64,000 bases of DNA from Bradyrhizobium sp. WSM471 (GTDB lineage Bacteria; Pseudomonadota; Alphaproteobacteria; Rhizobiales; Xanthobacteraceae): positions 930,001-994,000 of the forward strand of contig NZ_CM001442.1 in NCBI RefSeq assembly GCF_000244915.1, in the 5' to 3' direction. The stretch's first letter is position 1. Every line of letters begins with the position of its first letter. Below are positions 1 through 64,000 of the stretch, piece after piece. The notes beneath the pieces were generated by a model that saw only the letters and a list, made by a program, of their open reading frames with translations, did no database searches and was not told where the DNA came from. The position numbers and the translations under genes were made by a program.

Positions 1-124
1 CACATCTCGACAGGGCGGCGACGCTTGACCGGCGATCCGGACCGGCTACCTTGGAGCTGGATGCCGCCCCCGACCAGGCGTCGCGGGATGCGGCGGCCGT
101 GCCTGGGAGTGTTTGGAGCCGGCA

Positions 125-1549
125 ATGCGCCGGCTCGCGATGCGGGAAGGCCCGATGCTCGATCGCAGTCCGACCGGCATTGACTATAGACCGCCGGCTC
201 CCGAGCCGCCGGCGACACGCCTCGGGCTGATCGCGATCATCCGGACCCTACGACGGAATCCTCTCGAATGCTGGAGCGCCGAGTTTTTCCGCGAGCCAGT
301 CGCGATGATCAGGCTGCCCTTTGCTCGGGCGTTTCTGGTTCACGACCCTGCCGCGATCAAGCGCGTCCTTCTCGACAACGCAGACAACTACCGCAAGGAC
401 CCGATCCAGCGCCGCATCCTGTCCTCCGGCCTCGCCGACGGCCTGTTGAGCGTGGAAGGAAACCGTTGGGAGGTGCAGCGCCGGACTCTTGCGCCGCTGT
501 TCGCGAAGCGGACCGTCGTGTCCTTCACCGAGGCGATGCTGACCGCAGCGCACGAACTCGCCGAGAAATGGAGCCGCTTCGACAACGGTGCCGTGGTCGA
601 TGCCGCCGCCGAGATGACGCTGCTGACGCTCAACGTCCTCGCGCTTACCATCTTCTCTGACGGGATCGGCGGAGACTTTGAGGAATTTCGTGGAGCCATG
701 AATGCTTATTTCGGCGTGATCGGACGGATCGGCGCGCTCGATCTGTTCGGCGCTCCGGAATTCGTGCCGCGACCCGGGCGGGCGCGGCTGCGCCGGACGA
801 TGAGCTACTTCGAGCGCATCATCGACGAGATCGTCGAGACGCGGCGCCGGCGGCTTGCCTGCTCCGCCGACACGGCTCCGAATGATCTGCTCACACTCCT
901 GCTGCGGGCGCTCGATCCTTCGACGGGACAGCCGATGAGTCTGGCCGAGGTGAGGTCGAACATTCTCACATTCCTCTCTGCCGGCCACGAAACGACCGCC
1001 AATTCGCTGGCGTGGTCGATTTTTCTGCTCTCGCAGGCTCCTGAGTGGCGGATGCGCGTTCGAGAGGAGGCCGAGCGCGAATTGAGCGGCCCGGCCGCGG
1101 GCCTCCCCGATCGGCTTGTGGTGACGCGGGCGGTTGTCGAAGAGGCCCTGCGGCTCTATCCCCCCATCGCCGCGCTCAGCCGAATGTCGGAACGGCCCGA
1201 CCGTCTGGCATCTCATGAGGTCGACGCGCGGTCCCTGATCGTCATCGCCCCATACGTGCTGCATCGGCATAAGCGCCTATGGGACCGGCCGGACGTGTTC
1301 GATCCGGCGCGCTTCCTGCAGCCGGCAAGGAGCGAAGTGCCCCGTTTCGCCTACCTACCCTTCGGCGTGGGGCCCCGCACCTGCATCGGATCGTCCTTTG
1401 CGCTACAGGAGGCGACGATCGTGCTGGCGGTGCTGATGCAACGCTTCGATCTGGAAGTCCTGCCGGGCACCAGGGTCTGGCCGCTGCAGCGGATAACGTT
1501 GAGGCCGGCGCACGGGATTCCCCTGCGCATCACTAGAGGGCCAAACTGA
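125..1549 (+). CDS. Cytochrome P450 monooxygenase
   Basis: This is a soluble bacterial-type cytochrome P450, a heme-thiolate enzyme that inserts one oxygen atom from O2 into an organic substrate using electrons from a redox partner. All family hallmarks are visible: the I-helix oxygen-binding motif AGHETT (about residues 286-291), the K-helix EALR motif (340-343), and the heme loop FGVGPRTCIG with the cysteine ligand near residue 420. Length (474 residues) is normal. I chose the ATG at 125 because GGAG lies 6 bases upstream; a TTG at 113 and an ATG at 155 preceded by GGGAAGG are alternatives. No ferredoxin or reductase gene is adjacent, so the electron donor and substrate are unknown. It may be cargo of the element whose integrase lies at 4853-6430. 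Confidence 0.93.
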   Translation: MRRLAMREGPMLDRSPTGIDYRPPAPEPPATRLGLIAIIRTLRRNPLECWSAEFFREPVAMIRLPFARAFLVHDPAAIKRVLLDNADNYRKDPIQRRILSSGLADGLLSVEGNRWEVQRRTLAPLFAKRTVVSFTEAMLTAAHELAEKWSRFDNGAVVDAAAEMTLLTLNVLALTIFSDGIGGDFEEFRGAMNAYFGVIGRIGALDLFGAPEFVPRPGRARLRRTMSYFERIIDEIVETRRRRLACSADTAPNDLLTLLLRALDPSTGQPMSLAEVRSNILTFLSAGHETTANSLAWSIFLLSQAPEWRMRVREEAERELSGPAAGLPDRLVVTRAVVEEALRLYPPIAALSRMSERPDRLASHEVDARSLIVIAPYVLHRHKRLWDRPDVFDPARFLQPARSEVPRFAYLPFGVGPRTCIGSSFALQEATIVLAVLMQRFDLEVLPGTRVWPLQRITLRPAHGIPLRITRGPN

Positions 1550-1670
1550 ACGGGGGCGACGGCGGGGTGTGCTCGTCTCAGGCAAACTCCGCACACGGAT
1601 CTGAGAGCTGGTTCACATTCGTCGGGGCCGCTGCAGGCTATGCTACTGCCATTCCCGGAGGAGACCGATC

Positions 1671-1826
1671 ATGGCTGCACTGGCGAAGATGCTCTCCCGC
1701 TCGACCGGCATGAATGTCGTCGCCGACGAACTGAAGACGATCCTGATCTTTTGCGGCGTCGGGCTTTTGCTGTCCCTTGCGGCCGCCATGACTTACGGCC
1801 TGAACATCGCGGCGGACCTATTCTAA
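1671..1826 (+). CDS. Small single-span membrane protein (51 aa)
   Basis: A 51-codon frame opens with ATG preceded by a strong Shine-Dalgarno sequence (CGGAGGAGA, about 7 bases away). It encodes a charged N-terminal half containing two lysines and a Glu, followed by one hydrophobic helix (about residues 24-42, ILIFCGVGLLLSLAAAMTYG). The likely product is a small inner-membrane protein with an amphipathic head. I do not recognise a named family. The strong ribosome site and clean single-helix design support a real gene over a longer overlapping frame at 1640-1927, which lacks such features. Confidence 0.62.
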   Translation: MAALAKMLSRSTGMNVVADELKTILIFCGVGLLLSLAAAMTYGLNIAADLF

Positions 1827-1836
1827 TCGAGCACTC

Positions 1837-2019
1837 CTATTTCGCCGGCGGCCTTAGCGGGCTCTCCGCCCACCTGCGGACGGCGGGATCGTGCAGCGGG
1901 TCGTCGTCGCAGTTCGTGCAGACGTAGCGCTCGCGTCCGGGACCAGTCTCTTCGGCCGCGAGCTTCATCGGCCGCCCGCACGCCGGGCACGTCTTCCGGG
2001 CCGCATACAGCATCGACAT
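1837..2019 (-). CDS. Small zinc-ribbon protein (60 aa)
   Basis: The 60-residue product has two CxxC knuckles, CPAC (residues 11-14) and CTNC (34-37), separated by 19 residues. This is the pattern of a small zinc ribbon. The rest is polar and carries no membrane segment. The start chosen is the ATG at 2019, which begins MSMLYAARKT and has GGCGGGG upstream. A longer upstream extension to 2106 gives unrelated low-complexity sequence. Function is unknown. Zinc ribbons of this size often bind nucleic acid or a protein partner, but nothing here decides between them. The gene is convergent with the small membrane protein at 1671-1826. Confidence 0.65.
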   Translation of the reverse strand: MSMLYAARKTCPACGRPMKLAAEETGPGRERYVCTNCDDDPLHDPAVRRWAESPLRPPAK

Positions 2020-2284
2020 TTTGATTTCCCCGCCTGGACGAAATCTACTGCCGCCCGGCGCGCGAAAACAAGATACCTCCGAAGGATTCTTCGTCGGGCG
2101 CCACACCCCGGTGCCGCCTGGGACGAACCTAAGCAGTCCGTCGACACTTCTTGACAGCTCGATCGTAGACCAATCAATTCCCGCAGTGATGTTGCGCGGA
2201 GCGGGCTAAGTTGATTTTGGAAGAACATCGCGCGACTAACACGGGGGAGAACGTCATTTTCTCCCTGCCTGTCATAGACGCGAA

Positions 2285-2308
2285 GATCGGATTGAGCAAA
2301 ATCCGATC
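2285..2308. promoter_or_regulatory. Perfect 9-bp inverted repeat, 6-base spacer
   Basis: GATCGGATT and its exact reverse complement AATCCGATC flank the spacer GAGCAA. It lies in the 516-base divergent region between the zinc-ribbon gene (reverse) and the LuxR-type regulator (forward), about 230 bases before the latter. It could be an operator or a short hairpin. There is no T-run after it on either strand, so an intrinsic terminator is less likely. Confidence 0.4.
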
Positions 2309-2368
2309 GGTAATTTGCTTAGGAAATCTTTGGACGTCTCGCCGTTAGCCCGAAAATTTCGCGAACAT

Positions 2369-2400
2369 CGGACGTTGCCGATTAAGCGTTGCAACGTCCG
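2369..2400. promoter_or_regulatory. Perfect 10-bp inverted repeat upstream of LuxR-type regulator
   Basis: CGGACGTTGC and GCAACGTCCG are exact reverse complements separated by 12 bases. The site is about 136 bases upstream of the regulator start at 2536. The arm length and position are compatible with an operator for a helix-turn-helix dimer, possibly autoregulation. This is inference from symmetry and location only. The rest of 2020-2535 is relatively AT-rich and shows no other gene. Confidence 0.45.
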
Positions 2401-2535
2401 TGAACTTTCAACACAATGGCCCCGAGCCTTACATTGCTAGGCGGTGGCGGCGCAGCGAGCCTTTATTTCCGTGGTCGTCGCGCAAAATCCAGCACAGCTT
2501 GACCTTAGTATGCCAGAAGATCGAGGGGTAAATCC

Positions 2536-3618
2536 ATGGAAGCTGAGCTGATCGACCGGATCTACGAGTGCAGCTTCGTGCCGGAGCTCTGGCCGCAAGT
2601 CTTACGAGACACCTCGAAAATATCCGAATCCGCTGGCGGCTCCCTGTTCGTCACCAATCCCGAAGTGACGGCCTGGACGGCTTCGAAAAACACCCGCGAC
2701 ATAGCTGGGCGCTTTGTCGCCGACGGCTGGTATTGGCGCGGTCGGGTTATGTCGCTCATTCATAAAAGCCGTCATCCCGGCTTCCTTCGCGAAGTTGATC
2801 TGTTTTTGCCAGGCGAACTGGATGAGGAACCGATTTTTCGCGACAGCTGGCGCAAGATGGGCCTTGGCTGGGGCGCGGCGACAGCTTTTGCGCTACCGAC
2901 CGGCGAGACCCTTGCGATCGTCTTGTCTCGCACCATCGCCCAGGGGCCTGCCGACGCTGCCACCATTCAAAGGCTCGATATGCTGCGACCGCATCTCGCC
3001 CGCACGGCGGTGATGGCGGCACGCTTGCACCTCGAGCGCGCGCAGGCCGCAAGCCAGGCACTTGCGGCGCTTGGTCTAGCGGCGCTGGTGCTGGACGAGG
3101 GCGGCAAGGTTCTCGCTGCCAATGCTTTGGTCGAAGGCATGGTCAATCTCGTGCATTGGCGGTCGGCCGACCGGGTGACGCTGAAAGATCGTCGTGCCGA
3201 CGAAATGCTCACGGAGGCCCTTGCGCGGATCGCGCTGAACGACAATGGCGGTGTTCGTTCGTTTCCCGTTCGGGATTCGGTCACAGATGCCTTGATGGTC
3301 GGTCACGTGGTGCCGATCCGCTATTCCGCGCGCGATATCTTCGCCCGTAGCACCGCCGTGTTCGTCCTGATGCCGGTCGCCGCGCCAACCTCGCCGCCGG
3401 TGGAGCTGGTGATGTCGCTGTTCGATCTCACGCCGGCCGAAGCCCGTGTCGCCCGGGGCCTTGCCGCCGGGAAGACGGTGGACGACCTCGCGGGCGACAA
3501 CGGCGTCTCGCCGAACACTGTTCGTGTGCAAGTTCGTGGCGTGCTGGAGAAAACAGGCTGCCAGCGCCAAACCGACGTTGTCGCCTTGCTCGGCGGGATT
3601 TCCCCGATTCGCGGCTAA
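2536..3618 (+). CDS. LuxR-family transcriptional regulator
   Basis: The 360-residue protein ends in a LuxR/FixJ-type helix-turn-helix (about residues 298-355). Its recognition region reads GVSPNTVRVQVRGVLEKTGC, preceded by the typical LTPAEARVARGLAAGKT helix. The first 290 residues have no receiver domain and no clear acyl-homoserine-lactone pocket. They include an alpha-helical stretch and a PAS-like middle region around residues 180-280. Bradyrhizobia have many such orphan regulators. ATG 2536 has GAGGGG about 9 bases upstream. Two perfect inverted repeats (2285-2308, 2369-2400) lie in its promoter region and may be operators. The signal sensed is unknown. Confidence 0.88.
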   Translation: MEAELIDRIYECSFVPELWPQVLRDTSKISESAGGSLFVTNPEVTAWTASKNTRDIAGRFVADGWYWRGRVMSLIHKSRHPGFLREVDLFLPGELDEEPIFRDSWRKMGLGWGAATAFALPTGETLAIVLSRTIAQGPADAATIQRLDMLRPHLARTAVMAARLHLERAQAASQALAALGLAALVLDEGGKVLAANALVEGMVNLVHWRSADRVTLKDRRADEMLTEALARIALNDNGGVRSFPVRDSVTDALMVGHVVPIRYSARDIFARSTAVFVLMPVAAPTSPPVELVMSLFDLTPAEARVARGLAAGKTVDDLAGDNGVSPNTVRVQVRGVLEKTGCQRQTDVVALLGGISPIRG

Positions 3619-3754
3619 CGCCGCCGGTAACCCGATTGTCGGCCCATAATTAGAATTGATGATGAAGGCGGGACAATCGCCGCCTACCAATCTGCCCAGG
3701 CAGAGTCGGCACTCTCGACCAGCCAATTGAAAGCGCTGTGGTTGGAGACGGGCC

Positions 3755-4204
3755 ATGCTGCCGGAAAACCTCGACTTCCTGACCTTGACCTACGGGTTTT
3801 TCAACATGCTGCGGTTGATGTCCTACGCGCCGCAGTTGGTTTTGCTCGCCCAGGACAAGAGCGGCGCCAAAGCCATATCGGTTTCGAGCTGGCTGATCTG
3901 GACCGGGGCGAACTTGACCACGGCGGTTTATGCTTGGGTCCGGCTCGCTGATGTGCCGCTTTCGCTACTCAACGCGTTCAATACCGGCTGTTGCGCTACG
4001 ATGCTGGCCTTGTTGATCTACAAGCGGAGGAAGGCGAGGCTGGGTTTCAGCAGAACTGGCATAGGTGGCGCGCCAAGCCAGGCAACTCGCGGCTCTGAAT
4101 CTGGAACAGAAGGTATCAACGACACTCGAAGGTCCCTTCAAGGTAGAACACCAGATCGGGCGCGGCTGCAGGAATTCCTTGGTCTCGCGGACGTTCCTGG
4201 GTGA
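3755..4204 (+). CDS. PQ-loop (SemiSWEET-like) small membrane protein
   Basis: Residues 1-95 contain three hydrophobic segments and the motif YAPQLVLL (about residues 24-31), the signature of the PQ-loop/SWEET superfamily. Bacterial members of that superfamily are small dimeric sugar or metabolite transporters of about 90-100 residues. The sequence keeps the KSGAKAISVSSWLIW stretch that usually follows the PQ motif. After residue 95 (KRRKAR) the frame runs on for about 54 polar residues with no resemblance to the family, so the original stop may have been lost or the end altered by a frameshift. ATG 3755 has GGAG 6-9 bases upstream. Substrate is unknown. Confidence 0.6.
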   Translation: MLPENLDFLTLTYGFFNMLRLMSYAPQLVLLAQDKSGAKAISVSSWLIWTGANLTTAVYAWVRLADVPLSLLNAFNTGCCATMLALLIYKRRKARLGFSRTGIGGAPSQATRGSESGTEGINDTRRSLQGRTPDRARLQEFLGLADVPG

Positions 4205-4339
4205 GTCCTCGTGAAAATGCGTCCGAATCCAGAACAGAGTTTCACGGCGACCAGCGCGAACCATAGCCTCTCGACCAGATGCTGGGCGACTTACCCAACG
4301 CTCGGCTGGACTGCGGGCACCCGCACCGAAGCCGACCCT

Positions 4340-4456
4340 ATGAGACTTCACTGGGTCCGGAACGAAATCGTCCGGATGCGCGGGCAAATCTGCGCCCCGG
4401 AGCATGAAATCCGGATGCTGCAGCGGGCCGGACTCGCGATCAATGCGCCGTCATAG
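4340..4456 (+). CDS. Very small basic helical protein, possibly a gene remnant
   Basis: A 38-codon frame starting ATG at 4340 encodes a heptad-like helix (VRNEIVRMRGQICAPEHEIR). It resembles, from memory, the start of a family of short coiled-coil proteins common in bradyrhizobia, which are normally longer. It could be a degraded copy. No strong ribosome site is visible. I list it because its composition differs from random frames nearby, but it may be non-coding. Confidence 0.25.
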   Translation: MRLHWVRNEIVRMRGQICAPEHEIRMLQRAGLAINAPS

Positions 4457-4852
4457 TCTAGCTGGATCAGAGGCGTTTATCATACGACTTCAAGGCTCCC
4501 GCCGGTTACGGTGCAAAAACCGAAGGAAGGCTGGATACGCCATCAGGCCTCGCCAGGTCCGGAGAAGTTCGGCGCCGGCGGTGTCGTGCGCGGCAGCGGA
4601 ATCGAGTTGCTCCACCGAGTGCAGCGATCGGATGCTGGCGGAGGCGGCCGGACCTACGGCATTAGGTCTCCATTTGCCCCGAAATCGGCCGAGATTGACG
4701 GCCGAATCGGCCGGACAGGTGGTACACAGCGGTGGTCACAAAACTCGGCCGGGCTTTTTAGGAATCCTTGTTTTCTGCGGGTTTTTGCGCATTCTTGGCA
4801 TGGGGGAAGAGAGTCCCACTCTCCACGCCAGCTGCGCGTGATCCGTTTGGAA
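4457..4852. other. Non-coding stretch inside the putative element
   Basis: I find no convincing gene here. Open frames on the forward strand (4404-4841, 4511-5359) run into the antisense of the integrase and have no family features. The DNA contains a loose inverted pair around GGCCGAGATTGACGGCCGAATCGGCC, which may form weak structure. Confidence 0.5.
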
Positions 4853-6430
4853 TCAGGCTGCGAGCTTGGCTTGTCGCAAGTCGCGAAACTTCTGCTTTTC
4901 CTTCTTATACGCCGCGAGAAGCGCTTTTACCCAGAGCGTCATGCCTTCCGCCTTCAACCCAATCCTTTGAGAGCGGTTGTAGTGCTGCTCGGTCACGGTC
5001 GCCATTCTTTCGCGTTCATCGACGCGGTCGTGGACCATCTTGTGTCCGAGTATCGCGGTGGCCGCTCCGCCGAGGCGCCTGTCGTCGAGGAATGTCGTCA
5101 TGGTCGTCCTGCACTCGTGCGGCGTCCAAGGCTCGATGCCATAGAGCGCGAACAGGTTGGGCCGCAGCTTCTTGGGCTTCGGTTTGGGACCAGGCTTGCC
5201 ATTGCGCTGGGGCTTCTGCTTCACCGTATGGTCGTAAACGCGTCCCTGAAGTCGGTGCAACAGAAGGTTCAGCGCGGACTGGCTGATGTGCGCGTCCGCA
5301 TCGCGGCCGCTGAACATCCATTCCGATTCGCCTCCCGATTCCTTATGATAGGCCGCTAGGATCCCCAATGCCTCCGGGGGGATAGGAAGCGAGAAGGGAC
5401 GCCCTCCGTCGCGTCCGCCTTTCATCTCCTCTTCGGTCCAGTTCGCGATTTTCCATCCTCGCAGCTTGCGGTCCTTTCTGTCGGGATCGAAGAGGCGGTC
5501 GGCGCGCAACTGCAGAAGGCCGCCGGTTCTTTGCGCCGTCAAAGCGACCGCCCACAGCGCGCCCAACGTACCCGGATAGGTCTCATGTTCGCCCTCGGCA
5601 AGCTTCCGAAACTTCTCGGCGATCACCAGGGTGCGCGCGATTTCCTCGATGGTTGGAGCGTGGGTGCGTTTGCCCGAGGCGTATTCGAACGACCACCGGT
5701 GCCAGCACCCCACTTCGACGTCGTCCAGTCCGGAATCCGTTGCGTGGAATTTCCATGCCCACGTCAGCATGCTCTTCGATTGCGTGACGGCTCTGTTGAC
5801 GGTCGACTTCTTATGAGTGGAAAAAATATCGTCTCGGAGACGCTCGAGGTCCCGCAGCTTGATCTCGCCAACCAACTTTTCGTTGACCGACGCATATTCA
5901 TCGAGTTGCAGGAAGCGGGCGTACTTCTCGCGGTACCTGGTCTTCAGCTTCGGCAGCTTGTACTCGAGAAACTTCGCGGTCAGCGCCTTCCAAGTCCAGG
6001 TGACACCAGTGTCGCCGGTTCGCTTCCGGTAGGCGAGCAGCGACGTTTCGTCGGCGAATTGATCCGCCGCTTCCTGGTGTCCCAGTTCATCCTTGTATTT
6101 CGAGGTGAGCGTCAGTCGCACCAGCTGGTCGACGAATTCGCGCAGATCACGCTTGCGCTTGGCGGCGAGGTTCGTCTGCCCGGCGAAATACCGGGCCTGG
6201 TCGAGATTGATTTCGGAAGCCGAGCCCAGCCTCAAAGTTATTTCACGACGGCGCACGTACCAGACGACCTTGCCCGGCGTGATGCGCAACGTCAGTCCCG
6301 TCGTTTTCTTATCGCGCCATTCGGCTACCTTGACCGCCATTGCGCCGCTCGCGCTGTAGGAGATGGCGCTTTGGACGTCGTTCTCGTTCAACGACTTCAC
6401 TTCTCGCTTGTAGACCGGACTTTTCGACAT
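4853..6430 (-). CDS. Tyrosine-type site-specific integrase
   Basis: This is a phage/island integrase of about 525 residues. It has an N-terminal arm-binding DUF4102-like region (residues 20-90, including GLTLRITPGKVVWYVRRRE), a core-binding SAM-like domain (about 145-225), and a C-terminal catalytic domain. Candidate catalytic residues are Arg about 301 (TAQRTGG), His-x-x-Arg about 438-441 (HECR), His about 463 (LGHK) and Tyr about 484 (QHYNRS). I chose ATG 6430 because GGGCGTGGG sits just upstream; the TTG at 6448 is an alternative. The gene reads away from a truncated tRNA-Gly 3' end at 6577-6622, the usual spot for an element integrase. No excisionase is evident next to it. Confidence 0.93.
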   Translation of the reverse strand: MSKSPVYKREVKSLNENDVQSAISYSASGAMAVKVAEWRDKKTTGLTLRITPGKVVWYVRRREITLRLGSASEINLDQARYFAGQTNLAAKRKRDLREFVDQLVRLTLTSKYKDELGHQEAADQFADETSLLAYRKRTGDTGVTWTWKALTAKFLEYKLPKLKTRYREKYARFLQLDEYASVNEKLVGEIKLRDLERLRDDIFSTHKKSTVNRAVTQSKSMLTWAWKFHATDSGLDDVEVGCWHRWSFEYASGKRTHAPTIEEIARTLVIAEKFRKLAEGEHETYPGTLGALWAVALTAQRTGGLLQLRADRLFDPDRKDRKLRGWKIANWTEEEMKGGRDGGRPFSLPIPPEALGILAAYHKESGGESEWMFSGRDADAHISQSALNLLLHRLQGRVYDHTVKQKPQRNGKPGPKPKPKKLRPNLFALYGIEPWTPHECRTTMTTFLDDRRLGGAATAILGHKMVHDRVDERERMATVTEQHYNRSQRIGLKAEGMTLWVKALLAAYKKEKQKFRDLRQAKLAA

Positions 6431-6576
6431 CCCACGCCCATACAACAATCGTACAAATGCAGCTTCCGAAACACCCGAAATGTTCTACGCCCGGAATATC
6501 GCCATAATACCGAAAAATTACTACATTTCAAAGATTTAGCTTTGCCTTGGTTAAAGCTTTTCACTCTCCGTTCTTC

Positions 6577-6622
6577 GCTTCCCAAGCTGCATACGAGGGT
6601 TCGATTCCCTTCGCCCGCTCCA
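6577..6622 (+). other. tRNA-Gly 3' fragment: probable attachment site (attR/attL core)
   Basis: The sequence matches the 3' half of a glycine tRNA gene with anticodon CCC: anticodon loop TTCCCAA (6579-6585), 3' anticodon strand, T arm GGTTCGATTCC, acceptor 3' strand and CCA end at 6620-6622. The 5' half (D arm and 5' acceptor strand) is absent, and pairing of the anticodon stem fails after two base pairs. This is therefore a fragment, not a gene. Such 3'-end duplications are left when an integrase inserts DNA into the 3' end of a tRNA gene. With the integrase immediately to the left, the element should extend leftward toward an intact tRNA-Gly outside the window. Confidence 0.8.
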
Positions 6623-6897
6623 AAGCCCTGGCCGCAGCACAATCGCCCTGACTTGAAGTCTCTCTTGACGATCCGCCCGGGCGCAACGGCACGTTGAGCT
6701 GACGCTCGCTGCGCTTAATCCATTGCGCTTAGCACGAACTGCAGGCTGTCGAAGGGCGGGCCGGGAGTTCATGTTTCGCGGTCCGGGTCACGCCAACGCA
6801 AGTCCAGTGCGCAACACCTGCGGCCTCACTGAGGGCCTGGTCCGGATCAAGCGAGTTGCACTCCGTGTCGAGCGCAAATCGCAGACGGAGATGGTCC

Positions 6898-7431
6898 ATG
6901 CCTGATGCACGAATCCATATCGCCGCAGCGATGCTCGCCACATTCGCAATCAGCTCGGTATACGCCATGAGCTCGGTGCAACAGCCGCCGGCCTCTGCGA
7001 GTTCTGCCCACGCCATGATCCCGAGGAAGCAAGCAGCCGTGCACCCGGTGAAGCCGGCGCCGCACCGGCTCGTGATCCAGGTCAACCAGAACGACGCCGC
7101 CGTGATGAATCTCGCGCTCAACAACGCCACCAATGTGCTCGACTATTACCGCAAGAAGGGCGAAGAAGCCGACGTCGAGATCGTGGCGTTCGGTCCGGGA
7201 TTGCACATGCTGCGCAAGGACACGACGCCCGTCGCCGATCGCATTCACGCCATGACGGACATCGCCTTCCCGAACAAGGTTCGCTTCGCCGCATGCGGCG
7301 TCACCCGGGAAGGGATGGAAAAGAAGGAAGGCAAGCCGCTCGAGCTGCTGCCGGAGGCTTCCATGGTTGCTTCGGGTGTCGTGCGCATGATGGAGCTGCA
7401 GGAGAAGGGCTGGAGCTACGTCCGGCCCTAG
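6898..7431 (+). CDS. DsrE/DsrF-like exported protein
   Basis: The 177-residue product carries an N-terminal signal peptide (residues 1-23, hydrophobic AAAMLATFAISSVYA). A DsrE-type alpha/beta domain follows from about residue 55 (HRLVIQVNQNDAAVMNLALN ... VEIVAFGPGLHMLR). The cysteine in the stretch FAACGVTREGME is placed as in many DsrE relatives. DsrE proteins act in sulfur relay, but exported versions like this one have no established role. ATG 6898 has ACGGAG 7 bases upstream; an in-frame earlier start at 6856 adds non-signal residues. It is first in a likely operon with the TAXI receptor (28-base gap) and the VasI-like gene (overlapping). Confidence 0.85.
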   Translation: MPDARIHIAAAMLATFAISSVYAMSSVQQPPASASSAHAMIPRKQAAVHPVKPAPHRLVIQVNQNDAAVMNLALNNATNVLDYYRKKGEEADVEIVAFGPGLHMLRKDTTPVADRIHAMTDIAFPNKVRFAACGVTREGMEKKEGKPLELLPEASMVASGVVRMMELQEKGWSYVRP

Positions 7432-7458
7432 ACCGGAGCGAACGGAGAGGAGGCCGGG

Positions 7459-8520
7459 ATGATGCGCAAGCTGATGTTCGTGCTGGTCCTGTCGTTGCTC
7501 GCGCTGCCCGCTATGGCGCAGAATGCCAACAGGACGGTTGGCAAGTCGGTAGCCGAGCCGCCCGCATCCGGGCCGCCGCGCGGCAGCCGCGCCGTGCGGC
7601 TCGTTCAACCTCGGAGTGCTGAGGAAGAGGTGAGAGATCGCGTCAATGCGGGCACAGTCGCATTAGCCGCCGGTCTCCTTGAAGGCGCGCCGCTGCGCTT
7701 CGCCACCGAGATCTCACGCGTCGTCAACGAAGGCAACAAGGTGCATGTGCTTCCGGTGGTGACGCGCGGACCGACTGAGAACGTCAACGATCTGCTTTAC
7801 CTAAAGGGGATCGATATCGCGATCATCAACAGCGATTCGCTCGAGGAGTATCGTGCGCAGGTGCCCGAGATCGAAAAACGCATCGTGCACGTGATGAACC
7901 TGTTTCCCTCGGAGCTGCACGTGTTTGCGCGCCCCGAGATCAACTCGCTCGCCGACCTCGCGGGCAAGAAGGTGAACTTTAACACGCAGGGCACTGCTGC
8001 TGCCTATTCGGGCCCGCTCATCTTCAGCCGCCTGGGCATCGAGGTGGAGAAGATCTTCGTGCCTCACCCGGTCGCGCTGGAGCAGATGCGCAAGGGCGAA
8101 ATGGCGGCCGTGGTTTTCGTCACGTCCAAGCCGGTAGACGCGTTCGTGAAGCGCAAATGGGACGAGGGCTTCAAGTTCCTGGCTGTGCCGTGGGGTCCGA
8201 AGCTGGCGGACTATTACGTGCCCGCCTCGCTCACACCGGCCGACTATCCCGCTCTGGTTCATGCGGGGGGCGATATCGAGACGATCGCGGTGCCCACGAT
8301 TCTGGTCGCCTATAACTGGAATCCGGGCACACCGCGATACGACCGCGTCACGGCCTTCGTCAGCGAGTTGTTTGGCAGGCTCGACCAGTTGCGCGAGCCC
8401 GGCTTCGACCCGAAGTGGAAGGAGGCCAATCCCGGTGCGGGCGTTCCCGGACTGCAGCGCCTGAAGGCGGCCGAGAGCTGGCAGGATCCCCGGATGGCCA
8501 ATCGGACGGGACGTCCATGA
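7459..8520 (+). CDS. TAXI-family TRAP-type solute receptor (orphan)
   Basis: This is a 353-residue periplasmic binding protein with a clear signal peptide ending near ALPAMAQ (residue 21). The body matches the TAXI branch of TRAP receptors: an early VNAGTVALAAGLLEG segment, LAGKKVNFNTQGTAAAYSG in the ligand-binding half, and the DAFVKRKWDEGFKFL region. TAXI receptors normally deliver substrates to a fused DctQM membrane protein, but no TRAP permease is encoded nearby. It may work with a distant permease or act as a sensor or scavenger. GGAGG precedes ATG 7459. Its stop codon overlaps the next start (ATGA, 8517-8520), indicating translational coupling to the VasI-like protein. Confidence 0.85.
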   Translation: MMRKLMFVLVLSLLALPAMAQNANRTVGKSVAEPPASGPPRGSRAVRLVQPRSAEEEVRDRVNAGTVALAAGLLEGAPLRFATEISRVVNEGNKVHVLPVVTRGPTENVNDLLYLKGIDIAIINSDSLEEYRAQVPEIEKRIVHVMNLFPSELHVFARPEINSLADLAGKKVNFNTQGTAAAYSGPLIFSRLGIEVEKIFVPHPVALEQMRKGEMAAVVFVTSKPVDAFVKRKWDEGFKFLAVPWGPKLADYYVPASLTPADYPALVHAGGDIETIAVPTILVAYNWNPGTPRYDRVTAFVSELFGRLDQLREPGFDPKWKEANPGAGVPGLQRLKAAESWQDPRMANRTGRP

Positions 8521-9329
8521 GACGGCTCGCCGCCGTCCTGGTTGCCAGCCTTGAGATCGCGGAAACCCATGGTCAGTCCGCCTCAAGCACGCTTAAAGGT
8601 CTGGACCAGTGCTTTGCCGAAACCCGTATGGCGGAAGCCGCATGCGATCAGGCGGGCATCGACACCTCGATCCGTCTCGGATGCAGGTTGAAGGCGCACA
8701 GCGCGGAGAAACAGTGCCTCGATAGCTTGTTCGCCAACAAAGACGAGGTCAGGCAACCCGGCGATACGCCTTCCAAACCCCACGCCCTCATGCCGCCGTT
8801 GCCACCTCAGGCCGAACCGGCACCGGCACCGGCACCGGCCAATCGGGACGGCGCACCTGCGGGACCTTCAATCGCCGGGGGTTGGTTGATCAGCGAAACC
8901 ACGTCTCCAAGGGACTTCTCGCCGCTTTTCGTCGCTAAATTGTATGCGCTTCCTCCGGTGATAGCCAACGCACCGGAAGTGCTCGTGCTGCGTTGCCGCA
9001 ACCTGCGGACCGAGCTGACCCTCGGTGCCAATGGCCTCTGGCGCGCTTTGCGCGGAGGAGAAGTCGAGGTCGCAATCTCTCCCGGACAGGCAACGGCGCC
9101 GCCAATGCGGTGGCGATTGGCATCTGACGGTCGTACCGCCTCCATGGCAGAGGACCCGGTCGAATTGGTGCGCGCATTGCGCGTCGGAAGAACGTCTATC
9201 GCCGTAGCCGACGGTGCCGGGCGCAACATCAGTGCGATCTTCGAACTCGCCGGCATCGATGCTGTCCGCGCCAGGCTCGCAAGCGCCTGTCGCTGGACAA
9301 ATGCGACCGTCGAATCCCGAGGGAGATGA
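8517..9329 (+). CDS. Exported protein with VasI/TagO-like C-terminal domain
   Basis: A 270-residue exported protein. The N-terminus is signal-like (MRRLAAVLVASLEIAETHG). A cysteine-containing segment (residues 30-80) and a Pro/Ala-rich linker (about 85-110) follow. The C-terminal 150 residues resemble the type VI secretion-associated VasI/TagO family: VLVLRCRNLRTELTL, a W-R-L-A-S-D-G-R pattern, the IFELAGIDAVRARLASAC end and a final aromatic. No other type VI genes occur in the window, so the domain is probably used outside secretion. I fixed the start at 8517 from the 4-base overlap with the TAXI gene. The family assignment is from pattern memory. Confidence 0.6.
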   Translation: MRRLAAVLVASLEIAETHGQSASSTLKGLDQCFAETRMAEAACDQAGIDTSIRLGCRLKAHSAEKQCLDSLFANKDEVRQPGDTPSKPHALMPPLPPQAEPAPAPAPANRDGAPAGPSIAGGWLISETTSPRDFSPLFVAKLYALPPVIANAPEVLVLRCRNLRTELTLGANGLWRALRGGEVEVAISPGQATAPPMRWRLASDGRTASMAEDPVELVRALRVGRTSIAVADGAGRNISAIFELAGIDAVRARLASACRWTNATVESRGR

Positions 9330-9555
9330 CGGATTTTTCGCCGAGGGCGCATTCGCGCGCGTCCGGATTCTAATATATTGGCATTCTATTCTCGTCTGCT
9401 CGGCAGCGACTGCCCGGATTTCGACGTGATGCGGGCGGCGATCTTCGAAAGGAGACAGACAGGACGCGCGCTATTTCGTCACCACGCCCCGCGGCGCCTC
9501 TTGTGCGAAAGCGTGATGTTGCTGATGCTATATAAAGCCCTTCGGTAACCTGACG

Positions 9556-10023
9556 ATGCAGATCCGCACCGGCGACACCTTTGATCCGCGCGTCATCGCG
9601 CTGCTCGATCATCACGTCACGGCGGCGCGGGCGCAGACCGCGCCGGGCAGCGCCCATGCGCTCGATCTCTCCGGGCTGCGCGCGCCCGACGTCGCGTTCT
9701 GGACCGGCTGGGACGGCGAGACGCTGGTCGCCGTCGGGGCGCTGAAGACGCTGTCAGCCGGGCATGGCGAGGTGAAGTCGATGCATACGCTCCAGACCAC
9801 GCGGCGACGCGGCTTTGGCGCTGAGATGCTCCGCCACATTATCACGGAAGCCCGCGCGCGCGGCGTGGCGCGGCTCAGCCTCGAAACCGGCTCGTGGGAC
9901 TATTTCAAGCCGGCGCACGCGCTCTACCGGGCACATGGCTTTGTCCTCTGCGGCCCGTTCCAAGGCTATGTCGAGGATCCCAACAGCCTGTTCCTGACCC
10001 TGGATCTGTCGGCGAGCCGATAG
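9556..10023 (+). CDS. GNAT-family N-acetyltransferase
   Basis: The 155-residue protein is a single GNAT domain. It has the acetyl-CoA pyrophosphate-binding stretch TTRRRGFGAEMLRHII (Q/R-x-x-G-x-G/A, about residues 80-96), then SLETGSWDYFKPAHALYRAHGF, which is motif B with its typical F-x-P-A-x-x-L-Y-x-x-x-G-F. The closest group is the small PhnO/YedL-type acetyltransferases, which act on small molecules. The acceptor is unknown. The stop at 10021-10023 is one base from the end of the convergent DUF1003 gene. Confidence 0.88.
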   Translation: MQIRTGDTFDPRVIALLDHHVTAARAQTAPGSAHALDLSGLRAPDVAFWTGWDGETLVAVGALKTLSAGHGEVKSMHTLQTTRRRGFGAEMLRHIITEARARGVARLSLETGSWDYFKPAHALYRAHGFVLCGPFQGYVEDPNSLFLTLDLSASR

Positions 10024-10024
10024 C

Positions 10025-10552
10025 TCAGGAACGCGTCTCCTCGATCCTGTCGAGCACGCGCTCGGGGGCGATGTCGCGGCTTGCCTCCTCCAGATCCCGC
10101 TGCGAGTCGGGCTGGACGTCGAGCCGCTCGGCGATTTGCGTGAGGAGGCGGGCCACCTTGGTCAATTCGTGCTCGGCGAGAAGACTGATCTGGAGATCGA
10201 GATCGGCGCGCTTGTCCGCTGCTGCGCTCATGCGGTTCTGCGAGACCAGCACGAATGTCGACAGGAAGATCGCCTCGACCGAAGCAATCATCGCCAGCAC
10301 CACGAAGCTCTCGTCCCAGGCCGGGATTCCAGGCAGCCAATGCAGATTGGCGATGATCCAGAAGCCGAACACCGCGACATGGAGATAGACGAACGCCATG
10401 CTGCCGGTGAACGCCGTGATCGCATCGGCAACCCTTTCCTGACCCCTGGCCGCGCGCTGCTCGCGGCGACGGCGCTCGACCAGGGCCTGGATGTTGCGCT
10501 CGAGCGTCGGGCTCAATCCCTCGCCGGGATCATGGGTGATATCGTTACGCAC
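10025..10552 (-). CDS. DUF1003 membrane protein
   Basis: The 175-residue product shows the DUF1003 pattern: a charged N-terminal helix, two close transmembrane helices (about residues 52-72 and 84-104, MAFVYLHVAVFGFWIIANL and FVVLAMIASVEAIFLSTFVL), the conserved SQNRMSAAADKRADLDLQISLLAEHELTK stretch (105-133), and a polar C-terminal tail. The family is widespread and inner-membrane, with no established biochemical role. It shares a convergent end with the acetyltransferase and sits divergently, across 112 bases, from the sugar-cluster regulator. Confidence 0.88.
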   Translation of the reverse strand: MRNDITHDPGEGLSPTLERNIQALVERRRREQRAARGQERVADAITAFTGSMAFVYLHVAVFGFWIIANLHWLPGIPAWDESFVVLAMIASVEAIFLSTFVLVSQNRMSAAADKRADLDLQISLLAEHELTKVARLLTQIAERLDVQPDSQRDLEEASRDIAPERVLDRIEETRS

Positions 10553-10664
10553 GGGGCAGCAACGGCGGACGCAAGAGGCTGTTCCTGGGCTCAGCCGAAG
10601 GAAAATGCCCGCCGCCCCTCAAAATGAGTTGCGTACCTCAAAACACCTCTGCTAGCCTTCAGCC

Positions 10665-11723
10665 ATGGCCGATACGCTCACCACCACCGCGCTGACGCTG
10701 AAGGACATCGCCCGCCAGGCCGGCGTCAGCCTCGCGACGGTGGACCGCGTCCTGCACAATCGCCCGGGCGTGCGGCCGGATACGGTCCGGCGCGTCAAAG
10801 AGGCGATCGAGCGCAATTCGTTCCAGCCGCATGTGGCCGCCGCCGAGCTCGCCCGCGGCCGCGCCCGCCGTTTCGCCTTCGTGATGCCGTCGGGACCGAA
10901 CCCGTTCATGCAGCAGATCCAGGACTATCTCGGCGAGATGTCGGGCTGGCTGTCGTCCCGTCGCCTTGGCGTCGAGACGATCGCAACCGATGTATTCGAT
11001 CCGTCCGTGCTCGCGGCTTCCCTGGAAGGGCTCTCGGAGGATTACGACGGCATCGCCGTGGTGGCGCTCGACCATCCCGGCGTCCGCGCCGCCATCGACG
11101 ATCTCGTCGGTGCCGGCGCCAAGGTCGTGACGCTGGTCTCGGACGTGCCCTCGTCGCGCCGGCACCATTATGTCGGCATCGACAACATTGCCGCCGGGCG
11201 CACCGCCGGCGCGCTGGTCGGGCGGCTGGTGGGACAAAAGTCCGGCAAGGTTGCGATCGTCGCGGGCTCACAGGGCCTGCGCGACCATGCCGAACGCATT
11301 TTTGGCTTCAATCAGGTGATGGCGTCGGAATTCCCCGGCCTCAGTGTGCTGCCGGTGCTCGAAGGACGCGACGAGGACGCGCGTTCGGAGCAGGTGTTGG
11401 CGCGGCTGTTGAGCCGGCATGCCGACATTGTGGGCCTTTATAATGTCGGCGCCGGCACGCAAGGTGTCGCCAACGCGTTGAACGAGAAGGCATTGAGCGA
11501 TGCCGGTCGCGACAAGCAGGTGGTGTTCGTCGGACACGACCTTACCGCGCTGACGCGCCGGCTGTTGCTGCAGGGCGTGATGCATGCCGCGATCTCGCAG
11601 AACCCCGGACACGAAGCGCGCGCCGCCGTGCGCGTGCTGCTCGCGCTCGCGCGTGGCGAGCCGATCTTGCGCGAACAGGAGAAGATCAGGATCGACATCG
11701 TGATGCGAGAGAATCTGCCTTAG
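10665..11723 (+). CDS. LacI-family transcriptional regulator of the sugar cluster
   Basis: The 352-residue protein has an N-terminal LacI helix-turn-helix (about residues 10-60, LKDIARQAGVSLATVDRVLHNRPGVRPDTVRRVKEAI). A periplasmic-binding-protein-like sensor domain follows (residues 65-340), of the sugar-binding type 4/Peripla_BP_4 class, with GIDNIAAGRTAG and a typical AISQNPGHEARAAV end. It most likely represses the downstream catabolic and transport genes until a pentose or related sugar binds. It lies 82 bases upstream of xylB, in the same direction, so it may be co-transcribed with it. No clear palindromic operator was found by eye in the two intergenic gaps. Confidence 0.9.
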   Translation: MADTLTTTALTLKDIARQAGVSLATVDRVLHNRPGVRPDTVRRVKEAIERNSFQPHVAAAELARGRARRFAFVMPSGPNPFMQQIQDYLGEMSGWLSSRRLGVETIATDVFDPSVLAASLEGLSEDYDGIAVVALDHPGVRAAIDDLVGAGAKVVTLVSDVPSSRRHHYVGIDNIAAGRTAGALVGRLVGQKSGKVAIVAGSQGLRDHAERIFGFNQVMASEFPGLSVLPVLEGRDEDARSEQVLARLLSRHADIVGLYNVGAGTQGVANALNEKALSDAGRDKQVVFVGHDLTALTRRLLLQGVMHAAISQNPGHEARAAVRVLLALARGEPILREQEKIRIDIVMRENLP

Positions 11724-11805
11724 CGGCAGGTGGAATTCAAAACGACCCGTTGCGGATAAGGCGACTTTGAGTTCGCGCACCGCAACAGGCGAAAGGGAGG
11801 ATGGC

Positions 11806-13260
<1,455 letters not shown>

Positions 13261-14583
13261 GTGAATGCGTCAGCGAAATTCTTCGATACGAGCGTACCTG
13301 TCGCCTTCGCCGGCAAGGATGCGGGCAACACGCTTGCCTTCCGCTGGTACGACAAGGACCGCCTCGTCCATGGTCGCAGGATGGAGGACCATCTGCGCTT
13401 TGCGGTCTGCTATTGGCACTCGTTGTGCTGGCCCGGCGGCGATCCCTTTGGCGGCGAGACGTTTCTGCGGCCCTGGCACCACGGCGCCGATGCGATGGCG
13501 CAGGCGCGCGCCAAGGCCGACGTCGCCTTCGAGCTGTTCCGCCTACTCGACGTGCCCTTCTTCACCTTCCACGACGTCGATGCGGCGCCGGAAGGGAACT
13601 CACTCGCGGAATCCGTCGCCAACCTCAATGCCATCGCCGATCTGTTCGAGGCGAAGATGGCCTCGAGCAGAGTGCGCCTGCTCTGGGGTACCGCCAATTT
13701 GTTCACGCATCGCCGCTACATGGCGGGCGCGGCCACCAATCCGGACCCCGAGATATTCACCTATGCCGCCGGCCAGGTCCGCGCCGCCCTGGAGGTGACG
13801 CACCGTCTGGGCGGCCAGAATTACGTGCTGTGGGGCGGGCGCGAGGGCTACGAGACGCTGCTCAACACCGATCTCAAGCGCGAGCTCGACCAGCTCGGCC
13901 GCTTCGTCTCGCTGGTCGTCGAGCACAAGCACAAGATCGGCTTCAAGGGACCGATCCTGATCGAGCCGAAGCCGAAGGAGCCGACCAAGCATCAATACGA
14001 TTTCGACGTCGCCACCTGCTACGGCTTCCTCGCGCGTTACGACCTGCTGAAGGACGTCAAGCTCAACATCGAGCAGAACCACGCCATCCTCGCCGGCCAC
14101 TCCTTCCATCACGAGGTCGCGCTGGCGGAGGCGCTGGGTGTGTTCGGCTCGCTCGACATCAACCGCGGCGACGATCTGCTCGGCTGGGACACCGATCAGT
14201 TCGCGATGAACGTGCCCGAGCTTGCCCTGGTGTTCCACGAGCTCCTGAGCCGCGGCGGCTTCAGCTCCGGCGGGCTGAATTTCGACGCCAAGATTCGCCG
14301 CCAGTCGATCGATCCCGACGATCTGATCCATGCCCATGTCGGCTCGATGGATGCCTGCGCGAGGGCGTTGCTCGCCGCCGCGGACATGCTCGACGCCGGT
14401 GTGCTCACTGCGCCGCTTGCGAAACGTTACGAGGGATGGGCCGGGCCCGAGGGCCGCGCCATTCTCGGCGGCCAGCGCTCGCTCGCCGAACTTGCCGACC
14501 GCGCGCACGGCCCGGGCTTTGACCCGCAGCCGCGCTCGGGCCGGCAGGAATATCTGGAATCCCTCGTCAACCGCTACATCTGA
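13261..14583 (+). CDS. xylA: Xylose isomerase
   Basis: A 440-residue metal-dependent xylose isomerase, converting D-xylose to D-xylulose. Conserved features include HHGADAMA, the catalytic His/Asp pair in [12 protein letters not shown] (about residue 100), [16 protein letters not shown], the metal site [32 protein letters not shown], and the [16 protein letters not shown] segment. The start is a GTG that follows the xylB stop directly, with AAGGAG about 10 bases upstream inside xylB. In many bacteria the order is A then B; here B precedes A. Together with xylB it makes the classical isomerase route feeding the pentose phosphate pathway. Confidence 0.97.
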
Positions 14584-14595
14584 GGAAGGCCGCTG

Positions 14596-15354
14596 ATGAC
14601 AAATGCACAAGCGACACCGGTCCTCGAGTTGACCGGCATCGGCAAGGAGTTCGGCGCGATCCGCGCGCTGCATGAAGTCGACATGCACGTCCTCCCCGGC
14701 GAGGTCGTCGGCTTAATGGGCGACAACGGCGCGGGCAAGTCGACGTTGGTCAAGATCATCGCCGGCAATTTCCGCCCCAGCCACGGCGAAATCCGTTTCG
14801 CCGGCAGCGCGGTTCATTTCAACCGGCCCGTCGATGCCCGCGGCGTCGGCATCGAGGTGGTCTATCAGGACCTTGCGCTCGCCGACAATCTCACGGCGGC
14901 GGCCAACGTCTTTCTCGGCCGCGAGCTGAAGCGCAGGATCGGGCCGTTCGCGTTGCTCGACCACAAGGCGATGGCGGCGCGTGCGCTGGAGCTGTTCGGG
15001 GAGCTGCGTTCGGAGACGCGCCCCGACGACCTCGTCAAGCAGATGTCGGGCGGCCAGCGCCAGGCGGTTGCGATTGCGCGGACGCGGCTCTCCAACGCGA
15101 AGCTGGTCATGATGGACGAGCCCACGGCCGCGATCTCGGTCCGCCAGGTCGAGCAGGTGCTCGGCCTGATCCACCGGCTGAAGGAGCAGGGCGTTGCCGT
15201 GATGCTGATCTCGCACCGCATGCCCGACGTGTTCGCGGTGTGCGACCGCGTCATCGTCATGCGTCGCGGCGAGAAGCGCGCCGACAAGCCGATCCGGGAC
15301 ACCAGCCCCGAGGAGGTGACCGCCCTCATCACCGGCGCGAAGGAGGCTGCGTAA
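14596..15354 (+). CDS. Sugar ABC transporter ATPase, single-domain type
   Basis: The 252-residue ATPase has Walker A GDNGAGKST (about residues 42-50), the Q-loop at VVYQD, signature MSGGQRQ (about 151), Walker B LVMMDEPTAA and the H-loop SHRM. It belongs to the carbohydrate (CUT2) group, but is a single ATPase domain like FrcA, rather than the fused double domain of RbsA or XylG. It would act as a homodimer under the permease encoded next. It starts 12 bases after xylA and ends flush with the permease start. The substrate is presumably a pentose or related monosaccharide, inferred from the neighbours. Confidence 0.93.
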   Translation: MTNAQATPVLELTGIGKEFGAIRALHEVDMHVLPGEVVGLMGDNGAGKSTLVKIIAGNFRPSHGEIRFAGSAVHFNRPVDARGVGIEVVYQDLALADNLTAAANVFLGRELKRRIGPFALLDHKAMAARALELFGELRSETRPDDLVKQMSGGQRQAVAIARTRLSNAKLVMMDEPTAAISVRQVEQVLGLIHRLKEQGVAVMLISHRMPDVFAVCDRVIVMRRGEKRADKPIRDTSPEEVTALITGAKEAA

Positions 15355-16425
15355 ATGGCGATGCAATTGGAATCTCCGATCACGTTCACCAACATCGGCA
15401 AGGTCAGATGGTGGCAGCGCGGCCTGTTCGCCTCGCAAACCGGTTACGTCCTGGTCGCGCTCGCAGTGCTGCTCCTCGTGATGCATTTTGCGAGCCCCTA
15501 TTTCTTTACCCAAGGCAACATGCAGAACGTGGCGAAGAACTTTTCCTTCATCGCCATCGCCACCCTTGGCATCACCTTCGTCATCATCACCGGCGGCATC
15601 GACCTCTCGGTCGGCTCGATGATGTGCTTTTCCGCAATGATCACCTCAATGGTGATGGTCGAGCTGTCGGCGCCCGGATCGCCGTTCGTCCACTTGGCCG
15701 CCGACGGTAAGACCGCAATTGCCAATGTGCCGGGCCTGATCCTGCTGCTCTCGGTGCTGGCCGGGCTCGTGGTCGCGCTGCTCGTCGGGCTCGTCAACGG
15801 CTTTTGCATCGCGGTGTTGGGACTATCGCCGTTCGTAACCACGCTCGGCATGCTCTCGATCGTGCGTGGGCTCGCCTATGTCGTCTCGAACGGCCGCGGC
15901 AGTTTCCCTGGGGGCCCCGATGCCAACTATTTCTATGCGCTCACCTCGGGCGACATATTCGGCGTGCCGATGCCCTTCATCTACCTGGTGATCCTCGCCG
16001 CGATCATGGCGGTCGTGCTGCATCACAGCTCCTTCGGCCGCCATGTCTTCGCGCTCGGCGGCAATGAGAAGGCGGCCGAGCTGACCGGCATCCCGGTCGT
16101 GCGCGTCAAGATCCAGGTCTATGCGGTCTGCGCGCTCGCCGCGGGGCTGCAGGGCATCATCATCTCGGGCTGGCTCGGATCGGCGCCCGCGAACATGGCG
16201 ACCTCGTACGAGCTGAACGTGATCGCCGCGGCCGTCATCGGCGGTGCCAACCTGGCCGGCGGCGTCGGCGGGCCGCTCGGTGCCATCGTCGGCTGCGTGC
16301 TGCTCGAGGTGATCCGCAACGGCCTCGTGCTCGCGCAGGTCAACTCCTACTGGCAGCAGACGCTGGTGGGCGTGATCATCATCCTCGCCGTGCTGGTCGA
16401 CCGCATCCGGTCGCGCATGACTTGA
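15355..16425 (+). CDS. Sugar ABC transporter permease (CUT2/FrcC type)
   Basis: A 356-residue inner-membrane permease with about ten hydrophobic helices. It has family motifs of the RbsC/XylH/FrcC group: IATLGITFVIITGGIDLSVGS (about residues 68-88), FVTTLGMLSIVRGLAYVVSNG, the cytoplasmic coupling loop HHSSFGRHVFALGGNEKAAELTGI, and AAVIGGANLAGGVGGPLGAIVG. It starts immediately after the ATPase stop and forms the channel of the importer with the ATPase and the periplasmic binding protein. A stem-loop (16433-16476) separates it from the binding-protein gene. Confidence 0.94.
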   Translation: MAMQLESPITFTNIGKVRWWQRGLFASQTGYVLVALAVLLLVMHFASPYFFTQGNMQNVAKNFSFIAIATLGITFVIITGGIDLSVGSMMCFSAMITSMVMVELSAPGSPFVHLAADGKTAIANVPGLILLLSVLAGLVVALLVGLVNGFCIAVLGLSPFVTTLGMLSIVRGLAYVVSNGRGSFPGGPDANYFYALTSGDIFGVPMPFIYLVILAAIMAVVLHHSSFGRHVFALGGNEKAAELTGIPVVRVKIQVYAVCALAAGLQGIIISGWLGSAPANMATSYELNVIAAAVIGGANLAGGVGGPLGAIVGCVLLEVIRNGLVLAQVNSYWQQTLVGVIIILAVLVDRIRSRMT

Positions 16426-16432
16426 GACGACT

Positions 16433-16476
16433 TTTCCGGGAGAATAACGATTTAACGTCTATCCGCCTCCCGGAAA
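16433..16476. promoter_or_regulatory. Intercistronic stem-loop before the binding-protein gene
   Basis: TTTCCGGGAG and CTCCCGGAAA are exact reverse complements, 24 bases apart, just after the permease stop. Such stem-loops commonly set the higher expression of binding proteins over the membrane parts, by protecting or terminating segments of mRNA. That role here is inference. Confidence 0.5.
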
Positions 16477-16514
16477 CTTTCAAAGGATAGGCATCACAAG
16501 TGTGGAGGGAAACT

Positions 16515-17447
16515 ATGAGGAAATTACTTCTGGCTGGTATGGCCGTCGCGATGATGGCAACGCCGGCGTTCGCCCAGACCTACAAGTTCGCGGTCGTGCC
16601 CAAGGCGATGAACAATCCGTTCTTCGACGTGGCGCGCGATGGCTGCCTCAAGCGCGCCAAGGAGCTCGGCAACGTCGAATGTATCTACAAGGGGCCGATC
16701 GAGCACGAGCCGGCGACACAAGCGCAGATCATCCAGGACTTCATCACGCAGAAGGTGGATGGGCTTGCGATCTCGGTCGCCGACGTTGCGGCGATGACCA
16801 AGTCGATCGACGCGGCAGCCGCGGCCGGCATCCCCGTCATCACGTTTGACGCAGATGCGCCGGGCTCCAAGCGCATCGCCTATATCGGCACCAACAACAA
16901 GGACTTCGGTCTCGCACTGGGCAAGCAGCTGCTGCAGCTCCGGCCCGAGGGCGGCAAATACGCCGTGGTCTCCGGCGGTCCGGGCGCCAAGAACCTCGCC
17001 GAGCGCGTCGACGGCGTGCGGGAAGCGCTCAAGGGTTCGAAATGGGTCGAGGTCGCTGGGTCGCCGACCTTCTGCAACGACGATTCCGCGCTTGCGGTTC
17101 AGCAGATGGCAGACCTCCGCACCGCGACGCCGGACCTCGCCGCGATCGTACCGGTCGGCGGCTGGCCGATGTTCGCGCCCGAGGGCTACAAGGCCTTCGT
17201 CAACAAGAACAAGAAGGACATCGATGCCGGCAAGTTCACCCTCGTCGTCGCCGACACGCTGAAGATGCAGCTCGAACTGCTGCGCGACGGCTATTCCAAC
17301 GCGCTGACCGGCCAGCGCCCGTTCGAGATGGGCGAGAAGTCGATGGACACTCTGCTGGCGATCAAGAAGGGCCAGAAGGTGCCGGAGATCATCTATACCG
17401 GCCTCGATCTCGTGACCAAGGACAACGTCGCGAAGATGCTGAAATAG
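16515..17447 (+). CDS. Sugar ABC transporter periplasmic binding protein
   Basis: A 310-residue exported receptor. The signal peptide is residues 1-21 (MRKLLLAGMAVAMMATPAFA), cleaved before QTYKF. The mature part is a type I (Peripla_BP_4) sugar-binding fold with VPKAMNNPFFDVARDGC, a VDGLAISVADVAAM hinge stretch, GIPVITFDADAP and YIGTNNKDFG, all typical of ribose/xylose/fructose receptors. ATG 16515 has GGAGGGAAA upstream; the GTG at 16500 lacks a leader sense. It completes the importer with the preceding ATPase and permease. The ligand cannot be deduced from sequence alone, though a pentose is likely from xylAB. Confidence 0.94.
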   Translation: MRKLLLAGMAVAMMATPAFAQTYKFAVVPKAMNNPFFDVARDGCLKRAKELGNVECIYKGPIEHEPATQAQIIQDFITQKVDGLAISVADVAAMTKSIDAAAAAGIPVITFDADAPGSKRIAYIGTNNKDFGLALGKQLLQLRPEGGKYAVVSGGPGAKNLAERVDGVREALKGSKWVEVAGSPTFCNDDSALAVQQMADLRTATPDLAAIVPVGGWPMFAPEGYKAFVNKNKKDIDAGKFTLVVADTLKMQLELLRDGYSNALTGQRPFEMGEKSMDTLLAIKKGQKVPEIIYTGLDLVTKDNVAKMLK

Positions 17448-17478
17448 GAGCGTCCCCAGCCCCGCGCTCCTCGCGTGC

Positions 17479-17511
17479 CTCTCCCGCTTGCGGTTTTCGC
17501 AAGCGGGAGAG
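17479..17511. terminator. Perfect 14-bp hairpin after the binding-protein gene
   Basis: CTCTCCCGCTTGCG and CGCAAGCGGGAGAG are exact complements around the 5-base loop GTTTT, 32 bases after the binding-protein stop. The following sequence (ATGATTTTG) has only a short T-run, so it may be an attenuating or mRNA-stabilising hairpin rather than a full terminator. The core CCCGCTTGCGG is shared with the larger palindromic repeat at 41530-41669, so it may be a minimal member of that repeat family. Confidence 0.6.
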
Positions 17512-17544
17512 ATGATTTTGCTGTTGGGGAAGACTGACGAGGCA

Positions 17545-18528
17545 ATGGGAATGAAAAGGTCGCGGCTCGGCTCTCTCGATGTCACCTCGCTCGGCCTCGG
17601 TTCCGCGCCTCTCGGCGGATTGTTCACCCCCGTCAGCGATGCCGATGCGGAGGCGACCATCGCCCGCGCCTGGTCGCTCGGAATCCGCTTCTTCGACACC
17701 GCGCCGCTCTACGGCTTTGGCCTCGCGGAGCGACGCCTCGGCGCATTCCTGCGGCAACAGCCCCGTGACTCCTACGCCATCTCGACCAAGGTCGGTCGTC
17801 TGCTGCGTGCGCCCGATGGCGCCGCCGCCGAGGACGAGCATTACAAGGGCACGTCGCGGGAGCGGCCGGTGTTCGATTTCAGTCATGACGGCGTGATGCG
17901 GTCGGTGGAGGAAAGCCTGGCGCGGCTTGGGCTCGACCGCGTCGATGTCCTGCTCGTGCATGATCCCGACGACCACTACGACGACGCCGTCGCCGGCGCC
18001 TTCCGCGCGCTCCAGCGCCTGCGCAGTGAGGGCACTGTCAAGGCGATCGGTGCCGGCATGAACCAGTCGGACATGCTGGTCCGGTTCGCAGAGACCGTTC
18101 CGGTCGACTGCTTCCTGCTCGCCGGCCGCTACACGTTGCTCGATCAGGGCGCGCTGGATGCGCTGTTCCCGGTCTGCGCCGCGAAGAACATCGGCATCCT
18201 GCTCGGCGGCATCTACAACAGCGGCATCCTGGCCAATCCGCACACGGGCGCGAAGTTCAACTATCAGGACGCCGATGCGGCACTCGTCGCCCGCGCGCTC
18301 GCGCTCGACGAGCTTTGCCGCAAGCACGGCACCGAGCTGAAAGCCGCGGCGCTGCATTTCTGCATGGCCCATCCGGCGGTCACGGTCGCCGTGATGGGCG
18401 CGCGCAATGCCGCGGAAATTGCCGACAACATCGCGATGTCGGAGATGGCGGTGCCGGCGGCGTTCTGGCAGGAGCTGCGTGCGCGAAAACTCGTCGATGC
18501 CCGCGCTCCATTGCCCGGCGGAGCGTAG
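17545..18528 (+). CDS. Aldo/keto reductase, aldose 1-dehydrogenase (L-fucose / D-threo-aldose) type
   Basis: A 327-residue aldo/keto reductase barrel. It has the catalytic set Asp-Tyr-Lys-His in DTAPLYGFGLAERRLG, STKVGR and LVHDPDDH. The sequence pattern (LGLGSAPLGGLF, HYKGTSRERPVFDFSHDGV, GGIYNSGILANP) matches the L-fucose / D-threo-aldose 1-dehydrogenase group, which oxidises an aldose to its lactone with NAD(P). The following gene is a lactonase-type hydrolase, which fits. I chose ATG 17545 with GAGG upstream; ATG 17551 is possible. The mix of this oxidative step with xylose isomerase and xylulokinase suggests the cluster handles more than one sugar. Confidence 0.88.
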   Translation: MGMKRSRLGSLDVTSLGLGSAPLGGLFTPVSDADAEATIARAWSLGIRFFDTAPLYGFGLAERRLGAFLRQQPRDSYAISTKVGRLLRAPDGAAAEDEHYKGTSRERPVFDFSHDGVMRSVEESLARLGLDRVDVLLVHDPDDHYDDAVAGAFRALQRLRSEGTVKAIGAGMNQSDMLVRFAETVPVDCFLLAGRYTLLDQGALDALFPVCAAKNIGILLGGIYNSGILANPHTGAKFNYQDADAALVARALALDELCRKHGTELKAAALHFCMAHPAVTVAVMGARNAAEIADNIAMSEMAVPAAFWQELRARKLVDARAPLPGGA

Positions 18529-18531
18529 GGC

Positions 18532-19380
18532 ATGATCATCGACGCTCACCAGCATTTCTGGGATCCCGCGCGCGCCGACTATCCCTGGATGGACGCGCCC
18601 GAGCTCACGCCGATCCGGCGTGCCTTCGGTCCGGCCGATCTCGCGCCGCTCTTGAAGGCGAACGGCATCGACGCGAGCATCCTGGTGCAGTGCCGCTCCG
18701 AGCTGGCGGAGACCGAGGAATTCCTGCGGATCGCGCATGCGACGCCCTCGGTGATCGGCGTCGTCGGCTGGGCTGATCTGACCGACGCTGCACTCGGCGA
18801 GACGCTGGACCGGCTGCGCGCTTCGCCCGGCGGCGACAAGCTGGTCGGCATCCGCCATCAGGTCCATGACGAGGCCGACCCGGATTGGCTGTTGCGCGAG
18901 GACGTTCAGCGCGGCCTCACGGCCGTGTTCGCGCACGATCTTGCCTACGATTTCCTGGTCCGCACCCGCGAGCTGCCGGCCGCGATCGCAACCGCACAGG
19001 CCTTCCCGCAGGCGCGCTTCGTGCTCGACCACGCAGCCAAGCCGCCGATCGCCGATGGTGGAAGCACTGTATGGTCCAATGGCATCGCGGCACTCGCGGC
19101 CTGCGGCAATGTCTGGTGCAAGGTCTCGGGGCTGGCGACGGAAGCGGTTTGGAGCGACTGGAATGCGGAGCGGCTGTTTCCGTTCGTCGCGCACGCCGCG
19201 ACATGCTTTGGCGAAGATCGCCTGATCTTCGGCTCGGACTGGCCGGTATGTTTGCTCGCGGGCAGCTATGGTGAGATCAAGGGCGCGCTGGAGGCCTGCC
19301 TGACGAAGCTCGGGCCGCAGGTGCGGGAGAAGGCGTTCGGTGTGAATGCCAAGGCCGCGTATCGGCTGGCGGTGAGTTGA
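18532..19380 (+). CDS. Amidohydrolase family, L-fuconolactonase-like hydrolase
   Basis: A 282-residue TIM-barrel amidohydrolase of the COG3618 group. It has the N-terminal metal motif DAHQHFWD, FVLDHAAKPPI with its histidine, the WCKVSGL segment and the late FGSDWPVCLL aspartate. Characterised members hydrolyse sugar lactones (fuconolactone, rhamnonolactone) or related compounds. It follows the aldose dehydrogenase by 3 bases, so a lactone from that enzyme is the likely substrate. A dehydratase and aldolase, which would finish a fucose-type route, are not in the window. Confidence 0.88.
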   Translation: MIIDAHQHFWDPARADYPWMDAPELTPIRRAFGPADLAPLLKANGIDASILVQCRSELAETEEFLRIAHATPSVIGVVGWADLTDAALGETLDRLRASPGGDKLVGIRHQVHDEADPDWLLREDVQRGLTAVFAHDLAYDFLVRTRELPAAIATAQAFPQARFVLDHAAKPPIADGGSTVWSNGIAALAACGNVWCKVSGLATEAVWSDWNAERLFPFVAHAATCFGEDRLIFGSDWPVCLLAGSYGEIKGALEACLTKLGPQVREKAFGVNAKAAYRLAVS

Positions 19381-19401
19381 AGCCGCAGCGCGCGTGTCGC
19401 T

Positions 19402-20205
19402 TCAGTGTTTGTCCCCAAACACCAGATCCAGCGCCGCATCGTACGTCGTCCGCACCAGCTCCGGATGCAGCTTCGACAGCGCCTCCATCATCACGCCGGA
19501 ATTGATCTCGAGCACGTGCCAGACGCCCTCGACGCGCACGAGGTCGATCGAGGCGAAGGTGACGCCGATGGCATGGGCGGCGTCGATGGCGAGCTTTGCG
19601 CAGGCTGTGCGAAGATCGCCGTCCTGCATCAGCACGGGCTTTGCGCCCGCATCGAGATTGTGCCGCCAATCCGAGCCACGCTGCTTGCTGTAGACGACGA
19701 GTGGCACATCATCGAGCAGGACCACGCGAACTTCGTCCTCGATCACGACATAGGGTGAGATCACGAGTCCGGCGCTCATCGAAAAGGCTTCGCCAACCGC
19801 ATGATCGAGCTCTGTTTCCGTCGTTACCCTGAAAACGGATCGTCCCGACGTCCCCTCGTTCGGCTTCACCACCACGCCTTGCGGATTGTCGTGAAGCAGT
19901 GCCAGCATTGCCTCTCGCCAGGCGACGCCGACAACTTTCTCGCCCAATTTGGGATTGAGGAAGAGGCGATGGGGAATGCAGGGCACGCCCTCGAGCGCGA
20001 GCACTTCGGCGGTGGCCGATTTGTCGTTGGCCAGGCGGTGCGCGATGGCGCTGTTGAGGCCAATGTCGTAGCCGAACGCGAAGCGGCGTTGCTCGCCCCG
20101 GCGCATCGCGAGCAGCCAGCCATCGGCACGGACATCGAGCGCAATGCTATGGGTTGCGCAATAGCGCTTGATCGCCTGGACGAAGATCCGCTCGCCGCTC
20201 GCCAT
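19402..20205 (-). CDS. ATP-grasp domain protein
   Basis: The 267-residue product has an ATP-grasp fold like the RimK/glutathione-synthetase group: VVVKPNEGTSGRSVFRV as the ATP-binding strand-lysine, LVISPYVVIEDEVRVVLLDD, and the metal end VEGVWHVLEINSGVMMEAL. These enzymes join a carboxylate to an amine or thiol via an acyl-phosphate. The start chosen is ATG 20205 (MASGERIFVQAIKRYC); the upstream in-frame extension to 20484 is antisense to the promoter region and lacks family sequence. No partner gene suggests the substrate. It is convergent with the lactonase gene, 21 bases apart. Confidence 0.85.
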   Translation of the reverse strand: MASGERIFVQAIKRYCATHSIALDVRADGWLLAMRRGEQRRFAFGYDIGLNSAIAHRLANDKSATAEVLALEGVPCIPHRLFLNPKLGEKVVGVAWREAMLALLHDNPQGVVVKPNEGTSGRSVFRVTTETELDHAVGEAFSMSAGLVISPYVVIEDEVRVVLLDDVPLVVYSKQRGSDWRHNLDAGAKPVLMQDGDLRTACAKLAIDAAHAIGVTFASIDLVRVEGVWHVLEINSGVMMEALSKLHPELVRTTYDAALDLVFGDKH

Positions 20206-20598
20206 GTGTCTCAGCCGCCAGTTTCCAGTTCCAGTCGATCTTGGCGCCAAAAGCCGCAAAATCCGGGAAACGGCGCCAAACGGGGGTGAAATCAGAGCTA
20301 TTCTTAATGAAATTCTCGCGAGCGCTACGGAAATTAAGTGCTGTATTCGAGCCTCGGAGGGAAAAGAAATTGCCCTCCGCATGCGCCGGACAGCAGATCC
20401 ATTAATGATGCGACCATTTCCGCCGCAAATGCCGGTTTGACCGGCATCAATTGCATCCGGAACGAGGTTGATTATTGGTCTCAATGGCGTAGATCACACT
20501 CGCGAAATCCTCCGCCATGGCAATGGTGTCCGCCCCGCTTTCAGGGGCCGGGCAGCGCTTTTGCCCTAAACCCGCAATTATTCGGAATATCGAAAGTC
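20206..20598. other. Divergent intergenic region (393 bases)
   Basis: This region separates the ATP-grasp gene (reverse) from the ferredoxin-NADP reductase gene (forward). It is less GC-rich than its flanks, especially 20280-20480, and should hold both promoters. I see no convincing gene; open frames crossing it are in-frame extensions of the two flanking genes. A short perfect repeat pair CCGGTTTGACCGG occurs near 20429-20441 (CCGGT..ACCGG). Confidence 0.6.
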
Positions 20599-21372
20599 AT
20601 GAGCGCGTTTTACCGAGAGAAGGTTCTTTCCGTCCAGCACTGGACCGACACCCTGTTCAGCTTTCGCGCCACCCGCGATTCCGGCTTCCGCTTCCAGAAC
20701 GGCCAGTTCGCGATGATCGGCCTCGAGGTTGAGGGCCGCCCGCTGCTCCGCGCCTACAGCATGGCGAGCGCCAATCACGAGGAAGAGCTCGAGTTCTTCT
20801 CGATCAAGGTTCAGGACGGCCCGCTGACGTCGCGTCTCCAGAAGATCAAGGAAGGCGACACCATCCTGGTCGGCCGCAAGGCGACCGGCACGCTGATCAC
20901 CGACAACCTCATTCCCGGCAAGCGGCTGATGCTGCTCTCGACCGGCACGGGCCTGGCGCCCTTCGCCAGCCTGATCAAGGACCCCGAGGTTTACGACCAA
21001 TTCGACAGCATCGTGCTGGTGCACGGGTGCCGTCAGGTCTCCGAGCTCGCCTATGGCGAGAAGCTCGTCGCCGGTCTTCGCGAGGACGAACTGTTCGGGG
21101 AGTTGCTCGCGGACAAGCTCATCTACTACCCGACCGTGACCCGCGAGCCGTTCAAGAACCGCGGCCGCATCACCGACCTCATCAGCTCCGAGCAGATCTT
21201 CAACGACATCGGCCAGGGGCCGCTCGACATCGCGACCGACCGCATCATGATGTGCGGCAGCCCGGCGATGCTCGAGGAGCTGAAACTGATGTTCGAGGGC
21301 CGCGACTTTGTCGAGGGCTCCGGCAACAAGCCCGGCCATTTCGTGATCGAAAAGGCGTTCGTCGAGCGGTAG
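20599..21372 (+). CDS. fpr: Ferredoxin--NADP+ reductase
   Basis: The 257-residue flavoenzyme matches the bacterial subclass I FPR family in length and motifs: the FAD-binding RAYSMAS (about residues 51-57), the NADP-binding LSTGTGLAPFASLI, the MMCGSPAML segment, and the C-terminal EKAFVER ending. It transfers electrons between NADPH and ferredoxin or flavodoxin, in redox balance or oxidative stress. I chose ATG 20599 (MSAFYREKVLSVQHW), the conserved family start; the frame is open upstream to 20338 but that part is unrelated. It could supply electrons to the distant P450, though nothing links them. Confidence 0.95.
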   Translation: MSAFYREKVLSVQHWTDTLFSFRATRDSGFRFQNGQFAMIGLEVEGRPLLRAYSMASANHEEELEFFSIKVQDGPLTSRLQKIKEGDTILVGRKATGTLITDNLIPGKRLMLLSTGTGLAPFASLIKDPEVYDQFDSIVLVHGCRQVSELAYGEKLVAGLREDELFGELLADKLIYYPTVTREPFKNRGRITDLISSEQIFNDIGQGPLDIATDRIMMCGSPAMLEELKLMFEGRDFVEGSGNKPGHFVIEKAFVER

Positions 21373-21383
21373 GCCCTCTCGAC

Positions 21384-21496
21384 GTCGTCCTGGCGAAAGC
21401 CAGGACCTATACCCGCCGAATGAAGTTTGGCGAAGGCTGCTCGTTGTCAGTCCTCGAATCCGCCCCCTTAGGGGGCATCGCTTTCGCCAGGACGAC
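21384..21496. repeat. Palindromic intergenic repeat, family A copy 1
   Basis: The ends are perfect 17-bp inverted repeats (GTCGTCCTGGCGAAAGC and GCTTTCGCCAGGACGAC). The left arm also contains its own hairpin GTCCTGGC-GAAA-GCCAGGAC with a GNRA-type loop. Two more copies occur at 43582-43697 and around the insertion element at 44291-45823. The interior differs between copies. Bradyrhizobial genomes are known to me to carry many such elements. Confidence 0.85.
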
Positions 21497-21669
21497 GGCT
21501 GTGCGTAAAGCGCCTCGACCGGTTAATGCCCGCCCTCTGCTGCACCGCAGCAGCCCGCCCATCGGGCTGATTGATTTGTCCCCGCCGAATTCGCTAGCGT
21601 GAAACAACCGCCGCGTCATATCCGTATGACAGGCGCGGGCGTATCGTACCGCCTCATGCTGGCGAGAGG

Positions 21670-23391
21670 ATGGGAATCGTGGCCGACGTGAATAAGACGC
21701 AGGAATCGTCCAACTTATCGTCCAACTTATCGCCCAAATGGCTGCCGCTGGCGGAAGAGGGGATCATGGAAACCCTGCTGCTGCCATTCTCCCCGCGCTT
21801 CATCGTCCTGACGATCTGCGCGGTGGTCACCGCGCTTCTGATCGGCATCGGCATCGCCGACCGCAAGATCTTCGACATCCTGCTGATCCCGATCCTGATC
21901 TTCGGCGCGTTGACGGCTCTTGGCGTCCGCGACCTCATGCAGAAGGGTCACGCCGTTCTGCGCAACTACCCGATCTCGGCGCATATCCGTTTTTTGCTCG
22001 AAGAGATACGCCCGGAGATGCGGCAGTACTTCTTCGAGAGCGAGAAGGACGGCATGCCGTTCTCGCGCGACATCCGTGCGGTGGTCTATCAGCGCGCCAA
22101 GATGCAGCTCGACAAGCGTCCGTTCGGCACCCAGGAGGACGTCTACCGCCAGGGTTATGAGTGGATGCATCATTCGGTCTCTCCGAAGACGCATGCCGAG
22201 GAGAAATTCCGCGTCACCATCGGCGGACCGGATTGCGCCAAGCCGTATTCGGCTTCGGTGTTCAACATTTCCGCCATGAGTTTTGGCGCGCTCAGCCCGA
22301 ACGCCGTGCGCGCGCTGAATGCCGGCGCCAAGAAGGGCGGCTTCGCGCACGACACCGGCGAGGGCGGCTTCAGCCCCTATCACGCGGAGATGGGCGGCGA
22401 CATCATCTGGGAGATCGGCTCGGGCTATTTCGGTTGCCGCCATCTCGACGGCACCTTCGATCCCGAAGCCTTCGCGCGCGTCGCGAGCCAGGACCAGATC
22501 AAGATGGTCGAGCTCAAGATCAGCCAGGGCGCCAAGCCCGGTCATGGCGGCGTGCTGCCGGCGGCGAAAGTCTCGGAGGAGATCTCCAAGATCCGCGGGG
22601 TCGCCATGGGCGAGGATTGCATCTCGCCGGCCTCGCATCGCGCCTTCTCGACGCCAACAGGCATGATGCAGTTCATCGGCGAGATGCGAAAGCTCTCCGG
22701 CGGCAAGCCGACCGGCTTCAAGCTGTGCATCGGCCATCCCTGGGAATTCTTGGCGATCTGCAAGGCGATGATAGAGACCGGCATCTATCCCGATTTCATC
22801 GTCGTCGACGGCAACGAGGGCGGCACCGGTGCCGCGCCACTGGAGTTCATGGACCATCTGGGCATGCCCATGCGCGAGGGCGTCAGTTTCGTCCACAACG
22901 CGCTGATCGGCATCAACGCGCGCGACCGCATCAAGATCGGCGCCTCCGGCAAGATCGCGACCGCGTTCGACATGGCACGCGCCATGTCGATCGGCGCGGA
23001 CTACTGCAATTCGGCACGCGGCTTCATGTTCTCGCTCGGCTGTATCCAGTCGCTGAGCTGCCACACCGACCGCTGCCCGACCGGCGTCGCGACGCAGGAC
23101 CCGACGCGGGCGCGCGCGCTCTACGTGCCGCTCAAGATCGACCGCGTGCACAATTATCACTTGGCGACGCTGCACTCGCTGACCGAGCTGATCGCCGCGG
23201 CCGGTCTCGAGCATCCGCAGCAGCTGCGCCCGATCCACTTCTCCCAGCGCACCTCGACGACGGACGTGAAATCCTTCGCGCAGCTTTATCCGTCGCTGCG
23301 TCCGGGCGAGCTGCTCGAAGGCACCGAAGACCCGCGCTTCCGCGACGCCTGGCGGATGGCGCGGACGGAGACGTTCCAGCCGGCGCTGTAG
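21670..23391 (+). CDS. Membrane-anchored FMN-binding glutamate-synthase-domain protein
   Basis: A 573-residue protein with two N-terminal transmembrane helices (about residues 55-90). A glutamate synthase large-subunit-type FMN barrel follows (about 150-540): FNISAMSFGALSPNAVRALN, HDTGEGGFSPYH, KISQGAKPGHGGVLP, VVDGNEGGTGAAPLEFMDHLGMP and a cluster SCHTDRCPTGVATQDP, whose cysteines suit an Fe-S centre. It lacks the amidotransferase domain of true GltB. Such standalone proteins are widespread, but their reaction is unproven. ATG 21670 overlaps its own GAGAGG; ATG 21769 (METLLLPFSPRF) is a plausible shorter start. Confidence 0.88.
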   Translation: MGIVADVNKTQESSNLSSNLSPKWLPLAEEGIMETLLLPFSPRFIVLTICAVVTALLIGIGIADRKIFDILLIPILIFGALTALGVRDLMQKGHAVLRNYPISAHIRFLLEEIRPEMRQYFFESEKDGMPFSRDIRAVVYQRAKMQLDKRPFGTQEDVYRQGYEWMHHSVSPKTHAEEKFRVTIGGPDCAKPYSASVFNISAMSFGALSPNAVRALNAGAKKGGFAHDTGEGGFSPYHAEMGGDIIWEIGSGYFGCRHLDGTFDPEAFARVASQDQIKMVELKISQGAKPGHGGVLPAAKVSEEISKIRGVAMGEDCISPASHRAFSTPTGMMQFIGEMRKLSGGKPTGFKLCIGHPWEFLAICKAMIETGIYPDFIVVDGNEGGTGAAPLEFMDHLGMPMREGVSFVHNALIGINARDRIKIGASGKIATAFDMARAMSIGADYCNSARGFMFSLGCIQSLSCHTDRCPTGVATQDPTRARALYVPLKIDRVHNYHLATLHSLTELIAAAGLEHPQQLRPIHFSQRTSTTDVKSFAQLYPSLRPGELLEGTEDPRFRDAWRMARTETFQPAL

Positions 23392-23493
23392 GACGCCGGT
23401 CCACTTGCAAGGCCGCAGGCCCCCCGTGCGTAAAGGCATCGCAGCGAGGGCTGCGTTTAACGTTTGGTTCAACTTTGGGTGTAGATTGTCGCC

Positions 23494-23736
23494 ATGGACG
23501 AGCGGCGCGACAAGGCAAGGCATCGCGTGCTGAAGGCCGGGACGATCGAGTTCGGCGGCGGCGGCGCGATCGACTGCACCATCCGCAACCTGTCAGATAC
23601 CGGCGCCGCGCTCGACGTCAGCAGTCCCGTCGGCATCCCCGATCATTTCAGCCTGTTGGTCCAGGCCGACGGAACACATCTCGGCTGCACCGTGATCTGG
23701 CGCAAGGAAAAGCGGATCGGGGTGAGGTTCGGGTGA
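23494..23736 (+). CDS. PilZ-domain protein
   Basis: The 80-residue product is a single PilZ domain. It has the N-terminal arginine-rich element RRDKARHRVLKAG and the central NLSDTGAALDVSS, which corresponds to the D/NxSxxG motif; together these bind cyclic di-GMP in the family. The remaining beta strands (CTVIWRKEKRIGVRFG) are typical. It would act as a c-di-GMP-responsive adaptor. The only c-di-GMP enzyme in the window is the EAL protein at 49622-51838, far away. Confidence 0.87.
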   Translation: MDERRDKARHRVLKAGTIEFGGGGAIDCTIRNLSDTGAALDVSSPVGIPDHFSLLVQADGTHLGCTVIWRKEKRIGVRFG

Positions 23737-23777
23737 GGGGCTTGAGTTTGGCGCAGGCTCTAACCACAAACTCCGCC

Positions 23778-23941
23778 GTCGTCCCGGACAAGCGCCAGCG
23801 CAGATCCGGGACCCATACCGCGTGATCTGTCGATCATGCGCAGACAGCAGTACCGCGCAACTGCCAGTCTTCGCCAAACTCAATCCTGTGGCTATGGGTC
23901 CCGGATCTGCGCTCCGCTTCGCTGCGCTTGTCCGGGACGAC
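23778..23941. repeat. Palindromic intergenic repeat, family B
   Basis: The ends are inverted: GTCGTCCCGGACAAGCG at the left and CGCTTGTCCGGGACGAC at the right. Inner parts also match (ATCCGGGACCCATA and TATGGGTCCCGGAT). It resembles family A in layout (GTCGTCC outer, GGACCCATA inner) but differs in the arm body, so the families may share an origin. It sits between the PilZ gene and the convergent CorC-type gene. Confidence 0.8.
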
Positions 23942-23950
23942 GAGAGTGGC

Positions 23951-25246
23951 TCACCCCGTCTCTACTTCGCTCCGCCGGCTCGCGAGAATCTTGTCGATCC
24001 TCCGTCCGTCGAGATCGACCACCTCGATGTGCCAGTCGCCGAAGTCGAAGGCGTCGCCGACATCAGGCAGCACGTTGAACTGTTGCAGCACGAGGCCGGC
24101 GACGGTGTTGTAGCGGTGCGGCGGCAGTTCGATGCCGAGCAGCTCGCCGAATTCGTCGACCGGCATCCAGCCTGACACCAGCAGCGAATCGTCCGCGCGC
24201 TTAACGTAGGCCGGTTCCGGCGGACCTTCCTCGGAATGGAAGGCGCCGACGATGGATTCCAGAATGTCAGCCGTCGTCACGATGCCTTCGAAGGCGCCGT
24301 ATTCGTCGTAGACGAGGCCGACATGCACCGGCGCAGCCTTCAGGATCGCCAGCACGTCGCGGGCATCGGCCGAGGCGGGAATGCCGGGCGCCTCGCGGAC
24401 CAGCACGCGCAAATCCGGCGTGCGCTCGTTCATGAAGGCGACCAGCAGGTCCTTGGCCTGGAGCACGCCAATCGGCTTGTCGCGGTCGCCGTCGGACACG
24501 GGAAAGCGCGAATGCGGACTCTTGGCGATGGTCGCTTGAATGCTCTCCGGCGTATCGTTCAGGTCGATCTCGTTGACCTCCGTGCGCGGCGTCATGATCG
24601 CGCCGACCGGCCGGTCGCCGAGCCGCATCACGCCCGCGATCATCTCCTTTTCACCTGACTCGAGCACGCCCGCGCTTTCGGCTTCGCTGACGAGATGATG
24701 GATCTCGTCTTCCGAGACCTTCTCTTCGGACTTGCCGCCATGGCCGAGCAGCGTGAGGATCAGCTTGCCGGAGAGATCGAGCAGGAAGACCAGCGGCAGC
24801 GAGACCTTCGCAAGCACGTGCATCGCGGGTGCAACCCTAACCGCGATGCTTTCGGGATCGCGCAGCGCCACCTGCTTGGGCACCAGTTCGCCGACGATCA
24901 GGGTGGCGTAGGTGATGAGCGTGACAACCAGGCCCACGCCGACGATGTCGGCAATTCCTGCGGACAGGCCGAGTTCGAGCAGCCATTGCGTCAGCCGCTG
25001 TCCGAGCGTCGCGCCCGAAAACGCGCCGGAGAGGACGCCGACCAGCGTGATCCCGATCTGCACCGTCGAGAGGAATTTGCCGGGATCGGCTGCGAGCGTC
25101 AGCGCCCGCTCGGCGCCGCGGACCCCCTTGGCGGCGAGCATCGACAGCCGGGCCGGGCGTGACGAGACCACGGCCAGCTCGGACATGGACAGCAAGCCGT
25201 TGATGACGATCAGGACGACGACGATGGCGAGTTCGGCGGAGAGCAT
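23951..25246 (-). CDS. CNNM/CorC-family hemolysin-like membrane protein
   Basis: A 431-residue protein with the standard order: DUF21/CNNM membrane domain (about residues 1-190, four hydrophobic segments, LVPKQVALRDPE), a CBS pair (about 205-335, IMTPRTEVNEIDLND and VYDEYGAFEGIVTTADILE), and a C-terminal CorC/HlyC transporter-associated domain (about 345-425). Relatives are linked to Mg2+ or other divalent-cation handling. The reverse gene starts at ATG 25246. The hemolysin name is historical and does not imply toxin activity. Confidence 0.92.
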   Translation of the reverse strand: MLSAELAIVVVLIVINGLLSMSELAVVSSRPARLSMLAAKGVRGAERALTLAADPGKFLSTVQIGITLVGVLSGAFSGATLGQRLTQWLLELGLSAGIADIVGVGLVVTLITYATLIVGELVPKQVALRDPESIAVRVAPAMHVLAKVSLPLVFLLDLSGKLILTLLGHGGKSEEKVSEDEIHHLVSEAESAGVLESGEKEMIAGVMRLGDRPVGAIMTPRTEVNEIDLNDTPESIQATIAKSPHSRFPVSDGDRDKPIGVLQAKDLLVAFMNERTPDLRVLVREAPGIPASADARDVLAILKAAPVHVGLVYDEYGAFEGIVTTADILESIVGAFHSEEGPPEPAYVKRADDSLLVSGWMPVDEFGELLGIELPPHRYNTVAGLVLQQFNVLPDVGDAFDFGDWHIEVVDLDGRRIDKILASRRSEVETG

Positions 25247-25488
25247 TGATGTTCCGAGGTAAGGGAGTGTGGCGCGTATGGCAGCACAGGCCTTGATATA
25301 GGTATTCGAGGACGAAATGCCGACGATTCTGTCGCATCCGTCACCGCGAGGGAACCTCGGCGACGCCGTCCCGGAAGGTGCTCGAAGCCCATACCCCGCG
25401 GAACTACGGGCATGCCGTTGCTTAACGGGCTCTTAGCGGCGACCAGCTAGGTTCTCGACATTTGCAGGAATGTATTCGGGGGATCAGA

Positions 25489-27564
25489 ATGCGGATCGGG
25501 AAACTTTTTGCGCTGTCGATGCTGACGGTGACGGTGTTTGCAGTCATCCTTGGCGCCGAGGTGCTCATACCCCAGGCGCGCATCTTCACGAACCGCTCCG
25601 ACGCGATCAAGACAGTAGACGCCTTTGGTGCGACCTTGATGGTCAGTCAGCACGTTGCCGGCCTTCGTGCCCCCTACATTTCCCCGATCTTCCAGGAGAA
25701 TTCTGCGACGCAGGCCCAGATCGACGGCGCCGCGAAAGCCGCGAAAGCGGCCGATGCCGCATTCGAGGGGGCAAGGCGCGCCATCCTTGTGCTGGATGAT
25801 TCCGGACCGATGATCGAAAACCTGGACCGTACCGCCCGGCGGCTCAAGGATATCTACACCGCTGCAGACCGCGCGATGAGCGTGCCCCTGGCGGCGCGCG
25901 ACAGCGCTGTGGTCAAGGGCTTCCTACCGGGCGTTGCAGAGGTCATCGGCAATATCGAGCCGATCATGAACCGGCTCGAAGCGAAGGTCATCAATGCCGA
26001 TTCCTCGCTTGCGGCACTGTTGGGCCTGGCGCGAACCGCACAGGATCTGCGCGTCTCGGCCGGCAGCCGGGCCGCCACGCTGTCGCCGGCGCTGAGCGCA
26101 CGCCGACCGCTCACGGCAGCCGAATTCTCGCTGATGGATCGTATGCAGGGGCGTGTCGAGGCGGACCGCGAGCGCATCGAGGCCGGCATCGACCAGCTCG
26201 GAAGCCCGCCTCGCATCGCCACCGCGCTGAAAGCGGCGATCGATTCTTATTTTGGGAAAGCAGCCGCTGCCGTGGACAAGGAGATGCCTGCGGCACGTGG
26301 CGACGGCAAGTACGGCATCAACGCCGAAGAGCTGGCCACAGTCATTGTGCCCGCCATCCAGATGTTCTACGGCGTGCGCGATGCCGCGCTCGCGGAAGCT
26401 GCCGAGCGCGCCTCGGCCGCGCGCGATGGCGCGCTGGCGATGCTCGCGCTCGCGGGCGTGGCGGTGCTGGCGCTGCTGGGGACACTCGGTGGCGTGACCA
26501 TGATGCTGCGCAGGCGCGTGGTGTCGCCGCTCAGCCGGCTCGCAGACGTGATCGCAACGCTCGCCGCCGGACAGCACGAGGTCGAGATTCCCGTGACGGG
26601 CCGCAATGACGAGATCAGCCAGGTGGCGGGCTCGCTCCAGCACTTCAAGGATTCGCTCTCGGCCAAGAAGGCCGCCGACGAGGCCGCCGCGGTGGAAGCC
26701 GAGGCGAAACTCCGGCGCAGCCAGCGCATGGACCAGATCGCGCGCGATTTCGAAGCGTTGATCGGCGAGGTCATCAACACCGTCTCGTCGGCATCGTCGG
26801 AGCTGGAAGTGTCGGCGGGAACGCTGACGAGCACCGCCGATCAATCGGAAAAGGTCACCGCAACCGTCGCGGCCGCCTCCGAGCAGGCCTCCAGCAACGT
26901 GCAGACCGTTGCCGCGGCCGCGGAGGAAATGGCGTCCTCGGTCGACGAGATCGGCCGGCAGGTCCAGGACTCCGCGCGGGTGGCCAGCGAAGCGGTGCAG
27001 CAGGCTGCGCGGACCAACGACTATGTCGGCGAGCTCGCCAAGGCTGCCGGCCGGATCGGCGACGTCGTCGAACTCATCAGCCAGATCGCGGGCCAGACCA
27101 ATCTTCTGGCGCTCAATGCCACGATCGAGGCGGCGCGCGCCGGCGAGGCCGGACGCGGCTTCGCCGTGGTCGCCTCCGAGGTCAAGGCACTCGCCGAGCA
27201 GACCGCCAAGGCCACCGGCGAGATCAGCCAGCAGATCACGGGAATCCAGAGCGCGACGGAGGATTCCGTTGGCGCCATCAAGTCGATCAGCGACACCATC
27301 ACCCGCATGTCCGAGATCGCATCGGCGATCGCCTCCGCGGTCGAGGAGCAGGGCGCGGCGACGCGGGAGATTTCCCGCAACGTGCAGCAGGCGGCGCGCG
27401 GCACCCAACAGGTCTCCGCCAGCATCGTCGACGTGCAGCGCGGCGCGAGCCAGACCGGATCGGCCTCCTCCACCGTGCTCGCGTCAGCGAAGTCGCTGTC
27501 CGGCGAGAGCAGCCGCCTCAAGCTCGAGGTCAGGAAGTTCCTGGACGCGATCCGGGCGGCCTAG
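25489..27564 (+). CDS. Methyl-accepting chemotaxis protein
   Basis: A 691-residue chemoreceptor. An N-terminal transmembrane helix (residues 5-25) is followed by a periplasmic, mostly helical sensor region (about 30-310) and a second membrane helix (about 315-340). HAMP follows (about 345-395, [22 protein letters not shown]), then the signalling domain with the conserved hairpin tip [35 protein letters not shown]. It signals to CheA/CheW. The ligand is unknown. ATG 25489 has GGGGGA 6 bases upstream, preferred to the frame start at 25462. There are no che genes nearby. Confidence 0.93.
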
Positions 27565-27585
27565 AAAACGCGCCGCGGGGAGCGC

Positions 27586-29619
27586 TCAGAACTCTCCGTG
27601 CAACCGTCCTGAGAATACCGATACCGGGCCGCGATCGGCGTTGTAGGCGGGATTGACGATGAGCTGGTAATCCGCGGTGAAGGTCAGGGCCTTGTTCAGC
27701 GCGTAGGCGTAATAGGTCTCCAGCACGCGTTCCCTGCGGTAGTTGAGCTGGCCGTCGCCGATCAGCGGACCGAGACCGCCGGCGGCGATGAAGTCGCGAT
27801 GGTCCTGCGAGAGGCCGTTGATCGCGCCGGCAATGGCGACGACGTCGTCGGGTCGGCCCCATTTCGCTCCCTTGACCGAGACGCCGCCGGACAGGCTGCG
27901 GTCGATGTCAGTGAAGGCCATGATCTCGTTGCGGCCGTCGTTCCAGCTCCAGCGGCCGAACACGCCGACGTCGTCGGTGATCGCCTGTTCGACGTTCAAA
28001 GCGTAGCCGTATTTGAGGCGGCCGCGGCGGGTCTGGCTGATGTCGAGGTTAAGCAGGGGATTGTCCAGCGTCTCGCGATAGCTGCCGGAATAGGCGCTGT
28101 TGACGAAGCCGAGTGTGCGCAGCTTGCCGGGCTGGCCGAACAGCGAATATCGGGTCTCGAGCTCGACGACATATTCGCCGCGGCGGCCGATATTCATGTC
28201 GAAATTGTTCGAGTTGGACTGCGCGTCGATCAGGAAGTAGCCGGCGCGTAGCGCCCATTGCTTCTGATTCAATTCGGCCGTTGCGCCATAGCCGAGGCCG
28301 AGCTTGTCGGCGGCGTAGTCGAAGGCGCCGGATGCCCAGATCGACCAGTTCATGAAGTCCTTGCGCGGGTCGTGCGCATAGGAATTGCCGTCGAACACGT
28401 CGACCACGGAGAGCTTTCCGACCTGCAAGGTCAGACGCGACACGTCGGCCTTGCCGGCAAGCTGAAACTGGCCGCTGGGAAGCTCCTCCTGCTCGCCGCC
28501 GAAGCCGAAGGTGTGGCGCACGAACAGCCGCGAGGCGTTGAAGTGCGGATAGGGGAAGCCGGACTTCTGCGCTTCGCCATTGGGAAAGCCGGCAGCGCCC
28601 GTCGTGTTATTGAAGCCAAAGCCCTGCAGCAGCTCGGGATTGAAGTAGACCTCGCCGCCATCCCACAGCCGCGCATTCAGATAGAGCGAGTTGCTCCAGG
28701 TCTGCTGGAAATCCGGCGACGGGAGCAGGCTGTTCGGTCCGGTATAGGGCGCGTGGAACGCGGGGTAGCCCTGCCCCAGCACGGTCGACTGGCCGTGAAT
28801 CTCCCAGCGGCTGGACTCGGTGTCCGTCACATCCGACTTCGGGTTGTAAGTCGGCAGGCCCGGCCAGTCGATCTTGCGATTGAGGCCGATCCGCAGGCTC
28901 TGGAAATCCATCGAGGACGAATATTGCGCGCCGGAGGGGAAGGTGACGTGGGCGTTCTCGAATTTACTGTAGAGATATTCCAGCCGAGCGCTCCAGTGCG
29001 GCGCGAAGGCATATTCGACGCCGCCGCCGGCGGTCCAGCCGAACCGCGTGTTCAACACCTTCTCCTCAGTGCCGCCGGTCGGTGTCGAGAGGAAGCGCTC
29101 GCCGGCAAACGCGGCGCCGCCGGTTGCGTAGAACAGAAAGGGGCCGGTGGTGTAGCCGAGCCGCGCGCGCAGGCTCGCGACATAGTCCCAACGTTCCTCG
29201 GCGCTCGACAGGGCGGTCGCAGCCGACGACACCACATGGTTCGAAGGCAGATAGTTCGGAAAGGAGATGTCGCCTTCGACGCCGAGCAGGAAGCCCGAAT
29301 TGAGGCGCCAATTGTAGCCGGCCTGCACGCCGCCGGTCGCGCCGGTGAAGACATGATTGTCGGTCGCGACCGTGGGATCGGTCAGCGTGGCCGAGGACGT
29401 GCCGCGGGTGAAACCGGCATGCGCACCGATATAGAGGCCGGTCCAGTCATAGACCGCCTTCAAGGCCGGTGCCTTCAGCGGCAGATCGGCCGCGCGGCTG
29501 GTGGCGGGAAAAGCCAATACGCCCGAGGCAATCGCCGCGGCCGTTCGCAAATACCTGTAACGGTGAGCTCTCAACGTCAAAACGCACGCCCCCAACGCGA
29601 ATGTGTCCACTCGCCGCAC
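27586..29619 (-). CDS. Fusion porin: Omp25-like barrel plus OprB-type carbohydrate porin
   Basis: The 677-residue protein has a signal region (about residues 25-45, ASGVLAFPATSRAADLP). An outer-membrane small beta-barrel of the Omp25/RopB type follows (about 55-250: YDWTGLYIGAHAGFTRG, GVQAGYNWRLNSGFLLGVEGDI, ARLEYLYSKF). The remainder (about 260-677) resembles OprB carbohydrate-selective porins (WEIHGQSTVLGQGYPAF, LWDGGEVYFNPELLQGFG, GQFQLAGKADVSRLTLQVGKLSV) and ends in Phe, as outer-membrane proteins do. Either half alone is a complete family member. The start at 29619 may be too long; a later Met could be the true start. A divergent promoter region lies upstream. Confidence 0.85.
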   Translation of the reverse strand: MRRVDTFALGACVLTLRAHRYRYLRTAAAIASGVLAFPATSRAADLPLKAPALKAVYDWTGLYIGAHAGFTRGTSSATLTDPTVATDNHVFTGATGGVQAGYNWRLNSGFLLGVEGDISFPNYLPSNHVVSSAATALSSAEERWDYVASLRARLGYTTGPFLFYATGGAAFAGERFLSTPTGGTEEKVLNTRFGWTAGGGVEYAFAPHWSARLEYLYSKFENAHVTFPSGAQYSSSMDFQSLRIGLNRKIDWPGLPTYNPKSDVTDTESSRWEIHGQSTVLGQGYPAFHAPYTGPNSLLPSPDFQQTWSNSLYLNARLWDGGEVYFNPELLQGFGFNNTTGAAGFPNGEAQKSGFPYPHFNASRLFVRHTFGFGGEQEELPSGQFQLAGKADVSRLTLQVGKLSVVDVFDGNSYAHDPRKDFMNWSIWASGAFDYAADKLGLGYGATAELNQKQWALRAGYFLIDAQSNSNNFDMNIGRRGEYVVELETRYSLFGQPGKLRTLGFVNSAYSGSYRETLDNPLLNLDISQTRRGRLKYGYALNVEQAITDDVGVFGRWSWNDGRNEIMAFTDIDRSLSGGVSVKGAKWGRPDDVVAIAGAINGLSQDHRDFIAAGGLGPLIGDGQLNYRRERVLETYYAYALNKALTFTADYQLIVNPAYNADRGPVSVFSGRLHGEF

Positions 29620-29945
29620 TATCCCTGCCGATTCGCGGCGACCCTGTCATCAGGCTTAGGCGCTCCGCGATCGGACCAGATGATCCCGATTCGGCGCGAC
29701 TTCCTCCCAAGTTCCTGAGCCCGTTGCGAACCTTATTGCGATTAATTCGCAATAGCAACTAGTGCAGATTGCCGCAGGGGATGGTTCGCATCGCGATGTG
29801 ACGGGACTGCAACAAATTCCAAGGTCCCAAAACGGTTGACCCCGCCCGGGGGGACATCCGGGCGGGGTCGGGGGCACGACACGGGGTGGATGAGGCGCCC
29901 GTGTCGGACGCAGGATCCACGTGAGATCGGCCTCAGGGACTCAAA
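29620..29945. other. Intergenic region between fusion porin and small exported protein (326 bases)
   Basis: Both flanking genes read leftward, so this should hold the porin promoter, toward 29620-29760, and the terminator of the small gene (29838-29869). The stretch 29730-29800 is AT-richer than its surroundings. I see no gene in it. Confidence 0.6.
29838..29869 (-). terminator. Strong 12-bp hairpin downstream of the small exported-protein gene
   Basis: GACCCCGCCCGG and CCGGGCGGGGTC form a perfect 12-bp stem with an 8-base loop, about 77 bases past the stop of the gene at 29946-30209. On the reverse strand it is followed by AACCGTTTTGG, a weak T-run. The position and strength fit an intrinsic-type terminator. 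Confidence 0.7.
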
Positions 29946-30209
29946 TCAGAAGCAGGTACGAACGCGGCCGACGTACTGGCCAAAGGCGTTGTACTGGGCG
30001 GCCCAGCCACAGCGGTGATATCCGTTGTAATAGGGGTCGTTGCTGGCGGCGATCGCGGAGCCGACGACGGCGGCGGTGGCGATGCCCAGGCCGACGCCGA
30101 CGCCCCAGCCCAGCGGCTTGGCTTGCGCCTGCGAGGTGGTGGCCACGACGCTGCCGGTCAGGGTGAGCGCGGTGAGGGCAACTGCGAAAATCTTGGTCTT
30201 GATCGACAT
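29946..30209 (-). CDS. Small exported protein with Gly/Ala-rich mid-section
   Basis: An 87-residue protein with a signal peptide (MSIKTKIFAVALTALTLTGSVVATTSQAQA, about residues 1-30), a glycine/alanine-rich hydrophobic core (WGVGVGLGIATAAVVGSAIAA) and a polar tail with two cysteines (YHRCGWAAQYNAFGQYVGRVRTC). Bradyrhizobia carry several such small envelope proteins of unknown function. The start at 30209 has GGAG a few bases upstream and gives a normal leader; the start at 30221 adds MEFH. A terminator-like hairpin follows. Confidence 0.8.
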   Translation of the reverse strand: MSIKTKIFAVALTALTLTGSVVATTSQAQAKPLGWGVGVGLGIATAAVVGSAIAASNDPYYNGYHRCGWAAQYNAFGQYVGRVRTCF

Positions 30210-30348
30210 GTGAAACTCCATCCGGGTTGAGGCGGTCCGTTGTGGCCCGCGTACCGAGTTGGACGGAGGCTCCGCGCGCCCGGTTCGAATCCGGCAAAAG
30301 CGGAGGTCGAGTCTGGATCTTTTCCGAATGATTCCAGGAGGATAAGAG

Positions 30349-31155
30349 CTAGCCGAGCGGGCCTGTGGCGAGCCTGTTCACGTCGAAGTTATCAACCTCG
30401 GCAAGCAGCTCGCAAAAAGTGCGGGCGCCCTGGTCGATCAGTTGCTCGCCCTTCGCGGCCACGGCCAGCGTCGCATTGCCGATAGCGCCGCTGGGGTTGA
30501 GATCCTGCGCCTGCCAGGCGAATGGTGCGGGTCGCTGCGTCGACAGCCAGCGATATTGCTGCTCCATCGCGATGCTGCTCGCGGGAAAATCCGCGATCGC
30601 ATCACCGCGCACCCGATCGGGATAGCGCGCCAGCATGATCGAGGTTTCGATCGCGCCGCCGTGGATGCCGTGACGCACTTCGTCGGCCGGGAACAGCTTG
30701 TCCGCGCCCGACAGCCGCGACCACGACGTCGTCACCACGAACAGCTTCTGATGCGCGCGCAAATCCTGTGCGATCAGCATCATGGCCGCGCTGTTGCCGC
30801 CATGGCTGGTGATGATGACGAGCTTCTTTAATCCGCGCCGCGCGACGTCCTCGCCGATCCCTGTCCATCGCTTCAGCGCGATTTCAGTCGGCAGCGTCTG
30901 CGTGCCCGGATAATCGATATGCTCGGTGGAAATCCCGATCGGTTCAACGGGCAGGAAAGTGGCCGGAGTGCTCTCGGGCAGGAGCTCGCGCATCCGCGCG
31001 AGATAGGCGTCCGCGATCAGCACGTCGGTCTCGAGCGGCAGATGCGGGCCGTGCTGCTCGGTCGCCGCCAGCGGCAGCACCGCGATCCAGCGCGAAACCT
31101 CGTCGGGGCTGGTATCGGCCCAGCGGATCTCGGTCCAGTCGCGGGAAGGCGTCAT
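30349..31155 (-). CDS. Creatininase-family amidohydrolase
   Basis: A 268-residue protein of the creatininase fold. It has the N-terminal metal cluster LPLAATEQHGPHLPLETD (His and Asp/Glu ligands), ITSHGGNSAAMM and IHGGAIETSIML. Characterised relatives hydrolyse cyclic amides such as creatinine or act on related compounds in cofactor metabolism. The start is ATG 31155 (MTPSRDWTEIRWAD), the conserved family beginning. It is divergent from the NMT1-type binding-protein gene across 138 bases. Shared regulation with that importer is plausible, with the imported compound as a possible substrate. Confidence 0.88.
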   Translation of the reverse strand: MTPSRDWTEIRWADTSPDEVSRWIAVLPLAATEQHGPHLPLETDVLIADAYLARMRELLPESTPATFLPVEPIGISTEHIDYPGTQTLPTEIALKRWTGIGEDVARRGLKKLVIITSHGGNSAAMMLIAQDLRAHQKLFVVTTSWSRLSGADKLFPADEVRHGIHGGAIETSIMLARYPDRVRGDAIADFPASSIAMEQQYRWLSTQRPAPFAWQAQDLNPSGAIGNATLAVAAKGEQLIDQGARTFCELLAEVDNFDVNRLATGPLG

Positions 31156-31293
31156 CAAGGTTTCTTTGCCCGAAATTGTCGCGTAATTTGGGTTATCAGG
31201 GGACGCGGGCCAGGCCGGCTCGCGTCCCTGAATGTCTTGCGGTTTTATCGCGTTGCTTGGACATCGGCCAGCAGCGATCGACGGAGTCCCACC

Positions 31294-32316
31294 ATGAGCC
31301 CCTCTCATCTGCGGCGAGCCTTAACGGCGGGCCTGATGGCCGCTTTCGTCTCGGTGGCCCCGGCGCGCGCCGAGACGCTGGACAAGGTCACCTTCGGCAC
31401 CAATTGGGTCGCCGAGGCCGAGCACGGCGGCTTTTTCCAGGCCGTCGCCGACGGCACTTACAAGAAATATGGGCTGGACGTCACCATCGTTCCCGGTGGG
31501 CCCAACGAGAACAACCGGATGCTCCTGATCGCCGGCAAGATCGATTTCTTTATGGCCGCGAACACGCTGATGTCGTTCGACGCGGTCGCCAACAACGTCC
31601 CAGTCGTCACCATCGCCGCGGTGTTCCAGAAGGATCCGCAGGTGATGCTGACGCAGCCCGATGCCAAGGTCGCCAAGATCGAGGACCTCAAGCCGCTGAC
31701 GCTGTTCGTCTCCAAGGAGGGCATGACCAGCTATTTCCAGTGGCTCAAATCCGAATACGGTTTCAGCGAGAAGAACGTTCGCCCCTATAATTTCAATCCG
31801 CAGCCCTTCATTGCCAATCCCAAGAGCGCGATGCAGGGTTACGTCACCTCCGAGCCCTTCGCGGTCGAGAAGGCCGCCGGCTTCAAGCCCAACGTGTTGC
31901 TGCTCGCCGATTACGGCTTCAACACCTATTCGACCCTGATCGAGAGCCGCCGCGACGTGGTCGAGAAGAAACCCGACCTGGTGCAGCGCTTTGTCGATGC
32001 CTCCATGGTCGGTTGGTACAATTACATCTACCGCGACAATTCCGCCGGCAACGCCATGATCAAGAAGCTCAATCCGGAGATGACCGACGAGCTGCTCGCC
32101 TATTCCGTCGCCAAGATGAAGGAATACGGCATCGTTGATTCCGGCGATTCGCTGAAGAACGGCATCGGTGCGATGAGCGACGAGCGCTACACCTCCTTCT
32201 TCAACAAGATGGTGAAGGCAGGCGTGGTGAAGGCGGACCTCGATTTCCGCAAATCCTATACGCTGCGCTTCGTCAACAAGGGCGTCGGCGCCGAGCTGCG
32301 CCCGAGCAAGCCGTAG
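31294..32316 (+). CDS. NMT1/THI5-type ABC substrate-binding protein
   Basis: A 340-residue exported receptor. Its signal peptide covers residues 1-27 (LMAAFVSVAPARA). The mature part matches the NMT1/SsuA-like family (VTFGTNWVAEAEHGGFFQAVADGTYKKYGLDVTIVPGGP, MSFDAVANNVPVVTIAAVFQKDPQ). Family members bind thiamine pyrimidines, sulfonates, nitrate-like or aromatic compounds. It starts the operon with the ATPase, permease, dehydrogenase and Inh-like genes. ATG 31294 follows CGGAG. Confidence 0.92.
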   Translation: MSPSHLRRALTAGLMAAFVSVAPARAETLDKVTFGTNWVAEAEHGGFFQAVADGTYKKYGLDVTIVPGGPNENNRMLLIAGKIDFFMAANTLMSFDAVANNVPVVTIAAVFQKDPQVMLTQPDAKVAKIEDLKPLTLFVSKEGMTSYFQWLKSEYGFSEKNVRPYNFNPQPFIANPKSAMQGYVTSEPFAVEKAAGFKPNVLLLADYGFNTYSTLIESRRDVVEKKPDLVQRFVDASMVGWYNYIYRDNSAGNAMIKKLNPEMTDELLAYSVAKMKEYGIVDSGDSLKNGIGAMSDERYTSFFNKMVKAGVVKADLDFRKSYTLRFVNKGVGAELRPSKP

Positions 32317-32326
32317 CGCAAGGCCG

Positions 32327-33157
32327 ATGTCATCAGTCCAAACGTCGGCGGGGGTCGAGACCGGCCTGACGGCCCTGGCTGTCAGCCTGCGCGGCGTGAC
32401 GAAGACCTATGACAACGGCGTGCTGGCGCTCGGTCCGCTCGATCTTGCGGTGCGCAAGGGCGAGTTCATCTCGCTGCTGGGTCCGTCAGGTTGCGGCAAG
32501 TCGACGGCGCTGCGGCTGATCGCGGAGCTCAGCGCGCCGTCATCCGGTATCGTGAGGCTGGCGCGTCGCGAGCGCGGACCCCAGCCAGGTCTTGTTCAAC
32601 CAGGTCATGGCATCGGCTTCGTGTTTCAGGAACCAACCCTGATGCCCTGGACCAGCGTACGCGAGAACGTGCGATTGCCGCTGAAGCTCGCAGGCGTTCC
32701 TAAGGCGGAGGCGCGCGCGCGTGCCGACGAGGCGCTGGCAAGCGTCGGGCTTGCCGATTTCGTCGACGCCTTTCCCCGCGAGCTCTCCGGCGGCATGAAG
32801 ATGCGGGTGTCGCTGGCGCGCGCGCTCGTCACCGACCCTGACATCCTCCTGATGGATGAGCCGTTCGCCGCGCTCGACGAAATCACGCGCTTCCGCCTCA
32901 ACGACGATTTGCTCGCGCTGTGGCGCAGGCTTGGCAAGACCGTCATCTTCGTCACGCATTCGGTGTTCGAATCCGTCTATCTGTCGCAGCGCGTGGTGGT
33001 CATGACGGCGCGGCCGGGCCGCATCCAGGCCGACTTCCGCATCGAGACGGTCGAGCCGCGTGGCGAGGAGTTTCGCACTTCAGTCGCCTATTCCGATTAT
33101 TGCCGCAAAGTGTCGGCGGCGCTGGCGCCGTCCTATGCAGGGCAGTCGACGCTATGA
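32327..33157 (+). CDS. NitT/TauT-type ABC transporter ATPase
   Basis: A 276-residue ATPase with Walker A LLGPSGCGKST, signature LSGGMKMRVSLARAL, Walker B ILLMDEPFAALDE and H-loop VTHSVFES. It groups with the nitrate/taurine/sulfonate importer ATPases (LMPWTSVRENVRLPL). It carries a slightly long insert between Walker A and the Q-loop (about residues 80-100, RRERGPQPGLVQPG), which is unusual and repeat-free. Its end overlaps the permease start by 4 bases (ATGA, 33154-33157). Confidence 0.93.
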   Translation: MSSVQTSAGVETGLTALAVSLRGVTKTYDNGVLALGPLDLAVRKGEFISLLGPSGCGKSTALRLIAELSAPSSGIVRLARRERGPQPGLVQPGHGIGFVFQEPTLMPWTSVRENVRLPLKLAGVPKAEARARADEALASVGLADFVDAFPRELSGGMKMRVSLARALVTDPDILLMDEPFAALDEITRFRLNDDLLALWRRLGKTVIFVTHSVFESVYLSQRVVVMTARPGRIQADFRIETVEPRGEEFRTSVAYSDYCRKVSAALAPSYAGQSTL

Positions 33158-33972
33158 ACGCGCAAGCTTCCGTCACTGCGAAGCCGTCCGGCGCGCAACG
33201 CGCGGTGCGCTTCGTGCTGCCCGTCATCGTGTTCGCGGCGGGCCTGCTCGCCTGGGAGCTCGTGGTCCGCATCAAGGACATCCCGCCTTACGTGCTGCCG
33301 GCGCCCTCCGTCATATTCGTGACACTGATCAAGGATTGGGCGGTGCTGTCACAGTCGCTCGCCGCGACGCTGCTGACCACGCTTGAAGGTTTTGTCGCGG
33401 CCAGCATCGGCGGCATCGCGCTGGCGCTGCTGTTCAATCAGTCCAAATGGGTAGAAGCATCGCTGTTCCCCTATGCCGTAGTGCTTCAGGTCACGCCGGT
33501 CATCGCGATCGCGCCGCTGCTGCTGATCTATCTGGAGCAACAGACCGCGGTCGTGGTCTGCGCCTTCATCGTCGCCTTTTTCCCGGTGCTGTCGAACACC
33601 ACGCTCGGGCTCAATTCGGTCGATCGCAACCTCGCCGGCCTGTTCCAGCTCTATGGCGCCTCGCCGCATCAGACCCTGCGCTTTCTCAAGCTGCCCGCGG
33701 CGCTGCCCTATATTCTCGGCGGCCTGCGCATTGCCGGCGGCCTGTCGCTGATCGGCGCGGTCGTGGCCGAGATCGCGGCGGGAACGGCCGGCGCCGGCTC
33801 CGGGCTCGCCTACAGGATCGCAGAATCCGGCTACCGCTTGAACATACCCCGCATGTTCGCAGCGCTGCTGCTGTTGTCGCTGGCCGGGATTGTCATCTAT
33901 GGGGTGCTGGCGCTAGTTTCCCACCTCGTTTTACGGCGCTGGCACGAGAGCGCGCTTGGAAAGGACAACTGA
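33154..33972 (+). CDS. NitT/TauT-type ABC transporter permease
   Basis: A 272-residue inner-membrane protein with about six helices. Its BPD_transp_1 coupling loop (LFQLYGASPHQTLRFLKLPAALPYILGGLRIAGGLSLIGAVVAEI) is characteristic of the family. Its start at 33154 overlaps the ATPase stop, so the two are translationally coupled. Its TGA shares a base with the ATG of the dehydrogenase. It forms the channel of the importer whose receptor is at 31294-32316. Confidence 0.94.
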   Translation: MNAQASVTAKPSGAQRAVRFVLPVIVFAAGLLAWELVVRIKDIPPYVLPAPSVIFVTLIKDWAVLSQSLAATLLTTLEGFVAASIGGIALALLFNQSKWVEASLFPYAVVLQVTPVIAIAPLLLIYLEQQTAVVVCAFIVAFFPVLSNTTLGLNSVDRNLAGLFQLYGASPHQTLRFLKLPAALPYILGGLRIAGGLSLIGAVVAEIAAGTAGAGSGLAYRIAESGYRLNIPRMFAALLLLSLAGIVIYGVLALVSHLVLRRWHESALGKDN

Positions 33973-34961
33973 TGACCACCGGTTCGATTTCGTCCGAAAA
34001 GATCGACCTTCTGATTTATGGGCCGGTCCGGCCGATCCTCGAGAACGGGTTTTCCGATCATTTCGTCGTGCACAAGGCAGAGACGCGGGGCGATCTCGAG
34101 CGGCTGACGCCGGCGATCCGCGAAAAGATCCGCGGCGTGGCGGTGACCTATCACACCGTGCGCGCCGACAGGGATTCGCTGTCGCAGCTGCCGAAGATCG
34201 AGATGGTGGCGAGCTTCGGCGTCGGCTACGACCACGTCGACGCGAAATACGCCGCCGAGCACAACATCATCGTCACCAATACGCCCGACGTGCTGACCGA
34301 GGAGGTCGCCGACGTCGCGATGGGGCTTCTGATCTCCACGGTGCGTGAGTTCATCAAGGCCGACCGTTATGTGCGCTCCGGTCTCTGGCAGACCCAGAAC
34401 TATCCGCTCAGCGTCGGCTCGCTGCGCGATCGCAAGGTCGGCATCGTCGGCATGGGCCGGATCGGACAGGCGATCGCGCGCCGGCTCGATGCCTCGCTGG
34501 TGCCGGTGGTCTATCACACCCGCAATCCGTCCAAGGACGTCTCCTACAAACATTACCCCGACCTGATCGAGATGGCGAAGGCCGTGGACACGCTGATGGT
34601 AATCGTGCCCGGTGGCGCCTCGACCAACAAGATGATCAACGCCGAGGTGCTGAAGGCGCTCGGCCCGCGCGGTGTGCTGGTCAACGTCGCGCGCGGCTCG
34701 GTGATCGACGAACCTGCGCTGGTCCAGGCGCTCAAGTCCGGCACCATCCTTGCCGCCGGTCTCGACGTGTTCGCGGCCGAGCCGAATGTGCCGGACGAGC
34801 TCAAGACCATGCAGAACGTGGTGCTGCTGCCGCATATCGGCTCGGCGTCGGTGGTGACGCGCAACGCGATGGACCAGCTCGTGGTCGACAATCTCAAGTC
34901 CTGGTTCTCAGGCAAGGCGCCGTTGACGCCGGTTGCGGAAACGCCTTTCAAGGGGCGCTGA
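33972..34961 (+). CDS. D-isomer-specific 2-hydroxyacid dehydrogenase
   Basis: A 329-residue NAD(P)-dependent dehydrogenase. It has the Rossmann motif VGIVGMGRIGQAIARRL (GxGxxG) and the catalytic triad of the family: Arg in VNVARGSVIDE, Glu in FAAEPNVPDE and His in LLPHIGSAS. Family members reduce hydroxypyruvate, glyoxylate or similar 2-keto acids. It overlaps the permease (TGATG) and the following Inh-like gene. It may process the compound imported by the ABC system, but the substrate is unproven. Confidence 0.93.
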   Translation: MTTGSISSEKIDLLIYGPVRPILENGFSDHFVVHKAETRGDLERLTPAIREKIRGVAVTYHTVRADRDSLSQLPKIEMVASFGVGYDHVDAKYAAEHNIIVTNTPDVLTEEVADVAMGLLISTVREFIKADRYVRSGLWQTQNYPLSVGSLRDRKVGIVGMGRIGQAIARRLDASLVPVVYHTRNPSKDVSYKHYPDLIEMAKAVDTLMVIVPGGASTNKMINAEVLKALGPRGVLVNVARGSVIDEPALVQALKSGTILAAGLDVFAAEPNVPDELKTMQNVVLLPHIGSASVVTRNAMDQLVVDNLKSWFSGKAPLTPVAETPFKGR

Positions 34962-35653
34962 TGAGAGCTCTTCGGGTCGTTGCATTCGCCGTCGCGGCCT
35001 ACTTGGCCGCGATCGGCATCGCGTTGGCGCAGGATACGACGACCCTGAAGAAGGAAATGCCCGGGCAGTGGGAGCTCTCGACCACCGAGCGCAGCAAGAC
35101 CTGCGTGGTCACGCTCAAGGCCGACACTGCTGCTCAAGGCTTCAAGCTCGAGCTGGAGCCGGCCTGCAAGGCCGCGCTGCCTTTCACCAAGGACATCGTC
35201 GCCTGGAGCGTCAGGGGTCTCGACATCGTCCGCCTGCAGGATGCGAGCGGTGAAGCCGTGATCGACTTCACCGAGGTCGAGGCCGGCATCTTCGAGGGCC
35301 TGCGCCAAGGCGAGGGCGTCTACATCCTGCAAGACCTCGCCGCCGCCCGCTCGATGGCGAAGTCGATGGACCAGATGATCGGCGACTGGTCGATCGTGCG
35401 CGGCAACGGCCAGCCGGTCTGCGGGCTGACGCTGACCAACACGGAAGCCGGGCCGGACAATTTCCAGGTCTTCCTCAAGCCGAAATGCGATGCAGCCATC
35501 GCGCAGTTCAACCCGACGCAATGGCGGCTCGACCGCGGCCAGATCATCCTGCTGTCGAAGGCCGGCGAGGCCTGGCAGTTCGAGGCCGACGACAACGCGC
35601 AATGGCGGCGCGTGCCCGATACCGCCGATCCTCTGATCATGCTGCGGCAGTAG
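34961..35653 (+). CDS. Exported protein with two AprI/Inh-like domains
   Basis: A 230-residue protein with a signal peptide (residues 1-24, AYLAAIGIALAQ) and two tandem domains of about 95 residues. Domain 1 starts PGQWELSTTERSKTCVVTLK (about 35), and domain 2 MIGDWSIVRGNGQPVCGLTLT (about 140). Each has the G-x-W start and paired cysteines (TCVVT/ACK, VCGLT/KCD) of the alkaline-protease inhibitor / Omp19 family. It may inhibit a protease in the periplasm. The start overlaps the dehydrogenase by one base, so it is the fifth gene of the operon, an unusual partner for an importer. Confidence 0.8.
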   Translation: MRALRVVAFAVAAYLAAIGIALAQDTTTLKKEMPGQWELSTTERSKTCVVTLKADTAAQGFKLELEPACKAALPFTKDIVAWSVRGLDIVRLQDASGEAVIDFTEVEAGIFEGLRQGEGVYILQDLAAARSMAKSMDQMIGDWSIVRGNGQPVCGLTLTNTEAGPDNFQVFLKPKCDAAIAQFNPTQWRLDRGQIILLSKAGEAWQFEADDNAQWRRVPDTADPLIMLRQ

Positions 35654-35670
35654 GCGCCGCGAAGCCCGAC

Positions 35671-35712
35671 CTCATCCTGAGGGCCCGCCATAGGCGGGCG
35701 TCTCGAAGGATG
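35671..35712. repeat. Palindromic intergenic repeat, family C fragment
   Basis: CTCATCCTGAGG followed by a perfect hairpin GCCCGCC-ATA-GGCGGGC and then CGAAGGATGA. It is a short repeat of a type often seen between bradyrhizobial genes. It lies between the convergent Inh-like gene and the lysozyme-like gene, where it could act as a bidirectional terminator. Confidence 0.6.
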
Positions 35713-35720
35713 ACCTCAGG

Positions 35721-37109
35721 CTACGTCGTCGGCCTGGGCGGCGGCGCGGTGCCCTGGGCCCACTTCTCCATTTTGCCAAGCACGCCCCAGGCCGTGAGCG
35801 CCAGCGAGATCGGCATCGCGAACTGGCCGAGGCCCGGCACGGCCGACACGAGCGTCCCGAGCAGTCCGGCAATACCGCCTGCGTTGGGGCTCGCGGTCAC
35901 TGACGAGAGCAGCGCCGTGATCAGCGAGCCGCCGATGCCGAGCGCGGTCTTCTTGCCGTCGAGCATCTTGCCGATGGTATCGCCGAGCGCGCCATTGACC
36001 TGGCCGAGGACGGGCTTGCCGTCCCGGTTGAGCAAGGTGCCGAGCAGGTCGACGACCTGCTTCAATTGATCGACGGGAGCGGGGCTGGTCGGGGTGAGGG
36101 GTCCTGGCATGGGGGCGGTCTTGTTGACGAGGGAGAAGAGCCGTTCGAACAGGCTGATCGGATCCGTGGTGGCGGGCAGCGTATTGCCCGATGTCGTCGT
36201 TGCCGGGATCACGGCGCCGACCGGTGGCCTCAGCAATTGCGCGAGATCCTCCAGCCGCTTCATGATCCTGGACACATCGCCGCTCGATCCGCTGGGGCCC
36301 GACTGCACAGCGCGCGTGAGGGCGGCGACCGTGGCGCCGTCGAGAAGTCCGGTATCCCTCAGGCCGTTCTGCTGCTGAAACTGCGAGACCGCGGTTCTGG
36401 TCTTTGGTCCGCTGATGCCGTCCTCGGCGAGCGGCGGATTGGCGCCGAGCTTGTTGAGCGCCTGCTGCATGAGAACGATCGTCGACGCCGCGTCGTCCTC
36501 CGGCTCCGCGCGGCTGGCGAATTGCGGGCTGCAGTCGAGGGTGATCGAGGAATCCAGCGACATCATGGCATGCAGGATCACCGCGGTGCCCAGCTGGGAA
36601 TCGACGTGGTTCGAATCGAACACATGATCGCGGACGAATTTGCCAGCCCTTGCCTCGGGCGGGCCATACAGCGTCGAACCGCCATAGAGATAGGGCGAAT
36701 TGCAGCCCTTGGCGTGATAGCCGAAGCCGTTGAACGCTTCGAGCCGGAACAGAATCCGCGCGATCCCCCAGTCGTGAGCGCCGATGAAATTCTCGATTCT
36801 GAAGGCGTCCACGGCGCCGTCCACGAACGTGGCAAACGGGCCGCGCCCTTTCGGAACGATGGTCGTGGCGCGATGAAGCGTTTCGCCGTTGCCGAGGTAG
36901 GTGTCGAAATCGAAATTGGACTCGCGGTAGTGGCAGAGGGCAGCGAAATACCAGGGGACGCCGGTCAGCCGTTCGATCTGCTGATAGGTCGCCTTGCCGT
37001 TGATGGCCTTGCGCGCGACCGCGTTCGCGTCGGAGAGGCGTGAAGGCCGGATCTCGAGATTGGACCAATTGCCCTCGTATTCGCTTTTCAGACTCTCGAA
37101 TGAAATCAT
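35721..37109 (-). CDS. Predicted lysozyme with peptidoglycan-binding domain
   Basis: A 462-residue protein. The N-terminal region (about residues 1-185) matches the predicted-lysozyme group COG5526, with the catalytic Glu in CHYRESNFDFDTYLGNGE and VDAFRIENFIGAHDWGIARIL. A PG_binding_1 domain follows (about 205-275, LNKLGANPPLAEDGISGPKT). The end has a Gly-rich hydrophobic stretch (about 385-450) that could be one or two membrane helices. There is no N-terminal signal peptide, which is typical for endolysins needing a holin or exporter. ATG 37109 follows GGGAGCGGAAA. It may be a phage-derived or gene-transfer-agent-like lytic enzyme. No other phage gene is nearby. Confidence 0.82.
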   Translation of the reverse strand: MISFESLKSEYEGNWSNLEIRPSRLSDANAVARKAINGKATYQQIERLTGVPWYFAALCHYRESNFDFDTYLGNGETLHRATTIVPKGRGPFATFVDGAVDAFRIENFIGAHDWGIARILFRLEAFNGFGYHAKGCNSPYLYGGSTLYGPPEARAGKFVRDHVFDSNHVDSQLGTAVILHAMMSLDSSITLDCSPQFASRAEPEDDAASTIVLMQQALNKLGANPPLAEDGISGPKTRTAVSQFQQQNGLRDTGLLDGATVAALTRAVQSGPSGSSGDVSRIMKRLEDLAQLLRPPVGAVIPATTTSGNTLPATTDPISLFERLFSLVNKTAPMPGPLTPTSPAPVDQLKQVVDLLGTLLNRDGKPVLGQVNGALGDTIGKMLDGKKTALGIGGSLITALLSSVTASPNAGGIAGLLGTLVSAVPGLGQFAMPISLALTAWGVLGKMEKWAQGTAPPPRPTT

Positions 37110-37360
37110 TTTCCGCTCCCGCAATGAATGGATTTTCGCAACTGCGCGTCAGTCGAAATGGACCAGTGCCGTGATCAGGGCGCGAGGCCAGCGTGATCTC
37201 CCGCAAGTCTGGCAGGCCGCCGCGCCGCCGCGTGTGAAGTGGGTTACAACCTCGCCGGGAAAATGAGCGACAGGACCGGGATTAGGGCGACCGCCGGTGA
37301 GGGAACCGAGAGGGCCGCTGCTCGGTTAGCGACGCGAGGCAGTCCGGCAAGGAGCTCAGC

Positions 37361-37735
37361 ATGACCACGCGCGTCCTCGCGATCGGCATCGAACCCGGCA
37401 ACGCGGACTACAGTGCATTCCCGCAGCTCACGCCGGCGCTCGTGCGCGACTATATCGATGCGCAGCTGCTGCGCCTGCGCGATCTCGGTTACGAAGTCAC
37501 GAGTTGCCTGATCGATCTCGATGCCGCGGCGGAAGCCGCTGTGACGGCAGCGTTGCGCGAGGAGAATTTCGACTGCATCGTGATCGGCGCGGGGCTGCGC
37601 GAGCCTAGGGAGCGCCTGCTGCTGTTCGAGAAGGTGCTCAACCTCGTCCACCGCCTGGCGCCTGACGCCGCGATCTGCTTCAACACCACGCCGGCCGACA
37701 CCGCCGAGGCCGTGCAGCGCTGGATCGATGCTTGA
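37361..37735 (+). CDS. Hypothetical alpha/beta protein (124 aa)
   Basis: The product alternates strands and helices (VLAIGIEPGNADYSAF, YEVTSCLID, FDCIVIGAGL, AICFNTTPAD), as in a small Rossmann-like or flavodoxin-like fold. It has no signal or membrane segment. It is not a family I can name. The sequence is well formed and coding-like, with ATG 37361 following a plausible site (AGGAGCTCAGC). It stands alone between the lysozyme gene and a small exported protein. Confidence 0.72.
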   Translation: MTTRVLAIGIEPGNADYSAFPQLTPALVRDYIDAQLLRLRDLGYEVTSCLIDLDAAAEAAVTAALREENFDCIVIGAGLREPRERLLLFEKVLNLVHRLAPDAAICFNTTPADTAEAVQRWIDA

Positions 37736-37898
37736 GATGAATCGGCTGGCCCGCGGCGCGCGCGCGGCTTGGCCTGAGCCGCCTTCCAGCCGAGCCTCCG
37801 ACGCCATCGCGAGAAGTGCCGGGTCCCGGCGTGGTGATTCTTCTGGTCCGAATCCGGCTGCGGCGCTATCACTTGTCTGACCACAGGGGAGGGCGAGC

Positions 37899-38219
37899 AT
37901 GCTTCGAGGTCTTCGCATTGGAAGTTTCGCTATCGCGGCATGTCTGACAGTCGTGATGGCGATGCCTGCTCATGAGGCGGCGGCGCAGGACGCAATTGGC
38001 GGTGCCATCCTCGGCGGCGTCGGCGGAGCGATCGTGGGTGGCGCCATCGGCGGAGGCCGCGGCGCTGCCATCGGCGCGGTCGTCGGTGCCGGCACGGGGG
38101 CTGCGATCGCCTCCGAGGGCGAACGCCGCCGCTCTGGCTATTATGCCTATCAGCGCGGCTGCTACATGCAGCGCCGGGACGGCTCCTATGTCCCGGTCGA
38201 CCCGCGATATTGCTACTAG
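37899..38219 (+). CDS. Glycine-zipper exported protein
   Basis: A 106-residue exported protein. After a signal peptide (residues 1-30, [15 protein letters not shown]), residues 31-73 form a glycine-zipper stretch ([37 protein letters not shown]) that can pack in membranes. The tail holds two cysteines and tyrosine-rich residues ([19 protein letters not shown]). Such proteins are common in rhizobial envelopes and their role is unclear. The stop overlaps the end of the convergent radC by 4 bases. Confidence 0.82.
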
Positions 38220-38929
38220 ATCAACCGCATCCCGCGCAAACTCGCATGCCCGCTCTTGCCGACGATGATGTGGTCGTGCACCGAAATGCCGAGCGGCTTG
38301 GCGATGTCGATGATCGCCTTGGTCATCTGGATGTCGGCCTGTGACGGCGAGGGATCGCCTGAGGGGTGGTTGTGCACCAGGATCAGCGCGGTCGCGGACA
38401 ATTCCAGCGCGCGCTTGATCACCTCGCGCGGATAGACCGGGGTGTGATCGACGGTGCCGGTCTGCTGCACCTCGTCGGCGATGAGCTGGTTGCGCTTGTC
38501 GAGAAACAGCAGGCGAAACTGCTCTTTCTCGGCAAACGCCATGCTGGTGCGGCAATAGTCGATCACCTCGTTCCAGGACGACAGCGCGTTGCGGCTGTTG
38601 ACCCCGCCCTTGGCGACGCGATGCGACGCCGCCGCGATCAGCTTGAGCTGGTGGATCGCGGATTCCCCGATGCCGTCCACCTCGCGCAGGCGCGCCACCG
38701 GCGCATGCACGACCTCGGCAAACGAGCCGAAGGTCTTGATCAGCGACTTCGCCAGCGGCTTGGTGTCACGCCGCGGCAGCGCCGGAAACAGCGCCATCTC
38801 CAGCAGCTCGTAGTCGCTGAGCGCGTCCGCACCCGCGCTGTAGAAGCGCTCGCGCAGCCGTTCGCGATGGCCGAGATAGTGCGGCGCTTCTTCGGGCTTG
38901 CTCTTGTCGTGGTCGGTCTTGGCGGGCAT
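38216..38929 (-). CDS. radC: DNA repair protein RadC (JAB-domain)
   Basis: The 237-residue protein has the RadC pattern: a helix-hairpin-helix-like N-terminus ([32 protein letters not shown], residues 39-70) and a C-terminal MPN/JAB metalloprotease-like domain with the JAMM motif [15 protein letters not shown] (about residues 190-204). The original link to DNA repair is disputed, so the true activity is uncertain. It ends 3 bases into the glycine-zipper gene and lies 104 bases from map, an order common in alphaproteobacteria. Confidence 0.95.
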
Positions 38930-39033
38930 CGGCCGCCAGCATTGCCGCGGGCAATCGTTTTTGCAACCGTCAATTGCGGCGATGAACCCGGTTCACGCCA
39001 GCCGGCGACCCGAAGGTCAGCCGTCAGCCGCAA

Positions 39034-39852
39034 TCACCCGATCTGCTTCTCGCCGTGCCGCTCCGACAGCGTGAAGATCTCGACGCCGGTGGCGGTGACG
39101 CCGACCGAATGCTCGAACTGCGCCGACAGCGAGCGGTCGCGGGTCACGGCGGTCCAGCCGTCGGACAGGATCTTCACATGCGGCTTGCCGAGATTGATCA
39201 TCGGCTCGATGGTGAAAAACATGCCGGGCTTGAGCTGCACGCCTTCGCCGGGCCGGCCGATATGGATGATGTTCGGCTCGTCGTGGAACATGCGCCCGAG
39301 GCCATGGCCGCAGAAATCGCGCACCACGCTCATGGCCTGCGGCTCGACGAAACTCTGGATGGCGTGGCCGATGTCGCCGGTGGTGGCGCCGGGCTTCACC
39401 GCGGCGATGCCGCGCATCATCGCCTCATAGGTCACCTCGATCAGCCGCTCGGCCTTGCGGGCGATCGGGCCGACCGCATACATCCGGCTGGAATCGCCGT
39501 ACCAGCCGTCGACGATGAAGGTGACGTCGATGTTGACGATGTCGCCCTCTTTCAGCGGACGGTCGCCGGGCATGCCGTGGCAGACCACGTGGTTGAGCGA
39601 GGTACAGGTCGAATAGCGGTAGCCGCGATACATCAGCGTCGCCGGATAGGCATTGTTGCTGAAGGCGAAGTCGCGGACGAACTGGTCGATGCGCTCGGTC
39701 GGAACGCCCGGCCCGACGATGTCGGTGAGCTCGTCGAGGCACTTCGCCACCAGCGCTCCCGCCTTGCGCATGCCGGCAAAGGCGCTTGGCCCATGCAGCT
39801 TGATCTGCCCGGTCTTGCGCAGCGAGGTATCGGTAGCTTCGACGTAGCTCAT
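39034..39852 (-). CDS. map: Methionine aminopeptidase type I
   Basis: The 272-residue enzyme removes N-terminal methionine from new proteins. It has the pita-bread fold hallmarks: NHVVCHGMPGDRPLKEGDIVNIDVTFIVDGWYGDSSRMY with the metal-ligand Asp pair, FCGHGLGRMFHDEPNIIHIG with the histidine ligand, and FFTIEPMINLGKP and AQFEHSVGV with the two Glu ligands. The N-terminus (about 15-20 residues before LHGPSAFAGMRKAG) is a short extension common in alphaproteobacteria. It is essential in most bacteria when single-copy. Confidence 0.97.
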   Translation of the reverse strand: MSYVEATDTSLRKTGQIKLHGPSAFAGMRKAGALVAKCLDELTDIVGPGVPTERIDQFVRDFAFSNNAYPATLMYRGYRYSTCTSLNHVVCHGMPGDRPLKEGDIVNIDVTFIVDGWYGDSSRMYAVGPIARKAERLIEVTYEAMMRGIAAVKPGATTGDIGHAIQSFVEPQAMSVVRDFCGHGLGRMFHDEPNIIHIGRPGEGVQLKPGMFFTIEPMINLGKPHVKILSDGWTAVTRDRSLSAQFEHSVGVTATGVEIFTLSERHGEKQIG

Positions 39853-39980
39853 GCGGATGCGGTCTTCTCGGCACGGGGCCGGTATCGAGGTGGGCGCAAG
39901 GGTCTGATTTAAGGCCCTAATTTAATGATCGCGAGCCTTCATGCAAGCCAAGCTTGGCGCGCATGCGCCGAAAAGCCGGC

Positions 39981-41297
39981 TCAATTCGGGACTTCTACGG
40001 TGGTTTCCACCGGGAGGGCACCGCCGCGGACGCGGATTTCGCGCACGGGATAGGGAACCCGGATGCCCTCGCGCTTGAAGGCGTCCCACAGCGCCAGCAT
40101 CACGTCGCTCTTGACGTTGTCCATGCCGTCGGGGTCGGCGATCCAGAAGGTCAGCGAGAACTTCATCCCGGCTTCCGCGAATTCGGTCAGGATGCAGTTT
40201 GGCGGCTTGCCCTTCTGTGCGCGCGGATGCGCGGCCGCGGTCTCGGCGGCGAGCTTGCAGACCAGCCGCGGGTCCGCGTCGTAATTGGTGCCGAAGGCGA
40301 TTTTCACCAGCGTGTTCTTGTCGGTGTAGGTCCAGTTGACGACCTTCTGCGTCACCAGATCCTCGTTCGGCACCAGGAATTCGCGGCCATCGCCGGCGGC
40401 GACGGAAATATAGCGCGTCTTCATCGCGCTGATCCGCCCGGTGTTGTCGCCGATGGTGACGAGATCGCCGGGCTTCACCGATTTGTCGGCGAGCAGGATG
40501 ATGCCCGAGATGAAATTGGCGACGATCTTCTGCAGGCCGATACCGATGCCGACGCCGACCGCACCGGAGAACACCGCGAGCGCCGAGAGATCGATGCCGA
40601 CCGTGCCGAGCGCGATCACGATCGCGACCGCAAGCAGGCCGATGCGGATGATCTTGACCAGCAGCACCTGTACCGATGGCGTCAGATCGGTGGTCGAGTT
40701 GATCCGGCTCTCGGCGAAATTGCTGGCGATGTTGGTGAGCCAGAGCGCGATGAGCAGCAGCGCGCCGGCCTTGATCACCAGCAGCGGCGTCAGCCGCAGG
40801 CCGCCGAGCACGATGGCGAAGGAGTCGAGCAGGTCGACCGTCGCATCGAGCTCGCCGAGGATCGAGAGCGCCGCGACGAACCAGGCCGTGATCGACACCA
40901 GCTTGACGATGAAGGCGTTGCGCAGCACCGAGGTCAAGAGCCGGATCGCGAGCCAGGCCAACCCCAGCTTGGCGGCGACCATCAGGAGATAGCTGCGGCT
41001 CGGCCAGGTCGCGTGGTACATGACCACGCGGGAGACGATCACAAGCAGCGTGAACGCCGCCGTCGAGGCGCTGGCGACCATCACCCGGGCGAAGTGCCGG
41101 AGCGGCAGCGGCCAGCGCATCGCCAGCGAGGTCATGTCGACGCGGCTGCGGACGGCGGCTTCCGTGGCATAGGCGATGCCGGCCGCGGCCAGAATGAGCC
41201 CGAATTGCAGGTAGAACCAGGGCGAGGAGATTTCGGCCCCGACGCTGCGCGCGGTGGTCTGCACGAACTCCATGAAGTCTTTGAGGTCCATGTCCAT
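39981..41297 (-). CDS. MscS-family mechanosensitive channel
   Basis: A 438-residue membrane protein. It has several N-terminal hydrophobic helices (about residues 20-270). The MscS pore-lining helix follows (ALAVFSGAVGVGIGIGLQKIVANFISGIILL, about 270-300), then the MscS beta domain (PGDLVTIGDNTGRISAMKTRYISVAAGDGREFLVPNEDL) and an alpha/beta C-terminal domain ending near GGALPVETTVEVPN. It should release solutes on osmotic downshift. I chose ATG 41297; the frame is open upstream to 41618, but that part overlaps the palindromic repeat and is not family-like. ATG 41291 is possible. Confidence 0.88.
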   Translation of the reverse strand: MDMDLKDFMEFVQTTARSVGAEISSPWFYLQFGLILAAAGIAYATEAAVRSRVDMTSLAMRWPLPLRHFARVMVASASTAAFTLLVIVSRVVMYHATWPSRSYLLMVAAKLGLAWLAIRLLTSVLRNAFIVKLVSITAWFVAALSILGELDATVDLLDSFAIVLGGLRLTPLLVIKAGALLLIALWLTNIASNFAESRINSTTDLTPSVQVLLVKIIRIGLLAVAIVIALGTVGIDLSALAVFSGAVGVGIGIGLQKIVANFISGIILLADKSVKPGDLVTIGDNTGRISAMKTRYISVAAGDGREFLVPNEDLVTQKVVNWTYTDKNTLVKIAFGTNYDADPRLVCKLAAETAAAHPRAQKGKPPNCILTEFAEAGMKFSLTFWIADPDGMDNVKSDVMLALWDAFKREGIRVPYPVREIRVRGGALPVETTVEVPN

Positions 41298-41529
41298 CGG
41301 TCTCGTCGGGAAGCGGGCGGGAGGTGTTGATTCGAGCGCGCCGGAGAATCCCACAAAGGAGCCGGCCGGACCACCGATACACCGCCAAGTGAAGTGCGTT
41401 AAGGCCGCAAAACGCGGGCAGATTGCCGCGAGCGGGAGAAAATGGGTTGGCGTGCAGGGGCAGCGACGATAAGGATGCTGAAGCGCATGTTTTCGAGACG
41501 GGCAAATCTGTTGGTCGCGGCACACTTCA

Positions 41530-41669
41530 CCTCGCCCCGCTTGCGGGGAGAGGTCGAAATTCGAGCGCAGCTTGAATTTCGGGTGAGGGGGACTCTCCGC
41601 GAGTCCCACTGTCACCACCCCCGCGGAGGCTCCCCCTCACCCCACCCTCTCCCCGCAAGCGGGGCGAGG
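41530..41669. repeat. Large palindromic intergenic element with 24-bp perfect terminal inverted repeats
   Basis: The arms at 41530-41553 and 41646-41669 are exact reverse complements over 24 bases, each containing the small hairpin core CCCCGCTTGCGGGG. Inside, GGGTGAGGGGGA near 41580 pairs with TCCCCCTCACCC near 41630. The core relates to the hairpin at 17479-17511. It lies in the divergent region between the MscS and antiporter genes (41298-41732), which has no gene of its own. Confidence 0.85.
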
Positions 41670-41732
41670 GAGTGCCCGGCCGGTGGCCGCCTGACTGAAA
41701 TCGTCGATCTCCCGGAGTAACCGCAGCACCGC

Positions 41733-43526
41733 ATGGCTTCCCTCGACACTGTCAGCCTCGCCATATTGCTCGGCGCCGTCCTGGTGTTGGCCGGGATCCT
41801 GTCAAGCCTGCTTGCGCTGCGCTTCGGCGCGCCTCTTCTGCTCGTCTTCCTCGCGATCGGCATGCTCGCGGGCGATTCCGGTCCCGGACAGCTGCAGTTC
41901 GACGACGTCCGAACCACCTATCTGGTCGGCTCGGTCGCGCTCGCACTGATCCTGTTCGACGGCGGCCTGCGGACCCGCTTTGCCAGCATCCGCACCGTGC
42001 TGGCGCCGTCCATGGTGCTCGCGACCGTCGGCGTGCTGCTGACCGCCCTGATCACGGCGCCGTTCGCGAAATATGCGCTCGACCTCAACTGGACGGAGTC
42101 GCTGCTGGTCGGCGCCGTGGTGGCCTCGACCGACGCGGCCGCAGTGTTCCTGCTCGTGCATACCCAGGGCCTGCGCCTGCGCCCGCGCGTCGGCGCGACG
42201 CTGGAGGTGGAATCCGGCACCAACGATCCCTTCGCGATCTTCCTGACCCTGATGCTGGTCGAATACATCTCGCTGGGAACGGGCACGGCCGCGCATGTGA
42301 TGATGGAGTTCGCCCAGGAGGCCGTGCTGGGCGCCGTCGTCGGGGTCATCGGCGGGCGTCTGGTCGTCATCGCGCTCAATAAGGTCGCGCTGCCGCAGGG
42401 CCTCCATGCGCCGTTCGTCACCACCGCCGCGCTCGTCATCTTCGGCGGCTCGCAGATCATGCACGCCTCGGGATTCCTCGCGGTCTATCTCGCGGGTATC
42501 ATCATCGGCAACCGCCCGACGCGCGCGCATAATTCGGTGGTGGCCTTCCTGGACGCCGCGACCTGGCTGGCGCAGATCGTGATGTTCGTGCTGCTGGGCC
42601 TGCTGGTCTCGCCGAGCCGGCTCGGCGGCAGCGTGCTGCCGGCGGTCGGGATCGCATTCGTCCTGATGCTGCTGGCGCGGCCGATCGCCGTGTTCGTGTG
42701 CCTGGCGCCGTTCCGCTTCAACTGGCGTGAAAAGATCTTCATCGCCTGGACCGGCCTGCGCGGCGCGGTCGCGATCTTCCTGGCCTCGATCCCGATGCTG
42801 GTCGGGCTGTCGAAGGCCTATCTCTATTTCGACGTCGCCTTCGTCGTCGTCATCATCTCGCTCCTGCTGCAAGGCTGGACCCTGGCGCCGGCCGCGCGCA
42901 AGCTGCACGTGGCGCTGCCGCGCGCCGAGCGCGGCCCGCGCCGTGTCGAACTGGATCTGCCCGGGCAGCTCGAGCAGCAGCTCGTCGGCTATCCGGTGCG
43001 GCCGAAGAGCCTGTATTTTCGCCGCGGCCTGATCCCGTCCTGGTCGAAGCCCACGCTGGTGATACGCAACGAGAGCATTTTGACGCCGATTGAAGCCGAG
43101 CCCATCGCGCCTGGCGACTACATCTATCTGCTGGCGCCGCCGGAAAAGGCCGAATCGCTCGACCGCTTCTTCGTCGACATGCAGCCGAGCTCGGCGCCGG
43201 ACCCGCATCTGCTGGGCGATTTCATGGTCTCCGGCGAGCACACGCTCGCCGAGCTCGCGGAGATCTACGGCGTGAAGGTGAGCGAGGACGAGAGCGGGCA
43301 CACGCTCGCTGATTATTTCGACGTGCATCTCGACCGCGCGCCGAAAGAGGGGGCGGAGCTCGTGCTGGATCCGATCGTGCTTGTGGCGCGCTCCATCTCC
43401 GGTGGCCGAGTCAACGTCGTCGGCCTGCGCCTGCCGGAAGACGAGGAAACGCCCCCGCCGCTTACGCGCAGGCAGGCGCTGCGGCGCAAGCTGGCGGATT
43501 TGTGGAGCTCGGTGGCGGGAGTTTAG
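41733..43526 (+). CDS. Potassium/proton antiporter (NhaP2/CvrA type)
   Basis: A 597-residue protein. An N-terminal cation/proton exchanger domain has about 12 hydrophobic helices (residues 1-390) with the catalytic-type motif ASTDAAAVF (about residue 130) and the LEVESGTNDPFAIFL core (about 155). TrkA-C (RCK_C) follows (about 400-480), then a CorC/HlyC domain (about 490-580). This order is characteristic of K+/H+ antiporters of the NhaP2 type, which expel K+ and are controlled by nucleotide or ligand binding at the C-terminus. Confidence 0.92.
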   Translation: MASLDTVSLAILLGAVLVLAGILSSLLALRFGAPLLLVFLAIGMLAGDSGPGQLQFDDVRTTYLVGSVALALILFDGGLRTRFASIRTVLAPSMVLATVGVLLTALITAPFAKYALDLNWTESLLVGAVVASTDAAAVFLLVHTQGLRLRPRVGATLEVESGTNDPFAIFLTLMLVEYISLGTGTAAHVMMEFAQEAVLGAVVGVIGGRLVVIALNKVALPQGLHAPFVTTAALVIFGGSQIMHASGFLAVYLAGIIIGNRPTRAHNSVVAFLDAATWLAQIVMFVLLGLLVSPSRLGGSVLPAVGIAFVLMLLARPIAVFVCLAPFRFNWREKIFIAWTGLRGAVAIFLASIPMLVGLSKAYLYFDVAFVVVIISLLLQGWTLAPAARKLHVALPRAERGPRRVELDLPGQLEQQLVGYPVRPKSLYFRRGLIPSWSKPTLVIRNESILTPIEAEPIAPGDYIYLLAPPEKAESLDRFFVDMQPSSAPDPHLLGDFMVSGEHTLAELAEIYGVKVSEDESGHTLADYFDVHLDRAPKEGAELVLDPIVLVARSISGGRVNVVGLRLPEDEETPPPLTRRQALRRKLADLWSSVAGV

Positions 43527-43581
43527 CGGCGTTTCGCGCGTCGTGGCCGTGAGAATCGTTGAAGCGACATGCCTCCCCGAT

Positions 43582-43697
43582 GTCGTCCTGGCGAAAGCCA
43601 GGACCCATAACCACCGCCAGCTGTTTTGCGAATGCTGGTGGTGATGATCTGTTCCAACGACTCCTCCCTGGGGGTTCCTGGCTTTCGCCAGGACGAC
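43582..43697. repeat. Palindromic intergenic repeat, family A copy 2 (intact)
   Basis: The ends are exact inverted repeats of 22 bases (GTCGTCCTGGCGAAAGCCAGGA and its complement) around a divergent interior. The left arm continues CCCATAACCACC, which is useful because it shows the uninterrupted form of the site that the IS element at 44319-45704 has entered. It sits between the antiporter and the small PepSY-like gene; the rest of 43527-43844 has no gene. Confidence 0.85.
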
Positions 43698-43844
43698 GGC
43701 GGAGAGCGGTGGCGACGGCGCGGGAACCGCCACCAAATCGCCGCAACCGCCGAAGATTTGCGCGTCTTCGTGACGGCTGCTCCCGGAACGCTCCGTGCTG
43801 CCGCTCGTTCTTAGCGGCGTAAACGCACCTGACAGGAGTAATCC

Positions 43845-44105
43845 ATGCAAAAGTTCATCTTGCCGGCGATCATTGCGATCGGCCTCGGATCGGCAGCGCC
43901 TGCGATGGCCTATGACACCGGCGACCAGATCTCGATGCAGGTCGCACTCGACGTCGCCACCGACATCGGCGTCATGACCGTCTCGCACACCGAGTTCCTC
44001 GGCGATGAATGGCAGATCGAAGGCCGTGATCGCGCCGGCCGCTGGATGGAGGTCGATGTGGACGCTCGAACGGGCGAGGTGCGTAACGTCGATCGCGGTT
44101 GGTAG
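43845..44105 (+). CDS. PepSY-like exported protein
   Basis: An 86-residue protein with a signal peptide (residues 1-22, ILPAIIAIGLGSAAPAMA) followed by a single PepSY-like domain. The domain is QISMQVALDVATDIGVMTVSHTEFLGDEWQIEGRDRAGRWMEVDVDARTGEVRNVDR, with the usual YEVD/VDARTGEV ending. PepSY domains occur in periplasmic proteins and inhibitors of metalloproteases. ATG 43845 has ACAGGAG 6-10 bases upstream. No partner gene is evident. Confidence 0.85.
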   Translation: MQKFILPAIIAIGLGSAAPAMAYDTGDQISMQVALDVATDIGVMTVSHTEFLGDEWQIEGRDRAGRWMEVDVDARTGEVRNVDRGW

Positions 44106-44280
44106 TGGCGGGTCTCGGTAGCAGAGCGCGCCGCCGCAACGCGCGGGGACCGCGCCGCCTCGGTGCGGCTGTCGGGCGCGCTCCACGTTCATCTCGTCGA
44201 GGCGCTCGGCAATTCTGAGCTGACGCACTTCCTCGCCGATCTGCTCAGCCGGTCCTCGGTGATGGTCTCGGTCTACGAAC
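44106..44280 (+). pseudogene. Relic of a GntR-family (FCD-domain) regulator
   Basis: Reading the frame with GTG at 44163 gives AERAAATRGDRAASVRLSG followed by HVHLVEALGNSELTHFLADLLSRSSVMVSVYEP. This matches the helical FCD ligand-binding domain of GntR regulators, around the metal-binding His/Asn segment. A stop codon lies upstream in the same frame (44103-44105), and the sequence runs straight into the family A repeat at 44291. It is a fragment missing its DNA-binding domain and its end, and is very likely non-functional. Confidence 0.65.
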
Positions 44281-44318
44281 CCGCCCCAACGTCGTCCTGG
44301 CGAAAGCCAGGACCCATA

Positions 44319-44584
44319 TGTGGACGGCCCCCGTGGCACAAGAGCTTAGTGAGGTTTGATCGGATCGCTTGCATCCATATGTCCGGCCTGTTGATGCGGC
44401 TTTGTCGGACCGCTGGCCAAGATGGTTTTCGCGACACGAGTTCCAATCACCCATGCGACCTTATTCGGCCAATGGGTCCTACGGATTTGCTCGCATCTCG
44501 AACGATCGATCGCACCATCTCCTCTGCTCTTGCAGCTCCGGTTCGGCCGGTGGGGCTAACCCGCCGGTCGGCCGAATCTTTCGA
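44319..44584 (-). ncRNA. Candidate bridge RNA region at the IS 3' end
   Basis: This tail after the transposase stop has no gene. On the reverse strand it begins with a strong stem TTCGGCCG/CGGCCGAA (44542-44576 region). It then contains GGAGATGGTG (44512-44521) and AGGACCCAT (44472-44480). The first resembles the left side of the element's own target on that strand (GGTGATGGTT), and the second is the exact complement of the right side (ATGGGTCCT). That strand arrangement is the one described for target-binding loops of IS110-family bridge RNAs. Transcription, exact ends and the donor loop are not established; a weak GTCCG/CGGAC stem near 44382-44411 might be the donor part. Confidence 0.55.
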
Positions 44585-45634
44585 TCACACGGCAGCGGCC
44601 GTTTGGGCCTCGTTTTGCGCCCCTAGCCGCGCGCGATCGTATTGCTCTCCCGTCGTCATCAGCTTCCAGGCGATGCGGGCCATCTTGTTGGCCAGCGCCA
44701 CCGCCGCCAGCTTCGGTGTTTTGCGCTTCAAAAGCTCGATCAGCCAGCTCGGCCCACGAGCTTTCGATTTGGCGATCTTGACCACCGAAGTTGCCCCAAG
44801 CACCAGCAGCTGACGCAAGGTCTCATCGCCTGCACGGGTTATCTTGCCGAGCCTGGTCTTTCCCGCGGTGGAATGGTCCTTTGGGGTCAGGCCGAGCCAG
44901 GCGGCAAACAGCCGTCCCGAGCGGAAGGCGTGAGGATCGGGTGCCTTCATCACCAGTGCTGCGGCGGTGACCGGACCGATCCCCGGGATCTGAGCCAAAC
45001 GACGGCTCAAGGCATTGGCACGGTGCCAGGCGAGAAGCTTCGCCTCCACTGCCTTCAGCTCGACCTGCACCTGATCATATTGGCGGGCAAGCGTCGCAAA
45101 CAGTTCGCGGGCCAGCGTCGGCACCCTTTCATCGTGCTCGATTGCGGCCAGGAACGAGACCAGCTTGTCCAGCCCCTTGGCCTCGATCAGACCGAACTCC
45201 GCCGCATAGCCGCGGATCATGTTGGAAAGTTGAGTGCGTCGCACGACCAGTTGTTCGCGGATGCCCAGCAGCATCAGCGCGGCCTGTTGCTCGGCGGTTT
45301 TCACCGGCACATAGCGCATCCGCGGCCGGCTCGCCGCCTCGCACAGCCCCTCTGCATCGCGCCCATCGTTCTTATTGCGCGCCACGTAGGGTTTCACCAG
45401 CTGCGGAGCGATCAGCTTGGCTGTGTGTCCCAGCTTACCTAGCTCTCGCGCCAGGACGTGAGCCGCCCCACACGCCTCGATCACCACCACCGTCGGCGGC
45501 AGCTTGGCAAAGAACTCCAGCATCCCCTTGCGGCCAAGCCGTTTGCGCAGCACGACCTGCTCCGAGGCATCCACCCCATGCAGTTGAAAGATATACTTCG
45601 ACGTATCCATCCCAATGCGGATAATCTGGCTCAC
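44585..45634 (-). CDS. IS110-family DEDD transposase
   Basis: A 349-residue transposase. Its N-terminal RuvC-like DEDD domain has MDTSKYIFQLHGVD (Asp), VVVIEACGAAHVLA (Glu) and KNDGRDAEGLCEA (Asp pair). The C-terminal Transposase_20 domain has IPGIGPVTAAALV and LTPKDHSTAGKTRLGKITRAGDETLR, which carries the candidate serine nucleophile (HSTAGK). I chose GTG 45634 because AGGAG lies 6 bases upstream. The ATG at 45670 is possible, but a start at 45766 is outside the element and cannot be right. The sequence looks intact, so the element may be active. Confidence 0.92.
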   Translation of the reverse strand: MSQIIRIGMDTSKYIFQLHGVDASEQVVLRKRLGRKGMLEFFAKLPPTVVVIEACGAAHVLARELGKLGHTAKLIAPQLVKPYVARNKNDGRDAEGLCEAASRPRMRYVPVKTAEQQAALMLLGIREQLVVRRTQLSNMIRGYAAEFGLIEAKGLDKLVSFLAAIEHDERVPTLARELFATLARQYDQVQVELKAVEAKLLAWHRANALSRRLAQIPGIGPVTAAALVMKAPDPHAFRSGRLFAAWLGLTPKDHSTAGKTRLGKITRAGDETLRQLLVLGATSVVKIAKSKARGPSWLIELLKRKTPKLAAVALANKMARIAWKLMTTGEQYDRARLGAQNEAQTAAAV

Positions 45635-45874
45635 GGACGGCTCCTGTGAATGAGTTTCTGACAACCTCATTCTGGCACACTGATGCCGTAGGGGGCCGTC
45701 CACACCATCACCCCGGGGAGTAGTTTTGCGAACACCGGCAGTCACGTTTTCTTCGCTGGTACGCACACCACCGGCCGCTGATAGATCACGCGGTATGGGT
45801 CCTGGCTTTCGCCAGGACGACGGCGGAGGGTGGGCCGGCGGCTTGCCTCAACCGTTGCCTGCTCAACGCCCCCC

Positions 45875-46537
45875 TCACGTCAACACCTTAACCCCGCCGA
45901 ACGACGTCACGCGGCCCTGCTTCAGCATCACGATCTGCGTCGCGAGCTGGCGCAGCTCGGCGACGTCGTGGCTGACATAGACCATGGGGACGTTGGCCTC
46001 GTCGCGCAGCCGCACCAGATAGGGCAGGATCTCCAGCTTGCGACCCTCGTCGAGCGCGCCGAGCGGCTCGTCGAGCAGCAGCAGGCGCGGCCTCGACAGC
46101 AGCGCGCGACCGAGCGCGACGCGCTGGCGTTCGCCGCCGGAGAGCTTTCCGGGGCGGCGACCCTGCAGCGCGCCGATGTCGAGCAGCTCGATGACGCGCT
46201 TGTGCTGCGCCGGATCGGGCGCGAGGCCGTTCATCCGCCTGCCATAGTCGAGATTTTGCGCGACGTTGAGATGCGGAAACAGCCGCGCATCCTGGAACAC
46301 ATATCCGATGCGGCGGCGCCAGGTCGGGACATGAATGCCGGCCGCGCTGTCGTCGACGGTCTCGCCGTCGATCACGATAGTGCCGCGGTCGGGCCGCAGC
46401 AGTCCCGCGATCATGTTGACCAGCGAGGTCTTGCCGGCGCCCGACGCTCCGAACAGGCCGATGACGCGGCCCTCGCTCGCGAAAGCGGCGGACAGCGAGA
46501 ACTCGCCGAGCTGCTTTTCGATGTCGACACGCAGCAT
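45875..46537 (-). CDS. modC: Molybdate ABC transporter ATPase, short form
   Basis: A 220-residue ATPase of the molybdate importer. It has Walker A GASGAGKTS, the Q-loop at YVFQDARLFPHLNV, signature KLSGGERQRVALGRALL, Walker B LLLLDEPLGALDE and H-loop YVSHDVAEL. Typical ModC proteins are about 350 residues, because they carry a C-terminal TOBE domain that binds oxyanion. Here the protein ends just after the ATPase core, in GVKVLT. No TOBE-like sequence is found before the repeat region downstream. It is the last gene of a reverse-strand operon modA-modB-modC. Confidence 0.88.
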   Translation of the reverse strand: MLRVDIEKQLGEFSLSAAFASEGRVIGLFGASGAGKTSLVNMIAGLLRPDRGTIVIDGETVDDSAAGIHVPTWRRRIGYVFQDARLFPHLNVAQNLDYGRRMNGLAPDPAQHKRVIELLDIGALQGRRPGKLSGGERQRVALGRALLSRPRLLLLDEPLGALDEGRKLEILPYLVRLRDEANVPMVYVSHDVAELRQLATQIVMLKQGRVTSFGGVKVLT

Positions 46538-46539
46538 GG

Positions 46540-47235
46540 TCAATTCCCGTGCAGGCGCGCGGTGGCGCGGCGGGCGAACCATTCGGCGGCAATCAGCGCA
46601 CCGAGCGCCAGCACGATCGAGACGATCACGAGCCGTCCCGCGGCGGCGTCGCCGTCCGGGGTCTGGATCAGCGAATAGATCGCGGACGAAATCGTCTGGG
46701 TCTCGCCGGGAATGTTGGAGACGAAGGTGATGGTGGCGCCGAACTCGCCGATCGCTTTCGCAAAGCCGAGCACCATGCCGGCGAGCACGCCGGGCAGCGC
46801 CAAGGGCAGCGTCACCGTGAAAAACACTTTGAAAGGAGTGGCGCCGAGCGTCTCGGCGGCCTGCTCGAGCCGGCGGTCGATCGCCTCGATCGACAACCGC
46901 ATCGGACGCACCAGCAGCGGAAACGCCATCAAGCCGCAGGCAAGCGCAGCACCGGTCCAGCGGAAGGCGAAGACGATGCCAAGATGGTCCGCCAGGAAAC
47001 CGCCGACGAGCCCGCGCCGGCCGAAAGTGAGCAGCAGCAGATAGCCGGTGACGACAGGCGGCAGCACCAGCGGCAGATGCACCAGCGCATCGAGCACCGA
47101 CTTGCCCCAGAAATCACGCCGCGCGAGCAGCCATGCCAGCGCAATGCCGAACGGCGTTGCCACTAGCGTAGCGATCACGGCAACCCTGAGCGAGAGCAGG
47201 ATCGCCGTCCATTCGGCGGGAGAGATGTCGAGCAT
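46540..47235 (-). CDS. modB: Molybdate ABC transporter permease
   Basis: A 231-residue permease with about five membrane helices and the coupling loop QAAETLGATPFKVFFTVTLPLALPGVLAGMVLGFAKAIGEFGATITF, a close match to ModB. The TGA is 2 bases before the modC start. I place the start at ATG 47235 (MLDISPAEWTAILLSL); a TTG at 47250 overlaps the modA stop and would favour coupling. It forms the membrane pore with ModC as the motor. Confidence 0.93.
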   Translation of the reverse strand: MLDISPAEWTAILLSLRVAVIATLVATPFGIALAWLLARRDFWGKSVLDALVHLPLVLPPVVTGYLLLLTFGRRGLVGGFLADHLGIVFAFRWTGAALACGLMAFPLLVRPMRLSIEAIDRRLEQAAETLGATPFKVFFTVTLPLALPGVLAGMVLGFAKAIGEFGATITFVSNIPGETQTISSAIYSLIQTPDGDAAAGRLVIVSIVLALGALIAAEWFARRATARLHGN

Positions 47236-47246
47236 CAAATCGCAAA

Positions 47247-48029
47247 TCAAGTCGAGGGGCTGATCAGGAACTTGAAACCGAATTTTTCAAGAATGGTCTT
47301 GGCGGCGGTCGAGCGCAGGAAGGCGAGATAGTCGCCGGTCTCGCCCTTTGCAGTCGTGGTCGCAGCGACGGGATAGATGATCGCGGGATGCGAATCCGCC
47401 GGGAAGGTGCCGACGATCTTCACGCCGGGCTCGACCTTGGCATCGGTGGAATAGACGATGCCGAGGTTGGCCTCGCCGCGCGCGACCAGCGTCAGCGCGG
47501 CACGCACGCTCTCGGCCATGGCGAATTTCGGCTCGGCCGCCTGCCAGGCCCCCAGGCTCGTCAGCGCCGCCTTGGCATATTTCCCAACCGGCACGGATTT
47601 GACGTCGCCGGTCGCGATCCTGCCGTCGCCGGCGAGTTTTGCGAGGTCGAACCCCTGCGCGATGGGGACGTTGTCGAGCCTGGAATCCTTCGGCGCGATC
47701 AGCACGATGCTGTTGCCGAGCAGATTGACCCGGGTCGGCTCGTTGATGGTCTTCCTGGAGATCGCGTAGTCCATCCAGTCGGTGTCGGCGGAGACGAACA
47801 CATCGGCCGGCGCGCCCTGCTCGATCTGCCTGGCGAGCACGGAGCTTGCGGCATAGCTGACGCTGAACTTGACGCCGGTCCTGGCGGTGTAGGCGGCGTC
47901 GACTTCGTCGAGCGCGTTCTTCATCGAGGCTGCCGCGAACACGGTGATGGTCTTGTCCTCGGCTCTAGCAGGCGAAAGGCCCGCGGCCAGAAGGAATAAA
48001 GCTGAAAAAAGCACGGAAAGGCGGGACAT
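47247..48029 (-). CDS. modA: Molybdate-binding periplasmic protein
   Basis: A 260-residue receptor with a signal peptide (residues 1-22, LSVLFSALFLLAAGLSPARA). The mature protein has the ModA pattern: ITVFAAASMKNALDEVDAAY, AASSVLARQIEQGAPADVFVSAD, the SIVLIAPKDSR segment and GEANLGIVYSTDAK. It binds molybdate or tungstate for the ModBC importer; molybdenum is needed for nitrogenase and nitrate reductase cofactors. ATG 48029 is the start that gives a normal leader. I see no clear ModE-type site in 48030-48258. Confidence 0.93.
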   Translation of the reverse strand: MSRLSVLFSALFLLAAGLSPARAEDKTITVFAAASMKNALDEVDAAYTARTGVKFSVSYAASSVLARQIEQGAPADVFVSADTDWMDYAISRKTINEPTRVNLLGNSIVLIAPKDSRLDNVPIAQGFDLAKLAGDGRIATGDVKSVPVGKYAKAALTSLGAWQAAEPKFAMAESVRAALTLVARGEANLGIVYSTDAKVEPGVKIVGTFPADSHPAIIYPVAATTTAKGETGDYLAFLRSTAAKTILEKFGFKFLISPST

Positions 48030-48258
48030 CGGAAGCGCTCCATGCGCGCGCTCAGGGCACGCAAGGCGGCGCGCGCAAGACGGCGTTGGTTGAATGAGGC
48101 TTGCGACCGGCGGAAGCGCTGTTCCGGCAAGCCCGACGGACTTACGGTCCGGCAAGCGATCGCTGCGTCATCATAACAGGGTGGCGGAACAGGTCAAAGG
48201 CGACGGTTCGCATGGCGCCAACCAGGGATTCGTCATCCCGGGGACGACCGCGGAGGCT

Positions 48259-49203
48259 TTACGGCTTCGCATTGCCCGCGTGCAGCACGGCCTTGCACGC
48301 CGCCGGCATCTGCGCCAGCGTCATCGGCGGTTTCGGCTTCGGCGGCTCCGGCGGCGGTTTGGGGTGCAGCACGCCGTCGCTGAACCAATAGGCGAGATCG
48401 GAGGGCTTGCAGCCTTCGTCGTCGGATTGCGACGGCTGGCCCTCGCAGTCGCTCGCGCCCGCCGGGCAGCGCATGCGGATGTGGAAATGATAGTCGTGGC
48501 CCCACCACGGCCGTATCTTCGACAGCCAGGAACGGTCGCCCTTGGCGTCGCGGCACAGCGCCTTCTTGATCGCGGCATTGACGAAGATGCGCTGCACCGC
48601 CGGCTCCTGCGCCGCGTCGCGCAGCACCAGCACATGGCCCGGCGTGAACACCTTTGGATCGATGTCGAGCCGATCCGGGCGCACCATCATCACCGCCGAC
48701 ATGTCCTCGCGCTCCTCGCGCGAGAGCCGATGGTCGGGCATCGGCGTCAGCCAGATGTCGGCATCGAGGCCAATCTGGTGGCTGGCATGGCCGGACAGCG
48801 CCGGCCCGCCGCGCGGCTGGGCGATGTCGCCGACCAGGATGCCTGGCCATCCCGCGTCCTTGTGCGCCCTCGCCGCAAGCCGCTTGATCAGCGCGATCAT
48901 CGCGGGGTGACCATAGTTGCGATTGCGCGACAGCCGCATCACCTGCCAATTGTCGCCGTTGAGCGGCATCTGCTCGGCGCCGCCGATGCAGCCCTTGGTG
49001 TAGGAGCCGATGACGTGCGCCGGTCCCTTCGACGGCAGCAGCTTTCGCGCGAACAGCTCCTTGGCGCCAATACTGGGATCGTTCGGATTGGCGAGCGGCG
49101 GCAGCGGTTTTGGGTTGACGCTGCCCTTGTCCTGGGCCAGCGCGTCGCCGGCGGCCAGGAGCGTCATGACGAGGAGGAGAGGGGCGAGGCGGCGGGGACT
49201 CAT
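48259..49203 (-). CDS. mepA: Penicillin-insensitive murein endopeptidase
   Basis: A 314-residue LAS-type metallopeptidase with a signal peptide (residues 1-24, LLLVMTLLAAGDALAQ). It has the zinc motifs SGHASHQIGLDADIW (HxxxxxxD, about residues 125-137) and GHDYHFHIRM (HxH, about residues 235-244). It cuts the D-alanyl-meso-diaminopimelate cross-link of peptidoglycan. A proline-rich tail (PKPPPEPPKPKPP) follows the domain. ATG 49203 has AAGGATG upstream; the frame is open to 49377, but that part is not leader-like. Confidence 0.93.
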   Translation of the reverse strand: MSPRRLAPLLLVMTLLAAGDALAQDKGSVNPKPLPPLANPNDPSIGAKELFARKLLPSKGPAHVIGSYTKGCIGGAEQMPLNGDNWQVMRLSRNRNYGHPAMIALIKRLAARAHKDAGWPGILVGDIAQPRGGPALSGHASHQIGLDADIWLTPMPDHRLSREEREDMSAVMMVRPDRLDIDPKVFTPGHVLVLRDAAQEPAVQRIFVNAAIKKALCRDAKGDRSWLSKIRPWWGHDYHFHIRMRCPAGASDCEGQPSQSDDEGCKPSDLAYWFSDGVLHPKPPPEPPKPKPPMTLAQMPAACKAVLHAGNAKP

Positions 49204-49621
49204 GCTGACATCCTTATAGCCCAACACCGCGCCAGGGTTAAGAAACAGTCCTTCCGCTGAAATTTCGTTCAAAAGTTGCGGTTCCCAACGCGGCCGGCCG
49301 ATTTTTAACGACGCGATAACCCTCTCGTGCATTGACCAAAATTCGTGCGCCGGACGCGTGCTCACTCCCTTCTGCATGCAATCCCGCGCGATCCCGGAAA
49401 TGATTCAAGGCGGCGCGCAATTTTGCGCCATCTCGTGCTCCGATCACGACGATGCGATGCGCTTGGAGCGCCCATCGGCGCTGCCGCGCCTTGCAAATGG
49501 GCAACAAGGGCTGCTTTTTCGTGGCTGCCAGACCGTGCGTCCAATCACCATGCCACCCAAGATTACTTTTTTTTCAGACACTTGCCCCAAGAGTTGCGGT
49601 CGCTGGGTGCGACTGGGACGA

Positions 49622-51838
49622 GTGAAGTTGAGTTTGGGGTCTCGAAAACCAAAAAAGCGAAAGGGAAGCGTGCTTGGCAGGTCCGGCCTGCACCCGCGCA
49701 AGCCGCGCTTTGCGCGCGCCCCTCATCTTCCGTCCGAACGCGACGAAGTTCTGCGCAGCCGTGCCGAAGCTGAGGCCGCGATCGCGGAAGCGCGAAAATC
49801 CCATGAACGCCTGCGCCAGGCCATCGAGATCCTGCCGCAAGGCATCGTGTTTCTCGATGCCGAGGGCCGCTACGTCCTCTGGAACAAGCAATACGCGGAG
49901 ATCTACAGCAAGACCGCCGATCTGTTCGAGGAAGGCGCGCGCCTCGAGGACACGCTCCGCATTGGCGTCGCCCGCGGCGACTATCCGGAAGCCGCCGGCC
50001 ACGAGGAAGAATGGATCGCCGAGCGGCTGCAAAAGCTCTATCAGCCCGGCTCGCGCCACGAGCAGAAGCTGGCGGACGGCCGCGTCATCCTGATCGACGA
50101 GCGGCTGACCGACGACGGCGGCGTCGTCGGCCTGCGCGTCGACATCACCGAGTTGAAGCAGCGCGAGGCCTCGTTCCGCCTGCTGTTCGACGGCAATCCC
50201 GTCCCCATGATCGTCTGCGCACTGGACGACGAGCGCATCCTCGGCGTCAACGATGCCGCGGTCGCCCATTACGGCTACAGCCGCGCCGAGTTCGAGCAGC
50301 TGACGATCCGTTCCCTTCAGGCTTTCGACAGCGAGCCGCCCTGGACCGCCGATTCGGCCGGCGAGGAGCAGGCCGGACGCACCTGGAAGCACGTCAAGGC
50401 CGACGGCGCCCTGATCGACCTTGCAATCTATTCCCGCGAACTGACCTATGCCGAGCGGCCCGCGGTGCTGCTCGCGCTGATGGACATCACCGAGCGCAAG
50501 CGCGCCGAGGCGCGGCTCTCCTTCATGGCCCAGCATGACGGGCTGACCGGTCTGCCAAACCGCAATCTGCTGCGCCAGCAGGTCGACGAAATGCTGCTGC
50601 ATACGAGGCGCAGTACCGACAAGGTCGCCTTGCTGATGCTGGGGCTCGACAATTTCAAGGCGGTCAACGACACGCTGGGTCACGCGGTCGGCGACAAGCT
50701 GCTGCGCGGCGTCGGCAAGCGGCTGCGTTCGACCCTGCGCGAGGAGGACGCGCTGGCGCGGCTGAACTCGGACGAGTTCGCAATCGTGCAGAGCGGCCTG
50801 ACGCGTCCCGAGGATGCGGTGCTGCTGGCCAAGCGCCTGCTCGAAGCCATCGCCGATCCCTATCTGCTCGACGGCCATTCCGTGGTGATCAGCGCCTCCA
50901 TCGGCATCGCGATGGCGCCGGGCGACGGCGACGATTCCGAAAAGCTGCTCAAGAGCGCCGACATGGCGCTGTCGCGCGCCAAGCTGGATGCGCGCGGCTC
51001 GTTCGCGTTCTTCGAGGCGGCGCTCGATGCGAAAGCGCAGACCCGCCGCAAGATCGAGGTCGAGCTGCGCGACGCGATCCAGAACGACGTGCTGCGGCCG
51101 TACTACCAGCCGCTGATCGACCTCCAGAGCGGCCGCATCACCGGCTTCGAGGCGCTGGTACGCTGGCCGCATGCCGAGCGCGGCATGGTCTCGCCGGCCG
51201 AGTTCATTCCCGTCGCGGAAGAAACCGGGCTGATCAATCCGCTCGGCGGTCTGATGCTGCGCCGGGCCTGTCACGACGCTGCGACCTGGCCTGACGACGT
51301 CCGCGTCGCCGTCAACCTGTCGCCGCTCCAGTTCCGCAGCGGCAATCTGCTTTCGATGGTGACGGATGCGCTGAAGCATTCGGGCCTGCCGCCGCGGCGG
51401 CTCGAGCTCGAGATCACGGAGACGCTGCTGCTGGAGAAGAGCGCCCAGGTACTGGCGACGCTGCACGCGTTGCGCGCGCTCGGCGTGCGCATCTCGATGG
51501 ACGATTTCGGCACCGGCTATTCCAGCCTGAGCTATCTGCGCAGCTTCCCGTTCGACAAGATCAAGATCGACCAGTCCTTCGTGCGCGATCTCGGCGCCAA
51601 TCGCGAGGCCCAGGCGATCATCCGCTCCATCGTCAGCCTCGGCAAAGGCCTCGGCGTCACCATCACCGCCGAAGGCGTCGAGACCGAAGCCGAGCTGAGC
51701 TGCCTCCGCGCCGAAGGTTGCGACGAAGGCCAGGGCTTTCTGTTCAGCAAGGCCCGGCCGAACGCCGAGATCATCAGCCTGCTCGCCGCGCAGCGCGGCA
51801 TCGATGGATTAGACGAGGACGCCGCGCTGGTGGCGTGA
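49622..51838 (+). CDS. PAS-GGDEF-EAL signalling protein with degenerate GGDEF
   Basis: A 738-residue cytoplasmic-type regulator. There are two PAS-like domains (about residues 55-170 and 185-300, with LPQGIVFLDAEGRYVLWN and NPVPMIVCALDDERILGVN). A GGDEF domain (about 315-475) has a signature that reads NSDEF (residues 382-386), so diguanylate cyclase activity is doubtful. An EAL domain follows (from about 495) with EAL at 510-512 and the catalytic set NLSPLQF, EITETLLL, DDFGTGYSS and EGVET all intact. It probably breaks down c-di-GMP. I chose GTG 49622; ATG 49550 and 49358 are open but give non-family N-termini. Confidence 0.88.
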   Translation: MKLSLGSRKPKKRKGSVLGRSGLHPRKPRFARAPHLPSERDEVLRSRAEAEAAIAEARKSHERLRQAIEILPQGIVFLDAEGRYVLWNKQYAEIYSKTADLFEEGARLEDTLRIGVARGDYPEAAGHEEEWIAERLQKLYQPGSRHEQKLADGRVILIDERLTDDGGVVGLRVDITELKQREASFRLLFDGNPVPMIVCALDDERILGVNDAAVAHYGYSRAEFEQLTIRSLQAFDSEPPWTADSAGEEQAGRTWKHVKADGALIDLAIYSRELTYAERPAVLLALMDITERKRAEARLSFMAQHDGLTGLPNRNLLRQQVDEMLLHTRRSTDKVALLMLGLDNFKAVNDTLGHAVGDKLLRGVGKRLRSTLREEDALARLNSDEFAIVQSGLTRPEDAVLLAKRLLEAIADPYLLDGHSVVISASIGIAMAPGDGDDSEKLLKSADMALSRAKLDARGSFAFFEAALDAKAQTRRKIEVELRDAIQNDVLRPYYQPLIDLQSGRITGFEALVRWPHAERGMVSPAEFIPVAEETGLINPLGGLMLRRACHDAATWPDDVRVAVNLSPLQFRSGNLLSMVTDALKHSGLPPRRLELEITETLLLEKSAQVLATLHALRALGVRISMDDFGTGYSSLSYLRSFPFDKIKIDQSFVRDLGANREAQAIIRSIVSLGKGLGVTITAEGVETEAELSCLRAEGCDEGQGFLFSKARPNAEIISLLAAQRGIDGLDEDAALVA

Positions 51839-51878
51839 TCGGTCGCTGCAGCGGCGCTGCCCCCGCTTGCGGGGTCCC

Positions 51879-53843
51879 TTACGCCGCCCGCAGCCCCGCC
51901 AAAAACGTGTCCACGCTCTTCATCAGCGCCGACGCATGCTCGCCAAGCTCACCTGAGGCCACCATCACATTCCCCGCCAGCTCCCGCGATTGGTCCGCCG
52001 CCTGGCTTGCGCCGGCGACATTGGCGGAGACGTCGGTGGTGCCGGCGGAGGCCTGCTGTACGCTGCGAGCGATCTCCCGCGTTGCCGAGCCCTGCTCTTC
52101 GACCGCGGCGGCAATGGTGGTGGCGATGCCGCTGATCTCGCGGATGGTGTCGCTGATGCCGGAGATTGCCGTGACGCAATTGCCGGTGGCGGCTTGGATC
52201 GCGGTGACTTGGCTTGCGATCTCATCGGTAGCCTTTGCGGTCTGGCTGGCGAGCCCCTTTACTTCGGACGCAACCACCGCAAAGCCGCGACCGGCCTCGC
52301 CGGCGCGCGCGGCCTCGATCGTGGCATTGAGCGCCAGCAAATTGGTCTGGCTCGCGATCTCGCTGATGAGACGCAACACGTCGCCGATGCGCTCGGCAGC
52401 CGTCGCAAGGCTCGTGACCATCTCCGTCGTCTCCGCGGCCTTCACAACCGCGCCGCTGGCAACCTGACTGGAATGGGTGACTTGACGGCCGATCTCGTTG
52501 ACCGACGAGGCCAATTCTTCGGTCGCGGCCGCGACCGCGTTGACGCTGGTTGAGGCTTCTTCGGAGGCGGTTGCCGCCGCGGAGGCTCGCTGTGAGGTGC
52601 CGTTGACGCTGGACGTGATCTCTCCGGCGACGTTCTGCATGCCCTCGGTCGCCTTGGCGACCGCTGCGACCACGCCCTTGACGTCGGCCTCGAAACGATC
52701 CGCCATCCGGCGCTGCAGCACCTGCTTCTCGACCTCCGCTTTGGCTTTGTCGGCCTCCTGCGCCTCGCGCATCGCGACGGATTCGAGCATGTTGCGGCGA
52801 AACACGTCGACCGACTTGGCCATAGTGCCGAGCTCGTCGCGGCGTTCGCTGCCGGGAATTGTGACGCTTGTATCGCCGCTCGACAGACGGTTCATCACGG
52901 CTGTGATCGCGGTGAGCGGCCGCGACAGCCCGCGTCCGAGCAGGAATGCCAACAGGATGGCGGCGGCGAGGATCGCCACCGTGCCGAGGATCAGATGGCG
53001 CTCTGCGGCCGCGAAGGCGGCCTCGTATTCGGTCGTATCCTTGATGATCTCGACCACGCCGACCGGCGCGCCGGCATAGTTCTTGATCGGCCCGGCATAG
53101 ACCGCGACCGGATGACCGTCGAGCTCGGCCTCGCGCTGCAGCGGCGCGCCGTCGATCGCGGCTCTCAACTCGTCTGGCTTCGCGACCGCGTTCTCGCCGA
53201 AGGTCGAGGACAGCTTGTTCAGATTATTGCCGTCGACGGAATAGACCGCGAGGTCGATCCCAAAGCGCTTCTTGGCGCGTTCGACGAATTCCTTGCCGAA
53301 GGCGGCGCCGACGTCGACGTTGGCGAGATTTTTTCCGTCCCGTACGATGGGCGTCATGCCAAAGATGCCGAGCGCCTCGCGGCCCGGCTCGACGCCGACG
53401 ATCTGGCGGCCGGTCTTGAGCGCCTCGACCACGGTGGCGCGGCGCCCGGAGACGTCGTCGCCGAAGGACTTGGGCATGTGGACGCGGAAGAACGAGATCG
53501 CCGGCGGAACTTGGAAGGTGATCAGCGGGATGCCCTGCGCCTTCAGCGCCTTGTTGGCATCGCCGAGCAGGGTGGTCAGGCTGTCACGGTCGCCCCTGGC
53601 AATGGCGTCGCCGACCGGCGGCAGCGCCGCAATGACGGACGAGACCGCCAGCGCCGAACGCCCCTCGTAGTCGATCGCCGCGATCACGCTCTCATATTGC
53701 AGCTTGAGCTGCTGATCGAGCGCCATCTGCGTCAGTGCCCGCTGCTGGGTGATCGAAAAGCCGGAGAGGATGGCGCAGGCCACCGCGACAGTGAGCGCGA
53801 TGGCGAGAACGAGGCGGGCCGCAATCGACTTGAGTTTGAACAT
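51879..53843 (-). CDS. Methyl-accepting chemotaxis protein with periplasmic Cache-type sensor
   Basis: A 654-residue chemoreceptor. Its first membrane helix is residues 10-30. A periplasmic domain of Cache type follows (about 35-285, with [29 protein letters not shown] and [20 protein letters not shown]). A second helix is about 290-312. HAMP is next (about 315-365, [21 protein letters not shown]), then the signalling domain with the tip [31 protein letters not shown]. Small-ligand sensing, such as carboxylates, is typical of Cache domains. ATG 53843 ([15 protein letters not shown]) is the leader-like start. Its signalling half closely resembles the receptor at 25489-27564. Confidence 0.93.
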
Positions 53844-54045
53844 CTGAAATTCCCAGGCATTTCCAAAACTTGCTTTGCGAAACGGTCCCAGAAATTGCTT
53901 AACAACAAGGCGGCTGGCCTCCGTGTTTCCACGGAAATCGCTACGGCCCGTTTGCATGACTCAATGCAGTGAACGCATGGGCAGAGCATGACCCGGCCGT
54001 TCGTCGTCACGAGAGACAAAGCGCCGCAGCGTCATTCGCTCTCGA

Positions 54046-54280
54046 CTATCGGTATTCGGCAAGGGTCATCTTACCGGCATCCTCATAGTGCGTGTCGCGT
54101 GCCTGGATCTGCTGGGCGATGGCATGCATGTCGCGGAAGCGGCGCTCGAGCGGATTGCTGCGGAACACGGCGGTCGCGCCGACCCTGGGCGGTGTCGACG
54201 CCCTTCGCAGCTTGATGGATGATCCAGGTCGCGGCGAGACGAGCCGCGTTGCGCCTCACGGCGCCTTCTCCGGTCACGCT
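54046..54280 (-). pseudogene. Duplicated 3' end of the flavoenzyme gene (relic)
   Basis: The DNA at 54064-54262 is a diverged direct copy of 55302-55498, the 3' end of the flavoenzyme gene downstream. The frame gives AARLAATWIIHQAAKGVDTA, then a frameshift next to a small deletion, then GATAVFRSN-like and FRDMHAIAQQIQARDTHYED, ending KMTLAEYR with a TAG at 54046-54048. The intact gene ends KMILSGDR. So the last ~75 codons were duplicated and then decayed. The two copies bracket the exported-protein gene at 54323-55075. Confidence 0.85.
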
Positions 54281-54322
54281 GGAGGAGCCGCCTTGCTACT
54301 CGAGCTGCGCACAGTTGAAAGT

Positions 54323-55075
54323 TCAGTGACCGACAAGCGATACGGCCTCATGCCCCTCGGCAGGAGCGGTTTGGTTGCTCCGCACGAATACAAAACGGGA
54401 TGCCGCGGGGATCTGTGCGTCGGCGCCGCCATCCTGGCCGATGAGAATGAGTCCCGCGCCGCCGTTGGCGACATTCAAGATGACGGGGGCGCCCTGCCAG
54501 GTCCTGATTGGCTCCATTCCGATGATGAGAAACTCGCCGATCGGCTGGTCGAAATATTGAAGCCTCAGTTGTGGTCCCACTTCTGCAGCCGCAAGGCCGA
54601 AACCCAACTGTCTGGCCCGCGCATAAATGTCCGCCAGCAACGCTGTGTCGGTCCGAAAGCCCAGGTCGGCCGCCGACACCGTGAAAAGCTCTACGCTCGT
54701 TGTCTTGGCGCTAACGGTAAACGTCGGTCGCGCGAGAATTTCGCCGGCCGAGTTTCCGATGCCGCAACCTGCCGCATCCAAAGCGTTGCTGAGGGCGAAG
54801 AAGTTAGCAAACGTCCCGATCCTGATCGTCTTCCACACGGGGTGATCGACGGCGGATTTGATCGGGACTTGCGGCCCATCAGACGGCGCTTGCTTGAGCT
54901 TCAGGTGATTCCGCAGGACGTCTCGCGCCGAGCATTGAGCCAGAGCTTCGCTCGCGAACAGGACAGTGCATGCGATGCAGACGATGGCAACAATGAGAAT
55001 GCTAGGTTGATACCATCCCGGCGAATGGCGCCGTATGGCATGGCAACTGACTTTCTTGCCAGCTGTTCGGCCCAT
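54323..55075 (-). CDS. Exported protein of unknown function
   Basis: A 250-residue protein with a signal peptide (ILIVAIVCIACTVLFASEALAQ, about residues 26-47). The mature region is mostly alpha/beta with few cysteines (CSARDVLRNHLKLKQAP, WKTIRIGTFANFFALSNALD, AAGCGIGNSAGEILARPTF, LRLQYFDQPIGEFLIIGMEP). I do not recognise the family. Base composition is lower in GC than neighbours by eye. It is flanked by two copies of the flavoenzyme 3' end, which marks it as a possible inserted cargo gene. Confidence 0.68.
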   Translation of the reverse strand: MGRTAGKKVSCHAIRRHSPGWYQPSILIVAIVCIACTVLFASEALAQCSARDVLRNHLKLKQAPSDGPQVPIKSAVDHPVWKTIRIGTFANFFALSNALDAAGCGIGNSAGEILARPTFTVSAKTTSVELFTVSAADLGFRTDTALLADIYARARQLGFGLAAAEVGPQLRLQYFDQPIGEFLIIGMEPIRTWQGAPVILNVANGGAGLILIGQDGGADAQIPAASRFVFVRSNQTAPAEGHEAVSLVGH

Positions 55076-55281
55076 AATGGACCTCTCTTGCGCAAAGGCA
55101 GCGCGCTACAAAAAATTCAGAATTATCACTTCCAAATGGTCGGCGCGGTCACAGCGGAAAGCCGTCGTTTCTGCAGCTATAGAAATTGGTCCGGGAAAAT
55201 CCCCAAAGGTTCAGCGACGAAGACGCGGATGGCGAACTCAATATAGGTCAGCGTGCGTGCACTTTCGCAAACTGGTCGACG

Positions 55282-56436
55282 TCAGCGATCCCCTGAAAGG
55301 ATCATCTTACCGACATCTTCGTAATGCGTGTCGCGCGCCTGGATCTGCTGGGCGATGGCGTGCATGTCGCGAAACCGGCGCTCGAACGGATTGCTGCGGA
55401 ATACGGCGGTTGCGCCGGCCATGTGATAGGCGGCGTCGACCACCTTGGCCGCCTGGTGAATGGTCCAGGTCGCGGCGAGGCGAACCGAGCTCCGATGCGC
55501 CGCGCTGAACGCGCCGGTCGCGCAGAGATCGCGCCACATCGCACTTGCCGTCGCATAGAGATAGGCGCGCGCAGCGCGAAGATCGCCCTCGGTGCGGCCG
55601 ATCAGGCCCTGGACCGCCTGGTTGTCGTGCATGGCGTTGGCCGCCAGCGACTGATGCTTGCCGCGCGCCAGCGCGATTGCGGCATCCAGCGTGGCGCGCG
55701 CCACGCCGAGCGACACCGCGGCAAAGCCGAGGCTGAAGGTCGAGCCGGTGCCGATCCTGTAAAGGGGACCCTGCTCTCGCAGCGCGGACGGCACGTCACG
55801 AAATGCCGTGAAGCGCTCGGGGACGAACAGGTCGGCGACCTCGTAGGAATCGGTGCCGGTACCGGCGAGCCCGATCGCCCGCCAGACATCGTGCAGCACG
55901 GCGCTCGCGACCGGAAACAGGATGGTGCGCAGCTCCGCCGAGCCGTCTACGTTCTTGCGCGGCGCGCCGTCGGCGCCGACGATGCGGACATGCGCGCCGA
56001 GCCAGCTCGCCTGCCGCGAGCCCGAGGCAAACTCCCAGCGCGCCGTGACGCGATAGCCGCCCTCGACGATGCGCGCCTCATGCGCGATCGCGCCCCAGGC
56101 GAGGATGCCGGGCGCCGTGTTGAAGATCTCCTGCGCGGTGTCGTGGTCGAGCGAGGCCGCGATCATCGCGCAGACCGCGCATTGACCAAGGCACCAGGCG
56201 GTGGAGGCATCGGCTTTCGCGATCTCCTCCAGCATCTGCATGAACGCTTCCGGCGGCGCTTCGACGCCGCCAAGGCTCTGCGGCAGCAGCGCGCGATAGA
56301 GCCCGTTCTCGATCAGCGCGTCGACGACGGGCGGCGTCAGCCGCCGCGTCCGCTCGATCTCGTCAGCCTCGCTGGTGACGAGCGGCGCGATCGCCAGTGC
56401 CCGCTCGACGAGGCCAAATCCGGGAGTTGCGTTCAT
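55282..56436 (-). CDS. Acyl-CoA-dehydrogenase-fold flavoenzyme (monooxygenase-like)
   Basis: A 384-residue protein with the acyl-CoA dehydrogenase fold: ALLPQSLGGVEAPPEAFMQML, STAWCLGQCAVCAMIAASLD, WEFASGSRQASWLGAHV and SYEVADLFVPERF. It lacks the clear catalytic Glu context of true dehydrogenases and resembles the two-component flavin monooxygenases (DszC/HpaH-type). These use FMNH2 from a separate reductase to oxidise aromatic or sulfur compounds. ATG 56436 has GAGGAAA upstream; ATG 56454 is also in frame. Its 3' end is duplicated at 54046-54280, and its leader is shared with the amidase gene. Confidence 0.85.
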   Translation of the reverse strand: MNATPGFGLVERALAIAPLVTSEADEIERTRRLTPPVVDALIENGLYRALLPQSLGGVEAPPEAFMQMLEEIAKADASTAWCLGQCAVCAMIAASLDHDTAQEIFNTAPGILAWGAIAHEARIVEGGYRVTARWEFASGSRQASWLGAHVRIVGADGAPRKNVDGSAELRTILFPVASAVLHDVWRAIGLAGTGTDSYEVADLFVPERFTAFRDVPSALREQGPLYRIGTGSTFSLGFAAVSLGVARATLDAAIALARGKHQSLAANAMHDNQAVQGLIGRTEGDLRAARAYLYATASAMWRDLCATGAFSAAHRSSVRLAATWTIHQAAKVVDAAYHMAGATAVFRSNPFERRFRDMHAIAQQIQARDTHYEDVGKMILSGDR

Positions 56437-56525
56437 GCGCGTTTCCTCGCCCATTCTTGCTGTGAGCGGTAAGGAGGCAATGGTGGTCTATCTGGCGGGG
56501 AGGATCAAGCTGGTCCCACCGTCAT
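56437..56525 (-). promoter_or_regulatory. Shared leader copy 1 (flavoenzyme gene)
   Basis: Upstream of the flavoenzyme ATG the reverse strand carries GGGCGAGGAAACGCGC. The next about 70 bases are closely similar to the same place before the amidase gene (58225-58312). Conserved blocks include GTGAGCGGT and ATGGTGGTCTAT on the forward strand. It likely holds a common ribosome-binding segment and part of a promoter or operator, or results from a local duplication. Confidence 0.65.
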
Positions 56526-56564
56526 TCCGGGCCGGCGCCAATTGGCGCGCTCCGGAATGACGGT
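56518..56564. repeat. Palindromic repeat, family D
   Basis: ACCGTCATTCCGG (56518-56530) and CCGGAATGACGGT (56552-56564) are exact complements over 13 bases, with GCGCCAATTGGCGC symmetrical between them. It sits between the amidase stop and the flavoenzyme leader, where it may end transcription from the amidase gene. Confidence 0.75.
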
Positions 56565-56598
56565 TCGATCTCGCAAGCTCGCGCTGACGCGGGCGACA

Positions 56599-58224
56599 TC
56601 ACAGCTCGGGCAAAGCCGGCGGCGGCTTGCGTGCGTCGGTTGCTTGCTCGAAGGCATACGCCAGCCGCAGCAGCTTGTGCTCGCTCCAGGCGCGCCCTGC
56701 GAAAGTGACGCCGAGCGGATAGTCGGGTGTGTCTTTGCCGTCGTCTGTCCCCGAGACGAAGCCGCCAGGCACCATGACGCTGGGATACCCTGCCTTGGCG
56801 GCGATTGCGGCGCCATAGGCGCCGGGGAATAGCACCGCATCGAGCTCGTGCTGGTTCATATAGGCGTCCATACCGCGCGTCCTGGCGGAGAGCAGGTCCA
56901 TGGCACGTGCGGACTTGTATTCGGGCTCGCTGAGATCGCCCCTGGTCAAGTCAGCGGCGAGAAAGTGGTCCTGTCCGAAACGCAGCGCATTGTCGGCGTT
57001 CGCGGCGTTGAAGGCCACGATGTCGGCCATGGTCTTGATGTCAGTGTTGGTCGCCCAATCCCTCAGGTAGAGATTGAGATCGTGCTTCAGCTCGTACAGA
57101 AAGACGACCGGCGGCCTTGCGACCGTGCCTTTGTGGGCGCTCAGCGGATTGCGGTTGAGCACGGACATGGTCGTGCCCGGCCCACCGATCCAGCCAAGAG
57201 TTGGCATGCTGGCGCGCACGATGATGGCGCCGAGATCTTCCAGCACCTTGATCACCCCAGCCATCAGCTTGGCCGACTTGGCCGGCAGCTTGCCGTAATA
57301 GCAATCGTTCAGCGGGTCAGCGGGATCGCTCGGCACGCCGATGCGCGCGCCCTTCATCGCGTCGGTGACGAGGCCGGCGGTGTAGTCGGCCGGCCGCCGC
57401 TGATCTTGCGTCGCTGGGTCGAGCGGGTCCTTGGCAGCCAGCACATTCAGCAGCATCGCCGCATCGCGCACCGTGCGCGTCATAGGCCCGGCGGTGTCCT
57501 GGCTGTGCGCGAGCGGCACGATGCCGGCACGGCTGATCAGCCCGACCGTCGGCTTCACGGTGACGAGTCCGTTCAGGCTGGCGGGAAACAGCAGCGAGCC
57601 CGAGGTTTCGGTGCCGATTGAGGCCGCGCACAGTCCGGCCGCCACCGCGACCGCCGAACCCGAGCTTGAGCCCCCTGGGGTCAGAACCGGGATGCCGTGC
57701 TCGTCCATCAGCCCTGGTGCGTAGGGGTTCTTCACCTGGCCGCCCAGCGATGAATAGCCCGAGGGCATGTCGATCGCGAGCATGTTGGCGAACTCCGTCA
57801 GGTTCGCCTTGCCCAGGATCACCGCGCCGGCGCTCCGCAGCAGCTTGACGATGGTGGCGTCATCCCTGGCGCGCGCGCCCTCCAGCGCCAGCGAGCCCGC
57901 CGTGGTCGGTTGTTCGTCGCCCGTCGCGATATTGTCCTTCAGCAGGATCGGCACGCCCGCCAGCGGCCGCTGGGCCGACGGCCTCGTGCCGTCGAGCGTG
58001 CCCGCGAGCGCATCGGGATTGAGTGCGCGGACCGAGTTGAGTTTAGGCCCGTCGCGGTCATAGGCCGCGATGCGCGCGAGATAGAATTCGGCCAGCGCCC
58101 TCGCGGTGATCCGCCCGCCGGCCAAGGCATCGATGATGTCGCTCATCGGCGCGTGCGCGAGCATCTGCATGGTCAGCGCCGACGGCATCCGTTCAGTCAG
58201 GCCAGATCCAGGAAGCTCGGACAT
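56599..58224 (-). CDS. Amidase-signature family amidase
   Basis: A 541-residue hydrolase of the amidase-signature family, with the Ser-cisSer-Lys triad. It has Lys 96 in VPILLKDNIA, the Gly/Ser loop GGSSSGSAVA (184-193) with the cis-serine, and GTETSGS (204-210) with the nucleophilic serine. The length and N-terminal layout (SDIIDALAGGRITARALAEFYLARI) match the bacterial fatty-acid/aryl amidase type. It has no signal peptide that I can see. It starts at 58224 with the leader shared with the flavoenzyme gene. Together they may degrade an amide-bearing aromatic, which is inference. Confidence 0.92.
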   Translation of the reverse strand: MSELPGSGLTERMPSALTMQMLAHAPMSDIIDALAGGRITARALAEFYLARIAAYDRDGPKLNSVRALNPDALAGTLDGTRPSAQRPLAGVPILLKDNIATGDEQPTTAGSLALEGARARDDATIVKLLRSAGAVILGKANLTEFANMLAIDMPSGYSSLGGQVKNPYAPGLMDEHGIPVLTPGGSSSGSAVAVAAGLCAASIGTETSGSLLFPASLNGLVTVKPTVGLISRAGIVPLAHSQDTAGPMTRTVRDAAMLLNVLAAKDPLDPATQDQRRPADYTAGLVTDAMKGARIGVPSDPADPLNDCYYGKLPAKSAKLMAGVIKVLEDLGAIIVRASMPTLGWIGGPGTTMSVLNRNPLSAHKGTVARPPVVFLYELKHDLNLYLRDWATNTDIKTMADIVAFNAANADNALRFGQDHFLAADLTRGDLSEPEYKSARAMDLLSARTRGMDAYMNQHELDAVLFPGAYGAAIAAKAGYPSVMVPGGFVSGTDDGKDTPDYPLGVTFAGRAWSEHKLLRLAYAFEQATDARKPPPALPEL

Positions 58225-58312
58225 TCGCGTTTCCTCGCCCCATTCTGCCGTGAGCGGTCAATCGCGCGATGGTGGTCTATTTGGCGAAGACGATCAAGGT
58301 GGTGTGCCGTCA
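58225..58312 (-). promoter_or_regulatory. Shared leader copy 2 (amidase gene)
   Basis: The segment before the amidase start is nearly the same as that before the flavoenzyme gene (56437-56525). Forward-strand blocks in common are CGCGTTTCCTCGCCC, GTGAGCGGT, ATGGTGGTCTAT, GATCAAG and CCGTCA, in the same order and spacing apart from small indels. It contains the ribosome site GGGCGAGGAAACGCG on the reverse strand. The intervening gap to 58482 also serves the divergent TAXI-like gene. Confidence 0.65.
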
Positions 58313-58482
58313 ATCCGGCAATCGCTACGTGAAGTGCGGAATCAGAGATGATGGCGCGAGCTCGAAGAGCTCACGCCGGCCCCAAGAAATTATTGGCGCT
58401 GCTCGGATATTATCGTTTTCCAGAACAGCATGATACTCTTCCGAAACAGGCAGCGATTTTGGCCTCCAACCGGAAGCGGCAA

Positions 58483-59883
58483 ATGTCCTCGTCTGATGCT
58501 CCGATGAAACGCAGTGACGCAGCCCGCCGAGGGCGGAGACAGACGAAGACCCTGCTGCTGATTTTAGCCATCGGATTTCTCGCTTTCGGTGCCGCTGCGG
58601 GTACATTGTATTACGCGCTGCGGCCGATAACTCTGCGGATTGCCGTCGGACCGCCGGGAAGCAACGATCACAAAGTGATCGAGGCGATGACCGAGGCATT
58701 TGCCAACGAAAGCAGGACCGTGAGGCTGTCTCCGATCACGACCGCCGGGGCTGCCGAAGCTCTCGCTCTGCTCGGTGCCGGCAAGGCCGACCTTGCGGTG
58801 GGTCGCGGCGATCTGGAAATGCCGGCCGACGCGCAAACAGTCGTCATCTTGCGCAAGAACTTCGTCGTGCTGTGGTCTTCTTCGGGAGTTGCAGGCAAGG
58901 GCTCCAAGCGAAGGCCGGCGCCGAAAATCAAGGAGGTCGCCGATCTCGCGGGGCACAAGGTGGGGGTGATTGGCGCGACCCCGGCGAACGCCGCGTTGCT
59001 GAGAGTCATCCTGAGCGCCGCCGGTGTGGAGCCGGACAAGGTCACGGTCGCTCAATTCGGCACGGGCCAGCTTGAGGAGCTGGCGCGTGACCCGAGCCTC
59101 GACGCCTTCATGGCTGTCGGCCCGCTCGATAGCAAGATAACCGCCGACGCGATTGCCGCGACCGCCCGGACGCGTGGCGAGCCGAAATTTCTCGCGATCG
59201 ACGCATCGGAAGCCATCGCCCTGAAGCATCCTCGTTACGAATCGGAGGAAATTCCGCCAAGCATTTTCAATGCGAGTCCAGCCCGGCCGGATGACAAGGT
59301 TGAGACCGTCAGTGTCAGCCATTTGATCGTCGCGCGGAATGCCTTGTCCGAAACGACAGTGGCGGCGTTTTACCGCCAGCAGTTCGCCCTCCGCCAGGCG
59401 ATTGCCAGGCAGGTGCCTGGCGCTGCGCAGATCACCAAGCCGGACACCGAGAAAGAAGCCGAGCTGCCGGTTCACCGGGGAGCGGCGGCCGTGATCGACG
59501 GGACCGAGCGCACCTTCCTCGACAGATACGGCGACTATTTCTGGTTTGCGCTCCTGCTTCTCTCCGGCATTGGTTCGGCCGGCGCCTGGCTGCGTCAATA
59601 TCTGAATCGGGATGAACGCGACGAGAACACTGGCCATCGCAACAGAATCCTGGCGCTGGTTTCCAAGGTGCGCACTGCGGAGTTCGACCACGAACTGCTG
59701 GCGATGCAGCAGGAGGTCGACGCCATCATCGTCGAAACACTTGGCTGCTACGATGACGGCGCCATCGAGGAGGAGGAGCTGGCAGCCTTCGGCCTGGTGC
59801 TCGAACTGTTCGATCATGCCCTCAGCGAGAGGCGCGCAGCGTTGCAAATTTCTCCTTCGAACGTGCTCGCCGCGCGGCGGTAG
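58483..59883 (+). CDS. Membrane-anchored TAXI-type solute-binding protein
   Basis: A 466-residue protein. It has one N-terminal membrane helix (about residues 22-45, LLLILAIGFLAFGAAAGTLYYAL). A TAXI/NMT1-like binding domain follows (about 48-360: LRIAVGPPGSNDHKVIEAMTEAF, IKEVADLAGHKVGVIGATPANAALLRVIL). A second membrane helix (about 375-398, YFWFALLLLSGIGSAGAWL) leads to a charged cytoplasmic tail of about 65 residues. It is held in the membrane at both ends, unlike free TRAP receptors, and no permease is nearby. I chose ATG 58483 because GGAAG lies upstream. It may sense a ligand and signal inward. Confidence 0.82.
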   Translation: MSSSDAPMKRSDAARRGRRQTKTLLLILAIGFLAFGAAAGTLYYALRPITLRIAVGPPGSNDHKVIEAMTEAFANESRTVRLSPITTAGAAEALALLGAGKADLAVGRGDLEMPADAQTVVILRKNFVVLWSSSGVAGKGSKRRPAPKIKEVADLAGHKVGVIGATPANAALLRVILSAAGVEPDKVTVAQFGTGQLEELARDPSLDAFMAVGPLDSKITADAIAATARTRGEPKFLAIDASEAIALKHPRYESEEIPPSIFNASPARPDDKVETVSVSHLIVARNALSETTVAAFYRQQFALRQAIARQVPGAAQITKPDTEKEAELPVHRGAAAVIDGTERTFLDRYGDYFWFALLLLSGIGSAGAWLRQYLNRDERDENTGHRNRILALVSKVRTAEFDHELLAMQQEVDAIIVETLGCYDDGAIEEEELAAFGLVLELFDHALSERRAALQISPSNVLAARR

Positions 59884-59955
59884 CGATACTGGCTTTGGTT
59901 CCTGGAAAGGAACGGTTGGGCGCTCAAGGCGTTTGAGCCATGAAAGGACACTTGC

Positions 59956-60129
59956 ATGACCGAGAAATTCGATCCGGCACCGCCGGACAAGAACGCGGAA
60001 GATCTCAAGCGCGGCATCCGACGCGACAAGGCCAGGGACGACGAGTTGGACAAGGGCTTGAAGGACAGTTTCCCGGCGTCGGACCCGGTGAGCAGCACCC
60101 AGGCGTCCAAGGCGACCCCGGACGCATGA
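59956..60129 (+). CDS. Small acidic/basic polar protein (57 aa)
   Basis: A 57-codon frame with AAAGGA 8-13 bases before the ATG. The product is highly polar and unstructured-looking (MTEKFDPAPPDKNAEDLKRG) and ends in a segment LDKGLKDSFPASDPVSSTQA that I recognise as a motif of a widespread small-protein group in alphaproteobacteria, of unknown role. It is 15 bases before the DUF2188-like gene and likely co-transcribed with it. Confidence 0.65.
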   Translation: MTEKFDPAPPDKNAEDLKRGIRRDKARDDELDKGLKDSFPASDPVSSTQASKATPDA

Positions 60130-60144
60130 AAGGAGGGATAGACT

Positions 60145-60354
60145 ATGGGCCTCGCAGCCTATGATATCGTTGGCACGGATGGTGCCTGGCATGTCGACCA
60201 CGATGGCGAAATCCGGAACACTTACCAGACCAAGGAAGCCGCTTTCGAGGCGGCTGTGGCCGCGGCATCGCTCGCCATGCGGCAGGGTCACTCGGTCCGG
60301 CTGACGGTGCCGGAAAGCGAGAACGCCGTCGGCGCGGAAAATTCGGGCGGATGA
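60145..60354 (+). CDS. DUF2188-like small protein
   Basis: A 69-residue protein with AAGGAGGG about 8 bases before the ATG. The sequence (YDIVGTDGAWHVDHDGEIRNTYQTKEAAFEAAVAAASLAMRQGHSVRLTVP) fits the DUF2188 pattern: two short strands with W-x-V, then a helix with the T-K-E-A-A-F motif, then a strand. Function is unknown; relatives are often stress-linked. It forms a small operon with the preceding 57-residue gene. Confidence 0.75.
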   Translation: MGLAAYDIVGTDGAWHVDHDGEIRNTYQTKEAAFEAAVAAASLAMRQGHSVRLTVPESENAVGAENSGG

Positions 60355-60374
60355 CCCTCAAGGGCATTCTGATT

Positions 60375-60713
60375 CTACACGGCCGCCAGCAAATGGGCGG
60401 GCGCAAACGGCTTGCGCAAAAAGGTCGTATTGGGCGGCAGCGGCGCCATCACCGTCCCCGACATCAGCACGATGTTGAGCCCCGGATGAGCACTGCGAGC
60501 GTACTCTGCGAGCTCGAGCCCGGTCATTCTTCCCGCGAGGTTGTGATCGGTAATGAGCGCCCGTAGCTCACTGCCCGTAGACGCGACGATAAGCTCCGCC
60601 GCTTCCGCGGTGGCACATTCGACAACTTCGAACCCTTCGTCCTTGAGAAGGTCGGATAGAACTTCGCGCTGGAGCGAGTCGTCCTCGACCAGCAGCATGA
60701 CGAAATTCGACAT
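60375..60713 (-). CDS. Orphan receiver-domain protein (CheY-like)
   Basis: A 112-residue single receiver domain. It has the acidic pair in MLLVEDDSLQR (about residues 9-12), the phosphoacceptor Asp in LITDHNLAGRMTG (about 54), the Thr/Ser at VLMSGTV (about 82) and Lys in FLRKPF (about 100). No output domain is present, so it works through a partner. ATG 60713 is the family-like start. It is convergent with the DUF2188-like gene (21-base gap) and divergent from the dehydrogenase gene. Confidence 0.9.
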   Translation of the reverse strand: MSNFVMLLVEDDSLQREVLSDLLKDEGFEVVECATAEAAELIVASTGSELRALITDHNLAGRMTGLELAEYARSAHPGLNIVLMSGTVMAPLPPNTTFLRKPFAPAHLLAAV

Positions 60714-60880
60714 GCGGTCATTCCCCACTTATCGAATGTTAATGCGCGTCCTGGAAGATTGTTCGGTTGTGATGTCTTCGTTCGGCGCTCCTTGCGCCAC
60801 GGCATGATCAGTCGAACATGTCGCATTTCTCCTTGAGCTTTCGACGGAGGCGCCGAAGCGGGGACCGGACAGGAGCGGCA

Positions 60881-61654
60881 ATGGCAATCATCTTCATCAC
60901 GGGCAGCACGGACGGTCTGGGCCGCGCAGCTGCCCAGTCTCTCCTCGAACAAGGCCACCAAATCGTCCTGCACGCACGATCGGCGGAACGTGCGGCGGCA
61001 ATCGCCGGGCTTGAATCGCAATCCGCACGGGTCGTGATCGGCGACCTCAAAAGCGCCGCCCAGACCAGACATTTGGCAGATCAGGTCAACGCAATCGGAC
61101 GAATGGACGCGGTCATCCACAACGCCGGGGTCTATACCGAGCGCAGCCGCGGCCCGACGCCCGAAGGCCACGCCTCCACTTTGGCGGTCAACACGCTCGC
61201 GCCCTATTTGCTCACCGCCCTGATGAAGCGCCCCGATCGGCTGGTGTATCTCAGCAGCGGACTACATCGCGGCGGAGAGGGATCGCTAGGCGATCTCGAC
61301 TGGACCAGGCGAACCTGGGATCCGGCCAAGGCGTACGCGGAGAGCAAGCTGCACATGGTCGCACTGGCCTTTGCCTTGGCGCGGCGTTGGCCGCAGGTGC
61401 TGAGCAACGCCGTCGATCCCGGCTGGGCACGCACCAAAATGGGCGGTGCCGGAGCGCCGGTCGGCGTGGCCACCGGACAACGGACGCAGACCTGGCTGGC
61501 GGTGAGCGATGATCCCGCCGCTCTGGTCAGCGGTCGTTACTGGCACGACCTCCGGCAACAAGAGCCGGCCCACGAAGCGACCGATCCCGATTTTCAGGAG
61601 AGACTTCTGGACAAGCTGGGCGAGTTGACAGGGGTGACGCTGCCTCCGGCGTAG
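60881..61654 (+). CDS. Short-chain dehydrogenase/reductase
   Basis: A 257-residue SDR. It has the NAD(P)-binding TGSTDGLGRA motif (residues 7-16), the NAG motif in VIHNAGVYTE, Ser in VYLSSGLHRG, and the active-site YAESK (Y-x-x-x-K). The C-terminus (VSDDPAALVSGRYWHDLRQQEPAHEATDP) matches light-dependent-protochlorophyllide-reductase-like and retinol-dehydrogenase-like SDRs in broad pattern. The substrate is unknown. ATG 60881 has AGGAG 6 bases upstream. It stands alone. Confidence 0.92.
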   Translation: MAIIFITGSTDGLGRAAAQSLLEQGHQIVLHARSAERAAAIAGLESQSARVVIGDLKSAAQTRHLADQVNAIGRMDAVIHNAGVYTERSRGPTPEGHASTLAVNTLAPYLLTALMKRPDRLVYLSSGLHRGGEGSLGDLDWTRRTWDPAKAYAESKLHMVALAFALARRWPQVLSNAVDPGWARTKMGGAGAPVGVATGQRTQTWLAVSDDPAALVSGRYWHDLRQQEPAHEATDPDFQERLLDKLGELTGVTLPPA

Positions 61655-61908
61655 AAGCAATTCGCCTGAAGTCCACATCTTCTCAAAGCGTTCGGAGGAC
61701 GATGCTGCCCCTCATGCGCACGGCATTGCCACGTGCTGCATGATGCCATCATGCGCCTGTTTTGCCCGACGAGTCAAACGAAATTCTGAAAATCAACAAG
61801 CCCTTCGCTACTGTGTATGGGGTTGTTTTCGCGATTTTTATTTTCCGGCCCCGAGAAGCGCGGACCAGACCTGTCTCGTCGCGCTCGCGGCGGCCTAAAG
61901 GCCTCGCC
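61655..61908. other. Intergenic stretch with a 17-bp palindrome
   Basis: GCATGATG-C-CATCATGC is a perfect palindrome at 61738-61754. The neighbouring sequence 61756-61850 is AT-rich at its right end (GATTTTTATTTTCC). From memory, similar sequence recurs in bradyrhizobial genomes, which I cannot verify. It separates the convergent dehydrogenase and lepA and contains no gene I can support. Confidence 0.5.
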
Positions 61909-63720
61909 TCAGCTATCCACCTTCAGCGCGGCGATGAAGGCTTCCTGCGGGATGTCGACCTTGCCGAACTGCCGCATCTTCTTCTTGCCTTCCTTCTGCT
62001 TCTCCAGAAGTTTGCGCTTACGGGTGATGTCGCCGCCGTAGCACTTTGCGGTGACGTCCTTGCGTAGCGCGCGGACCGTTTCGCGCGCGATCACCTTGCC
62101 GCCGATCGCTGCCTGGATCGGGATCTGGAACATGTGCGGCGGGATCAAATCCTTCATCTTCTCGACCATGGCGCGGCCGCGGCCTTCGGCACGGGTGCGA
62201 TGCACCAGCATCGAGAGCGCGTCGACCGGCTCGTTGTTGACGAGGATCTGCATCTTCACCAGATCGGCCGGCTTGTAGTCGGTGAGATGATAGTCGAACG
62301 AGGCGTAGCCCTTGGAGACCGACTTCAGGCGATCGTAGAAATCGAACACGACCTCGTTGAGCGGCAGATCGTATTTCACCATGGCGCGGGAGCCGACATA
62401 GGTCAGCTCCTTCTGCACGCCGCGGCGGTCCTGGCACAGCTTCAGCACGCTGCCGAGATATTCGTCGGGGGTGAGGATCGTGGCCTCGATCCAGGGCTCC
62501 TGGATCTCCGCGATCTTGACCACATCAGGCATGTCGACAGGATTGTGAATCGAGATTTCCTGGCCGTCAGTGAGGCTCATCTTGTAGATCACGCTGGGCG
62601 CGGTCGCGATCAGGTTGAGATCGAATTCGCGCGACAGCCGCTCCTGGATGATCTCCAGGTGCAACAGCCCGAGGAAGCCGCAGCGGAAGCCGAAGCCGAG
62701 TGCGGCCGAGGTCTCCATCTCGTAGGAGAAGCTGGCATCGTTGAGGCGCAGCTTGCCCATCGCCGCGCGCAAGGTCTCGAAGTCGTCGGCGTCGGCGGGG
62801 AACAGGCCGCAGAACACCACGGGAATGGCCGGCTTGAAGCCCGGCAGCATCTCGGTCACCGGCTTCTTGTCGTCGGTGATGGTGTCGCCGACGCGGGTGT
62901 CGGCCACTTCCTTGATCGCGGCGGTGATGAAGCCGATCTCGCCGGGGCCGAGCTCGTCGACCTGCGTCATCTTCGGGGTGAAGAAGCCGACGCGCTCGAT
63001 GTCATAGGCCGCGCCCGTGCCCATCATGCGGACCCGGCTGCCCTTCTTCATGACGCCGTCGACGACGCGGATCAGCACCACCACGCCGAGATAGACGTCG
63101 TACCAGCTGTCGACCAGCAACGCCTTCAGCGTCGCCTCGCGGTCACCCTTCGGCGGCGGCAGGCGGGTGACGATCGCCTCCAGCACGTCGGGCACGCCGA
63201 GGCCGGTCTTGGCCGAGATCATCACGGACTCGGACGCGTCGATGCCGATGACGTCCTCGATCTGTTGCTTGACCTTTTCCGGCTCGGCGGCGGGAAGGTC
63301 GACCTTGTTCAGGACCGGAACGATCTCATGCCCCGCATCGAGCGCGTGGTAGACGTTGGCGAGTGTCTGTGCCTCGACGCCCTGGCTGGCATCCACCACC
63401 AGCAGGGAACCCTCGCAGGCCGCCAGCGACCGCGAGACTTCGTAGGCGAAGTCGACGTGGCCGGGCGTGTCCATCAGGTTGAAGATGTAATCCTTGCCGT
63501 CCTTGGCGCGGTAGGCGAGGCGCACCGTCTGCGCCTTGATGGTGATGCCGCGCTCGCGCTCGATGTCCATGGAATCGAGCACCTGCTCCTTGCCCGCCAT
63601 TTCACGGTCGGTGAGGCCGCCGGTCATCTGGATCAGGCGGTCGGCCAGCGTCGATTTGCCATGGTCGATATGGGCGACGATGGAGAAATTGCGGATGTTG
63701 GAAATGGGGACGGTCGTCAT
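61909..63720 (-). CDS. lepA: Elongation factor 4 (LepA), ribosome back-translocase
   Basis: A 603-residue GTPase, the normal size. It has the G domain with [16 protein letters not shown] (P-loop), the [18 protein letters not shown] switch region, DTPGHVDF and NKVDLP. Domain II follows, then LepA-specific sequence ending [35 protein letters not shown], a hallmark of the unique C-terminal domain. It binds ribosomes and affects elongation and initiation under stress. ATG 63720 is the conserved start ([21 protein letters not shown]); the frame is open to 63759. Confidence 0.97.
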
Positions 63721-63960
63721 GGGCGCGGGATACCACTCACACCCCCGTGCGGCAACCATTCACTTGGTCCTGCTGCGCCCCCAGAAGGCACGCCCGGCAG
63801 TGCGCCTGCGCGTCCGGGACGGGGCAGCCGGCCCTGCCTCCCGCGGGACCAGAGGGTGGACGGCATCGATCCGCCAGCCGCTGCGATCTCCGGCCTCCCT
63901 GCCATCGATTTCAGCGACCGCCTCTGCTAGTTTTCCGGCTTTCTGTCATGGAAACAGGCA

Positions 63961-64000
63961 ATGCATTGGAAGCGCCTTTCCGCTTTGTTGGTTGCGGCGT
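63961..64000 (+). CDS. Start of an exported protein (partial, runs off the window)
   Basis: ATG 63961 begins MHWKRLSALLVAA, a textbook signal-peptide start (positive N-terminus, hydrophobic core), with AGG a few bases upstream. Only 13 codons are inside the window, so no family can be given. An out-of-frame ATG at 63949 gives less leader-like sequence. The region 63721-63960 carries no other gene I can see and must hold the divergent promoters. Confidence 0.45.
   Translation, partial: MHWKRLSALLVAA

Follow-up and report, generated by a model that had tools for sequence, protein, structure and literature searches.

An IS1111-type insertion sequence of Bradyrhizobium sp. WSM471 with a predicted guide RNA whose segments co-vary with both halves of the target

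The element, its ends and its insertion site

We analysed a stretch of 64,000 nucleotides of Bradyrhizobium sp. WSM471 DNA, hereafter the window. It contains an IS1111-type insertion sequence of 1,392 bp on the minus strand (44318-45709), with the following features:

44318..45709, minus strand: whole IS1111-type element, 1392 bp (ends from 8 copies in its own genome and from relatives)
44585..45634, minus strand: transposase gene, start codon predicted (Pfam DEDD_Tnp_IS110 and Transposase_20; NCBIfam NF033542)
45703..45709, minus strand: left terminal extension GATGGTG, 7 bp (host copies with differing flanks)
45691..45702, minus strand: left subterminal inverted repeat TGGACGGCCCCC (repeat comparison, relatives)
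44321..44332, minus strand: right subterminal inverted repeat GGGGGCCGTCCA (repeat comparison, relatives)
44318..44320, minus strand: right terminal extension CAT, 3 bp (host copies, relatives)
45710..45715, minus strand: left half of the target, CGGGGT (flank sequence; co-variation of left targets and left guides among elements)
44309..44317, minus strand: right half of the target, ATGGGTCCT, start of a REP-like palindrome (flank; REP-like repeats in window and genome)

The encoded protein matches Pfam PF01548 (40.9 bits) and PF02371 (83.8 bits), both over the cut-offs, and NCBIfam NF033542, IS110 family RNA-guided transposase (312.4 bits, cut-off 140). As in the IS1111 family, it is a DEDD (RuvC-like) transposase with a C-terminal Transposase_20 domain, and its translation, inspected by eye, reads GLTPKDHSTAG, the TA form of the family motif GL-P----S(t)G, in which TA is occasionally found (PMC11187229). 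Residues 177-287 also gave a weak match to the NCBIfam TIGR-Tas endonuclease (29 bits, under the cut-off of 100).

The host genome, a single contig of 7.78 Mb, holds seven copies whose aligned parts show 100% identity (rounded) and an eighth at 85%. GATGGTG was found just outside the left inverted repeat in 8/8 host copies, and CAT just outside the right one in 7/8, the exception being a truncated copy, L007. The ends were placed at 44318 and 45709 because the host copies compared agree on these terminal extensions. The inverted repeats are 12 bp long, or 14 bp counting both flanking chance pairs. In relatives, the left end mostly reads G[AT]TGG.G regardless of the sequence beyond, with exceptions such as GCTGGTG. 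Subterminal repeats of about 11-13 bp with a 7-bp left and a 3-bp right extension are an IS1111 family trait (PMC11187229), as is a long non-coding region downstream of the transposase gene, here 44318-44584.

A sequence-only reading of this locus had taken 45705-45714 as the left flank and given it as GGTGATGGTT. The stretch reads GGGGTGATGG, and its positions 45705-45709 lie in the constant GATGGTG. Because these are element bases, the true uninterrupted site is ..GGGGT/ATGGGTCCT.., the slash marking the insertion point. Among the near-identical host copies, 6/7 keep both junctions and all have the same orientation relative to the repeat; a single orientation in the target and the absence of target duplication are again as in IS1111 elements, L007 being without a right junction. 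In L007 (G000:C1:7177186-7178585), a deletion between two GTCC repeats apparently removed that junction, and tblastn recovers the transposase of this copy as two overlapping pieces.

The right target begins a palindromic repeat, for example TATGGGTCCTGGCTTTCGCCAGGACGAC, which is REP-like and is named so by its form. Uninterrupted GGGGTATGGGTCCTGG sites were present in relatives (L261 of G003, L265 of G010). More REP-like palindromes flank the element on both sides (window 43577-43609, 43673-43706 and 45794-45826). Across the related elements, target positions +1..+3 read ATG in most cases, even where the remaining target differs; this may come from the enzyme or from start codons serving as targets. 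Elsewhere in the window, 29839-29935 on the minus strand matches the Rfam Rhizobiales-2 RNA (55.2 bits).

The predicted guide RNA and the co-variation of its guides with the target

Downstream of the transposase gene, the element is predicted to encode a guide RNA (seekRNA or bridge RNA). Its parts, named from the fold of the element's own sequence and from the consensus fold, are:

44412..44524, minus strand: guide RNA core, the target-binding arm (covariance model R1, 109.1 bits, its own sequence being among the 26 that built the model)
44472..44480, minus strand: right target guide AGGACCCAT (co-variation, strongest at 44475-44480)
44449..44454, minus strand: left target guide ATGGGT (co-variation)
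44513..44522, minus strand: GGAGATGGTG, earlier taken as the first guide, not a guide (its 44515-44520 pairs with 44420-44425)
44420..44425, minus strand: outer helix, 3' strand CCATCT (fold; pairs with 44515-44520)
44490..44497, minus strand: helix 2, 5' strand (pairs with 44433-44440; 7/8 pairs changed on both sides)
44433..44440, minus strand: helix 2, 3' strand (consensus fold)
44483..44485, minus strand: helix 3, 5' strand, closing the guide loop (pairs with 44442-44444)
44442..44444, minus strand: helix 3, 3' strand (consensus fold)
44457..44470, minus strand: hairpin helix 4 (GGCC/GGTC), between right and left guides (100% of cells paired)

In this fold, AGATGG and CCATCT form the outer helix, helix 2 is variable and has eight pairs, helix 3 closes the guide loop with three, and a hairpin separates the two guides. 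Over the 26 sequences, 94.7% of the cells of its 21 pairs are paired and 13/21 pairs changed on both sides, compared with a shuffled mean of 5.1 (0/500 shuffles as high). A conserved fold of the tail, as the sequence-only reading supposed, is thereby supported. When the partner was slid by one column, pairing fell to about 43%. The outer helix varies little, and its support is weaker than that of helix 2. For a longer RNA, an alternative closing helix is predicted, GATCGATCG with CGATCCGATC near the right end. The Rfam search gave no match in the element at gathering score; the sole weak match, DUF3800-XI RNA (E 0.25), was taken as chance.

Related elements were collected by DNA, protein and contig searches. 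The 149 loci obtained comprised 141 with a transposase match, 116 of them with both ends; the ends were called by an anchored rule, since the longest inverted repeat can extend into the flanks. Five were removed by hand (L191, L217, L210, L007, L108) and eight for odd region length, leaving 103 elements, 84 of them distinct, in 61 clusters. Without L096, L134, L136 and L186, which were not aligned, and three with short flanks, 54 clustered elements remained. These carry 26 different right targets, and one representative was taken per right target.

The co-varying columns form two diagonals: the RNA letters at 44475-44480 complement target positions +4..+9, and those at 44450-44454 equal positions -2..-6. 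Among the 26 representatives, the right guide matched its own target at 5.27/6 positions, compared with 1.95 for swapped targets and 2.96 for the best of 1000 permutations, and the left guide matched -6..-2 at 4.23/5, compared with 1.51 and 2.31, the permutations treating elements without regard to shared ancestry. In all 54 elements the means were 5.54 own versus 2.55 swapped on the right, and 4.02 versus 1.55 on the left. The own target ranked first, ties included, in 23/26, and the remaining three ranked 4th or 6th. The match of the right guide is beyond chance, because it recurs at the same aligned place of the RNA over 26 different targets. For instance, L156 carries guide CAACCGGCA for ATGCCGGTTG and left guide GCGGCAGT for left flank GCGGCAGT, L089 carries CTCGGTT for AACCGAG and GCTCTCGT for GCTCTCGT, and L190 carries CAAATTGCA for ATGCAATTTG. 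In the window's element, as had been noticed from the sequence, AGGACCCAT (44480-44472, transposase strand) complements the right flank ATGGGTCCT (44317-44309) at every position.

The right score was under 5/6 in 5 of the 54 elements. Of the three representatives that ranked 4th or 6th, L088 and L206 misfit by a one-column shift, and L150 is either a real or a mis-bounded exception. The flank past the right end of L150, ATGAACGCAAGCGATC, looks like the conserved 3' portion of these guide RNAs; insertion into a relative and a misjudged end are both possible. In the host element, only 4/6 positions of the left guide agree with the usual target.

Further elements were found with a covariance model built from the 26 representatives. 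It detected RNAs in 24/289 genomes of a class sample, 26/398 of a phylum sample and 28/297 of an order sample, these samples overlapping and including the host. Set 1, from the class sample, comprised 27 loci, 3 of which gave no ends; the right flank was read in 24 and the left in 17. With strict columns, its right guides scored 3.08/6 own versus 1.61 swapped, a low score because the model alignment places some guides one or two columns out of register. A run-length score allowing shifts of -1..+2 was therefore picked after this result and then kept unchanged for set 2. The longest right-guide run in set 1 was 6.33 for own targets, 2.72 for swapped ones and at most 4.38 in 10,000 permutations (n=24), and the left guide scored 3.71/5, 1.20 and at most 2.59, respectively (n=17, 10,000 permutations). 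Set 2, from the phylum and order samples, is not fully independent, because some of its elements come from the window's genus and have relatives in the first set. It gave 5.73, 2.64 and at most 3.76 on the right (n=33) and 3.61, 1.27 and at most 2.35 on the left (n=23), again with 10,000 permutations. In set 2, L364 was omitted, L363, nearly identical to L341, did not enter the counts for the right guide and the third segment, and L348 and L365, from one genome with the same guides, were both kept. Right-guide runs were shorter than 6 in 9/24 elements of set 1 and 19/33 of set 2 and reached at most 3 in 5/24 and 5/33; left scores were 0-1 in 3/17 and 3/23. Some of these misses have wrongly called ends.

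Two observations concern single loci. L349 has two RNA-model matches on one strand (1148-1264 and 1501-1617, 353 bases apart), possibly a doubled guide-RNA region. L296 (G000:C1:1898814-1898924) is a second, distant and degenerate host element, in which the RNA stretch TTGGACCTAT complements the right flank ATAGGTCCAA.

A third guide-like segment

One more segment of the non-coding region varies with the right end of the element:

44376..44381, minus strand: third guide-like segment CATATG, equal to right terminus CAT plus target ATG; candidate donor-left guide (co-variation with the terminus)

CATATG (44381-44376) comes after the conserved AGGCCGGA (44389-44382). In 109/119 elements the first three letters of this segment equal the right terminus at all three positions, the matched termini being CAT, CAC, CAG, TAC, TAT, TAG and CAA. 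The own mean was 2.82 and the permutation maximum 2.39; on 30 distinct combinations the values were 2.27 and 2.00. The next three letters equal target +1..+3 in 99/119 elements (2.73, maximum 2.55), with matches for CTG in 5/5, GTG in 1/1, ATA in 1/1, ACG in 4/6, AGG in 2/9 and AAG in 1/4. L285, of the set 1 type, was counted here as a miss although its end is visibly wrong. The segment varies with the right terminus and, weakly, with the first target bases, and it may be a donor guide, judging from these letters. In the degenerate host element L296, the segment reads TAGATAG, and terminus and flank read TAG/ATAG.

CATATG could instead be a conserved structural or protein-binding site, with a variation that merely follows clades, and we regard this as a real possibility, a little less likely than not. 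Independent evidence for the third segment is thin, because five changes on the transposase tree (96 of the 119 rows) suffice to explain the five commonest right-terminus types. In the 61 first clusters the terminus is nearly invariant (own 2.97, permuted 2.94, maximum 2.97), and the target triplet fails to beat permutations on the 30 distinct combinations (2.03, maximum 2.07) and just equals the permutation maximum in set 1 (2.60). The published 82-nt ISEc11 RNA, which by its length would lack the segment, suffices for transposition according to PMC11187229. Against a mere structural or binding site stand the match to seven terminus types given above, the CAG terminus, for which the tree requires two origins, both with matching RNA letters, and the tracking of CTG, GTG and ATA targets by the next three letters.

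When the first set was examined for donor letters that co-vary with the left end, no clear diagonal emerged; the signals were scattered, and most depended on a single variable base. ACCATC (44426-44421), a candidate right donor guide, hardly varies. The letters that follow the left guide resemble the element's left end, as counted (RNA/end) in 52 elements (GTT/GTT 31, GAT/GAT 5, GTT/GAT 15, GTT/GCT 1) and in 19 of set 2 (GAT/GAT 6, GTT/GTT 4, GCT/GCT 1, otherwise 8).

Because the third-segment letters resemble the target's first bases and the letters after the left guide resemble the element's left end, the long IS1111 RNA might hold a donor loop built like the target loop, in which each left guide runs on into three letters matching its future partner. 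CAT would run on into the target's first bases (ATG, CTG, ACG, GTG, ATA), and the left target guide into the G[AT]T of the left end. The RNA would then spell both product junctions in advance, as a counterpart, on the bottom strand, to the handshake pairing known from IS621 (PMC11208158). We offer this tentatively, and would sooner expect it to fail than to hold. The idea of a donor loop in IS1111 is itself not new, because a figure legend in PMC11208160 lists six elements, ISPa11 among them, with predicted guides for target and donor.

Target choice and relation to known systems

Very probably, the element belongs to the IS1111 group and carries a guide RNA that addresses both halves of its target. 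The comparison of sequences supports directly the ends, the fold, the guide positions, the co-variation of both guides and the preference of the host copies for the left half. As in the published relatives (PMC11187229, PMC11208160), the RNA would be made from the region downstream of the transposase gene, the transposase would bind it, and a circular intermediate would be formed. One internal loop would present, from 5' to 3', the right guide, antisense to the ~9 bases that adjoin the insertion point on the right, the small hairpin, and the left guide, of the same sense as the ~6 bases that adjoin this point on the left. The complex of transposase and RNA would read ...NNGGGT/ATGGGTCC(T), a sequence at the edge of REP-like palindromes, on both DNA strands, and insertion would take place between T and A, in one orientation and without duplication of target bases. 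The third segment, which matches the right terminus, would probably act as donor guide.

The left half of the target was examined at the TATGGGTCCTGG sites of the host, which number 61, 6 of them at the element's own right junctions. GGGT occupies -4..-1 in 5/6 host insertions at TATGGGTCCTGG and in 0/55 unoccupied sites (Fisher p about 1e-6, worked by hand). The absence of GGGT from the unoccupied sites would also be expected if the GGGGT left flank of the host copies were a product of the insertion event and not a choice. We consider this very unlikely, since GGGGTATGGGTC was found uninterrupted in 19/37 genomes searched, twice in the host (many of these sites are REP-like, those of L230 and L239 are not), and since elements bearing other left guides adjoin other flanks. 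The latter was seen in 55 elements that enter the same repeat class with nearly the same right guide:

Left guide GGTT: flank GGTT 33/36, GGCT 3/36
Left guide GCGT: flank GCGT 5/5
Left guide GGGT (the host's): flank GGGT 6/7, GGTT 1/7
Left guide CGGT: flank CGGT 3/7, GGGT 3/7, TGGT 1/7

That the protein itself picks the target by reading the REP palindrome, the RNA-target matches being leftovers of past target capture, would agree with the closest relatives, which show ATGGGTCC on the right wherever the right flank was read. It is most improbable, given that relatives with roughly 47-68% identical transposases have many unrelated right targets with matching guides at the same loop positions, that the left guide alone shifts the class of REP entered, and that a published IS1111 member was redirected by altering RNA and donor flanks (PMC11187229).

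We give practically no credence to a bridge RNA in IS110 order, with GGAGATGGTG as left guide upstream of right guide AGGACCCAT, as the sequence-only reading had it: its GATGGTG does match the left end of the element exactly, but this match falls on element bases and not on the target, the segment is nearly constant over the 54 elements (GATGGTG 26, GATGGAG 10, others 18) while targets change, and a different segment tracks the left target. As left guide, GGAGATGGTG scored 0.67/3 for own targets versus 0.62 for swapped ones (54 elements), with no signal against the left target in either of two registers, one base off and correct, and it pairs with CCATCT as the 5' strand of the outer helix. 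The co-variation test refutes it as a guide. It had also been placed one base off: GGAGATGGTG lies at 44513-44522, and 44512-44521 reads GAGATGGTGC. A segment kept while the targets are unrelated, which that reading had itself named as grounds for refutation, is what we found for GGAGATGGTG and not for AGGACCCAT. The true left guide, ATGGGT, lies 3' of the right guide, opposite to the order that had been assumed. What holds of that reading is its core, namely an IS110-family RNA in which one sense and one antisense guide match the element's own insertion site in a chromosomal palindrome, with guides that co-vary with targets.

The closest likeness is to the IS1111 seekRNA elements ISEc11, ISKpn4, ISPst6 and ISPa11 (Siddiquee et al. 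2024, PMC11187229). These share the downstream non-coding region, the subterminal inverted repeats with 7- and 3-bp extensions, the absence of target duplication and the guide order, with the top-strand complement (here 44480-44472) 5' of the bottom-strand match (here 44454-44449); ISPa11 also enters REP sequences. Their transposases and target differ from those described here, and the third segment does not appear in the parts of that description consulted. A predicted bridge RNA was reported in 93.0% of IS1111 elements (PMC11208160). With the bridge RNA of IS621 and IS110 (Durrant et al. 2024, PMC11208160; Hiraizumi et al. 2024, PMC11208158) the element shares a target loop with one guide per DNA strand, and its transposase is detectably related to those of IS621 (8wt6, E 2.9e-8) and ISCro4 (9t56, E 3.4e-10). 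In contrast to IS621, in which the left guide is 5' of the right one and the RNA is at the left end, the guide order here is reversed, the RNA is at the right end and the inverted repeats are long. A fixed insertion point within REP was described earlier for REP-targeting IS elements, for example in 6/6 copies of ISPa11 (Tobes and Pareja 2006, PMC1525189); that work predates the RNA mechanism, and the word Bradyrhizobium is absent from its text. Literature searches on IS1111 with Bradyrhizobium, seekRNA, bridge RNA and donor guides, which covered titles and the starts of abstracts with subscription papers and bioRxiv largely outside, gave no description of these elements.

These results extend the IS1111 elements by a mostly alphaproteobacterial group in which targets have changed naturally many times and each guide could be placed to the base by comparison alone. 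They also show that, where repeats in a genome are otherwise equal, the left half of the target makes the choice among them. Should the third segment prove to be a donor guide, what the longer RNA does, a question left open in the discussion of the seekRNA paper (PMC11187229), becomes directly testable, and if the RNA does spell both product junctions in advance, the long seekRNA would gain a role.
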